From assembly GCF_964199755.1 (NCBI RefSeq), contig NC_133906.1, positions 9,114,001 through 9,178,000 of the forward strand: 64,000 nucleotides of DNA, written 5' to 3'. The stretch comes from Larus michahellis. Taxonomy: Eukaryota; Chordata; Aves; Charadriiformes; Laridae. Numbering within the stretch: position 1 is the stretch's first letter; each line of letters opens with the position of its first letter. Positions 1 to 64,000 of this stretch are shown here, piece by piece. Made by a program: the position numbers and the translations under genes. Under the pieces are notes generated by a model. The model had not been told where the DNA came from. It made no database searches and was given only the letters and a program-made list of their open reading frames with translations.

Positions 1-907
1 GAGCATTGATAATAAAAGATGTAGTAATGTATTCCTTTGCCTTGACTTGGAGATCCTAGGAATCTCAAGTTGATAATTTAACAGCTTAATGATGTAAATA
101 ATGGTTAAACTAGCTTAAAAGTTAGGGGGTTGATCTGGTTCATGACATAAATATTTTTCCAAAAGATTTACTTAATTCAGCAGGATATATTAGTGTAGGT
201 GAAGTCTTCCAACATAGAGAGCAGACAAATGTAAAACATGATTAAACCAGGTTCAAAATCAGCTTGGAAAACAACTCACGTAACTTCATAACAACATGCT
301 AGATAAATCTTCAACACAGTAGTGAATGAGAACTGTAATCTAGAAACAAACGCTTGATTTAAGAGGAAAGTTGTCATAAACAAAAAAATCCTATACTCAA
401 TGGAAAGAGGAAGAACAGGAACCTTATTATAGGTCATGATAAATTCAGAACAGATGCTCAGCAGTCAATGATTAGTTAAATTCTGTTATTTTTTATTTTA
501 GAGTTTTAAGGGAAGGGGTGCAATAAATATGTTTGTTATTAGTCCCTGGTGGCATACTTGGAATAAGAAGTTGTGCCCCAATGATCTTGCAATCTAGTTT
601 AGGTAGTTTAAAAAGTATCACAAAGTGATGCAGGTCACACAACAAGCCTGTGGCAGAGTGAAAACTAGTAAAGGTCTCCCAAATACCACCCCAGTGCAGA
701 CAACACAGTTTTATATTCGTTTTCCCACTATTGGCAGCAGGCATCCATGAGAACAAGACACTGTTAACAAAAAAGGGCACATGTCTTCGTGATTAGATCA
801 CCACCTTGGGAACAGAAAAGATAAAGGAAACGTATTCACCTCTAGATTTTATAAACTTACTCCTTTTTTCATATTATGTTAATAAAAGTCTTCTAATTAG
901 AAATGCA
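1..907. other. Non-coding DNA, no feature recognised
   Basis: This is AT-rich sequence with stop codons in all frames. I see no splice-bounded open frame and no repeat I can name before the CR1 3' end begins near 908. It probably belongs to the region upstream of ATP10B or to one of its 5' non-coding introns. Confidence 0.6.
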
Positions 908-1963
908 TTACAGAATCACACAGTCAGAGAATGATAGGGGTTGGAAGGGACCTCTGGAGATCATCTAGTCCAACCCTCCTGCCAGAGCAGGGTCACCCAG
1001 AGCAGGTTGCACAGGAACGCGTCCAGGCGGGTTTGGAATGTCTCCAGAGACGGAGACTCCACCACCCCTCTGGGCAGCCTGTGCCACTGGTCTGTCACCC
1101 TCAAAGTAAAGAAGTTCCTTCTCATGTTTAGGTGGAACTTCCTGCGTTCAAGTTTGTGCCTGTTACCTCTTGTCCTGTTGCCAGGCACCACTGAAAAGAG
1201 CCTGGCCCCATCCTCCTGACACCCACCCTTTAAGTATTTATAAGTGTTGATAAAATCCCCCCTCAGTCGTCTTTTTTTCCAGACGGAAGAAATGCAAATC
1301 CTTCAGCCTTCTTTCATAAGAGAGGTGTTCGAGTCCCCTAATCATCTTGGTAGCCCTTTGCTGCACCCTCCCCAGCAGTTCCCTGTCCTTCTTGAACCGG
1401 GGAGCCCAGAACTGGACTCGGTACTCCACGTGTGGCCTCACCAGGGCAGTGTAGAGGGGGAGGATGGGGTCCCTCGACCTGCTGGCCACACTCTTCTTGA
1501 TGCACCCCAGGATGCCATCGGCCTTCTTGGCCACGAGGGCACATGGCTGGCTCATGGTCGTCCTGTTGTCCACCAGGGCTCCCAGGTCTCTTTCCACAGA
1601 GCTGCTCTCCAGCAGGTCAGCCCCCAACCTGTCCTGGTGCATGGGGTTATTCCTCCCCAGGTGCAGCACCCGACACTTGCCCTTATTGAATTTCATAAGG
1701 TTCCTCTCTGCCCAGCTCTCCAGCCTGTCCAGGCCTCTCTGTATGGCGGCACAGCCTTCTGGTGTGTCAGCCACCCCTCCCAGCTTTGTGTCATCAGCAA
1801 ACTTGCTGAGGGTGCACTCTATCCCCTCATCCAGGTCATTAATGAATATATTGAAGAGGACTGGACCGAGTACTGAGCCCTGGGGAACACCACTCGTCAC
1901 TGACCTCCAACTAGACTCTGTGCCCCTAAAAGTGAGCCCGTGTGCCATGGTACCGCCAGGTGA
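908..1963 (-). mobile_element. CR1 LINE, 5'-truncated, minus strand, broken ORF2
   Basis: Read on the minus strand this is the 3' half of a chicken-repeat-1 (CR1) non-LTR retrotransposon. An open frame from about 2002 down to 1238 holds the reverse-transcriptase core. [20 protein letters not shown] is followed by the catalytic motif FADD (bases 1790-1801) and then the usual CR1 C-terminal RT region. The rest of ORF2 (a [10 protein letters not shown]...GGWTR-like segment, 1191 down to 961) is in another frame, so a frameshift or short indel near 1195-1240 breaks the protein. The 3' end shows the CR1 UTR (CCAACCCCTATCATTCTCTG) and finishes with ATTCTGTA-type sequence at about 908-920, the CR1 end signature. 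The element is inactive: ORF1 and the endonuclease domain are missing. Its truncated 5' end directly abuts a tRNA-His sequence in the same orientation. The long surviving RT frame suggests a fairly young copy. Confidence 0.93.
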
Positions 1964-2035
1964 TGCCATGACTCGGATTCGAACCGAGGTTGCTGCGGCC
2001 ACAACGCAGAGTACTAACCACTATACGATCACGGC
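1964..2035 (-). tRNA. tRNA-His(GUG) sequence fused to the 5' end of the CR1
   Basis: The reverse complement begins GCCGTGATCGTATAGTGG and folds as a complete cloverleaf. The acceptor stem GCCGTGA pairs with TCATGGC, with one G-T wobble at 4-69. The D arm carries an intact A box (TGGTTAGTACT). The anticodon stem CTGCG/CGCAG closes the loop TTGTGGC with anticodon GTG. The T arm carries an intact B box (GGTTCGAATCC). The discriminator base is A. There is no intron. On the minus strand the first TTTT, a potential Pol III terminator, lies about 33 nt downstream, inside the CR1 (1928-1931). It could be a real tRNA gene, but its exact junction with a truncated CR1 in the same orientation makes a retrotransposed tRNA/CR1 chimera more likely. 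Expression cannot be judged from sequence. Confidence 0.88.
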
Positions 2036-5000
2036 GTGCTACCGGGGCTCCAGGTATTACTTTTATCTCCCATTGAACTGGAACTATTTCAGGAAAAGAA
2101 ATGAGCTGGCAGTGGGAACGCAGAGTTAAAAAACAATGTTAAAGCCAATGGCTGTGTGAAGAGTAAGCAAATCAATTATTGCTAATGTTTCATGTCTTGA
2201 TCTTTCGGATCTCTTCCTTTTTGTTGTTGTTGGGTTCTTTGAGTTTTTGTAGGATTTTTTGTGCTTTTTTTTTTTAAGCTTCCTGTTCCCACCTATCAGT
2301 TCTGCTCAGCAGCTTTATTAATATATTTAGCATTTCATTTCAAAGACTAGACTTGTACCTTCTGTGTCACTGTGCCTCCCCTGAGGGAGTCTGCCTTTCC
2401 CAGACTAAATGCAGACTCTTAGCTAGTGTCAGCTTCAGCATCACTAGCAGCTTTGATGGTCTCTGGTTTCCATCAGCTCCTGTAAGACTGCACTCCTTTC
2501 ACCCGCAGGGTCAGTGGTGGCTCTAAAGGGTCATGGCTGCTGTGAAGCCACTGACGAGCTGGCTCAGTGCCTGGGGACAGTGCTTTCTCCACAGGAGCTC
2601 TGACCTATGCTGTATGCTAATGTGAGAATGTGACAAAACTCTGGCTACTGATAATGAAAAGTTCATTTATATAATTGCCTAACTTAACATACTTTGTGTA
2701 GCTGTAAACCTGGATTTAACTTGGGATTCGTGGTCTTTGTGATATTGAAATTCAGCTTGTCTTAACTTACTGATGTGCTACATCTGACTGTTATTAAGGG
2801 TGTACCTGTGTCAGTATTTGCAAGCTTGTGCTTTGGAGAGAAGGCGCTTAACAGTTAAAATGTTTAACTCTTTCTTATCTGAAGGCTTGCTTTAAAATCC
2901 TGATTAGATGGCAAATGAATATTATCTTGACTGAACCCAGAATTTAGCTGTCTCATCTCATGTGTCTCTCACCAAGCAGTTCAAGGTCTCCTGCTGTTTG
3001 GACAGAGTTTGGCAGATATATGACCTGCACAATGAGTGTTTTTATAGGTCCTGTGCAAAGCTGGGTGTAGCAGTGGGGGGGAAGGAAGTAGGAGGCGGCA
3101 GAGCCTCCTGTCTTGTTACTTGCAATGCCGTCAATCCCATGAGTAAATCGACTCCAGCTTTCTAGCTGGTTCACCCTTTGCATGAGTTATTATTCTGTGT
3201 CACTGAGTGATATTTCGGGAACCAAGTCAAACATGTTAAAAATAACTATCTCCTATCATGTATTTTTATGAATTTGCATTATTTTGGGCAACACTTACAG
3301 GCTGACTCAGTCACTGGCAATAGAAAACTGTCATTTTAAGTAACTCTGACCAAGATTTGAACAAGAATGAGACTACTTGATAAGATGTCAACAAGTGAAG
3401 GTTGTAGCCTTGTCAGTGATGACGTTACAAGTTCTATCGTGTCCTGTGCAAATTGTCATAACCTTTAAACGGGGGCTTGAACAAGATGAATTACTTATGT
3501 CAAATACAATGATGGGTCAGAGCTAGACTGGAATAAATGGAAAGTTCAGTAGGCTCTTACTTTCTGGGGTGCTAAATCGATTCAAGGATTTAATAAATAA
3601 ATAAAAGATTTCATAAAGATTGTAGTATAGCTGCTTTGGCTAAAGAATCTGGCTTTTGGACTTGAAGAGACATAAGGACAGAATTTTGATGGTTCTGTGT
3701 ACTATGCAGCTTCTCTTTACCAGTGTGAAAATCCTAGATGCCAGAACAGTTGGATGTGTGTTTCTGGACTGATTAAAAAATAAGGTGATTAGTTTATTGT
3801 AGAATGGGTAATGCTGTATACAGTTCTAAAGGTAGGGTCCCCCCTTACATCAGTTTTTTAATTGGAGCAAACACCTTTATACTATAAAACTTTTCTGATG
3901 TTGAAATAATTGCTCAGATGATCCCACCAATCATTTTTTGAAGTTTTGTTTTTCATTTGAGTGAAAGTCTACATTTAATTTAAATAAAGTAAAAAGAATA
4001 TTCATTGTGTTCAAAGATTTCCTCCTCTTTTGAATGGGAAGAAATGCCTACAGTATATGCAGAAGTAAATGCATAAATAAATGGCTTGATTCACATGTCT
4101 GATCTAAACACAGAAAAACAGTGCACCAGATGGTAAAAGCCGCCTGCTTTACAGAAAAGCAGCTGCAATACACCCTTCATGTTCCTGAGGATACGAAGTT
4201 GGAGAGCTAAAGCCACCTCAAAAGTGAGAGGAACTGGCCTGAGAGAGGGTGCAGCCAAGCACGCAGCGTGGAATATGAATCACCTTTTCCTAGAAGTGGA
4301 AGTTGTCTTCTCTCAATCCTCTCTGAATGATTAGAGTTATCTCAGAACCAAGTATTTACCCAGAGGTGTTCTGTGCAAATATAGTCCATGGGATTAACAT
4401 CAACCGAAAAAGCGTCGAGAAGCTGATAGAAGAGAGGTGACAAACATCACAAGGGTGTGCAGTTTTTAGCCAGAGCACAGTAGCAATTACGGCCCTTCAT
4501 TTGTAGCTGTTCATATCCATACAGACATTAACAGCTACTTATTATTTGTCTTTGTTAACAGCTAGGGAGCTTTCATCTTCTTCCTGCGGAGTGAACCATT
4601 CTTTTCTAACTCTAGATGTATGGTTTGATAACTTCTACTTTGCTTGGACACTAGAATGGCATCTGATGTGTTTTCTAAAGCATCCTCTTTGCAAGGCTTT
4701 TAGAATTTATTTTTATATTTGTTCTTTGATGTAAGAGACCTTTTTGTTCCACCCAGCTCACAATACATGAAAGTAAAAAAAAAAAAAAAAAAAAAAACAC
4801 ACCGGGTACAATAACAATTGCCAACTGAGAACATTCAACAGGAAATGACAGGTTCTAAAAGAACGCAAAGGTTTTCATATGGATTTATACTAATCTTTTT
4901 TAACAAATTGATCTTATATTAAAGATTTTACAGCTAATACATGGGTTATATCAGAAAACATAGTCAGACGCTTTGGAAGATCCTCGTCAAGTTATCTCCA

Positions 5001-8000
5001 CTTTATGAAAAATAATAAAAAAGAGCTTTTTTTGTTTCTAAAGGTATTTCATAAAAATGTCCACCTTGATAAATCTCCTATAGAGAAAGTGTCTATAGTC
5101 AGGATAATAGTGACCAGCTTCTGTGACAGTCACTCCAGATGACGGACAAAAAGTGGAGAATCAGTTGACAGTGCCCCGGCTAACACTCCCCATAGCTATT
5201 AATTGCTTTTGCTGTCTGCTGTGTCTATTCTCGTTTTCCTGCTTTATGTACACTGACTTATGGTCACTATATCTTTGAAGGTATCTTTTTTTGCTTCCAA
5301 ATGGTAAAAATCCACACTTGTCCTTATTTTTGGACAGTCTTGATAGCTTTTTGGTTGCTGTCTTTCAAGCATCATCTAAAGAATGACTTCATGTTCATAA
5401 ACCTCATTGTGCCTTAATGTTTATTGTTTCTTTTTATAGTAGAGGAACTGAAACGGGTTATCAACATCTAACTTGAAAAAAGTCTTTTGTAATTATCAAT
5501 ATCCATTCTTTTCATAACAGGTGTAGAAATAGCCTTGAAAACAACAGTGCATCACTACCATAATATGGGGCAATAGTAGAGGCTTTTTGTTTGTTTTTTT
5601 CACTTGCTGACGTTTTTCATGTGAGGTTATCCAGCCAGGGCAGTAACCTGGAAATCCATATTTGCTTTTTCAGAATACTGTATTTTTACTGAAATTTGTC
5701 TGCAGTATTTGAGCAGCATAAATAACATAGTTTGGTTTTTTTTGTTTTTCCATCCCTGCCATTAGCAGAGAGGAAATAAAAGCCAAAACCAACTTTTGTT
5801 GTTAAAGTTAAGTCGTCCTGGAATTTAGCAGGGAATTTGTAACAGCTAGTCATAGGGGTTAGGTGCCTCCTATAGCCCATGGAAAAGTGAGGGGATCATC
5901 CTGCTTCTGAACGGCGTCAGCTCTAGTGCCCGGTTAACCATGTCTAAATTAGGTGCTTGCCCTGGATCTTTTTCACAACTGTCCTGTAAATCCTTATGAA
6001 TTTAGCTCCCTCATCACTTTGAACACTAGAGGCTTAATTTTCAAATGTTACAAGCTTGCAGTGCAACTGTTACACTTGCATTCAAAGAATAATTTTTGCC
6101 TTTATGTTTGGGCCTGTTCCCAACCGATCCCAGGAGGTCCGTTGCTCTCCTATCTGCATATTGCAAAAAGTGAGAAAAAACCTCTTTTAACTGGCTTTCT
6201 TGTGAAGTGGCTTAGCAGATCGTTAAGGCTGAGGGAAGACCAGGAACACTTGTAGTGCAGTTGAGGTGGACGTGTGAGGGCGTTGAAGGTAGGGCCAGAG
6301 TTGAGACTCCAAAGGTCTGAGGGGAACTCCTGAGATGTAAGCATGATTCATTCCAGCGCTGTTTTCACCCAATTTGGACAATGCATACTGAACCTGTCTG
6401 TATGACCCAGAGTGCTTAACTAGTCTTGCCTGAAAAAAATTGCTAGAAGAAAGATGATAATATTTTTTTATTTGAACTCAGCTCTGCTTCATCTTCCAGT
6501 AAATACACTAATTGGTCAACCACTACTGAGAAATGCCATCCAGTGTGCATTATACATAAGAGGAAGGACTTATCAACTGCTCTTTGCTGAGAGATTCATC
6601 AACACAATGCCATCTCTCCCAAGAAGATCTGATTCCCACTTTTCTGTGTTCTTTGCCATCTTTAAAATTGTTCTTTTAGATCTCCACCAATGCTCAAGAC
6701 TGCTTGTAATGGCAGCAGTGTGTTCTTCCGCTTCTCCTTTGAAATCTTCATTTAGTTACAGTCTTTAAAGGCATCCTGTGTTTTCACTGCTCTGAAAGGC
6801 TCGTTCCTTTCTCAGCAAGGGGGGACGGGGTATGCTGTGTGTCATCATCTCCAGGTAGCTGAACGGTGTCCTGGGGCTGCAGAGCTGTGCGAGGGATTTC
6901 TGACTTGCTGCTGAGAGCATTAGGAAGCTGTGTTAAACATTCGGTCTTATTTTCCTTCACCTCAAGTTCCAGCCCTGCTCGTAGGTGGTTCAGCAGGTCC
7001 GTTTGCAGGAGACGAGCTGTTTTAAACTCAGCCTGGCCAGCTAAGGTTCTGGTTTTGGGTTCCTGCATGGAAGGGCAAGTTGTAGGGGAAAGCAAAGAGG
7101 GCAGGCTGCTGAGAGCAGCAAATCACCTTTTCAGCTCCTTTGCAGCATCTGAAGGCCTAAGCAAGCTGCGCTGACTGCTGCTGCCGGGATGGGGCAGGAG
7201 GTGAAGGTGGCCCGTACTTTGGGGCAGGGAACCTGCCAGCCACGGCTGAAATTTGTTCTTCCTCTTACCAGGACCAGTCCCTGCACAGCAGCACCAACGT
7301 GGGAGGGACACACAGCCGTCCTGAAAGACAGACTGTGGAACCTACTCCACCTTAAAAGTCTCAGGGTCCAGAATAGGAAATACGTGTTCTATCTGGAAAC
7401 AGATAGGTTTTTTCCCTGATACAGTTACCTGTGTGCCCTACCTTTACATCCACTGACTGTCCCATTTTAAGTTCAGAGGCTCCTGCTCCTCAAACTGCAG
7501 TTCAGATGGGGCTGTCTGGATCATTTAACTAGTTGTTTAAGCTCTGAAGACATTTGATCCCAGCTCCCGGCGTGGGGGTGATAATCCCTTCCCCATTGCC
7601 ATACCAAAAATTTTCTGAGCTTTTGCTGAAGGTTTACAGCAGTGTTTTTGCAGAAACAAAGCTCAAAGTAGAGCCCTTTGCATCACAACTCTTTCTGCCT
7701 ACCTGCCCTCCCTGCCTAGTGCATGCTCCAAGCTGTCTTGCTCTTTGTGAAAAGCCTCAGGCGAGTGAAATCCCAGGAGATCGGGCTGCCCAGGTTGAGG
7801 TAATACTGATTGCCTCGTTTCCCAAATTATTCTATAATAATTACATTCTTAAACTGGTCCGTTTTCATGGTTAATTTGGCTGGCAGAAAATGAAGAAGCT
7901 ATTTTTGCAGCATATATGCACCATATGAATATAATTACTTGGAAGCACTGCAGACTCCAGGATTGAATGTTTTTTAAAAAACTGTTCTAATGAGTATGAG

Positions 8001-8018
8001 CAGGCCGTGCTGTTTGCA
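2036..8018. other. Upstream non-coding region
   Basis: No open frame here has splice sites, homology or codon pattern that would support a gene. A 23-base A-tract lies at 4775-4797. The remainder is ordinary AT-rich avian intergenic or 5' intron sequence. Confidence 0.55.
4775..4797. repeat. Poly(A) tract, 23 bp
   Basis: An uninterrupted run of 23 A is followed by CACACC. No retrocopy is recognisable upstream, so I treat it as a simple repeat and not as a processed-gene tail. Confidence 0.9.
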
Positions 8019-8032
8019 GTTGCCCGGGTAAC
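8019..8032. promoter_or_regulatory. RFX X-box-like motif
   Basis: GTTGCCCGGGTAAC is a near-perfect inverted repeat that fits the RFX consensus (GTNRCC, short spacer, RGYAAC). It stands alone about 25 kb upstream of the first ATP10B coding exon. A single 14-bp match in 64 kb can arise by chance, so confidence is low. Confidence 0.25.
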
Positions 8033-11000
8033 TGAGATCAGGCCTTTACCTGGCTCATTCTGTTACAAGTGGAGGAATATACACTAATTCTGATATTTGG
8101 ACTCTACCCTAAAGTATTTCATGGAGATAGGAAAGGTCAGAAAACGTCTTTAGGGCTGTCCTTCCTGCATGCATCAGAGAAAATGATCAGGCAATTGATC
8201 CCTTACAGAGGAGAGCTGTGTATGACGGGAATCGAAAGGAGCTGGTTCCCTTTGCTTCTGCATCTAATTGCAAATTCTGTTCCATGATGACAGGCATGAG
8301 TACAGCATCGTGGGTGTCCACGCGGAGTCTGATTGGACTCTCAGAAGCAGTTCTGAACCCCAAGCATGGGGATTGCCAAGTCTTTTCCATCCGCACAGTC
8401 GAGAGGTCAGCAGGACCCCACTGCAGGAATCCAGGCTTTCATGGCCCCCAGCCTGCGTTGCTGAGCAGGGCTGACTCTGCAGAGCAATCAGAAATTTCAG
8501 TTAATGCAGACAATGTCTATCTGCTTTCACAATGTTGCTTCCTGCAGGGAACATATCTTCTCTGTGCAATTCAATGAGCTACTTGAAATTTCTAAATTAC
8601 TTGTGTCCCAGTAACCTTGGAGACTACATTCCTCCTACTGTTAAAAAAAATTGTTGGAACTAAAGTTTAGTGGCCTTTAGAGCGTGCTGCAAGGCTGATT
8701 TATCTGGATGTTTGAAACAGGGAGGAGATTTGAAGTTGAAAACGGCACGGTACATCGGTACCTCCTAGGTGTGGTAAATAGGAAGGGCAATCCAGTCCCT
8801 AATGTTGAGATGTATTATACTACGTATGGCTTGTACAAATACAGAAGAGAGGTATTAGACCATGCAGAGGAGGGATTATCGAAAAATCCCACTTTTATCA
8901 GGAGATAGAAAAGATGGATAACCATTTTAAGAAATCTTAATTTAAACTTTACTTTAGCTTGTTCCTCAGTTGGCAGTTTTGACTGAGATAAAGGCTAGAA
9001 TATTATTAACTATAAACATGTTGTTTTTTCCTGTGGAATAGTCAAAGAAAATCATTATGCGATAATTATGCCAGAATAGGTTATGCTGCTAGAGCTCTAA
9101 TGGTGAATGTGTTGACAAGTTCATTGGCTGCCAAATAGACACAGAGACCCTGAAGATATTGCTGCCTCTTTCTGCTGCAGGATGTCTCAAAGAGGGTTTT
9201 CATAGATGAGGACTGACAATATGAAGTGGATTTTAGAACACTTAATTTTTTTAACAGTGGGAGGGGTGAACAGAGAGACAGATTTTTCTTCTAATTCAAG
9301 CCACAAGATTTCAATCTACTACTTAAGAATAAAATCCCTTTTCCCTAAACAAATCAAGAGAACTGTAACTCTAAAATATCCCTGTCTGCTGCCTCTCCAA
9401 ACTGCTTGATCTGTCATTTAACCTGGCATTTTAGTTAAGTGCCATTTTCCAGCTGTATCTGTAAAACTGTCATTGTGTTTTTCAAGTTATTTCAGTAAAA
9501 GTGCTTGAGGACAGTCGTACTGGGTAACATGAAAAAAGATTTATTTTTTTCCCCCTAGGAGAATGAACAGAGTGTCCATATATGACATAAATCTACTGAG
9601 ACACCAATCTTTTTGTCAGAAAACCAAATGGGTGTCACTGGTCTCATCTTGCTTTTTACCCAGGCATGTGCAATGGAATTTTTGCGTAAAAGGGCCATTA
9701 CTGAGCCTTGTGTTAACACATTTCAAAGCAAAAAACTTCTGTGCAGCAGAGTAGCACAGATGAATACATTGACAGATGCCCAGGAAAATGAAGTGGCAGC
9801 AACTCAGAAGGTTAGTCTGCTTGCAAGTTCGCTTTCATTGCTCAGAAGCACCCTCTTCCTCTGGTCTTCTGCATCTGGAGAGCTTAAGAACTAAAAGGAC
9901 CGTTAGGGAGCACAGGTTTCATAGAGAAAATAGGAAATGATCAGGAAGTCCGATGTTGCCATTCTGTATCTTAGTTTCTCATATCTATTCAGTTTTCTGA
10001 GCTCTCTGGAGAAAACTGAAAGGAGTGTATTTTGAATAATTCCTGACAGGTCATTAGTTTTCTGCAGCATGTTACCTAGAAACATTGCTGAAAACCCAAC
10101 CTCTTCTTTAACTTTCTTCTAACCATGTTTGGGCTGCTGTCAGGTGAATGATGGTGAGTGACTAAGGTATGACAGATTTCTTCGGGAAATCTTTCTTCCT
10201 TGGGAAGCTCGCAGATTGTCAGGAGCTTAAGCTTGAGACTCCATTCTGAGCTCTGTTGCAAATCTGCCTAGGAGTCTTTCAGCAAGAGCCACTGGCTGCC
10301 AAGAACGCTTAAAAATATGGCTTCAGAAACAGTTTCCTGATCTCCTGAAATGCCTGGCGGTAAGCTCTGCTGAAGCCTGATTCTCCACAACCTGTACAGC
10401 AGCCAGAGACAGGCCCACAGATGCCCTGTGAGCTTCCCAAGCAGCTCTAAGAGTGACCTGCAACATCTGGAGCTCATGCCCAGCTCAGATTGCCAAGCAT
10501 GCCAAATGCTGCTGCTGATTCATGACAGAAACTCCTATTCCCTGGGTACATAAACACGAGCTCCTCTCCAGTCACCTTCCCTGAGTGACTTAAGCAGGAT
10601 TTGACCTCTAGGGCTCTAGATGGCAAGTGCTAACGTAGTGCTTTGTCCAGGAGTTTAGCAATCTTTTGTTCAAACGTGTTGCTTGGCTACAAGTCCTTCT
10701 TTCCATTTGGAAACCCACATAAAAATCTAAAACGTTTAAACTGACTTCTCTGGCAGAACTGGCCGCTGAAAGAATACATTGCTTTACAATCAGGAGCCTG
10801 AAAATGAAAATATCCTGTAATGCTCTGCTTCCTTGCCACTTAGCCTGTTCAAACACTTGTGTCATGCTTTAAATAACATCTAATAATAAGCCGCAGCTGG
10901 AATAATTGATGTAGAAAATCACACAGCATAGCGTTCTGTATTTATTGTTTGTCTTTCAGTGGCATGGATGCTGTTTTCATGGACTTGATAGCAGTTCTTC

Positions 11001-12861
11001 CAAGTGAATGATGTAACATAACCGCATTATGACTTCTTGCACTCCTTAACCTAACACTGCCCTCACGGTTTTAAACATGTGCTCTCTTAAAATCGTGGTT
11101 CTTTTCATTAGTGATATGGCTGGCAGTGAGGAGGCAATGTACGGAATACCCTGAGATGGCTGGGTCTGGTTTCTGCTTGACTAGCTGGGGTTGTTCAAGG
11201 AGCAGAGGAGAAGATTTCTGCTAGAAAATGAGGAGAGTTGTACTGCTGTAGTTTGAATAATTTATCCAATATACCTGAGTGTAGCTATGGTTCTTGTTAG
11301 CTGACAATCAAATAAGAGCTTAAAAAACCTCAAACTATTTATTTGGCACTTATTGGGGTGTGGGGGATTAGCTTAACTTTTAGTTCTTACCCTCACTACC
11401 AATTGTGTAGGAACAGCTCACGCGCCGTAATGCAGCTTACAAACCTTATGCTCTAAGCGCCCCTTGGCATCTCTGTTGTGACACGTACTTTGCTCTCTGC
11501 CAAGGGTGGACAGAGTTGGTCTGGCTGGATCTCTCACAGTCTTCTCTCATCAGGCCTAGGGTCGCTAATCCTTACTACGGCTCCTTAGAAATGTGTTAAA
11601 ATAAGAGATGATTCAACTTTGAAGCTTTCCTGCAAAGCTTTCACATATCCGTTATGGTTTTAATGAAAAATTCATAGTCTTGATTTTGCTGACCATATCT
11701 TGTCAGTTTTGTCACACCTGAAGTCTACTCCACGCTGATTCAGATCATATCATGATCTGAGTATACAATTCCAGATTGTTTGTGTCCGTTAATTGAGCTT
11801 TCAATTAAAATCTTAATTAAAAATTTAGCAGTTTGCTTCAAAAAGGCTGGGTTTAGTTAAACATAATGAAAACATTGTTGTCAAAGGAGTTGCATTAAAG
11901 ACATTGTGGCAGCTAATTTCTGAATGAAAACAAGTATCATACTTTCCTGAATGTTAAATTTTGATTGAGTAAATCCTTGAATCATTCTACTATACCTTAA
12001 CTACTTTGTGTTGGAAATAATGTAGGTGTCCCACTTCTGATGTGGTAGCTAATTAAAGACATTCTGTCAAGGTTAACAGGCCTAAAACATGTATTGCACT
12101 GATAATTAAAAATGAGGGCACCCTACCCATAATAAACTCGAGTCGTATTGCAGTCTGGCTGCAGAAAAGTTTGCCCTTTAATCTGTACCTCTCTGGAGCA
12201 TGGATGAATTCTACAATGCAGAAAGAAGAGTACCTGATTTCTTCTCCTATCCTTTTTCCACTACTTGTCCAATTTCAAATGGCTCTAGTAAAAGAGTTAC
12301 TTAAAAAGTTGAGTTACTTGGGTAAAAAACCATGCCTTTCAGATCATGCCTACTTCTCCCAAATCACCTGTATTTGGCAGTTTATATTGTGTGTGACTGG
12401 CTTGGTTGTTTGAGGCAATGAGGGTGGTGTGAAATTGGTGAGATTTCTAAATAAGTTCATCGGTGTCATATCTGGACGACCATAGTGCTACAGTAATAGT
12501 GGGTGGTGCTGTTTTTCCTAGGTTTTCCTGATATTTAGGAAATTGTTATTTATCCTTTACTGGATATTTACACCTCCTAAATGTAGATACTAAATTTAAA
12601 GCATTGGCCTAGTAGACTTATTTCCCTAGACAGTTTACATAATTAGAAGAGACAGGCTCCTTGTATTATCTCAGATAGATTCTCTCAAATGAGACTTTGC
12701 AGGACTCTCACCTTTCCTTTTAGCTAAAGGCGGATTAGAATCTGAGTATAGATATTTTGCCTCTGAGTATCTCCCCAGAGCTATTACAATCACAGACAGG
12801 AATTGCTATCTTTGTCAGACCTCTGGTCTGCACATCTCTGAATTTTTTAAAGAAGTATCTG
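8033..12861. other. Upstream non-coding region
   Basis: No supportable gene. Short open frames are present but lack coding features. A 21-bp inverted repeat at 11740-11760 is followed by a TAATTA-rich stretch (11800-11830). A good splice-acceptor-like sequence ends at about 10959, but nothing confirms an exon after it. Confidence 0.5.
11740..11760. repeat. Short perfect inverted repeat
   Basis: The 9-bp arms TCAGATCAT and ATGATCTGA flank a 3-nt centre. It sits just 5' of an AT-rich stretch with TTAATTAAA-type homeodomain-like sites. The structure is visible directly; a regulatory role is only a guess. Confidence 0.5.
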
Positions 12862-13003
12862 TGATGCTTCTATCCTTGGAGATACACAGAACTTGAGTGG
12901 ACGAGGCCTTGAGCAACCTGATATAACTCTGAAGATGGCCCTCCTCTTGTGTAGGGGGCTGGATCTTGAGGGGTCCTGTCTAATCCAAATGATTCTGTGA
13001 TTC
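12862..13003 (+). mobile_element. CR1 LINE 3' end fragment
   Basis: The stretch follows the well-known CR1 3' end in order: TCCTTGGAGATA, an ACTTGAGTGGACGAGG block, CTTGAGCAACCTG, a GTAGGGGGCTGGATCTTGAGG block, and a terminal GATTCTGTGATTC. It is clearly diverged and about 140 bp long, so it is an old 5'-truncated insertion in the + orientation with no coding content. Confidence 0.85.
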
Positions 13004-13747
13004 GAAACTCAACAGCCCAGGGCATAACCTCGCAAGAGTTTCCTTTTAATCTCTCAAATCAGAACAGGTTCATCCCCTGGAGCAGGAAGATAAAGGAGAA
13101 TCCATAGATCTTGTATGTTTATAAATGATACAAATATTATTCTAATCTTGACAGCAAGAAATGTACTTCCAGTGTATCATACATTTTCCCTTATGAATCT
13201 CTGGGTTTTGCTATTACTTTTCAAGCTCTAACCATTCCTCGAAAGACGTGCTGAGAAACCAGCAGAAATCACTTACGCTCTGTCTAGTAAGTCAGCAGGG
13301 AAAAGCACTCAGGAGCTGGGGAGGGTTTTACTTCCTCTACGGTCTACTGTGTTGCTCTCTTCAAAACGGTGCTTAAACAGACTGGATGAAAAGAGCATCA
13401 TAGACTACAGCACTAAGTAGGTGAAGTGATCTGGACGGACTCTGAGGGCTTCTTTCCAACCCATGTTGCTAACGTGGGTAATATGCTTGTCTCCTCAAAT
13501 GAATAGCACAGTGTGGAGAAGGAAAACAGAGCGAGAGCGTGTGCCCAGAGGATTGTAGATGGCCTGTTAAGTGCAGAGAACATAGCTTCGAGTGTGTCTT
13601 GTTGAAAAGATCCGATTCAGTTGGCACTTGTTTCCAGCTTCGGCAGCATGTCTGGAAACAGAAAGCTATCGTGAGCCAAAGCACAGATACAGGCAGATAG
13701 GAACAGGGAGGGGAAAGTGCCCGTCAGCTGGAGCTGTCAGAAATGTG
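13004..13747. other. Non-coding region, possible further CR1 remnant
   Basis: Sequence at about 13380-13470 (CTGGACGGACTCTGAGGGCTTCTTTCCAACC spread over the stretch) loosely resembles another CR1 3' end but lacks a clear ATTCTGTG terminus. Nothing else is recognised. Confidence 0.3.
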
Positions 13748-13800
13748 TGACGTTCCCCAGGGGCTATATAAATAAAGGACCTGTCTGGGCGGGAGCTTTG
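13748..13800 (+). promoter_or_regulatory. Candidate TATA core promoter with CRE half-site
   Basis: TGACGT (13748-13753, a CRE/ATF half-site) precedes CTATATAAATA (13764-13774, a strong TATA box). A G/C-rich stretch follows where a start site would fall (about 13794-13800, GGGCGGGAGC). The spacing suits a Pol II core promoter on the + strand, the same strand as ATP10B. It could drive a 5' non-coding exon of ATP10B or a lncRNA. No transcript evidence is available and the pattern could be chance. Confidence 0.3.
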
Positions 13801-15126
13801 AAAGCAAGCCAGGTGGCTGCAGTTGCTCGCAAGAAGGTTGAAATGCCAAATAACTTTTTATATCTCTAATGTGTGAAAAAGGTTTTGCCCTTGACTTCAA
13901 AGTAGCAGAGAGTTTGTCATGCTGCCTGATACTTTTCTGGCTCTTTTTCGGGCTTTTTCCTTCCCAGACAGCAGGGTTTGCTATAACCATCCTGCAAATA
14001 GCTCATGAGGTACCTAGTGCTTAATCTGTGACCTGCCTAGCAATCCTGCCGCTGCAAATTGTGGGGATGCGGTGTTATTTAGATTGGCAGCGAATGCAGA
14101 GTTTAGAAAGTTGTGTGTGGCTGGCTGAATGCCAAATGGATAATTACATTCTGCCTACCTAAAATTCCCCTTATGGCTTTTTGAAATCCCTTGCTCAAAG
14201 CTGTTATAATGTTGCTATCTGTCTTAATTGGTAACTACCTTCCACTCTGTAGGCGACTGCATTTCAGTGACAAGTGAGGTGACCTGGTATGGATTGTGGT
14301 GTCCCCATCATAAAGTGCAAATCCGTGTAAAAAAAATATAATTTTTCATGCACGCCTCATCCCAGCTGCTGTCTCCCCAATGATATATTTCTGCAAAGAG
14401 TACTTGTAAAGTACTCACCTCAGGTTTGCCTAGAAATACACATTTTTCAAAGTTCTTCTGTCATAGTTACTTTCTGTTGTTTTAGCAGTAAGTCTTTGTT
14501 ACCTTTTCCTTGGGTTTTATCATTTTTTTCAGTATATGCAAGGCATCACTGGCCTGTGTCCCCTGTGGTTAAAGTGACCTGAAACTCAGTGATGAGAAGA
14601 GATTATTCCAGAGCTGGAGACCCCCTGCAGAAGCTTCCTCGCTTCCGGAATCTGGCCATGATGTTGAGTCATAACCTCAAATCAGACATAATGAATTAGT
14701 ACAGAATTAGGTAGATCGGTATCAGCACCTTCAGTGTTGTAGGGGATTTTGTCAACCCAATGGCCGGGCAACCCACATTATGCCTGAATCCCATTTCCAG
14801 GCCCATCTGAAGGCTGATGCTCAGAGCGCTTATCACACAAAGCTCTGAAGTGGGTAGTGCCAGGTGCGGGTATTGAAGGCTGAAATTATACATGTTCTCC
14901 TATATTTAACTGTAATTAAGCAGATACTTGAGTATCCGCTCATCTGTTTTGTGCATTTTTAGGCTTGCCACCATTCAGTAAACAAATCATTTTAACTTTA
15001 TTCCTCACGTAAGGTATAAGCATGGAAGCGATTAAAAATGTTAAGCTGTGCAAGGTAGACTTCACATTATTCTTGTGGAAAATGTGTTTTAATGCTATTT
15101 CCATCCTGTCTCCCGCAGCTGCCTCT

Positions 15127-15145
15127 AAAAAAAAAAAAAAAAAAA
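15127..15145. repeat. Poly(A) tract, 19 bp
   Basis: An uninterrupted run of A following TGCCTCT. It is a simple repeat and no retrocopy is recognised beside it. Confidence 0.85.
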
Positions 15146-15383
15146 GTCTCTTAGTTTAGGAGAATATGTTGCTCACTGGCAAAGAAAAGAAAGCAGAACA
15201 AAGCCTGTGGAGCACATTGGAAAGTTGCAAACTTGTTCTCAGCTTTTGAAAACAACACCATAATGAGCCTCCCACTTAAAGATCTGTAGTAAAAAATGAA
15301 TCTGTAATGTTCCTGCTAATAATACCACATTTCAGTAACCTGGATAATGCCCTCATAGTGTTTATGCACGTCAGGCTTTGGGG

Positions 15384-15401
15384 AAAAAAAAAAAAAAAAA
15401 A
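15384..15401. repeat. Poly(A) tract, 18 bp
   Basis: An uninterrupted run of A between GGGG and GTAGTAG. It is a simple repeat about 240 bp from the previous A-tract. Confidence 0.85.
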
Positions 15402-18400
15402 GTAGTAGTTGCTTGAGCAGTGCAACTTCTAAAGCCTGGTTTGGGGGAGGAGGAAAGAGTCTCCTGGCTGTATCAGCCACTGCAGAATGTCACAACTGCA
15501 CTTGCACAGCACCCCCTTGTTCGGGGGAGGTTACCGAGGGTGTCTCTATAGTCTGGGTGCTTCTTTTCACAAAAGTTTTAGGGTTTTAATGTCTTTGAAT
15601 TTGAACTTAGTTGATTCAAAATTTCTTGCTGGGGGAGAGAAAGGGGAATGATGTACAGACTGATACCATGACTGCACATGCTTCCTTTTTCATTCGGGCT
15701 AAATAGAAACATGTTGCCTACAGCATATTCTTGCAAAGCTGAGCAGTGATGCTGGTTTTGTTCACTCCTATACTTGTTATGAGAAGTGCCTCTGCCCCTG
15801 GCCCCTGTACAATGCAGTTTGGTTCAAAGGCACAATTGACTTTGCCTTACCAGTGGCAAACAGTGGGAGTCCAGGAAGATGCACTGTTGGAAGAGATGTG
15901 AAATCACTGCTTCATCTGCACTTATTTTTGAAAAAACACTTTCTTATATTTAATATAACCTGAACTATTGTATGGGCACTTAAGTCATGCACTTGGCTCA
16001 TGATTGGTTCGGTTTCGGTTTGCATGTGCTATATTCTTTTTTCTTTAGACAAACTACAAAAGATGGTGGCAGTGCTCTCCTTGGCTCCTGACACAGCAGT
16101 TTGTGTTGGTCATTTCGTATCTGCAAAAGGCACATACTAATAACCACACACAGTCTCCCATAGGCCTGAGGTCTAGCACTTTCAGCTCTGCAGTTAGGAC
16201 TGTGGTACAGCTGCTGGGGGATTTATTAATTTTTAAATGTGGAGGGTTCAGCTCATTTCCCCTAGTGATGTAACAGTTGCACTGAAGCCAGTTCAGCTAC
16301 AAGCGAATAACCACCAGTTTGGTCTTCCTGTGGTTCTTGTAATACTTAGAGTATCTGGCTATTTTTATGTTGCTAGCCTCAAAGCACATTTATGGGATGG
16401 TAAATATTATCATCATGCTATGAACAGTGAAAATTATCCATCAAGAAAGGAACGTTTCACTGCCTATTAAGTCAATAAGTATTATTGAGATCTGTATTCT
16501 GGTCCAGTCCTCTGACACTGTTGTCAGTATTGTCACTCTCCTTTAGGTTTCATTCAGGTTTCAGATTATGTTTAGATTATTATTTTTTTTTCCGCCACTT
16601 GCTTATCCTACTGCCCTCCTCAGGGCCGTTGGAGTTGTACTTGAGCATGGAGATGTGTTGGTGCTCAACCTCCCGTGTTACTTATTTGTTCTCCAGGAGT
16701 GTATTCCTGCCAGCAGGCAGTCCTGTGAACCAGATTACATGATTTAATATTTTGCAGGACCTGTAATAAGAAGGCTAGTAGAATTGGCCAAAATGGTGCA
16801 TCTCCCATTTTGACCAGTAGGTGAAGCTAAGAAGATTTATTGGATAGTAATACTGCCTTCGTGCCATTAATAAAACTAAAGGTTTTGGGTAGTGGTGCGT
16901 GGTTATTTTTCCATGTGAATTTATGAGGGTATTCAGGGAGAGTCATTTTTCTTCACCTGGTTCCTTTTTCCTCGGAGTGAATAATGGTTGTGCCGCTACT
17001 GGCTGCAAGGCGAGCAGAGAGCAAACAGTTCATAAAGGTAACTGCCTCCAGGAGAGCTCTTCATGTGTACGGCCAAGTGCTCTAATAGAGGAAGCAGGCA
17101 GGCAGGGTGGGCGGGTTGTAAAATAAATACATGCTACTTAAAGAGTTGTCTTTGCCCTGTTGGTACCTCACTGGCTGCCTGATACAGACTGAGTGGCGAT
17201 ATTTTCAGTAGAAGCATCTGTGAGCTTTTTCTGAGGCAGTTCTTCTGCTCATCTTGAGCGTGCAGCGCCAGCCATCTACTGCCTTTGTGCCTGTTCTCCT
17301 GTTAACCTCTGCAGCGCTGCATAGTGAAAATTAAAACTGGGCTGTGTGCAACTAGTAAACTTACAATAGACACGTATCTAATTCTACTTTCACTCTTACG
17401 CATTATATGAAAGGAAAGGTTCTTACTATTTTTATTTGTTTCTTGACACCATATAGCTCAGAAAGGAAATTTGTTTAGTTTCTATAGTTCAAGAAGGGCC
17501 CCTTCTAGGGGAAAGGTTTTAATAAATTTACTTTCAGAATGCAAGTCAGTAGAGAAGTGTCTTTTTAATAATAAAATCTGTAGGATTTTTCCTTATAGGC
17601 AACAAGACAAATGGAAATGCCTGTTTGCACTAAAACGTTCATTTGTTTCTAATAAATGGCATCAGCGTACTTTAAAGCTGTTACATGCATAATTGGGGCA
17701 AAATAATATGTTAATCTTTCTTTAAAAGTGGGAGTGGCCTGCAAAGCTAAAACATGTAAACATAGGAAAAAAACCAAACAAAAAACCCAAAACAGAGCCC
17801 TCAATCCCATATTCTGTCTGCTATTTGCCTTTAAAGTATTGTGTCTGCTAAAAACACAGCCGCAAATTTGCCAGGCTCTGTAACTTGTAAGTTAACCAGC
17901 TGATGTGGGTTAACCCAACGCACTCACACATTTCTATATTTACACAGGCAACTCTGTCTGTATGGTGAGATCCTGTTGGGATGGAGTTAACGCCGAGATA
18001 CTTGTTCCTGAATTTTTGTCCTTGCTGTGACACTAAGCTGTTTTCCTATTTGCAAAATGGGTCATTCATTTACATCATCAAATCTTTACAATGGCTACCT
18101 AGTTAATGATTACAAAACAGACAGAGGGCTTTAAAATAAGTGGTAAGCTATTTCTTATCCTGTTCTTATGTTGATCAGAGCCGGACTCCCTTGGATACGG
18201 CATCATTTAATATTTGAACACTCTTCCCTGTTCATTGGAGCTGTCGCTAGTTACCAGTGCAATTGTGGACTTTTAGCTCTAATCCAATAATGGGGTCTCA
18301 GGGGCTTAATTTGAACAGAGATAGCCAGAAGCGCTTCCCAGCTGTGAGGTTTGAGGGCAAAGCAGACTTGACTGTATGTTGTGGTTTCTATTAGAAGGAA

Positions 18401-21400
18401 ATCTAGTTAAGGGAGCGCGGATGGAGTCAAGATGTACTTAGCTTTGTCCAGCGTCTGGGCAACTAAGGAACCACGTCTGCAAAACCCTCTCCCAGATGCG
18501 ACAAGGGTAGGCCCTTGGTGGTTAGCTAGGGTTGCGCAAACCCCTTGTCATGCCTCTCCACTGAAAAATCACTAAAATACATTTCCTTCTGTAATCTTAG
18601 CATCTGTGCTGCTGTTCTTTAGGTAACGTCTATATACAGCAAAGCGGGTGACAGATCTCTTGAGGAGAACTGCCTCATGTTGTACCACAAATCCCAAGAA
18701 CCATCACCAACAGCTGGCAGCGCTCACCATTTGTTGTCATCAAAGGGTGGAGCTTCCTGTACGATAGCCTTGAAATTGTTCTTGTTCCTTTCAGATTACT
18801 GTAGGAAATCACCCTGAATGTGTCTGTATATGCTATATACCTGTATTTTATGAAATTAAGGAAGATATGGTTTAGGAGAAACCTCTACTTTATTTCTTGG
18901 TATGATCAAATCAAGAATTAAATCAAGTACAGACTTAGCCTCAATACAGGAACAACTTGATAAAAGTATTGGCCAGTATTAATAGGAATTCAGGCTATGC
19001 AATCTCGTGCCCCAGACAGTACAAAACTGGGAGCCTTGACACTTCAGTTTTAAAAACAACTCACTTTTACCAATGGAAATACAGCTCCTTGGTAAAGTCT
19101 GCGCCAATAGCCCTTGTGAACAAGGTTCCTAAGGTGTATACATTGTCTTTCATACTAGTGTTCCCTGAAAAAGGTGCTCAGATAATCCGTAATATCTGAG
19201 ATTGACCAACATGACCTATGGTTTTTGTTGAAGGGTAGCTTACTCCTGAAAATAATTTCTTTTATGGAATTCACATGATACCATAACAAACCACATCTTG
19301 AGGTGCTGCAGTGCATTGATGAATGAGAACGGGGGTACACTGGCTATAGAAATAGATGATTTTGCCTAAAGAGTTTGTCTTGTAACTGCTAAGGGAAACA
19401 GTAAAATTGCTGTGCAGTAGCTTCTGGTTTAGACTGGTTTAATAGTAACTACAGATTGCAGTGGTTATGTTATAACCTTCACCCACTCAAGTGACTGTGT
19501 CAGTCAGTTATTGCAAGCAGCCTATGAATGTCGCACCTTTATTCCAGGAAACGTAACTCCCAGCACCCTATGATATTTATAACTTCAGCATATGCTGATG
19601 TAATGAGAAGGAACAGTGGGACACTCAAGTTAGAGACAATATTTAGGAAATAGAAAAGAAAAAGGGAACACAGTTTGAAGGTTTGAAATTGTCTCTCTGA
19701 GTTTAGAGGGAAAGAAATGTCATTGTTTTCAGCAGGTCAGCTGGGCTTACATAAGATAACTGATCAATGAGCCAAATTCCAGGAAGTCAGATTGACTACT
19801 TCATAGGCTCATAGTATTGCCTGCTCAAAACAAAGCTGTTAAACAATTACGGTTTCCATCATCCACTTCAGGGTTACAGCTAAACATAGCTCAGTTGATA
19901 ACTGGAGAAGATGACTGAGTCGAGTGCCACGTGTGACAGCAGGTTGTAATCAGCTTCAGCATGAAGATATAAACCCAATCAGGTGCTTTTAAAAGCAAAA
20001 AAATGTCAGCTTGAAATCACGGTAGTAACACACAAGTAGACTGCTCTGACAAAAACACAGTCTTTGGATGCAGCGGTAGAGAAGCTCTTTCACGCGCTCT
20101 GTGGGGCCCATTGTAACACTTAAGATTTTTCTAGGAAGAGTTGGCTGCCCGTCTCTGTTGTGCCAACAGTATGAGCAAGAGGAGGATGATAAGAACTTTT
20201 TGTCCTTTGACTCAAAAACAGATTCATAATCTAACGCAATTTCAGTGGAAACTATTGTATGTAAAAAGTCAGCCTAGAAATGAAGTCATTTATACATCAG
20301 ACACACAGCACTTATGCTTACTAACACTTTTTGTTGTGTTTGACTTTGAATGTCACCTGCTTTGGGTTATAATGAAATGAATGGAGTACTTTGAATAACC
20401 AGTCTTTCAATTTGCATCGGAAATCAGCCACCATCATACTTTAAAGGCAAGGAAAAAAGGATTTGCCTTTTTTGTTGAAACAAGCCTTGGCTACAAATCA
20501 TCAGACTGACGGTTTACTTCATGTTCTGCTTTTTAATTACATAGTTTCATCAACCTGACTTTGTGCCAGTGTTTATGTTAGTATAAAGTTCTCATCTACC
20601 GCAACCAGACAAACAGCCCTCGGGATGGGTGAACAAAACCGCTTTTCATCTTTTAGAATCAAGGTTCTAAAACAGTTTCTTGGATATTTTAGAAATTAAA
20701 ACAACAATAGCTGAAAAATACGTTTTTTGTCATTTAAGGCATTTCTTCAGAATGTTTTCACAGTCTGATACTTATCATTCTGCTTTAAAGGTATGTTTCA
20801 GACTTAAGCAATCTCCAGTAGAATTAAAGTTTCTTCATTTCCATTCATTAGGTAGTAATTAACAGCACAGGTTATGATAATATGGTCTCAGATGTTGCAA
20901 CCAGTAGCAAGTGAAACTCCGGTTTAGAATTACATTTCTTAAATTCCCTTTGGTTTCACTTGCTGTTCTGATATCACTTGTATCCTGTTCTGCCTCTCAT
21001 TTTTTGGAATCAGTCAACTGATTGCTCACTATCATGATGATTTTGCATTCATGTAAATGACTGCACAAGATGCAAAGCAACAAAAAATTGAGCCCAGGGA
21101 ATCTTCAGGATGACAGATTCATATGTTTGCTTTGTACTTTAAGGTTCCATATGAAGTTTCAGACCAGAAATAACAATTTACCAAAGCTTACTTTTCATTC
21201 CCTTGTAACAGATCTTGTGTTAAACCTTGCTAGAAACGTAGAGCTTGAACATAGATTGGGAGAGGAAGTTTGAACTCTGTGTCTGTGCTCCTGAGTGATT
21301 CTGGCAAGGAAGTATCTGTACCCCAGCATGAGGAGATGCTCACTTAGGATAACTGTCTCTTTTAGGCCCAAAATAGTCACGGCGTGGAACATTACAGCTT

Positions 21401-24400
21401 TATGCTTCCCATCAGCCCATTTGTCTTGGCAAGTCTTTGCCTTGCCTAATTTTATAAAAGAACTGCGCTGCTGAATAACAAAGAGGTGCTTCATCAGGTC
21501 TGTCCCAGTTCTGCTTAATAGTGCTGATATTTAAATATAATCACTATTTTCTCTACGTGCAGCCTGAGTAGATGGAGTAAAATTCATTTTTCTGAAATGT
21601 TTCTAAAGCTCACCTTTTTAATGTACTTTTGAGTCTCTGTGCTGCCTCACTGCAGTACATCTGATATTCTTTAAATACATAGTTTCTGAAGTGACTGGGT
21701 TCATTTCTCTTGTTTTCGGTATGTGTTTTTCAGTGGGAATAAGATGTGAAGTTTCCCAAGATTTCTTAATAATTAGCTCCCTTGCAAAAGGTCTGGCTTG
21801 AGTCACCTCGCAGTACAAAAGTAATCTCCCTTTGTCTCTGTTGAACATCACCTGTAGGAACTGCTCCTTGGTTTCTTGCTTTAGAAAGAGCCTGTAATAA
21901 TTTGCAGCAGCATTTACCCCTGCCCCTCTCCTTGCCTGCTTTCCCCCGTCACTGCTGCCCAACCTGGCTGCCGGTCAAGTGACTCATTTTCTCTGGGACA
22001 AGGTGGCATTTCCTGAGGTTAATCTTATATTGCTGTGTCCTGACAGGAGGAGGAAAGAGAAAGATCGCAAAGGATTTGAGATATAGATAGAATAAGGTGA
22101 TTAGATACCTTTGAAAGAAAACTAGCCTTGAGTATTGTGAATTTTTGTCTTTTAGATTTTATTAACACGAGGTTGGGCAGAAATAGCTTGTCAATAAGTG
22201 AACTTTTGTACTATAATTTTTGTGGTCTTATAAAATGGTTTCTGTTGCATTACCCTATTTTATCTATCTAGTTTAACTGAATGCAAAAATGTGCATCCCA
22301 GTTACCTTAGTCTGGGGGAGGATGAAAGAGTATAGGAGGAAAAAAGAGATAGGATTGAAGGGAATCTTACTACTGTTTTTAAAAAAGAATTAATGCTTCC
22401 GAGGAGCATTTCGGAAGTATGGTGTTATTATGCATTTTGTGCTCAGATTCTTATATGGAAATTTGTGGTTGTCTTTGAGGCCAAGGAAAGCTGTGGCTGA
22501 GCAGGAAGGGGAGATGGGTTTCCTGCGTCTTAACCTAGTCCCATCCTCCACTAGCTGACACGGTCCTCTCAGTTCTGATGCTCTCAGTGTGGTGCACTAC
22601 TGCCAGGAGCACTTTTCTGGACTGAAGGCCTTTTCATGTCATTCTTTCAGAGGCCTGAAAATCATCACTCCTGACCAAACCAGAATCCTGTGTATCCTGC
22701 ATACACACCTGGTTCACCAGCCCAGGTGTTACTGGACATGCCTTCAACAATACTGTGTGATTAGATCCTGATTAAGCTTTCCTTTGATCTTTGATTGACG
22801 TGGAGCTGTGCCCTACTGAATTGGCAGTTGTTTTGGCCTCTCTGTTTTTCTTTCCATTTCATATGAATAAGTAACTGTTCTCTTTGAGGCACTTTAGTTT
22901 AATATTCAGATTTGGAGAACTGAAATTAGAGTCAGCACATTCTCACAAAAACATAGTTGCATAAAAGGTTTTTACATATAAAGGATCTTCTGGTCAGTTT
23001 CCAATTTATTTTCAATTTTTCTGTTTCCTTTTGGACTTTTTCAGCACTGCTGAGTTCCCACATGAACATCTGCAACATAATTTTGATCATAAGTGCTTTA
23101 TAATCATACAGGCTATAAATATTAGATTGTCTTTTAAAGGCCACTTCACTTTGATTTTGAATATTAAGTGGAACAAACAAAAAAAAATTATTATTCAGAC
23201 AATTGCTCTAATTTTGGTGTCCTCATTTCTGGGCTAAAATGCAAGTAAATTCTGCCATTGCCGGAGTTTGAAATACATGGTCTTCTAATTAAGTAGTGTG
23301 CAGGACCACTCAAAGAGCTAGAGATAGAGGCATACATTGGACTGAAACAGCTATTAGTCTCTTTTGCGATAGCAAACTCAAAAGATTTCTGAATAGCCAG
23401 ATGAGAGCACAAGGGAAAATTTCCCCAACCTGCGGCAATGGGAATGTTTCTCACGTGACAAATTCAGAAAAACAAGGGCCAGCTGTGCAAAAGCCACCCC
23501 CGCCTAGGATACTGTGCTGGATGTGTATATTTGCCATCATTTACCACGCAAATCTTTTCTGATTTAATGAGTTTCCAGTACAGTGGAGGTATAATTTGCC
23601 ACAGTCTGCCTCACCCTAACCTTGCCTTGCTACGCTACCTGGCGTACCTGTCTCTCTGTGCTTTCTTTTTCTCCAGGATCTGGGTGGAGGTGGCTTAGCA
23701 AATGGCAATGCTGATTGCCACCTGGGTTGTGTGTGCCATGGAAGTTACTTTGCTCCAGCAGAGTTTCTGTTGTCATGCTTATTTTATGTTTTGGAGAGCT
23801 TATTGCAGTCCGTTATTCCATTAGTGTTTTTAGACTGACTGTTTTGGGCCCAACAAGAAATTGAATAACGGGGCCTAAAATTCTTCAATACTTTTTAAAT
23901 CCTTAAAGATGGACTTTTCCGCACCATGGAGAGAAGTCAGAAATGTAGAACACCTGGTGATACAGGTTGCTGCTGCTTTCTCTGATTACTAGTGTCTTAA
24001 GTGTTTTTGTGGATAAACAAGGCAGAGTCCTCAGATGCAGAACTTGCTGTTTACCAAGAACTAGAGGTGAGTTGGAGATGTGTGACGTGTCAGATGAATG
24101 AGCGAGAGGTAGTGTAGCATATGCATCTTTTCATTTCCTTATCTGGGTTTTCTTTTCTGAGAACCAGGTTATGGCAAGAATGGAGATGTAGTTTTCTAGA
24201 GCTCAGGAAGGAGGTGGGTCTGGAACGTTTTTAATTTCACTTGTTCTTCATGAACTTTGTCAGTTACTCTTTCTTCTATGAACAAAGAAATAATTTAATG
24301 TTTGCCTGTATGTAAGAATTTACATGGAGGTTGTTTGCAAAGACCATGGTACATGGTATAGGCACATACCTTTGTTTGTATTGTATACAGTTTTGTTAAG

Positions 24401-27400
24401 GCCAATGTATGTTTATGTGGCATAGAAAAATTTTTAATGTTATTTAAAGTGAAATGTAAGTGTGAATAAGAGTTCCTATATTATGGCTCTTATATTTCTC
24501 TGGATAAGAGGAATAAAGGCCTGATTTCATAAAACATCTCTATTTAGGAGAGTACCTTCATGTGCATCTTCAAAACTACATATGTGTCAAGATGTGTAGT
24601 TCTAACTATTTCTTACAATGGTTGCTCTCACTTCTGCACTGGCCTGAAGCCTGCAGTCTTGTGTCTTGAGCTATATTTACTTGTTTGAAAAGCTATATGC
24701 ACATAAAAGATTTTTAGGATGTATAGTGGAATTCACTGCCCATGTCTGAGCACTAACTTACAAGAGAAACCTCAAGAGCATCTCACCCAAAGCCATGAAA
24801 ACCACAGCCCTGGCTGCCCTTTCAACCTGATGTCTCCAAGTAACACCTTGACGGTTTTGGACTTTGTAAAAGCTCTGTGCGAGTATCTCTTCCCAGTGTC
24901 TCCTCAGCTGAAGGTGTGAGCGGAGCAAATGTAATTACTGCGTTGGAAGGTGGTAAAGATGCAGAAGCTATCTCTGCCTACGCTTGTGAAAAGTGCAGGG
25001 GGCCCAAATGTAATAAGAATAGATCACTGTAGTATTTGGGCATGCTGGCAGCAATCATGCTCATTGCAGCTAGCCAAATAATTATAGTCTAACGCTTCAT
25101 TTAAATGAGCGTGTAATATGGGAGACCAAAGCAAACTCCTTGTTCACAGAATGAATCTAAAGACGGCATCCAGCACTACTGTTTGCAAGTTGGCAACTTC
25201 CTTCTTGAATAATATCTGATAATCATCCTTGTCTGTATGACCTGTATGTCAGCATGTGCTGAGAGCACATCTATTTTGAAACCAGTCTTAATAACACAGC
25301 TGCAGCCCTGCAGAAGATTGTGCTGCCTGAACATGCCTCTGCACTGATCAAGCTAAAGGAAAGTTCTGCATCAGGCACTGAAATCTAGTCTGTCCTCGAG
25401 AAATAGTCTAATAATTAACCTATTATTGCAAGATTTTTGGATTTATTCCCCAAGGAAAGAGAATCTAGTTGAGACATGAAAAACATGTCAATCTAATATA
25501 ATAATAGAATAGTGAAGCCGTGTGGTCTAATGACGTATTAGATTTATGAAAAGCTCTTTTCTGTTTATCCCACACAAACACAAACTTGCACTCAAAAAGA
25601 TTATATATTTGTTAATCCATAATACATTTCCCTTGTCAGATGAATGACAACAGTCTGCAATGACCAGCTTTTTTTGAATGAAGCAGTTCTTTGGAGCGCT
25701 TTTTTCATTTCTAGCAACTTTCTTTCATACTGCAAGTATTCTTTCTCTGATATGAAATGTTACAGCATAATTTTAGGCTGTGGTCTGTATGCTACTAATC
25801 AATGTAATTGCTTTCCTCCTTCTTCCTAGTCGCTTTCCCCTTTTCCATTAATCTTAACCACAAAATATTTCCTCTGAACTGATGTGACTGAGGAAGAATT
25901 TCTATACAGTACCACCAAAAAACGAAAGAGCTTCCTCGCAGATAATTGCAAAGCAGATAAAGAAGTTTGTGGCTGAAATTTCTGTAATACTCTGCTCACG
26001 AGGTAATGTTTATCTCTCCAGCCAAACCTTCTCTGGAATGGCTTTTTTGAATGGGTGCCACATTGCCCATACAGGGCATCAAGAAGAAAAATTGCTACTT
26101 CTTTCAATTAGGAAATACAATAAAAGTTTTGGAATAATGGAATTAAGTATTAGAGGGCACTTGTATTATTTAATGCCTTCTTGCCTTAGAGGCAATGTAG
26201 AAATGAAAATATCAGGTGAAAACTTGGAAGGACATTCTCTCAATTGTAGTTCTTGATAATGCACGCATCTTCATTTAAATGCTACCGCTGCATTTTCTCA
26301 CAGTACTGATTTTCAAAAATAAGCTCCACCCTGTCTGAAATTTTGCCCTGAAGTCAGATTTTCAGAAATACCCAACAAACTATTGAAAATGAGTTATAGA
26401 CCTTGTCTTACTTTGGTAGCTCTGAAAGTTGCTGCTTTGTATTGCTAGCTTCTGAAGTTACTTTTACATATGCCTATGAGCAGAATCATTCTTCTTTTAA
26501 TGTGGATATATCATCTCCTTTAATAAACAGCACATGAGGCATGATTGTGTACAAGTTTTTGTGCACACGCAGGAGAGAGGCAAGATTCCTCTCTCCAGCT
26601 TCTGAAGTCTGGGATGCGGAGATCTGCAGCTGAGCCTGTCATTCTGCAGGAATGAGCCAACCTCAAAAGAGAAAAAGTAGTTTTCTTATTGCTGACTTTC
26701 TGATGAGCTGTCTCTTGCAGTCAACAATACCTTTTTTAAATACAAGAATCTTCAAAAAAGAGGTAGCATTTAAAAAGAATACTTGTAAAGTATGTGTCAT
26801 ATCTAATCCTTCCTTGTTAATAGCATTGGCGTGACTCTCTGATGCAGTCTGTTTCTGTCATGTAAAAGGAAAGTTTTCTTTGCTGTTGGATGAGATTAAA
26901 CAATCACAGGGAGGACGCTAATCATATAGGCTATCTATGAAAAATCAAGAGGGGCTCTTCCCATTGTCAACACAAGGATGCAAGAGGAAAAAGCCATCGG
27001 TGGGCAGTTTTAGCATCTCTTTTCCAATAAAGGGAAATATTTCCCAAACGCTTTTGCTGGCTTACAATTGCAGTACTCACAAATAGAAGACAAGCTGAAA
27101 ACATTTGGGGATAAAAATGCCAAATCCTACCAACTGCATCTGAGTTTTATAGAGCTGTCTTCCCTCTGGTTTGTTTCTTGTTTAAGATACGACTCTTAAC
27201 AAGAAATTTCACCTCTTGTGTAAGAATGCCTACATATTCCCACTAGAGTGTGTGTATATATATATAAAATAATGAAAAAATAAACATAGGCCTGCCTGAC
27301 AGGGCTTGAGACAGATAAGTATACAGTAGTTTATCTCTGATAATGCTGAATTATCCGAACATGTTGAAATCCTCACTCAGAAAGGACTCAGCATCATTCC

Positions 27401-30400
27401 TTCTGTCTCTGCCAACCCAATATGCCTTTCAGCTCTTCTCCCCACAAAAGGAACAAATAATTATCCTGTTTCTCTCTGGTTTCCAAACATGTTCACATCT
27501 CCTGTGTATCTTTCCCAAGAATAGCATGATGCGCTCTTTTTAGTTAATAGAAGTTGGATATTTTAATCCATATGCAAATGGAAAATAAAAAATTGTTTAA
27601 TGACATTGTGCCTCTGAATTGCCTGATGATACAAGTTATTAAATCACACCCCAGACTCTACAGAAAGAGTATGATGTCAGTCCTCCTTTTGTTGCAAACA
27701 AATTCTGATTTTTTTCAAGAGCTTCCTGAAGACAGTGTGAATGATACCTTTTTCATTTACAGTGTATTGTTCACTTCATTCTTTCATCAAACATCAGAAA
27801 TCTTGACAACTTTCTTGGATGTACTTTCCCCCATAATTTTATGGGAGAGGTGCAAAGGTTTTCACGCTTTGGTTATTGCTTCACATTCCATAAAATTTTG
27901 ATGCAGGCTTGCGAAATAATGTGACTACTGCACCTAACCTCCTGTGCTAACACCAGCTTACACGTTTCTTCTCTCACATCTTAGCGTAACTGGGTGTCTA
28001 GCTGCTATAAATAGATTATAGTTTAATCACTTATTATGTTGCTTGTCTTGTTTCTTCCAAGTGCAGAAGTTCAGGAATTGAGATACCTAGACATGTTTTA
28101 GATTTTTGCCTGTCTCTTGATACCACAGTAGCTCCACTGAAAGGTCAGAGGAGAGTGACAAAAGTTTGGACTGTGGGAAGAAGTGCCTTTCCTAAAAGGA
28201 AGAGTAAGATAATGATTCCTTATAATTTCATATAATGAATATATGTCTGTGGTTGTGGGAACCTTGAGGGACATCTACACAAGGAGGGAGACGACTTGTC
28301 CTAGGCTAGATCGCCCAATGTTTTCTCCCTGAAAAACTGTGTGGGAGTTACAGATGGGAAAAATTTTTCTGCCCTGTTGAGGGCTGCCCACAATACATCC
28401 GTCAATAATGAAATAGAAGGAAAGAAAGAAAGAGGGAAAATTAAACTGAGGTTTTTCAGGCTGTTGAGTAGGAGTCCACGGGAATGATGGTAATAGCATT
28501 AATTGAGTGCAACTTCACAAGAGACTGGACAGTGAGACACTAAAAGCTTATGCTACCATGACTATATAGCAATAGAGGGAAATTTTCATGGATATTCCTC
28601 TGTATGATTTAACTGAATAATTTCTCCAGGCTTCCTCTCTACTTATTAGGTTCTGTGGTTTTAAGGACATAGAGGGCTTCTTTTCCAAGTCCGGTTTCCA
28701 AGTCTGACAAGTGCTGAGCTGAAGCACAGCCATGTGTTTTCCTCGTATTTCTCGTGGTGTTGCACTTTGAGCAGTTACAGGGCAGTGAGCATAACGCAAC
28801 ATTCCACAGCCATGGCTGGTGCTTCTCTGGCATTCCTGACTTCATGCTGCAGGACATCTCAAAATCCCAGTTGGAAATAAAGCAGACCACTGGAACTTGC
28901 TGATTCCTTTTAAAGGCAAGCATTTCTGAAGCAGCTGACAAAGGGGAGCTTAGGCAAAACAGCAATAGCTCTAATGTGCCAGTACTGGAATTAGCACTGG
29001 TAATCTCTATGCTGAAGTGGAATAGATGGCAAATCCCGAATTTAACTGTCTTGGAAAGGTCTGCGCCACCTTGATCTTTCCTTTTCAGGATATGTATTGC
29101 TGTACTGAGGCTTCACTAGCTAGATGGAAGAAAATCAGTCACTTCAGTAAATGTATGTTGAAAAAATTCACACTTCATGCGTTCTTTCAATAATATCTCT
29201 GTAAAAACATAAATCAAATGGGTGTGCACATGTAAAATATTCTAGAATTGCAGAAAAGGGATTTTATGAAGCTCTTTTAGAAAGAGTTGGGACAGATACG
29301 TTGGATATATTGCCAGAGGAATGCAATATTTTTATGGATTTCCTACCATACAGAAAGTAACTGGCATAACACATCAAAGTGCTAGTAAGTTGAAAGATTC
29401 TTGTAAGCTGTTGGCTGAATTATAGAAAATTGTCATTTTACAGAAGGAAACGTCTTTGAGTTCTTTCTTCTTTCCTCCTAACATTGATGGCAAGTTTAGA
29501 CCCTTTTTTACTCTTACTGATCCGAAATAATAAGTACTATGTTCGCTTCTGCTCTTTTCATTGCCAGCATCGAAAAATCATATGTCAAGAAAGCCATTAG
29601 ATTGCTCCTTTGATTATCCATCCATCTGCATAATTTTTTAATTTAAATCCAGATACTTACAGTTGCCTAGTTTTGCATGGTTTATGTTACGAAGTCTCTA
29701 CATCTCCTGCAACACATTTAATTGCAAGGTGGCACCAATTGGCCTGTCTCTTCATGGGTATGGCACTGTTTATGACCACTGCATTTCAAAGAAAGCCATG
29801 AGGGAGAAGGTTGATTTCCAAACTGAATAAAACTAAGTCATTCTTTCATTGATTTATACACTAAGGAAATAGTGAAAGATGGGGTGGCATCTTGAATGTC
29901 AAGCAGACTTGCCTAATAGTGATTTGTGAAGCTGTAGAAAAAATTTCCCAGGGGAAATTGTGGAAGATATGCTACTATTTATGTGTAAAGCTGCCTTAAT
30001 TAATCTTGTCTGCTTTTATTTTTAGTAATATGCCTGAAACTGTTGCCTTTTTTCATTTGTAATTTCTAAGGAACATCAGCCTACCTTGATATACCTCAAA
30101 TACAGCAAGAATTTGGTGCTCTGGTAGATGTGTGTAACTCCATATGTAAATCTGTTATGTGCAACTTTTATTTATATATATATAATGTGGTTAAAGACAT
30201 GTAATACATTGTGTATCCGAGCCACTAAGGATTGCCCCTCTTCCATCCACTGTTCAGATATTAATTTATGAAGGAGCTGAAATCAACTGGAGAGCTTACT
30301 GCTCAGAACAAGGTGGCAAAAGTGTCCAGCCTTTAACTAGCAAACACGAGCTGCACCATTTCACCATAGCATTTTCACTGAGTGATCGCTGTGCCTGTTT

Positions 30401-32914
30401 TAGTAAGTGACAACAATTATTTTCTGCCTATTCATTGTAACATCTTTCAGCACCAAGATTAAAAGTTATACTGTAAGGAAGTGCTGGCTCTAAGATAGTT
30501 TAGGTTGAGTATCATTTTGGTTTCAGTCAAAGTTCTCACTCATTTGGGCATTGGCAGAGTAGTTAACACGGATTGCAAGAGATCCTGTCTATGGATTAAA
30601 CTACAAATTTATTTGGTTCTGCATGAAGTCATTCAGAGCTTTAGGTTGTGTATGTTAATGTAACACATTCAAATGATTGATTTTCCTCAGTAAAAAGCAC
30701 CAAGTGCGCTAAAATCCAGACACAAGGAAATCTGTTGTCAAGTCTGCTGTGTTTCCAGTCCTCTCTCGTGTTAGTAATTTAATCTGGTATCTTGTGGAGA
30801 AAAGGCTCCTGAGATCCAAGTTGTCCAAAACCGTTGGCTGTTATAGCTTGGAAGATATAGAAGACTTTCCTTCAGTTCTCCAGGCCAGTACTTCATACTT
30901 CTTGTTTTGCCTAGGTGTCTTTTTTTCCTAGCTGTTCACACATAGTAAAACAGAATAAACTCAATGCCACTATATCGTACTAAGAGGCAGCTGCTTGTTG
31001 GTGTCTTGTCTCAAGGTTCTCACTAGTGAAGCCTTAATTTTCTTCTCCTGCCTATCAGCACAAAGCTCCCATGGGTGCCAAAGGTCCATCCAGGAACACA
31101 GCCCAAAAGCAGAGTGAAGGAGAGTCTGATGCTCAGATTTAGGTTCAGCACACCTTCATCAAATCGCTGTCCCTCTCCATGCAGGCCATCATGGACTTAC
31201 TACGTGTTGCCTACAGTTCATCTGTGGCCTGGGATCCTGTGGGCATGCTGCTTCTCTTGACACTCAGCGAGATCTGGACATCATTTTTTTAAGTATACAT
31301 GAACCCGTTATCACAATGGCAGCTGCTTTACCCTGCAGCGGCTCATCTTTCAATGGGTGAACATAGTTATTGCAAACACAGTGAAGGCATCTAAAATCAA
31401 GGGATAAATGCTGGAATTCCAGTCTGTGAAGCACAACACAATTAACAGCAAGTTCTGTTAAAAACTCCTTTCACTTGCTGCTTGTGATATTTATCTTCCC
31501 TTGCATGTTCCCAGCAATTCATACTTTCAACGTTCCCTGTCAGTGGAATGTGACGTTAAGTCTAGATTCATTAGGTTCGGGATTTAAGTTTGTATCAGCC
31601 AAGCTAGTATTTCCAAGTTTCTGATAGGCACAAATTAGCCATTCATGCTCAACACAGTAGAGGATCCCCAGGCGCTGCCGAGCGACCTGAACTCTGAATT
31701 AAAGTTTTTTTGAGCAAGGGAAGTCACATATTGCACACAGTTGAAAGTAGACTTTTTGGAAAAAGGAAGCTGAAAAGCAGAGAGAAACAAAAGAATCACT
31801 GGTAATGAAGGCATAAATAATTTCAAAGGTTTGATATATTTGAAATGTGTTTATTTAGACTTGTACAAACACATACAGATATTCTCAATCTGTTTCAAAT
31901 ACAGCTGCTATTAAATAAAGTATAAACCAATTCTTCAGTGAATTAATCTAAATTACCATTGTCAGAGTTTAAATTATTTTTTCTCTCTGTATTTCCCACA
32001 GTCTAAGTGCAGTGGCTTCAGTTCACATGGTTGTTTTAGTGGAACCTTGAGGTTGTACAAGGCCAGTGCCTTTTTTTTTCTGTTTGCTTTTTCACATTTA
32101 GTGCCTCGTCATTGCAAGGCAGCTTGCGGTCCTCAAACTCCAGCTGTTGGATTGAGATTTTACTGTGTTTGCACTGAGTGTAACAGCATATACACCTGCG
32201 CTGCCGGAGCCCGAGCATCCTGCACGTTGGATGGCAATTGCAGTTGTGGATGGGTGAACAAGTCAGAAGACAAGAGTTCAATGATAATAGGATTAGTATT
32301 GGGAGACTTAATTCCTTTATCTTTGCAACCAATAAAACATCCATTGTTTTAGTGCTGACTGGCATTTTCCATTCAAATCAGATTTCTATGGAGACTCTGG
32401 AAAACTGTTACACGAGTGTAAATGAGATTAAGCTGATGCTGCAGTTCGTTATTATCCGAGCTATTAAGATTCAACACCTGAACTGGTCCCTTTGTAAATA
32501 AGCGTGAATAGAAAAAGTATTGTAACAAAGTCAGACATTTAAAGAAAAGCGCCTGAATAGATTTGGTGGCAGTTTATGACCGAGGAAAATGATAGAGAAT
32601 TTGTGATGGAAAAGAGATTGTTCATCTCTGATAAACTGGCTTTATCTATGTTAGTTTGCTGTTATACCACACAGAAAATAGATTTGAAATATTTTTTCCC
32701 CAGAGATAGAAATAGATTTTTCCATATTGAAGATTTTGCTACACCTTTTGTTCTATGTATTCTCTGCAGAAAGTTCTGAGCTCGAGGACTGAACATGTAA
32801 CGCACTGAGCAGGAGTATTGTTTGCTGCTTTAAGCCTCTGATAGCAAGACACGAAGTGCATTTTCTAACAGAATGGAATTGGTTTTCAGTCCTTGTCATG
32901 CACTTGTCTTTCAG

Positions 32915-32933
32915 CCTGACATCCCTGCTGTGA
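32915..32933 (+). other. ATP10B: End of ATP10B 5' UTR in the first coding exon
   Basis: The sequence CACTTGTCTTTCAG ends at 32914 and reads as a 3' splice acceptor, so the coding exon probably begins at 32915 and earlier 5' UTR exons exist upstream. The 19 bases before the ATG end in an in-frame TGA (32931-32933), which rules out an N-terminal extension through this exon. Confidence 0.6.
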
Positions 32934-33208
32934 ATGGCTTTGTCTGTGGACTCTGCTCTGTACCGTTGGCAGCGACTAGGAGCTGAAAGTCCCTCCCATG
33001 CTCTGTCAGAATCGACACCACTGCAGTTTCCTCTCGGAGACAAACCAAAACTCAACTTAAACAAATGGAGGATTGTGTTTCCCAGCAATGGGAGACAGTG
33101 GAACAACTGGAAACAAGCTTCTATGTTTTATTCTGCAAACAGGATACAGACCACAAAATACACGTGGTTCACTTTTTTGCCCCAATTTCTTTTTGAGCAG
33201 TTTCACAG
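32934..33208 (+). CDS. ATP10B: ATP10B canonical coding exon 1 (N-terminal cytosolic region)
   Basis: The exon encodes residues 1-91 plus two bases of codon 92. The protein starts MALSVDSALYRWQ, nearly the same as the mammalian ATP10B start, and an in-frame TGA lies directly before the ATG. It then runs through a variable cytosolic tail to the conserved P4 segment RIQTTKYTWFTFLPQFLFEQ and FHR just before M1. The donor after CACAG is GTAAAA, a weak but normal type, in phase 2. Oddly, the usual basic-Asn pair in FLP(R/K)N is QF here, a change at a position normally kept across P4-ATPases. Length and phase fit the family. This exon would be skipped in the isoform proposed to begin at 36113. Confidence 0.93.
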
Positions 33209-34279
33209 GTAAAAAAAGAACTCTCTCTGAAACTGTGACATCTGAGGGTGATGGAGAAGGGCTGCTTTTGTAGTTGGCATGTTACTAAAATTTAGGTGAT
33301 GATTATTTGTAACCAAATGTCACTTGGAGGGGAAATGGAGGTTTAAAGCAAGTAATCCCTACGTGTGCTTAAACTGCTGGCCAGCTTTCTTGTCTGAATG
33401 CTGGATGAATTTTCCATGTAAAAACGGCAAGTTTTTATTTAAAAATCCCTCTGTTTCTGTGTTGAATAAACCTCTAATTTTTAAGAACAGAAAAAGATAC
33501 TCATTGGTTGTGTTGAGATACCTATGAAATTCCGTAGATCTCAGAGGCTCATAGGTTAATTTTAGTACATTTTTTATGGCTTGCAAGTGACTTTGAATAC
33601 TGACTTATAAACAGTATACTTGTATATGCATACAGTGTTTTATATCCAAGATGGCAAGTGCTAGGTTGGGTTTCTTTCCAAGTGAAGATTTGAAATTATG
33701 TACTCCCCCAGCATAATGAATCACGTCAATGAGATGCTCAGGGAAATATCATTATGATAAAGATAAATAAAAGTTGCATATCTATCTCTAGCTTTGAAAT
33801 TTTCATTCCGTATATTAGATTTACACATGCGCAATTTGACCTTCCACATGTGGAAACCTGCAAGGATTCCTCATGGGGACATTTCCATAATTCTGAACAA
33901 GTGGGGTTTTACACCCATTCTGTTACATTGGTTTGGGTTTTTAAGGGTTTTTTGGCTTTTGTTTGATTTTGTGCTTATTTTCAAGGCTGAGGCACTGGGA
34001 GCTCATTAAAGACGTTCTAGCTCCTAGAGATAAAAAGCATTTGTAATATACAGAAAAGGGGAGGTAGCTATAATATTATGAAAATATATCTCACAGGCTC
34101 TTCTAAAGAAAAAAAATAGCATCTCAGTTAAGTAACTGTTTAATTCATTCAGTGAAACGAGGAAGAGGGTAGAGGTGTGAAATTATTAATGTTCCTTTGA
34201 CACAAAAAGGGGGATGTTCATTAAGAAAAGGACACATTCTAGTTTCTGACTACTTTTAATTTCTTTTATACCTTTGCAG
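33209..34279 (+). other. ATP10B: ATP10B intron 1
   Basis: An AT-rich intron between a GTAAAA donor and the acceptor TTTTATACCTTTGCAG. No repeat or embedded gene is recognised. Confidence 0.85.
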
Positions 34280-34474
34280 GCTGGGTAATCTTTATTTCTT
34301 CTTTCTGGTGGTTCTGAACTGGTTCCCACAAGTGGAAGTCTTCCACAGAGAGATTACCATGCTGCCTCTGATTGTGGTTCTCCTTGCCAGTATGATTAAG
34401 GATGCTATTGAAGACTACAGAAAATACCAATTTGATAAGACGATAAACTTGTCTAAAACCAGGGTATATGACAA
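34280..34474 (+). CDS. ATP10B: ATP10B canonical coding exon 2 (M1-M2 hairpin)
   Basis: The exon has 195 nt, phase 2 to phase 2, covering residues 92-157. It encodes M1 (NLYFFFLVVLNWFPQVEVF), a short exoplasmic loop (HREITMLP) and M2 running into IKDAIEDYRKYQFDKTIN on the cytosolic side. The acceptor is CCTTTGCAG and the donor is AA|GTAAGT. The EITMLPL block is shared with mammalian ATP10B and ATP10D. In P4-ATPases M1-M2 lines the lipid entry path, and the N-W pair at 105-106 falls near the position of the entry-gate residues studied in yeast Drs2/Dnf1 (alignment by eye). Residues 93-94 are LG where mammals have WA. It would be mutually exclusive with the exon at 36113-36615, which encodes the same structural elements. 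Confidence 0.93.
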
Positions 34475-36112
34475 GTAAGTAAACTAAACCAATTATTTTT
34501 CCTTGCATTTGGAGTGGTGGAAACTGCTCATCTGATTTTACAGTAATTCCCTCACTGAACCTTTGGAGTACATTAAGTTTGGAAACCTGTTATAAGAGAG
34601 TTTTATTCTGCCTTTAAAAATGCCTCATTTGTCTTGCTTAAGTGATCCTAATATCACTGAAGTTTTGTTTCATGCCACAGCAGTGTGTGCTGATATACAA
34701 GTTTTCATTCCAAGTTTCTAAACTAGTTTGCCAACACACACAACATCCTCTCCAGGTAGTAGAAGGATCTGGAGGAAAAATGAAACGTATCCAAGTCTGG
34801 AAATGATTTCTGAGGCTGTTTAACAAATTGGAGCAATGTCTTTTGGACACCTCATGCTGAAACTATTAATACAAAAATTAATAATCAACTACATTCAAGG
34901 CGAAGCATAACCAGAAGCGGAAAAAAAAATTTATACGACTTCCAGTAGACACAAGTGATCAATACAGCACGGTTTCGCTTTGGAGATGGTACAGCACCCG
35001 CAGTAAGCTGCAATGTTTGCTCACTACTGACTCAGAAGGAAGAAATATTTTAAAGTGCAATTCTTATTGCAACATTTCGATTTCATCAGAGTTTCTGGTC
35101 CAAGTACTAACTTGACTTGAGACTACTTAGCTTGTCACTACATAATGCAATAGACAGGAGTTTTCATTTAAAAGAAGTTTAAATGTTTGGATTTCCTCCT
35201 TTTCTCACCTCTCCTTAAGCCTAAGCCATAGAAAAAAAAATTACTGTATTTTGTACACATCTCATTAGCTCTCTTGGAAATTAGCCCTCATCTGTGCCAT
35301 ATACTTACGTGTCAGAAGCACAAGGACCAATGAGGAAGAAGAAATGAGAAGCTGGAAGGGGTTACTGGGTGAGAGAGGGACGCTTTGGCTTTCCAGCAGC
35401 GGGAGGTCTATCAGAGGAGAAGGATCAGGCTGAGGGGCAATCTAGGTAAAACTGCCCTTCAACTGCCTATGTCTATGTATCATTCTTCACAACTACCAAG
35501 TCGTAGGTTTGCTTGGTTTGGGGGGGGATGGGAGTTGGTTGTTTGTTTAATAGTCCATCTTATGGTCATGAAAACAAATAGTAGATAGAGGACATAAAAG
35601 AGAGAAATACTGTCTGTACTGAGGCTTGTAGCAGATTTCTGTTGACTTCTGGGACGCAGAGCTCTGCCCATTACCTTTGAACTTCCTGGCAACTCCCAGG
35701 CTTATAAAGTGATTCCGAAACTCATGGAGTGAACCGTGAGGGGTGTGGGTATGTTCTTGGCTTTGTCACTGCTCTGTGCTAAAACAGACACTTCATGCGA
35801 ACAGACAGTCAATGCCAGGGAAATGCTCTGAACGGGGCCTCCAGGCATATGCTAACAGGAATAACAAAACATTCAGGATGCTTTTGCCGTAAGTGAGGTG
35901 CAGCCTTCCCAGCAGGCTCTAGGACCCGGTGCAGCTGAGTCAGGATGATACCTGTCCCTCGGCAGGTGGAGGCTGGAGTCAAAGGAGAAGTCTGCCCTGG
36001 GCTTCCGACATCTTGACTCTTCTCTCTACCACTTGGGAGTTTATCCAGATTATTGAACTCTTCTAACTTTGTCGGTTCTCAACTTGAGGCTACGTTTTGA
36101 GAGAAAAACAAG
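34475..36112 (+). other. ATP10B: ATP10B intron 2, part before the alternative exon
   Basis: This 1.6 kb separates canonical exon 2 from the alternative first exon and would hold that exon's promoter. TTATAAAG lies at 35702-35709, an AP-1 site TGAGTCA at 35936-35942 and an overlapping E-box CAGCTG at 35932-35937. No CpG island is present. Confidence 0.55.
35702..35942 (+). promoter_or_regulatory. Candidate promoter of the alternative ATP10B first exon
   Basis: A TATA-like TTATAAAG (35702-35709) lies about 400 bp before the ATG at 36113, with a consensus AP-1 site TGAGTCA (35936-35942) between them. If used, transcription would begin near 35735 and leave a 5' UTR of about 380 nt. The elements are visible; their function is inferred from the position of an intact start exon downstream. 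Pyrimidine-rich acceptor-like tracts before 36030 and 36090 leave open a spliced 5' UTR instead. Confidence 0.3.
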
Positions 36113-36615
36113 ATGTCAAGGAAAATTGTTCCAGGCTGCTTCTCTAGAATGATATGGAAACAACATTTTTTCAAGGAATCCTGCTGCCGATGTGGTGCTC
36201 CAGACACTGAAATCCAAAATGAAGAGCTGGAAAAGAGAGGAAAAGTAAAGAAAAGAAAGAAGAAAAATGAAAATAAACGAGTGATCATCTCTAATTTGCC
36301 CTTTGGAAGTAAGAAGTGGAAGGAAAATCCAAACAGATACTATGACTCCAATAAAATTAAGACAACAAAATATACCATCTTGACTTTCCTCCCTAAAAAT
36401 ATCTATGAGCAGTTTCACCGCTTTGCCAATATTTATTTTGTGGTCATTGTAATGCTGAATTTTGTGCCAGTGGTGAATGCTTTCCAACCAGAAGTTTCTG
36501 TGATCCCAATTTGTGTTATAATGGCCATTACAGCCATTAAAGATGCTTGGGAGGACTTTCGGCGGTATAAACTAGACAAAGAAATCAATCATATGGGATG
36601 CTACATTTACAGCAG
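36113..36615 (+). CDS. Alternative ATP10B first coding exon, ATP10A-like N-terminal module
   Basis: The exon is intact: 503 nt from ATG, 167 codons plus two bases, ending AGCAG|GTAAGT in phase 2. That is the phase of canonical exon 2, so it splices in frame to exon 3 at 46784. The codon formed is Arg, giving Y-S-R-E-E, a join typical of ATP10A and ATP10D. An in-frame TGA at 36098-36100 fixes the start. The protein has a Cys cluster (CCRC, 24-27), a Lys/Arg-rich tract (41-56), [17 protein letters not shown] (80-96), EQFHRFAN (99-106), M1 (about 104-123, [12 protein letters not shown] at its end) and M2 (about 128-146) leading to [15 protein letters not shown]. By eye it is clearly closer to ATP10A (LNFVP.VNAFQP, AITA..D.WED, INH.GC) than to canonical ATP10B exons 1-2. 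It looks like an alternative first exon with its own promoter. A relic duplication is less likely, because the frame, motifs and donor are all preserved. Confidence 0.8.
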
Positions 36616-39019
36616 GTAAGTTTTATTACAAAAAAAGTTGGCTTGAGATCTTTTATCAACGGTGAGGCTTTTTGTTTAAAAAAAAAAAAAATAACTCCTG
36701 GAAATTCATGGTGATTAAGTAAAATGTAAAATTCATAGTGACTGCATAACACCTGGCATTTGTTTTGATACAGGGAAAGAAATTTCTTTTTTTGTTTTAA
36801 ACCTCATTTTCAAATTAGGAAGGCAAGTTTGAGTTTCATGCTATTGAGGTGGCCATTGGCCTCTTAAACGTGGGGTGCACTGAAAACAGGTGCTTAAATA
36901 GCTACTGAACACCTGGATTTCTAAGGAGTTTTCAAGAGGTCATAATTCTGTAAATATAAGGTAGCACAAAACAAGATCTGTCATGGGACCTATTTGCATT
37001 CTTAGCTGCCAAGAAACATCTTAAAAACGTACTCCTTTGAACTACATTTAATTTTATACTGTACGCTGTAGACTAGCTTTCAGTTGCATTTCTTTTACTA
37101 GCCTCTATGTAAAATAAAACCATAAAAATGCAGTTTAAAAATGGGAGATAGTAATATATGCCTCTGTTCAGTCATTTCTAAATGAATTAACTACATGTGT
37201 CTGTGCTCACTTCTTCAAAATATTTCTTGATCTCTTGATTTTAGAACTTTCAGAAGTTTGAAAATTATGTTTTATTGTACCAAAACTGTTCTCAGCAAGG
37301 TAGAAAATGACTTCTCCCTGTTAAAATATTGCATCTGGGAGTCAGAAGACCGAAACTTTCCTTCTCTGTGAATGTTGCTTGTCATCCCTCAAATTAATCA
37401 ACAGTGCTGTATATCATGTACTCTTTCATAAGCAAGATCTTGCAGAACTCTGGCTTTTATCACATGGTGCTGTCATTTCTGTTTGTTTCTCTTGCATGTG
37501 TTTGTCAGATTTTTATTTTTATAAGCTGCTGGTCAAACAACAAAACAATGGATTTGCTTGTTTGGGGGCTAAACTTATCCCCACATATAGATAATGACTT
37601 GTCAGAAACAAAACCGTGCTGCTCTCCTTGCCAACTTGTCTGAAAAAGCAGAGATTTTACAAGTGTCTAAATACCGTTCATTTAAGATTTCTTCTCTTTT
37701 TTACCATGAAGACTGTCAATAATTGTAGCTCTTTGGGTAGGGTGGCCAAATTGCCTCTTCTGCCCACCTTTGAGATTGCAATCTGATTGAATTTTTTAAT
37801 CTTTTCAATGTTGTATTAATCCATGAGGCAATGGATTATTTGTTAACACTTGTTAAAACCCATATGAAAGAGAGCAGGTGGTGCAGTAGGTACTAATGAA
37901 TGGATCTGCATAGGAATCTTATTTATTTCCTCTTTGCATAAAGCAACCATGTTAATTTATTTCTGAAACCCTTTTACCATGGGAACACGGGAAGTTGGAA
38001 ATACAGTAAAACTTTTTTTGTATAAGAGAAAAATGTCCATAATGGAATTATAACACACGTACAGATCCAGATTCAAGTTATAGCCATGAGTACTTTCTTA
38101 TGCAGAAACTTGACATGGGCCTGTCTTAAAATTGGTTGTCCCATCCCATAAAAAATACTTTGATCTATGAATAAATCTTGTCTAGAATCTTGTCTTTCAC
38201 CAAAGTTTTATGTCCCAAAACGATGATGTAAGGGAAAGGAAAATGAGGAGGGCTTCAGACTATAGTATTCATCCTGTCTGGAAAAATCACGGGTAATTAC
38301 AATTGCCATCAGATCAGCAGCTACAGCTTATTATGTCATGAATATTTTAATCAGGCTTCTATAGTGCTTTGGGAAGCTGATATTTCTTGTTCTTCTTGCT
38401 TGCTGCAAAGTCATGGAAGAGCACGTCTTCTAATTTTCTTCCTAATGAATCATCTGCTGTAGATAATTTTTTAACATAGGTGAAAGTCTTTTTTAAGACA
38501 CTGCAACTTTTGTTAATCATGTGGCATCAAAAAATACTTTTTAATAGAGCAACTGATCTTCCATCCTAAAAGGTAAGATTACTTAGGTCTTAAGAGTTAA
38601 TCTTGGAGAGTATATTGCCTTTATTTCAGATTTCAATAACAAGAATTCTGGTTACTGTTCCAAAAGCAATACGAAGGCAGCACAATCTCCAAATGCTGAA
38701 TGTTCTCCGAAACCTCCTTGAAGACTGGGGGAAATGCAGTAACTTGCCTTCTTTCAACACAGAGCAAAGGAAATTGAATTTAAGTAGGCTACCCTGTAAA
38801 CACATTACTTCTAATTTTCTTTTCACAGAGATCAGCTGGAATGGGAAATCCAGTCTGTTACTCAAATAAAGGAAAAGACACTTCAAGTAGTGTATTTAAA
38901 GAATGTTTAATTAAAAAAATAGGAAGCAATTAATAGGCATTAAATTGTCTTGGGGAGATGCAATAACTTAGACTGTGGAGATTTTAATTTCTGAGCCAAA
39001 ACTTTTGGAATTGTAAGTT

Positions 39020-39110
39020 TTGACCCCACCTGGAGTACTGTGTCCAATTCTGGAGCCACTACTACAAGGGAGATATGGACGTGCTGGAATGTGTCCAGAG
39101 AAGGGACAAG
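39020..39110 (+). mobile_element. Old CR1 LINE fragment
   Basis: CCCCACCTGGAGTACTGTGT, followed by CCAATTCTGGAGCCACT, a tract close to ACAAGGGAGATATGGAC and GTGTCCAGAGAAGGGAC, matches the CR1 ORF2 segment that normally encodes R-P-H-L-E-Y-C-V-Q-F-W. It is about 90 bp, + orientation, diverged, with both ends lost. Confidence 0.8.
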
Positions 39111-42100
39111 ATTAATTATAATCTTCAAATATGTGTGATTTTTATCATGTTCATTTTTATACGCCCAGGCGCCTTTTAGTAAAGATCTGTATATAGATCA
39201 CTCTTTTCATCTTTTTTGTCAGTCAGTCCCTCCAGACCTACTGTGGTTACTTTTCTCTGAACTCTCTTCAGTTTGTCATTAACTTACTAACAACAGGGGC
39301 CGGCACTGAATGTCGTATACAAACCTGTAAGTGAACGTCAACCCAACAGCTGCTAAAAGCTATTCTCTTGAAAACCTATAACATTCAAGGAACTACTTGA
39401 TATGTAATTAATGTATGGACTGGATCTGATATACTCCTAGGATTAAGCTATAATGGTCTGTAAATACTCTATAGCATCCAGACAGGTTTTTACATCAATT
39501 TCACGCTTCTGGAAGATTTAACCTAATTTTTTCGCAGTGTTTCAACAGACAATGACTGTGCACTGTCCAAGATGGCACAGCAGCGCACTTGATTGAATGC
39601 ACATGTATCAGACAGGAGCAGCCATAAAGACATTAACATTATTTCAGCTATTCACATTGCTTAATTTTAAGCTCCTAAATTCGGATATCTGAGACAGTGA
39701 CTCAGAGAAGCCTAGTTTATATGCTTTGAATCATCCTGTGGAGCTGCCAGATAACTAAGTCAGTCAACAGGCTCCTTAAATGAGACAGCCTGATTGCTCT
39801 GGCAATAGAAAGTTCCTCTGTGATGCTTTTAGGCCCCTTGATTTTAAAGTAGTTCCTGCAAGCATCAATCTCCTCTTCCTCTGTAGGTCCGCTGGTGTCT
39901 GTGATACAAAAAATTCAGGCTGGCCTTAGCTGTGACTCTTCACCTGCTCAGTGTAAGGTTTTAGAACAATTAGAGATTTCTGCATCAGCTCTAACTCTGG
40001 GTTAGTCCTAGAGCAGTGATGTGCAAATAAGGAAAAAACAAAGAACTCATCTCTGTGTTGCACAAAGTCAAAACTGCCAACAGCTGAAAAGCTGGAATTG
40101 GCTTAAGCTAGGCTCACTGGTTTGAAAGAGAATTAAAATATTTCAGTCAATTAAAGTTTTGTAATTTATCTCTATGACAGCAATGGAGATCTGCCTGCCT
40201 ACACGTTACCGAATATATATTTTCTTAAAATTAGGGAAGCTGCATAGATGAAGGCTACCTTTCTGTTTCAACCTCCTTCATATGCTCTGATCAGCTGGAC
40301 CTTCTGAACGGAGGAGAACTTGCACCTCCCCTGGATGTTCCCCATGTCTGTGAGAGCAACTGGATCTGGCCAGGGATGCAATGACCAACAGAGGTCTGTA
40401 GCATCTGGAAGATAGCAAAGAAGGGAAGGGAGCATGCTTGAAAACAGGAACTGACCTACTCTCAAATCTCAGGGGTGGGAAAAAAAAAAAGACAGCTTTT
40501 CTGTAGACCCAGGAAACATCATATGCAGCTCATTCAACCCAGGGTGAACCTGAAAGTTTGCAGAGTAGAAAGCAGGATGAGATAAAAATACCATCCTGTC
40601 AAGGGCACAGTAAGCAAAAATTTTGTTGGCAATGGTTTCTTTTAAAGTCTTGTTCAGCAGCACTGAGTTTTCACTTGTTAAGGAGCCTTTTCTTTCTGCT
40701 TTATAAAGCATAACTTCAAAAACAAAGAGCCTGCTGGAGGCTTCTGTGGGTTCATTTCATGCACCAAAAAAAGAGAGTCTAAAGCCTGTGGTCCTTCTGA
40801 AGTCCCACCACATTTCCTCAGGCAAAATTGCAATCAATTTTCTTGAGTATAGCAATATCAAGGCTTCTACAACTCAGTGGTGCCTTCTCTGAATGTATGA
40901 ATTTCATCAACTGGAGACTGAAGATCTCCTGAAGATCTCCAGCTCTTGCATGGCTGAAGGTGCATTCCTATAACAGCTGCAAAGCATGAACTTTGATCAA
41001 TTGAAACATGAATTATTTCTTATAAAAGCAGCAATGTGAATAAGTTACAATGACTGCAGGATTAGTATGTGCTATAAAATTATTGCAACTCAGTATCCCT
41101 CAGGAAAGACCCAATGCCTCTCCCTTGCTTAATGTCAAACATGGCTGTATTGTTCCCTGTGTGGGACTATCACTGGCTGTGGGCATCATCTGCTCTGCCA
41201 TCCCTGTAACGTTTGTATGTACTTCAGGTACTGTGGAATTCTTGTACCTAGTTTAACTCTGGATACCTGAATTAACAGTGGGTCTTACTGAAGGCGCTAA
41301 CGGTGTCTTCTGTTTGCGCCAGCCAAGGCGTTCTTCAAAATTCCAGTGAGCTGGGAAAACGGCCTAAACCAACAGTACGCTCAGGTCTGTTGTGTCACTG
41401 TGCAACTGCTTGAAACCAGTGGTACCAAAATTATGAAGAAAAATTTAAAATGTGCATTCATCTTATGGTGAGCATGCCGATTGTGTGGTGAAGAAATATG
41501 TGACGTGCATACATGACTAAATGCAAAAGAAAAATATCAAGTTTTCGACACTCAGCTGGTCCAGGCAGCAGCACTTGAAAGTCAAAGAGCAGCGAGCTAG
41601 CAGTTCTCATCAGTCAGTGCGTATTGCTTCAGTGAGGATCCTTGGTCTTTGTGGAAGAAAATCCATAAATACATTGCCAATGTTACCACTGGTTTGCGTA
41701 TTGCTTTATCAGAGCTTTGGTCGAGATCTATTACCTGCCAAGGCATTTAAAGCTGCTTCACAGAAAAGGTGGAATGGTTTAGCGGAGAGCAGCAGAAGCT
41801 AATGACTAAAGACAAAGGGCAGATAAATGAGAACCTATGGTTTTGACTTGGAGACCTGCAGAGTCATGACGTCATGGCATTAAGTTTCATCCTGTCTGTC
41901 TGAATTTTTAAAACACCATTGAAATGTGGAGAGAAGCAGGTCTCTACTGTGTGACCTCAAGAGCTGTATGGTCATGTAAGGAGATGACTGTAGCAAAAAC
42001 GCTGATCTAAGCTGTGGCTTCCAGAAATTCGGTAAATTAATGGGAGTCCTTTAGAAACTAATACAGTTTTTAATACAGAAATGAATACAGACTGATTTGC

Positions 42101-45100
42101 AGTCATTTAGGAAGTGACCTTGGAGTTACCTGTTCGTTCCAGCTGGTGCCAGGCACACACATAGCAATAGCATTTTGTTCAAGGGAGTATTAATAAAAAA
42201 ATAATTACATTTTCATGAATACAATAATCCATAACTTACAAAACTTACAAACTTATGAAATGAACCTAGCAAAGTCTAAGGAAATGTGTTCTCAAAATAC
42301 TTTTTACTTGTATTTTATTTCTTCATTTGGTACAGGTCATTATACAATCAAGACAGAGATTAAAAAAGGTGACATATGGACATATAATACATTTATAATA
42401 GTTCTGATACTTACTTAAAGTTCACATAAACCTGAATTGATTACAGAAGTTGAATATGAGCTTCTTTTGTCATTGGGAGTATAACTTCCTTGTTAGGATG
42501 CTATGAACAGTTTTAGCACATAAAAAGATAGGATCTGTAACTAGCATTAAGGAATTTGGCATGCCAAAATGGTAAAGATGTGCGTTATTAGACTACAGAA
42601 AATTTTCACTCCCTTTATCTTAAAAAGATGCTTATAGCTGTCTTAAAGTAGTATTCAAATGATGAGAGTGGGTTTAGGGCTGTGGGGAAAGGCTATTGCT
42701 GCTTGCTAATGAGGGCTTGTTATAGGACCAGCCACTGCTTAATGGCATCATTCACTGAAGCCGCCGGGCTGATGTCCACGACACAAGAACAACCTCCCCA
42801 GCTACTGTAATGGTAACGTGGCAGAAGCCAGTGATGAAGTGTCACGGACAATGCAGTACCTTCTCGTGCTCGGATAATCTCTTTAGCTCAGGAATACTAT
42901 CGGCCAAGTTGTGCTGTGCTCCGACCTACGGACAGGTTTCAGAATCAGTTCCTTTCCAGTCTAGTGCCTTCCTCAAGTCCTAAATCTGCTCCTAGTCAGT
43001 TTTTCAGCTTCATGGCAGTAGCTCATAAACGTGAAGTCATCGCCAAAGTGGTCTTTGAAAACATTTTGTGACGTTTTTCCATGTAAATGCTGGTGTAATC
43101 TTTGATAGCACAAAAAGTTGTGGGATTTCTATTTGCAAAAACAGCCCGTAAAGGGTAAGCAGCTGTGTGATTCTGCCTGTTGTCTGTGTAGAACTGGAAT
43201 CTCAGAACGTGAGCATTTTTTATAAAGTAGGTTGTGCTTGAGGGGGGTCGTTTTCAAATGTTACATTCTAGAGAATTTACATATTATAAAGTACCAACAT
43301 TTGGTTTTGTGTATTTGTGACACTGATATTTTTCTCTAAGTGCTATAACCTAGTGGCAATTTAGGGGGTGAAAGTTAGAGCAAACGATGTCTTCACTTCA
43401 TGCTGCAAAGGATCCTGAGATGGAGCTTGCAGTTAATTCAAGGGAATAAGACTCACTGAACTAATTGGTTCACGCAATACTTCTAGGTGATAAAGATTTC
43501 TGAAGGTCTTTCTCTAAGACAGTCTAGGACTCATAGGTGTGCTGTGGCGTGCACGTGAAAAATAAAACCCTAATCTTCTCTGGGGAGCAGAACAATAATT
43601 TTTATTTGCTCCCATTCACCATCCATTTTGACCCAGTTTTTGTTTGAGATTTATCTTTATTGAATCCAAGAATATGAAATGAAATTGTTGACACAAAGTC
43701 AATAATTTATTCATGTTCGCCCACAGTCTCCAACCGCAGCAGGATTTTTTTATGATCCTGTCTTCCCAGAAATGACTTCATGAAGTCTATTTAGTTCAGG
43801 CCTTCTTGTCAGATATGATGAATCCAATAGCAAATTCTGGCGGACTTCACTTCGACTGTTCAAGGCTAACTGCTTCTTTTTTTTCTGCATTATCCTCTGA
43901 TGGGCATTATCATGGTACCCATTATCCCAGGACAGCAAGGGAACACTTTTTAAGTGCGCTGTTGATAAATTGGCTGGTAAAGGAGAGAAGGTACTGAGAA
44001 ACTTTTATCTTAGATCATGTCTTTGATGTGCCACAGCCCTGATGCCACATGCTATAAGAATCAGATTTCCAGCTTTCCATCTATTGAAAATCACCACATC
44101 TTGTTTATTTTATTGGATAAATGCATTTGCCCTTTTCGTATGTTTCTCGTCAGACCATCTCAGATTTATGAAGCTCCTCTGTTTATTTAGCAACCGGAGC
44201 TTGTGCTATGAACTTTAATCACTGAACAGAAAATGGGCAGCGTTCCCAGTTACAGCAATTGCTAAAAGGAAGCTGCTTCATTTGAAAAATCTTGCTAGGC
44301 AACTGGGCCAGTGCTGCGGTGGGGTGTGCCAGGTTCCTCGTGAAGTACTTTTCTTCCTTTCGTCCACTGGTAATTCTCTACAAAGTTGTAGAAAACCTTT
44401 GCGTGGTAGGAAATTGTTAATCTTACAGCTCCAGCTGAATAGTTCTTTTAGGAAAAGAAAATCCATTTCTTTAACAAATTCAGTGCTCGTGGGGAGAGAG
44501 GAACAGTCTGTTCATCTGAACTCAGGTTTGGGATTCTAGCAATTCCTGAACTCTAGTCCCTGTGCGAAATAAGGCTTTTCCTCTGATCAGAAAGAGATCA
44601 TTTGGCTTTTCTGACTCACCGTCTGCTCTATAATTAGTGAATGGGCAGAACCTGAAGCTTTATGTGTAATGTATGTTTCATAGGGAATTATTGCAAAAAT
44701 GTTAGAAATCTATGATTTCTGTGGATTATTTTTGCTAACCTGGTTTCTTAAGGCTGATGTGGAAGACAGCCAGCTGGGCAAGGCCCTTCTATAGCATTCT
44801 GTGAGCAGAAAAAATCAGAACTGCGTTCCATAAACTTCAGAATTGTGCGAGAGTTGACATACAGAGAGGAGGATTGCCCTGCAGAAGTCATAGCAAACAT
44901 TATATGTAAACGATACACAGCATCCAAATGTCTTAGGATAGCAGGAAAAGCCATCTGCTTGCTCTAAACTGCTTCTGTACTCTCATTTTTATGTTTTTTA
45001 AACAAACTAAGAAGTTCTACCCAGAAAGCATTTGACATGGGAAGGATTCATAGTTACATAGTTGTTTTGCAATATTAACATTAGTATCTACTTTGTAGAG

Positions 45101-45527
45101 CAATAAATACTCAACATGCACCTGCTTAAATAATTTTCAAATAGAAATTGATCTGGATTATTTTTTTTTAAATGCACAGCAACATCAAACTAACTTACAA
45201 CAAACCTCTGTTCTTTGGTTCTTTGGTGTGGTCTTTTTTGTCTGTTGTTGAGCAAAAAAAAAAAAAGGACACGCAGGTAAGTAGAGTCAGACAAAACAAG
45301 AAAGAAAAATGAAAAATTCAGGAAAGAAAAAGTAATGTAAGAAGGAAAAGTTATTGCTACAATACCATTATTTAGTAAGCACCTGACATCTAGCACTAAA
45401 GGGATTTAAATAGTTCAGCTTTGGGTGTTCTTTTTTTGAACAGAAAGAGTGGATACCACTGGGAAATGCACAGAAATGAACGGTGTGCATAACCTTTGCA
45501 GGAAGCTGTTATTTCATGTTGCTTTAC

Positions 45528-45627
45528 CGATGAGGGCAGCAGCCACGCGGAAGGGTTTGCCTGGCAGCGCCACGGCTGGCGCCCCTTTCCCGGCGGGCAG
45601 GTTAGCGGGGAGCAGCCTTTGGCCCGA
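45528..45627. promoter_or_regulatory. Small CpG-rich patch in intron 2
   Basis: About ten CpG dinucleotides occur in 100 bp, for example in CACGCGG, GGCGCC and CCCGGCGGG, within otherwise CpG-poor intron. It lies 1.2 kb upstream of exon 3. It is shorter than a formal CpG island, so it may be an unmethylated regulatory element or just a local GC-rich patch. Confidence 0.3.
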
Positions 45628-46783
45628 CTCTCAAGCAGTGCTTGGACCTGTGCTTGAAGCTGTGGCAAAACACTTCATCTACTCTGTCACTGCTCCCCTG
45701 CTCATGATACAAACGCTTCATTGAAAGACCATGTTCTTCAGGCGATAGATGAGGATGATTAAAAACTTAAGGAAAAATGAGACTCTGAGTCATAACAAGA
45801 AGCCTTTTACTGTCCGTCTGCTAACGTATCAAGAGCATTTTCCTTTTTGCAGAACAAGACATAAGATGGTTCAATTATTCATATTGAAAAAATAATTTCC
45901 TCTCAAAGAGTTAGAGGAACTGGGCCATTGTTGCATGTGTAGTTTTCCCATTAACTAATTTTAAAGCTTAGTGTGCGATTTTCTGTTTGCTTAGATGATT
46001 AAGAGCAGTTGAAGGATCAATTATTGAAAAGGCAACGTCAAAAAGTTTGCTATTTCCTGAAACATTGAGCAACAGTTTGTTGATGAAATAGTCATTTCTT
46101 TTCCTTGAACTCCAAGGCTGTTTTTCCTTTTTTTATTTTTTTTAATTTAGAAGCTTTTTATTTCTTATCTTAACTTTTCCATTACACTTGGACTCCAGTT
46201 GCATCTTTTTGCTCAATATTAAGAGGTCATTTGGCTGCTGTTCTGCGTCTTGAAGTTGTTCCTGTGGGCTAAGCTCAGGATTTGTAATTACCTTTTGAGA
46301 GTTGCAAACTGGAGAGACCTGAAACAAGCGTAGCTGAGGTAGCAGTTTATTTCTTTCAGGATCTGTATGTCGTTTTTGGAAATTACCTGAGAAATAGTCA
46401 CATAGTTCAAAGCAATGATTTTTTTTTGGTAATTTGTCTGTATTTGTTGAATAAGATACTTTAAAACACCTCTGTTAGTCTGAACAACTTTATGTCTTTT
46501 GCTGTGGAGATTATAGGGCTAATACTAGAATGAAAAAGAACTTTTGTTGTAGTTTCTTTTTATTCCATGTGAAGATTTTATTTGAACGTGATATATGGGG
46601 ACGTGATACTATGGAAGTGCCTAAATCATTAATTACTAGCTTGCTGTGCTGTCTTTCAAAAAAAAAAAAAAAATACAGCAATGTGTCACCACCCCCCTAT
46701 TTTATTTTTTTGAAGCCTCACTGACCAGGAGGCCTGACTTCCTGATGTTGCTATTCACACATGACGTGTTTTTAATGTCACAG

Positions 46784-46988
46784 GGAAGAACATGCTTATG
46801 TTGAGAAATGCTGGAAAGACGTCCGAGTGGGGGATTTTGTGCAGCTGCAGTGCAACGAGACCATCCCAGCCGATATCCTCCTGCTGTACTCCTCTGATCA
46901 GAACGGGGTCTGTCACTTGGAAACTGCCAACCTCGATGGAGAGACCAACCTTAAACAACGACAAGTGGTGATGGGGTTCTCCAGCCAG
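46784..46988 (+). CDS. ATP10B: ATP10B coding exon 3 (actuator domain, DGET)
   Basis: The exon has 205 nt, from phase 2 to phase 0, covering residues 157-225. It encodes [20 protein letters not shown], the [15 protein letters not shown] block and [22 protein letters not shown] (208-211) is the P-type ATPase actuator motif that drives dephosphorylation of the aspartyl-phosphate. The acceptor is AATGTCACAG and the donor CCAG|GTAAGC. Both canonical exon 2 and the alternative exon 36113-36615 can join here without changing frame: the first base completes Lys (AAG) or Arg (AGG) respectively. Confidence 0.95.
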
Positions 46989-49840
46989 GTAAGCCTGCTG
47001 AAAACGCAGCCCGTGCAGCGCGGGGTTGGCCTGTGCCCGTCAGCACACCAGCTCCAGCCATGAATTGCTTCTGACGGGCTGGTTGCCCTGTTAGAGCTAT
47101 GAAAGCATTTTGCTGTCCAAGCTTATGCCCTGTATGGAAAGCAGCAGTTTATCCCAAAATATTTTTGTTATTCTGGCCCAGGGATGGCTGTATATAAAGG
47201 AAGATTAGTTCAGACAGTAGTTGTTTGCAGAAAACTGCATCAACAGATGCTGAAGCAGCAACACGTGGCACCACCATTTGGGACAGCAGCAAATCTTTCG
47301 TGTGTATTCACCATCCCTGCACCACAGGGTGTCACGACACACAGCACATCCGACACCAAAGCAAAAAAAATACTGAGTGAATTATTTGTGCCTGGAAATT
47401 GGAAATCAGCTCGTGGTGCCTCTTCCAAAGCGGCCACGGGCTTCCTGATGGATTTGCTTCTCTGTTGGAGCTGACATACCATTGCTTGTTTGCTGGGCAG
47501 GTGGATGTATGGCAGTTCAACTGGGAAATGCTCTAAGGCACGCTAAATTGTAATGAAATAGCGGAATCTTTTACAGGAGTATGATAAGCGTTTCAATAGG
47601 AACTCAATGTAAATTAAAATGCGTGAAGTTAAACAAAACTTATATGATTAACATCATTTTGATTGTTAGCAGAGATTCAGTTTGGATGCCTAAAGTCACC
47701 TTTTTCCATAGGCTGTATCATTTCCTTTTTAAAAATACTTTACTAGTATATTCTCTTGACTTGTGTTTGACAAACCTGAAGAAAACAAGAAAATATGACT
47801 TAGGGAGAATTGTTCTTGTTACATTTTTCAATATCTTTTCAAACAGAGCAGGAAAGTTTTTCAAATAACACAGAACAAGTTTAAGGAGTTGTAGCATGTG
47901 AAGAGGAATATTTTGTTCCATTGGCATCACTCCAGCAGACAGTAAATCCAAAAAAATGGCAGGTAATTCTAGGAATTATGTCCATTTATTTAGCCATTAG
48001 TAGCAGTGCCATTAGGAAGATCTTTTGGGGTTATTGGTGGGTGGGACACAGCTGCCAGCGAGCAACCACATTTATTAAACAAAAGCACTCCATTTCCATG
48101 GCCAGTTGTGGTCAGGTGCTGTACTCCAGCGTTACTTGCTCTTTGTTCAAATGGAAATCACTTTGCAAGCACAATTAAGGGCTTTCTCGGGTTGTGGATG
48201 ACATAGTATAAAGCGTACTGTTGCCAGCGCTTTCCAATGATGACTGGGGAGAGGTTTTTCTCCTGAGAAACACTGAAAATTTTCAATATGTAGAGATTTA
48301 GCAAGAAACCCAATAAACTGGCTACTTCACTACAAAAAATAAACATTCTGCCTTTGTGTCACATAGCCATAGTTTACACGCTACGTTCTGTATTTTTGCT
48401 TTTAGAGGAAAAGAGAGTCCTCTACTATCATACAAAATGCAAATTTTTGCCTCAGTCATTTATAACATGAGGAAGTCTTCAAAATCCCCACATGCTGAAT
48501 TATGCTTCAGACTGCCTAGTCAAGGTTATTTTCTTTAGACTTTGAGTTGTTATTTAGATAAACTGTATGGCCGGAAGTGTTTAAACTTACAAAGTCTTGT
48601 TACCTTGGCAGATTGGAATGCAGTTCTGACCGTGGTGACAGCCAGTGGTCAGGAAGGTCAGAGCTTAAACAGTCGACTATATTCACCTGTTATTTTAACG
48701 TATTAGTGTAAACAGTCTATTGGCTAAAAAAAAACCCCAGTGTGCTAAATATCATACGTACAGGTTTTAGTGGGCTCACTTCTTCCTTGTTCTTTGAACT
48801 TTGTTTAGTCCTGTCATTTATGTGCTTTACAAAACTTATTCAGATCTAATTGTGTCTATAAAGTGTGACTCTAAGGAAGGAGGAAATACATATGAACCGG
48901 GGTTTGTTCTTTGGTTTAGGATATGCTTAGGAATATTGAATTCGCCTACCTGTAAAAGACTAAGGAAGACTATTTTTTTTTTCCCTTTTATGCCAGGGGA
49001 TAAAAGGGGATTTTCAAAAGTAAATTTTCAATTTCATTTTCAAAAGTAAAACTCTTGTCATCAAAAGGAAAAAATGTTGAGAGAAGAACCATTTTTCTTT
49101 ACCCCTTTCCTGCTAGAAACCTATTAGCTTTCTTCATTAGTAATGAATCCTCTAGGTGACTTTTGCATCTTCCTGATCTCCTGTTGTACAAATATTTCCA
49201 GCGCAACCAAATATGTACTGATTTTCCTGTTGAGTTTACTGTCTTGAACAAGATTCAGTGGAGGTGAATGATACCTCTCAAAAGAGATTCTATTAACATT
49301 CAGCCACATGGGTCAGAAGGTACACAAAATGCCGTTATAGTCATCAAGCTTTTATATTTGCTCCAATTTCGTTTTTTTTTTTAGATCAGATTCTCTACTT
49401 GCTTGTACTTAGATATTATATATATTAAAAAAAAAAAAGTTTCAAACTCCTGATAAATCCTGAAATTATTTTCATTTGAGTTTGCTTTTGGTTGAAGGCT
49501 AGTTTTGTTTCATAAATAATTTGAACTATTTGTTACATTCACTTTAAATGAAGACAGATGTTTTCACTAATTGGCATCTGTGATGTCTTGTCCAATACCC
49601 AGCATTTCTTCATTTAATTTAACCAGTTGTTAATCCAAGGGAGGAAAAATCTCAGATCTTTACTCAGCCCCTCCAGACCTTTGCTTCAGGCTGAATGAGC
49701 AAACTGCCTCTGCTCCTCCTCGTAGGGCAAGTGCTCCAGACCCCAACTATCCTATGGCCTATATTTAGCTGCTCTTATTGTTTATCTTTTCAAGTACTCA
49801 TTGGATTGGACGCTCATTCTCAGTGTGTTTCCTCTTGCAG
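46989..49840 (+). other. ATP10B: ATP10B intron 3
   Basis: A 2.9-kb intron with a T-tract near 49371-49382 and an A-tract near 49428-49438. No mobile element is recognised. It ends with the strong acceptor TTTCCTCTTGCAG. Confidence 0.85.
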
Positions 49841-49926
49841 AATACTTTGTTTGAACCCGAATTTTTCCAAAACACCATCATCTGTGAAATGCCTAACAAT
49901 GATCTCAATAAATTCAAAGGGTACAT
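49841..49926 (+). CDS. ATP10B: ATP10B coding exon 4 (actuator domain, continued)
   Basis: An 86-nt exon from phase 0 to phase 2, residues 226-254. It encodes [20 protein letters not shown] and then DLNKFKGYM, matching the E-x-P-N-N-x-L-x-K-F-K-G block found at this place in class V flippases. The donor AT|GTAAGT is consensus. The short size and both phases match the junctions of exons 3 and 5. Confidence 0.93.
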
Positions 49927-52649
49927 GTAAGTATTTGTTATCCATAAATGCATTTTGTATCTGAACTTTAATATTTCTCTTGGATGGAAGGAATGTATTT
50001 TGCAGAAATTGATGGATCTCACTGTTACCTATTCCTGGATTCAGAAGTCAATATAAGATGTGGACTGGAATATGTGCTTTGAGGCAAGGCAGGACCAAGG
50101 CTTGACACTGAATTTGCGGTTGTTTCATATGAACTGTTTGCACAAGGTTTCAGCTCTTTTCAGAATTCAGACATAAGCTCTTTTACATTTGACCTGAGGG
50201 TTAGGCTAGGCTAGATTTTAAATCTAAATCCTTCCTAATGTTTAAAGATATTCAGCTGCATGGCTTTAGTTTCTTCATACTTACGGCCACAGGGAAAAGG
50301 TATCCAGGACAAACAAATGTGATTTTCTTCTTACAGATAGAAAAAGCAAGCAAGCAAGCAAGAAAAATCCTACTGAACCAATGTTTTAGACTAGTATAAA
50401 AAAGTGCTTTTTTTTTTTGAGTGTAAACCTATGTACGTGTGGAAAAAGCCACGTCCTCTGTTCCTTATATTCTTTCTTCATTAAATAATTCTGGCACAGG
50501 CATAACAGGGAAATCTATGCTAGCAAATTCAGCAGATTTAAGCCCATTCCCTGGCTATAAGGCAAATTTGTATGGCATGGTTCATGTCCTAAAATTCTCT
50601 TGTGCCCCAGTCCAGGGTAGCTGTTTCCCAAAGCCCTCTTCAGAGCAGTCGTTGGTCCATGCTGGTTCCCACACCACACCAGAGAACTGTCTGAAATACC
50701 TGCTGCCCCAGACCCAATGTATGCTCCACATTATACAAATAATTTAACTGTATGAATGTGCCAGCATCCGCATCCATGCCCCAGATTTGTTAAGTTTACT
50801 AGTAGCTAAACTAGGATTTAATGTCTCTGCAAGAACGCAGTGAGAGTGTTGCACCTGGAGTAGCTGCAAATGGCCAGATCCTCTGACATAAGCAGGGGGT
50901 TCTCGCCCATTAGCACTGACCATGCTTAATCGGGTCTTGAGGATTTATGCCCTGTAAGAATGATGCCTCTAATAGCAACGCCATTTCCCCTCTACTGTGA
51001 TATCTTAAAAGGCAAAAAGAGGTCAAGTTTGTATCGATTGCTGACTGTGGTTGCTGGCTTTGAGGACCATTGGGTGTAATCTAAATTGAAGCAATCCTTC
51101 CAATTAGCCTGCTGTAACATGGCACAAGAGCACTGAGATTATAGAAATCTAGGTGATATGTCACAAGAAAACACACACAAATACACACCTTTAGGAGCCA
51201 GGATTCTATTGAAAGTCTGTAACAGAAATCTCTTTTGGAAATGCCTATTATCTCACCTGCTTGGTGGAATATGGAATTGGTTGCCTTTCTCTCACTGCTT
51301 CAGGGGTAGATGAAATAATGGGCAGTGAAAATTATTTATTAACATTTAGTGGAGTTTCTGTCTTTGGTTTGCTGTTATTCGAGCTATTTTGTAAACGCAA
51401 ATTACTTGGAACGGGTTACATTTTTCTCCAAGAACCCTTAATAAATTATTGAGGCTCTGTTGCCTTGCTATAAAACAGTAGCAGTATTCTCTCTGCTAAA
51501 AATGGTAAGAGCAAACTTAGTGACATCCATCTGACATGCCTGAACACAGCAAATTCTGCTCAAGGGGATGCAAGAAGGTTTCTATTAAATGAGTACACCA
51601 AGACTGAATACAGATTCCCAGAAAAACAGGTTTCTGGCATTATTTTTTACAATTCTGCCAGCTGTAGGTTGTTGGTGCCTAAACCTTTTCACTTGTCTAT
51701 TTGGTGTCATGTAATCATGTGCAGCTGCACACAGACATAGGACGGTACTTAGCCCTGAGATAGCACCTAACTTTGCCCTCCGTTTACGTGATGCTGCAGT
51801 TTACTGGTAAATGCAATGCCAAATATAAAATACAAAGTAGCAGAAGATACATATTTTAGAAGAAATTCTTTTTGTGTGCTGATATTTATGCAACAAAACC
51901 GGATGGAGTGACTGAAGTAAAAAATCTCAGCTTTGGCATAGATCTCAGGAGGAGCCTACCAGAGTATATAACAAAAACTGGGAGCAAAAGCAGTGTTATG
52001 CTTCCATTTTCAGAGACAAGTAACAAATTGTCTGCTTGATGGAGCACTGACCTTATAATTTTCATTAAGTTTTCATCTGCCTGTTCTGCTAGCAGAAGGA
52101 TCTGGTGTGTGACAGGACATCTTCAGCCAGGATGAAAAGTTTTCCATCCAGCGTGAGAGTGAGGAAGAGAGCCTCAGCCCTAGAGACTCTTCAAGCAAAC
52201 TGAGCTTCACAAAGATGAGAAGCCCTTTGGGGGCTGACAGAGGCACAGAAGCTCTTGCAGGGTGCAGATGTGTTCATCTGAACCTCTACCAGCAGGCAAA
52301 CCCTCCTCAGCTTTCTAAAAGGGTTTCATCTGATTGAAGTCACATAATGTATCTTGGCTTCATTTATGAGATACCGAATCTGCCAGATAAGGCACCAAGT
52401 GAAAGCCAAACTTGCTTCATATTGCCGTCATGATACAAACACCATTTAAGTGGTCTTTAAAAGAAATACTTAGACTTCTCTGACGCTTTTTACTGGAGTC
52501 TTTATTGAAGCTGAGTGAAATAAAAGCAAAACAGGGCCTTCACAGTTCCTTGGTTTCAACTTGAAAGAGACATGGCCACAAAAATTTTGTTTAATACTAT
52601 ATAGTAGAACAGAAAAAGGCACTACTTCATTTTATTTTATTTCTTCTAG
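49927..52649 (+). other. ATP10B: ATP10B intron 4
   Basis: A 2.7-kb intron with an (AAGC)n-like short tandem repeat at about 50345-50365 and a T-tract near 50409-50419. It ends with the acceptor TTTATTTCTTCTAG. No mobile element is recognised. Confidence 0.85.
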
Positions 52650-52756
52650 GGAGCAGCCAAATCATGAACGGATTGGTTTTAACATTGAAAGCCTCTTGCT
52701 TCGTGGATGTACGATCAGAAATACTGAGGCTGCAGTAGGAATTGTTATATATGCAG
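52650..52756 (+). CDS. ATP10B: ATP10B coding exon 5 (actuator domain to M3 linker)
   Basis: A 107-nt exon from phase 2 to phase 1, residues 254-290. It encodes [10 protein letters not shown] followed by [20 protein letters not shown] and IYAG. The LLLRGC-x-(I/L)-RNT segment and the V-x-Y-A-G-H-E-T-K block that continues into exon 6 are diagnostic of P4-ATPases. The donor is GCAG|GTAAGA. Confidence 0.95.
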
Positions 52757-55700
52757 GTAAGATGTATTTTCCATTTAGCTAAACATAGAATTTCCCTGTA
52801 ATTAACCAGAAGTAAATAAGTGTAGTCTAATATTGCACCACAATTTGACATTTTCTTTTAAGAACTGGTTGTGCATGGGAAAATTACATAACTTTTTGAA
52901 GTAAAGGTATTACGCATCCATCTCCAAAGCCCAGAGTCCTGCACTGGGTCTCTGGCAAATGACGGTACCCTTCTGTATGTCAAATATCTTGCTATCGTTG
53001 TCATACCTTGCAAAAATATCCAAACAAGTAAAAATTGTTAAGGTGAGTTTAACTCTCAGATCTGCAGCTCTGATTATAATACTAATTCCATCTGGCATAA
53101 AATCTACATGGCTGCCCTAAGGGAGGTCTCACTGGCTCCTCAGGGCAGAAACTGATGGAGCTGAAGATCTGCCCAGAAAAAAAAAATCATCCCAAAGCCA
53201 AGCTGTGCCCGTGCCAGCACACAGGAGGCAGTGAGAACAGCAGCTGGAGGTGACAGAAGAGGCAGCAGCAGCACAGGTTTGTGCTGACATAGACATAGCG
53301 CATCCGTGCAACCATGAGCTTCATGCAGTAGAGACATGAACCAAGCAAGACAGTGTCAGTGCCCAGATCAAATGCAGCGCTGCCAGGTTCAGTGGTGGGT
53401 CAGCTCATCTTTTTTTCAGCATCTTTTACTTTTGGAGTGCTGCCACTGCTTTTATTCAGTGAGCATGATTTAACATTGGTTTTGCCAGCTGTGCCCTCTT
53501 TTGCTCCAGAAACAGAGTATCAGCTACCCTCTTTATTTGTAGATTAAATAAAAGTAAATTTAAATACAACAATTAATCCCATTGTTGGTTATTTTTATCT
53601 TTCCGGTAGACTCATGTCACCTGTTTTATGTCTAATCAGCAGCAGGGAATTCAAGGCTGAGCCACCTAAGAGAAAACAGAAGTCATCATCTTTGTAAGAG
53701 TTATTTAGTTTAGATTAATCTCCACCATCCAGATTATTTTACCTGATAATTGGCCATTTTATTTCACTGATGTGAAAGTGGACTTTAAATGACTATACAG
53801 GTCTCATATGTTTCCAAAGTAACCTTCGCTTTGTGGGTCTTTCATTGCCCATCTCTCTGAACACCACATGTAAAAATGGTGCCTACCAGACAGAGGAGGA
53901 GAGAGAGAGCCAAACCCATCAGTTATTTTTTTGGAAGTAAATACTATATAAAAACCTCTGTAGGAATCGTTCCCTATAGAATTGGAATAACTTCTCTTCC
54001 CTTCTCCTGTTAAGGTGCCTATTTTTCTTCTCTAGTCTATTCCCAGTATGTTCCTTTGACCACCAGCACAGATCCTAACATGGATCTCTGTTAACGTTGC
54101 TTAAGCTGCTAGTAGGAAAGGTTGGAGTTTTAAAGTAATTTTCAAGATGTGGTGTCTTTGATCTGAGTAAGTCTTCAATTCAATTTCCAACTGACATCTT
54201 ATTGTTAATGTCAGAATAAAAGTTTATTCATTTTCTTCTAAAATTAGACTCACTTGTGACAGTACCAGCTTTATTTCTAGGGTTCTTTGACATTGATTAT
54301 GCTCTAGCTTTTAATCATGGTCTGTGACCTTTTCTGAACAGTCAAGATCAGTTACATTATAAGATGGCACATTCTCCCTTTTTAATACTCTACTTCTCAA
54401 CCCTACTCTCTAATGGAAGTCTTTGTGAAGAGTAGAGCCGTCACTTAATGGGATTGTTCAGCCTGTGCGGTTCTCATCTGACCCAAATATGGTTATACTT
54501 TTCATGGCTACCCAAATGGTTCTACACAAAGCAATAGCGCTAATGCACAACAACCTCATTACAGAGCAACAGCCAGTGTAGTTTTCTCATTGTGATAGGG
54601 GCAGCAGCAAGAATTACACACTTTTCAAATAATAAAGGATCAGAATGAAGTTTTAGATAAGCCCATCAGCCTGCACAAATAGAGAGACGAGGTACTAGTG
54701 GGGTGGTAGGTGCAGCTGTGTTGCACAGCATATGAAACTGTGAGGGTTAGGGGAGAACAAAGTAGCTTATTCCTCTTATTTCTGATATTCTGTTTCTTGC
54801 AAGGTGATTTCTGTATTACAGATGTCTCCTTTTCCTGTTGGTCTGAACTGGAAGGGAATGATTGAGCTGATATTTGGAAAGAAATCTCTTCCCTTTTTCT
54901 TCCTGAAATAAATCCATTGACATTTCCTTGAGGCTTTTCTGGGAAGGATTGAATGGTTTTGTCTTTTTTGGTTTCAACACAAAACATTCCGTTAAGCCTG
55001 ACAACATAAAAGAAAAGTGAGGAACAAGATTCACACAGCTGCTGGGGGAAGAGAAGTGCAGGCAGCAGTACCCTCCTCTTCTGTGTAACTCGGTGGTTAC
55101 AGCATTTGCTCACCGATGGGAAGACTTGGGTTTTGTTCTCAGTTCTGCCTGAATGGGAGCGAACATACATCTCCTGCTTCGCAAGTTGTACCCTGAATAC
55201 CCGACTCTGTGGAATGAGTGGGTACGTACATAGGCATGAGTTGGAAAGCAAGGAGCGTTGGTGGTATAAGCTGGTCCCACTGACGTAGCTCCAGGTTGTG
55301 TAAATAATTACATGTTCATTGGAAAAGGAAGACAAGAGTCCCAGCTCTTGGGTGAATGTCCTGAACATAAGGCTGGAGAGTAATTTTCTCTCTTGCTCTC
55401 GGCCTCAATTAATAACCTTTGATGTAAACCTGGGAAAAATCCAGCAGGCATGATTGAATCGTACCTAACTTCCAAATCACTTCCCTGGAGAAAGTCAAAA
55501 GGTAGCTTGGAAAACCATCCCTCTCACACAAACCATGCACATACAAATGAAAATGAAATACAAGTCTGCAGGGTCTGTATTTTCAGTGAAAAGGACTGTA
55601 GAAGTAAATATAAAAGATACCATTTAATATAGCAACAGATGGTATCCAGGTATCCCAATTGTGGAGGCGCAGTTTAGATAACATTAATAGAATAGCAAAA

Positions 55701-56355
55701 GCAATTTCTGCTTCTTGGCTTCTTACAGCATCCCTATTTTCCCATTGCAAATATACCATCTCAATACTAATTCAGTAAGTTTTAAGGATCGTTTGCTTTT
55801 TTTTTTTATTTCTTGTCCTACTGTTTTGTTAGCACTTTACAACCACATAGTGAAAAACTAAATAACATTACTGTCTTTCGCAGCTGGGTCTGACATGTTG
55901 GATTTTATTTAAGTTAATACAAGAAGTGTGTCTAGTGGCTTTTAAAGAACTGCTGAGAACTATTCATATGTGGATTTCAGGAATCTGCATAGCACCTAAT
56001 CAAGTTGTTTGTAAAATACAAAAAAATAATATTATTGTTCTTTTTCCTTGTTGGCATAGGAATATTTATATAAACCTTGTGATCCTACTGAATCTGCTCC
56101 TTGGGAAAGTAAAATGTATATCACAGCTGAAATCTGTAATGTAATGGAGGTCTTTTATAAACCTCTAGATTTATTCTCTGACATATGCTGTTGTTCAGTC
56201 AAATGAGAAGGTGAGCATACTAAATGGAACTAGAGTCAAATTAACATGTTATGAGTGTCCTGCTCATTTTGTGAGAGAAATACTTAAAAAAAAAAAAAAC
56301 AAACCAAACTACAAAATATTACATAAACATGTTGATATTCATTTCTGTTTTGAAG
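52757..56355 (+). other. ATP10B: ATP10B intron 5
   Basis: The 3.6-kb intron holds an old tRNA-like repeat at about 55078-55235, an A-tract near 56286-56300 and a 242-codon open frame on the minus strand (54640-55368) of unknown meaning. It ends with the acceptor TTTCTGTTTTGAAG. Confidence 0.8.
55078..55235 (+). repeat. Ancient tRNA-like SINE-type repeat
   Basis: TAACTCGGTGGTTACAGCAT resembles a tRNA A-box region. It is followed by GGGAAGACTTGGGTTTTGTTC, a decayed B-box-like segment (compare GGTTCRANTCC), then AGTTCTGCCTGAATGGGAGC and a partly complementary downstream half. I recall a similar partly palindromic tRNA-like repeat from amniote genomes but cannot name the family with certainty. 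It is strongly diverged. Confidence 0.35.
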
Positions 56356-56487
56356 GTCATGAAACTAAGGCCATGCTAAATAACAGTGGTCCCCGTTACA
56401 AGCGCAGCAAGGTAGAGCGACGGATGAATATGGATATATTCTTATGTGTGGGACTCCTGTTCGTGATGTGTCTTGTTGGAGCTGTAG
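56356..56487 (+). CDS. ATP10B: ATP10B coding exon 6 (M3)
   Basis: A 132-nt exon from phase 1 to phase 1, residues 290-334. It encodes [20 protein letters not shown] and RRMNMD, followed by the hydrophobic M3 segment (about 316-333, [17 protein letters not shown]). The HETK-A-M-x-N-N block is a P4-ATPase hallmark. The acceptor TTTTGAAG is adequate. The donor GTAG|GTACGA is weaker than its neighbours. Confidence 0.95.
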
Positions 56488-58937
56488 GTACGAAGCACTT
56501 CTGTTTCATTATTTTTTTGTAAATAGTGGTTAAAATTGATCTTATAGACATGAACGAGATCAGATCCAGAGCTGAGTGCTCTCGGGGTTTTTATGCTCCT
56601 TGGGCTTTCCAATAGACAAGTTAAAATGGGAAATCTGAGCAATTCAGATGAAAGAAAATTCAGCCATGGCTGTAAATATTTCAGATAACACCCATCTCCG
56701 CTGTGGTAAAATATGTGTAAAGCAGGCAGGTGAAAGCCACTGGGTTTGATGCATTGTAGGAATTGATAGTTGCCAACTGAGACCTGCTGCCTGAGTGGAT
56801 GTTTGTTCCTTGTGTGTAACAACAAGAGTAAAATGATGTAGCTTTACCTTCACTTCAGTAACATCTTCTCCAATATGTTCAGGAGTGATGTGAGCCAGAG
56901 CCACCTGATTTACAGCCCATGAGCTGCACATGACTCCTTCAGACGGTTTATTCTCCACAGCTACCTTCCTTCTCAAAAGCCCCTTTACAGCAGGCAGTGA
57001 GATGGATTAATTGTTTAGGTGGGAACAGCCTGCATTTTTCTGGGATCCTTGCAAGGGAGCACACTTGAATATAGGAACTGGGGTTAGCTAACTCGAGTTT
57101 ACTAGCTTGCTATTCTCAAAAACATCATCTTCCCTGCATGTAAGCACCTGCTTGCCTTCCAGCTCTGGTTGCAATCTGTCCCAGGCAGGTCAGGATTAAT
57201 AGGATCTCATAATCCTGAGGAAAGGGCCAAATTTTAAGGCCACTGACTTTTGAATGGCTCCCTGCTTTAAAGAGATAACAGAGGCTCCCATGAGCGCTTT
57301 GTGTTCAAAGCCCCTTTGCTTTTTACTCGATTCCATCTCGGTGATAACTTGCTTAGCGCTACTGCTCTGAATTAGTTTTGTAGCGACAAAGTCAAATGAC
57401 GTGGCACTGTCAAGTTTTCCTGAACCTGCCCTGGAGGCGTGTGATGTGACACACCAGCCAGTCATCACTGTAACACCATTAGAAGTAAGGGCCATCCAAA
57501 AAAGATAAACAATTGAACTGACTTAATCGCTTTTTAAATTTTACTGCTTCATGTTGCAGTGGGCTTTTTTGGCACGGAAATGGGATTTCACTCTGACAAC
57601 TGAGCTCTGTGTGAGGGAGAGAGAGACTTTATTTTCATTGTTCCCTGGCTGCTGTCATGTAGATTTAGAGACTTGTCTTTGTCTGGTGTGTAGGGGCCCT
57701 TGAGTAATAAAGTCCTTTAATTTAAGGTTTAAAGCAGTCTCAGATGAAAAAATCAGCATTTAAAAACCAATTTATCTATTCAGGTTTAGAAAAAAATAAG
57801 AATATAAAATGTTCATAGCCTAAGTGAAACACGTAAAACAAGTCCATTAGCTTTCATCGATTCAAAATGTCCCATAGCTCTACCATCAGTTCTTGCTTTG
57901 CAGCCTTGTCTGAATGTAGAGTTCTGGGAAGAAATATCACTGGTGGATCGATTATCAGGATTTTTCTTGCACACAGTGAAAAACTGGGGTAAGAAGTGGC
58001 TTGTAGAGCATAGTTGTCCTTGCTCAGCTGCGACTGTGGTCTCCAGCAGCCAGAAGGTATTCAAGATATAACTTGAATTCCTTTGGCAGCATTTTATTAG
58101 GCAGGTGCGGCCAAACAACCGCTTGCTTACCTGGTGCTAATAGAAGTTTTATCAGAGCTGGATATGCAAAGTGGACTAATAAAGCAATGTCGTAATGAGG
58201 AAAACCGAGTTGTTTGTCCTAGCTGTGTGTGAAGTTTCTGATGCTGTAAATTTAGTCACATCCTTGAGCAAAGTTCATTTCAGTAAGGGCAGCATGAAAA
58301 GTGGTAAAGTCATTGTGATGGTAAGTCCTGAAATGCAGGCTTTGTCGTAGTCATGCAATGACACCTACTGATATTTAAGACAGGGGAAGAAGCAGTTTTG
58401 GGGTATGACTTAATCAAAGGGAAAGTGAAAACGAGCTGCCCAAACTGAACTATAGGGGGATTGTCAACTCTAATGAAGACAGATTGAAATCAAGAATGGT
58501 CAGGAAGGATAGGAAAGATTTCAGTTTGTCCATATAAAGGTTATAAGGTTTCTTTCTGTTAGGAAGAGGAATGGGAGTCTTCATCACTGAGGATTTTTAA
58601 AGATAGGTGGTAGAGATGGAGTCGTCCAACAGCAAGACATAGAATGAGGAAAGATCTGTGCAGAGCTAGAGCCCTGGGGGACACCTGCTGAAGGAGAGGT
58701 GAATAAAAATACCCATGACCGCTCATTTCTTACTAGCATATCAATTATATGCATGTGCTACAGAGCTCTGCATATACTTTGCATTCTCCAACAGATTTAC
58801 AGCATTGCTTGGGGACTGTTGCTTTGGAAATGTTCTTTCTTTTTAATTATCATAGCAGTCCATATCTGCAAATTTCAGAAGCTTTGTCAATCACCTTATT
58901 GCTCGGTGTATTTCAATATTGTATATCATTCCTACAG
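56488..58937 (+). other. ATP10B: ATP10B intron 6
   Basis: A 2.4-kb intron. An old CR1-like fragment may lie at about 58560-58630. It ends at the acceptor ATCATTCCTACAG. Confidence 0.8.
58560..58630 (+). repeat. Possible ancient CR1-like fragment
   Basis: GGGAGTCTTCATCACTGAGG followed by ATTTTTAAAGATAGG resembles the CR1 3' segment that reads roughly GTCTCCATCACTGGAG, then TTTTTAAG. No terminal ATTCTGTG repeat is visible, so the assignment is weak. Confidence 0.35.
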
Positions 58938-59065
58938 GGCATGGCATTTGGACTGGAAACTTCTCAGAGCATCCGCCTTATGATGTCCCAGATGAGAATG
59001 GCAGTTTTCTGTCTCCAGTTCTCGCCGGTTTCTACATGTTTTTGACAATGATAATCCTGTTGCAG
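58938..59065 (+). CDS. ATP10B: ATP10B coding exon 7 (exoplasmic loop and start of M4)
   Basis: A 128-nt exon from phase 1 to phase 0, residues 334-376. It encodes the M3-M4 exoplasmic loop [20 protein letters not shown] and [10 protein letters not shown], then [12 protein letters not shown], the first half of M4. The loop of class V P4-ATPases contacts the CDC50 subunit in related complexes. N-F-S (341-343) is a potential N-glycosylation sequon if exposed. The donor is GCAG|GTAAAA. Confidence 0.95.
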
Positions 59066-59839
59066 GTAAAAGACAAAAACCTCCCTGTTACCTCCAAGGA
59101 AGAAGCTATTGAAAACTAAGTATAATCACTAAGGAACAATTAATATCAACTAATAGCTGTGCAGTGCCTCCTTAATCCTATTTGAAAATACTGCTAGGAG
59201 TGTTTCAGATCATCCAAGTGTGAAATAATGTGTCTTCTCTTTTTTTTTTTCTTTCTAACTGCAGATTTTTCTTTCTTGCTGTTGAAACCCCACAAGGGTA
59301 TAGATAGGAAGGACGTGTATTATATCTTTAAATAACTCCACAATCTCTAGCGTGTGCAATAAAGAGGATGTTTACATCCAAATGTCAGCTTTTTTTTTTC
59401 CCCGCCTATGGACAGACTTCCAAAATAAGAATGCCACTTAATATCTCAGGAAAACAGTGAAACAAAAATTGTCGGTTTTGCCAGTGGGGAATAATAACTA
59501 GGTTTGGTTCAGCTGGTTTAGGAAAGGAGCTAAATTAGAAGTAGGATGCTTGTATATCTGAGTCTGATTAAGCCTAATTGGGAGAGAACATTTTATGGGA
59601 TGGGGGAAAAAATTACATTTACTTTTCAGATTTCTTGATGTAACTACTGAGATTTAAGTGGACAGAATTTATTTAATATGAATGAACTGTGAAGATAGCT
59701 TTCAGAGCTGCGCACAGATTCCTTGGGGGATTATTCTTCATTACTGAAACAGAATATTTGTGCAGCTTAAGAATTCATTATTATTTCAGGGCAGGAAAGC
59801 TAGTGGGTGGGAAGTGCTGCGTGCGAAGTAATTGCATGT

Positions 59840-60404
59840 TGTCCTGGTTTCAGTTGGGATAGAGTTAATTTTATTTGTAGTATCTGCTGTGTTTTGGATT
59901 TAGTAGGAGAATAATGTTGATAACACATATTGGTTTAGTTGTTGCTAAGTAATGTTTACAGTAAATCAAGGACTTTTTCAGCTTCCCATAAAAGCTGAGA
60001 GGGAGCATAGACAGGACAAGCTGGCCAAAGGAATTTTCCATACCATAGGCATCATGCTTAGTATAGAAACGGGGGTTGGCTGGGGGACAGGGATCCACGA
60101 TCACTGCTCGGGATGGGCTGGGCAGCTGATCTGTGGGTGGTGAGAGCAATTTGTGCTGCATCACTTTATTTTGTGTATTCTTTTACCATTATTATCTTTT
60201 TTTTTTTCCTCTTTCATTACTGACCTACAAAACTGTCTTTATCTCAACCCACGAGTTCTTTGGTTGTTTGGTTTTTTGGGTTTTTTTCCTTTTTACCACC
60301 TCCTTTTTCCCCCCCTTCTCACTACCCTACTGGGGGGTCGGGGAGGGAGGGAGGGAGTGAACATCTGCATGGTCCTAGTCACCCGTTGGGGTTAAACCAT
60401 GACA
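59840..60404 (+). mobile_element. Solo LTR of an avian ERVL-type endogenous retrovirus
   Basis: The 565-bp element begins TGTCCTGGTTTCAGTTGGGA and ends GGGGTTAAACCATGACA, so it has TG...CA ends. Its interior matches a family very common in bird genomes (GATAGAGTTAATTTT, GTGTTTTGGATTTAGTA, CTTATCTCAACCC-like in U5). It is flanked by CATGT (59835-59839) and CTTGT (60405-60409), a 5-bp target duplication with one mismatch, as expected for ERVL. No internal gag/pol/env region exists, so recombination between LTRs has removed it. It lies in the sense orientation of ATP10B intron 7. The subfamily cannot be fixed without a repeat library. Confidence 0.9.
60332..60356 (+). other. G-quadruplex-prone G-run inside the LTR
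   Basis: GGGGGG-TC-GGGG-A-GGG-A-GGG-A-GGG gives five or more G-runs with one- or two-base loops, a strong quadruplex pattern on the + (sense) strand. It is preceded by a C/T-rich tract at 60298-60330. Confidence 0.7.
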
Positions 60405-60776
60405 CTTGTGAAACTTCTCTACATTAAGAATGAGTCTGTGCTAGTGCATCCTTTCAGAGTTTCAGGAGGATAAGAGCAAGCATGCTTCTCAGCCCAGAAA
60501 ATGTGCTTTGTAAGGGCGTCCTCTGAAAGACCCATCTTTGCATTTGGTATTCTAGGAATTTTGTCTTAAATTTGTCACTTATTGTTCCTCTTTATCCGTA
60601 GCTGTTATATGCATGATTTTTTTCCACCCCCTGAACTATTACTATTCAACCCTACAATATGTCTCTGGGAGGAACTGTTTCTCTGAAAATTGTTAGTATA
60701 CTTGTCCCAGGACATTGCTGACAGAAAGCAATAAGACTTGTCTCACCCCTCACTGAGCATTTAAACTCTTTTTCAG

Positions 60777-61029
60777 GTTTTAATCCCCATTTCTCTTTAT
60801 GTGTCCATTGAGTTAGTCAAGTTGGGCCAAGTCTTCTTAGTTCACAATGACATTGACCTGTATGATGAAGAAGCAGATTTGCCCATACAGTGCCGTGCCC
60901 TAAATATTACTGAAGATCTTGGACAAATCCAGTATATCTTCTCAGACAAAACTGGGACACTAACAGAAAACAAAATGGTATTCCGACGTTGTACTGTTGA
61001 TGGAATTGAGTTTTCACATCAGGAAAATG
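60777..61029 (+). CDS. ATP10B: ATP10B coding exon 8 (M4 PISL and DKTGT phosphorylation motif)
   Basis: A 253-nt exon from phase 0 to phase 1, residues 377-461. It opens with [20 protein letters not shown]: the PISL motif (380-383) is the P4-ATPase signature in M4 that replaces the ion-binding PEGL of other P-type pumps. It goes on through [20 protein letters not shown] and [20 protein letters not shown]. Asp433 of DKTGT is the residue phosphorylated during the catalytic cycle. The exon is complete and unbroken, so this pump is catalytically plausible. The acceptor is TTTTTCAG and the donor AATG|GTGAGA. Confidence 0.97.
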
Positions 61030-61919
61030 GTGAGAGACACTTTCTTATGTTTGCTTTTCTCTCTGAGTAACTAAATTTTATTAATTTAAATATTAACATT
61101 TAAACCTACTGAGCCCTCTGACTGAACGTAGAGCTTTGTGGATTTGTCTCCATTTTGTGAGGGACTGCTGTTATGGAGATTCACGGAAGTGAAGGTGTTT
61201 TAAATGATTCCGAAGTGAGATGGGAAAGGTTTTCCAGTTCCCTCTGCAGACATCTCGGGTTTTGCCCTGCATTCGATACCCACTCGAGAGTGCAAAGAGA
61301 ACATTTTCTCTTCCATTTCTAAATGAATGCCAGCCAACCTTTTATAAGCTTACAAACTGAGATTAGTTGGTAATTAAACTCAGTGGGTCCAAAAGTAATT
61401 AACAGAGTCTTCTGTGTGATATGAAAGGTACAGCTACACATTTTCTTGAGCCGACCCTAGCATTCAGTGCTCTGAATATGGGGGTTTGACTCAGGCCCGT
61501 TCTTGGTTGCTGCTTTCTCTCTCTACGTAGCAAGATGGATTTTATTAAGCTGGCAAGCAGCTGCCAAAAAGAAGTTTGTGCTCTCTGACTGAAAACATTA
61601 ACAAATCTGTGAATTACAATATTTCACTCTCCTGTTCAAATCAACTGCAAAATGCAGCTAAAGAGACCAAGCATTAGCAGAAGTCTATAAAAGTGACTGA
61701 TTGCTTTGAAAACACATTTTTGTTTTCTTGAAAAAATAAACATTGGAGAGTGGGAGTTGCCAGAAACTGTAGTGGATAGTGAAGTTCTTCTGGTGCTGGC
61801 TTTTGAGATGTTTTGGCTTTGGGTTAGTCTGTTTCAGTTTTTTTAACCAACCAAGGAATTCCTCCTGAGCAATGCAAAGAGCAGAAGACAACATGAGGTT
61901 TCATTTTTTGTTTTTACAG
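61030..61919 (+). other. ATP10B: ATP10B intron 8
   Basis: An 890-bp intron ending at the acceptor TTTTTTGTTTTTACAG. No repeat is recognised. Confidence 0.85.
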
Positions 61920-62155
61920 CCAGACGCCTGGAAACCCACAAAGAGTTGGATTTAGATGACGAGGACTTTGCAAAGCTTCAACACTTCACTCTTCCTCCCA
62001 TGAATATTGAGAGACCAGCCGCTTATAAGCAGAGGACCATGAGACCTTTAAGGAGGTGCCAGAGTGCTAGAGCTCATTTTCAGGGGCATACAAGGAACAG
62101 GTCACTCGGTCGTTGTGACAGCAACCAGTCTCAAGTGGCATTCAGCAGTACCATT
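61920..62155 (+). CDS. ATP10B: ATP10B coding exon 9 (start of the nucleotide-binding region, Ser/Arg-rich insert)
   Basis: A 236-nt exon from phase 1 to phase 0, residues 461-539. It encodes ARRLETHKELDLDDEDFAKL, a variable stretch, then RPLRRCQSARAHFQGHTRNR and SLGRCDSNQSQVAFSSTI. The last part matches the mammalian ATP10B segment with PLRR-x-QSAR, a QGH motif and VAFSS. In mammals the next residues are E-K-D-V-T-P, encoded by an exon not present before base 64,000. The donor is ATT|GTGAGT. Basic-directed phosphosites are plausible at Ser509 (RRCQS) and Ser522 (RNRS). Confidence 0.9.
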
Positions 62156-64000
62156 GTGAGTACGAGCAGACTGAGCTAACAAATTTTAAGGAGTTCTCTT
62201 TTCTGTTGCATTTTGTAATGGGGAGCCAACAGGTGGACAGGAGAAATCCAAGCCCTGGTGGAGTTAAGAGAGGGAAGGGGGAAACAAAGCAGTGGGGTCC
62301 CTGCTTAGAGTGTGTGGGCTGCAGTTGGGGGAGAGCCAGGTGAAGGTTTGGGAATCTGTGTCCTTGTATCAAAGACTGCAGCAGAAGAGTAGGGATACAA
62401 GGTGAGTTCTTCTGATGGTTGCTTGATAGGTGGAGAAGACACGAATTTGAGGTTCAAGGATTGAGGCCATGGTTCATAACAGCAAGAGGTACTTTGCACA
62501 AAGGGGAATGAACTTTTTGTACTGTTCTGGTACGCTAAAATACCAAAGAAAGCGAGGTGGGGATACTGGGCTGGGATTGTGCAAGAGGAGCTAGGGATGT
62601 GAGTCTGGGGCCTGGCTTTGCAGAAACAGGAGGTACAGGTCCTCCGGGGAGATGATGGTCAGGAAGAGGGTATGGGTTTGAAGTCAGAGTTTCAACATAG
62701 CTTAGAAAGCCACAGACTGCTTCTGCTACTAACGCTGCAACATATAGTCTTCAGCCACCCTTGCACCACTGTGCGTGCAAAAGGGCCAAGCAGCACTCTC
62801 CAGAGCAGTTCTGGAAGTTTGTTAGTGTGTCAAAAGATAAATGTTGCATTTTTTTGAGACAAAAAAAAAAAAGCAGTACTTTTCACAAAGATAATATAAA
62901 TTAAGCCAAAAGGGTTTATCGGAATAAGACCTTAAACCCTGCAAGATGTTGAACTCTGCAAGATGCTGAAGAGCCTTGTCCCCCTTTAGTAGCTCTAAGT
63001 GTCCCCCTTTAGTAGCTCAGAGTGGCCTCTGCCTCACTTCAAGTACTGACTTGGAAGTACATGTCTTCAGTGCAATTCTGGGAAAATCTTAGACTCAGCT
63101 GAATTTTACATCTGAAACTTCCCAAAATTTAACACAGCCTAGTTATAGTCAGACTGTTCTTTTCTTCTTGAAAGTTTTTTTAAAAGACGTTTCAGAAAAA
63201 CCTTTTATGGACTCCAGGAGAAAGTTGAACACCTTTCAAAATTAGAATTCCATTTAACATTAAACCGCTGGAAAACCCTTCCAAATCTTGTGTTTTTTAA
63301 AAAAATCTCATAAATATAGATTTCTCAGAACTTTACTTTCTGCAGTTGTTCTTCTTGGCAAAGTATTTTAAGATCCTACTTGCTTCATTCAGTTCCTCTG
63401 CCATGTAGTAGATATCAGTCAGTACTCTTCCTGCTCCTGGAATATGGGGCATTGTCAGTTGTTATCCTACCATTTTCCAGCCCAGTTCCCGTGGGCTGCT
63501 GAGAACCCATGGGTCATGACTTTTGAAGTGTGATAAAGGAATTTCTTGCCAGTATATCTCCCCAGTTATGTTTTTTACTGCCAGGCCTCTTCGCTTTCTT
63601 CTGTAAATAAACCGCCATGTTATTTTTTTTCCCTACTGTAAAGACAATATCTGAGGAACTAGTATCAAACATCTCCTTTGTAGAGGAAGATGAAGCTGCT
63701 GTCAAGGAAATAACCAGCCTTAGCTGCTAATAGGTGTCACTCTCTGTGGATAAATCATTTAACCTCTATGACAAATATGAAGATGTATTAAAATGGAGAC
63801 ACAGGTATTGCCCAGAGGTTGTCCTGTATGTTGATATCCTTCAAATGGTGCACAGCAGTGTTTCTCTTTACTAGCCAAACCAATTCCCTATTAATAAAAT
63901 AGAGAGAGTAAAATTCTCTCTGTCTCTGGTTCCTGCTCTTTGGAACTTGTATCACCTTGTCTGATGCATTTGTACTTTGCTACGAATCTGTAACGTCTTG
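62156..64000 (+). other. ATP10B: ATP10B intron 9, start
   Basis: Intron sequence continuing past the window. An A-tract lies at about 62862-62873. No exon encoding the expected E-K-D-V-T-P-D-K continuation was found here. An open stretch at 63654-63730 behind an acceptor-like tract has no similarity to ATP10B. Confidence 0.8.

Follow-up and report, generated by a model that had tools for sequence, protein, structure and literature searches.

An alternative N-terminal coding exon in ATP10B

ATP10B of Larus michahellis contains, besides the two coding exons of its canonical start, a single exon resembling the start of ATP10A, which is very probably a functional alternative N-terminal coding exon and one that probably predates the separation of ATP10B and ATP10D. 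It was found in the window, by which we mean the whole 64,000-nucleotide stretch of DNA analysed here (NC_133906.1, contig C15, positions 9114001-9178000), which holds the first part of ATP10B (Table 1). In the model that we propose, an ATP10B transcript would begin either with the canonical exon pair (B-type, common to ATP10D) or with the single A-type exon (common to ATP10A), and either start would join exon 4 in phase 2.

The sequence-only reading of this DNA had described an intact ATG-initiated frame of 503 nt with an in-frame stop upstream, a consensus donor, P4-ATPase motifs and the phase of the canonical exon, and all of these features were confirmed. The frame is open from 36101 to 36619 and is homologous to ATP10B starts. 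The window holds 65 stop-to-stop frames of at least 90 aa, so the length of the A-type frame alone proves nothing; a chance open frame was ruled out by homology, as A-type residues 70-129 matched the P4-ATPase N-terminal domain of Pfam (PF16209) with E = 2e-23 and 82.3 bits (cut-off 29). The donors of the two canonical exons and of the A-type exon all leave phase 2. In translation, splicing of the A-type exon to 46784 kept the frame and gave 168 residues, including the shared codon, in exchange for the 157 residues that the canonical start encodes; both lengths were as claimed. The exon had also been placed within an ATP10B intron. It is indeed intronic, 3' of both canonical coding exons and 5' of 46784, with the canonical start now refined to a pair of coding exons. 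The description of an ATP10A-like alternative N-terminus that brings an M1-M2 hairpin, a Cys cluster and a Lys-rich tail of its own was likewise borne out. The A-type and canonical cores of the window are 46% identical, and in this genome the canonical hairpin is split by an intron at the FHR codon (33208) in both ATP10B and ATP10D, whereas it is unsplit in ATP10A and in the A-type exon.

The exons downstream showed 72-99% identity to annotated stork ATP10B by tblastn, and lower identity to gar ATP10A and sturgeon ATP10D, both from fish. The exon at 60753-61037 encodes PISLYVSIE and SDKTGTLT with the phosphorylation site DKTGT, both characteristic of a P4-ATPase. A DNA search of the 1.4-Gb genome revealed no second copy of the A-type exon, the one match at E <= 0.001 being the exon itself.

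Two further observations were made in the window. An acceptor-like site (score 7.8) lies within the A-type exon at 36148, and the A-type part of a fused Limosa model (P0002) begins there (MIWK). A minus-strand open frame with reverse-transcriptase-like sequence lies at 1238-2020, which we take to be typical of the bird CR1 retroelement.

Table 1. Positions of the two ATP10B starts, their motifs and the shared exons in the window
Feature	Position	Strand	Basis or remark
Canonical (B-type) first coding exon	32934..33208	+	likely acceptor just before 32915
ESTPLQ in canonical tail, at the dileucine site of other canonical tails	33009..33026	+	second Leu is Gln
Canonical (B-type) second coding exon, M1-M2 hairpin	34280..34474	+	phase 2 donor
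Trp106 codon of canonical start, gate position equivalent to Phe117	34320..34322	+	
Candidate untranslated leader after candidate acceptor (35966)	35966..36112	+	score 9.8; sites that good occur at 0.9 per kb in the window
In-frame TGA, 15 bases 5' of the A-type ATG	36098..36100	+	sequence; open frame
Alternative (A-type) N-terminal coding exon	36113..36615	+	open frame, PF16209, orthologues in annotated ATP10B proteins
Cys cluster CCRC, A-type residues 24-27	36182..36193	+	translation
Polybasic stretch, A-type residues 41-56 (16 residues)	36233..36280	+	9 K+R in 12 residues
Phe117 codon, entry-gate position aligned with Dnf1 Ala231	36461..36463	+	Phe in 232/232 A-type cores
A-type exon donor GTAAGT (CAG|GTAAGT, consensus), phase 2	36616..36621	+	
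Shared exon 4, joined by either start	46784..46988	+	
Further shared ATP10B exons: 49811-49927, 52636-52758, 56349-56489, 58886-59068, 60753-61037, 61919-62155 (ends not exact)	49811..62155	+	tblastn, annotated stork ATP10B

The A-type start in other species

A search of 5.8 billion proteins with the 168 A-type residues, full-length candidates included, gave 723 matches at E <= 1e-5. Among the best 120 of these, the A-type start was present in ATP10B of birds (ostrich, and from ducks to songbirds), turtles, squamates, platypus, marsupials and many placentals, as well as in frogs, salamanders, caecilians and one bony fish, Scleropages, whose partial model carries both starts in a row. Over the part covered, identity to the A-type exon in the same 120 was 84-96% in birds, 72-75% in turtles, 58-72% in mammals and 65-70% in amphibians. 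Several of these species also appeared in the corresponding search with the canonical start (best 120 of 589 matches). Of the groups named for homologues by the sequence-only reading, birds, turtles and squamates have the A-type start, whereas crocodile gave canonical-start matches only (best 120 of 589 versus best 120 of 723).

In public databases, A-type ATP10B is often labelled "isoform X2" and also "isoform X1"; most of these isoforms are computed models, and their numbers say nothing about abundance. Clusters at 90% identity can moreover hide one isoform behind another. Thirteen protein records, for example P0002, P0038, P0046, P0045, P0048, P0051 and P0052, string canonical and A-type pieces together, some with M1-M2 twice, and these gene models are probably prediction errors.

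The A-type start is transcribed and spliced in other species. Seventeen of the best 120 A-type matches came solely from a source labelled lgn, which we took as assembled sequencing reads; none of the best 120 canonical matches did, possibly an effect of the choice of cluster representative. The lgn contigs measure 4,577-7,099 bases with uninterrupted frames of 1,404-1,476 aa, and the A-type core reads into exon 4 without a break in 17/17 rows. Within the 17, a set of ten close copies (34-38 differences over 1,423 positions, counted without alignment) may come from one species. One bird-like row, P0029 (1,476 aa, 47 members, contig of at most 6,647 bases), has a duck as its nearest row. Because the distance from the A-type exon to exon 4 spans 10 kb in the window, P0029 represents spliced RNA.

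We then compared conservation in 10 species or near-species pairs that have both starts. The A-type core was more conserved than the canonical core in 45/45 comparisons, which share branches and are not independent; pigeon was left out, its canonical core not being matched by pattern. Of 89 codons compared between the A-type exon and ATP10A exon 1 of the same genome, 26 differ at the first position, 13 at the second and 62 at the third, which is the pattern of selection on the protein.

Origin of the two starts

ATP10A, ATP10B and ATP10D arose from the vertebrate genome duplications. The relationships of their starts were analysed in a core tree of 89 aligned columns and 49 rows (4 outgroups), with 13 open branches; rows were chosen from the match lists, and P0090 was dropped as it had no core. 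Long branches led to canonical ATP10B of Scleropages and to one outgroup. A-type ATP10B (84/92), ATP10A (97/96), A-type ATP10D (74/75) and canonical ATP10B each formed one group. In this tree, of the kind that the sequence-only reading had suggested for M1-M2 regions, the A-type exon of the window fell with A-type ATP10B of other vertebrates (birds, 99/97). The canonical ATP10B and ATP10D starts came together (92/89), the four ATP10D ones without forming a group of their own. Forcing the A-type and canonical starts of ATP10B into one clade cost 49.9 log-likelihood units (p = 7.8e-6), and an independent duplication inside ATP10B was rejected by this constrained tree. The same constraint on the A-type and canonical starts of ATP10D cost 41.2 log-likelihood units (p = 9.3e-4). 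The two starts appear to have parted before ATP10B and ATP10D did.

The proteins minus their starts were placed in a quick body tree of 38 rows and 1139 columns, with rows again chosen from the match lists. In it, the A-type and canonical forms of ostrich, of wall lizard and of opossum came out as pairs, as did those of near relatives (two ducks, two turtles). Since the core tree parts the starts and the body tree pairs them, both starts share one body.

An A-type start was also found in ATP10D of teleosts, as isoform X2 in several species (best 120 of 564 matches). In the body tree, ten teleost A-type ATP10D proteins grouped with sturgeon ATP10D, apart from ATP10A and ATP10B. In the sturgeon ATP10D model, P0164, the second hairpin exon and the one after it are repeated, through either an assembly artefact or a tandem exon duplication.

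In the genome of this bird, ATP10A lies on contig C1, with exon 1 near 150195738 and the equivalent of exon 4 at 150241079. Only an A-type start was present there, and no canonical-type relic was detected at E <= 1e-3 in 200 kb, including the 45-kb first intron. At ATP10D, only the D-type pair was present, and no A-type relic was detected in 22 kb spanning the whole intron before the exon 4 equivalent. With the canonical start, a whole-genome search returned the modules of ATP10B, ATP10A and ATP10D together with eight to ten weaker matches; with either start, the further matches listed are weak (E 1e-9 or worse). ATP10A exon 1 (913-1911 of the ATP10A locus) lies in sequence that is GC-rich by eye and has a 332-aa open frame; the A-type exon of ATP10B is AT-rich.

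Because teleost ATP10D has an A-type start too, the gene ancestral to class V probably carried both starts, as judged from vertebrate genes. The simplest history would be that ATP10A kept one start, land-vertebrate ATP10D the other and ATP10B both, where the loss in land-vertebrate ATP10D is based on the Larus michahellis genome. Of the origins offered by the sequence-only reading, an ancestral class V exon retained in birds or reptiles stands as to ancestry but falls as to restriction, since mammals, amphibians, one bony fish and teleost ATP10D also have such a start.

N-terminal tail and targeting

Acidic dileucine motifs play a role in lysosomal targeting. With [DE]xxxL[LIM], which we take to be the consensus, the motif was present in 107/107 canonical ATP10B tails versus 4/106 A-type tails, and those four all begin with canonical sequence and belong to fused models. 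A 12-residue stretch with at least 7 K+R occurred in 95/106 A-type ATP10B tails and 4/4 ATP10A tails, and in 2/107 canonical and 2/107 A-type ATP10D tails. These counts cover 325 of 345 proteins (9 with two cores, 5 lacking a full core and 6 whose tails fall below 35 residues were left out), and many of the counted rows are several models of one species and not independent.

The A-type start would drop the dileucine motif and bring an ATP10A-like polybasic tail, likely making the protein less lysosomal and more plasma-membrane in location. From these motifs, we consider it reasonably probable that the A-isoform leaves the lysosome for the plasma membrane. In the window itself, the motif is absent from the A-type tail and from the canonical tail, where ESTPLQ lacks the second Leu, and the targeting contrast is therefore weaker in Larus michahellis. 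The canonical lysosomal signal of this species may be damaged at this site, or the change may be a base error.

Entry gate and lipid choice

TM1 forms part of the lipid entry gate, and a change of Dnf1 G230 alters lipid choice, according to a review (PMC12424579, section 4.1). The gate position of the two starts aligns with Dnf1 A231, beside G230. Among 345 proteins (5 without a full core, 9 with two), the residue was Phe in 232/232 A-type cores and Trp in 114/117 B-type cores, with cores typed by the nearest reference and the gate column left out. The B-type exceptions are two cuckoo-family birds (Leu, Phe) and a New Zealand wren (Cys) (P0141, P0147, P0160). Many of these rows, too, are several models of one species and hence not independent. 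The nearest-reference assignment superseded a typing by identity to three references, in which 19 Phe cores had been classed as B-type and 22 could not be assigned.

With an ATP10A-like M1-M2 hairpin and Phe for Trp at the gate, the A-type start might shift preference towards phosphatidylcholine (PC), a step of which we are less sure than of the change in location. Canonical ATP10B is reported to move PC and glucosylceramide, so that Trp is compatible with PC transport. That the A-isoform prefers PC more than the canonical form does is possible but somewhat doubtful, the TM4 Gln and the ATP10D terminus swaps described below also counting against it.

Promoter or splicing

No CpG island was detected upstream of the A-type exon. 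The candidate acceptor at 35966 could make the A-type exon an alternative second exon as readily as an alternative promoter could account for it. Joined to this acceptor, the canonical start would run out of frame and then meet a stop; if the acceptor is used, this junction would keep the two starts exclusive.

Alternative explanations

In a bolder reading, which as a whole falls somewhat short of an even chance, ATP10B would encode two different flippases: exon choice would yield either a pump of the lysosome whose gate resembles that of ATP10D or a pump of the plasma membrane whose gate resembles that of ATP10A. The switch would already have been present in the ancestral class V gene and, after gene duplication, would have been sorted so that ATP10A has one start, land-vertebrate ATP10D the other and ATP10B both. 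It is quite unlikely that the exon instead derives from ATP10A exon 1 by a later copying event, with ATP10B and, in a separate event, ATP10D acquiring it once the three genes had diverged, although A-type ATP10B and ATP10A do lie on one side of a branch of the core tree (78/94) and both are single exons in this genome. Two captures would be required, and each A-type set is its own group, with moderate support on 89 columns; together with the ATP10D copies, these moderately supported groups also disfavour the exon-1 duplication from ATP10A that the sequence-only reading had considered. In fused models the canonical part precedes the A-type part (6 models of ATP10B, 3 of ATP10D), and 62/89 third positions differ from ATP10A exon 1 of this bird. 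A decaying relic, or a rarely used exon with no protein role in this bird, would fit the lack of a CpG island and of a standout acceptor upstream, but is very improbable given the intact frame and splice signal, the 84-96% identity to bird rows among the best 120 of 723, the slower change than in the canonical start (45/45) and the spliced contigs of other species. The ATP10A-like sequence might also suggest part of a separate ATP10A-like gene or pseudogene within the ATP10B intron. We give this next to no weight, as ATP10A lies elsewhere, tblastn matched no second set of downstream exons in the window, and other species join the A-type start to the ATP10B body in contradiction of it.

Harder to set aside, though still rather unlikely, is that the exon is real and the isoforms differ in expression site only, with lipid choice and location alike. 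Canonical ATP10B already moves both lipids; the TM4 Gln reported to be required for glucosylceramide is not part of the swapped module (PMC12424579, section 4.1); and swaps of the N- or C-termini reportedly leave ATP10D flippase activity unaltered (Okamoto 2020, as cited in PMC13212812). Against these observations stand the sharp contrasts of ancient origin in the sorting motif, the polybasic tail and the residue at the gate, and the published lysosome retargeting by the ATP10B N-terminus.

Relation to known systems

The first coding exon of ATP10A (class VA) resembles the A-type exon in being a single exon and in its basic tail, M1-M2 type, junction and gate Phe. It differs in belonging to its own gene on another contig, in its GC-rich start region (by eye) and in sequence, with 51% identity over residues 33-168. 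ATP10D (VD) likewise has two starts in teleosts, a D-type resembling canonical ATP10B and an A-type; it differs in that no A-type start turned up in 22 kb of the ATP10D locus in this genome and that A-type tails are less basic (2/107).

Canonical ATP10B (VB) has a two-exon start, a dileucine motif in other species, no polybasic tail and a gate Trp, unlike the A-isoform. The human records NM_025153 and O94823 presumably have the canonical start. In the Parkinson's disease study, 26 exons of NM_025153 were sequenced and O94823 was expressed (PMC7244618); the form used there is identical to the A-isoform from exon 4 on, and the study may have overlooked a putative human isoform that lacks the dileucine motif.

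For ATP10B of placentals, PMC5740500 mentions a cluster of mutually exclusive exons, said to be absent in marsupials, whose exons it does not name. Both this cluster and the A-type exon are alternative exons of ATP10B. The A-type start is, however, present in opossum and bilby, so the cluster may be another exon pair. The A-type isoform is already in public databases, and no paper describing the exon was found in the literature searched. Within that literature, a gene that combines two starts of ancient origin, each resembling the start of one sister gene and opposed in sorting and gate features, appears undescribed.

The gate features that separate glucosylceramide-only ATP10D from PC-preferring ATP10A are called unclear in the 2024 review (PMC12424579, section 4.1). 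ATP10B offers a natural swap, in which one body carries ATP10D-like and ATP10A-like hairpins that differ, almost without exception, at one position known from the gate. If the proposed history is true, it would be a case of alternative exons being sorted into separate genes.
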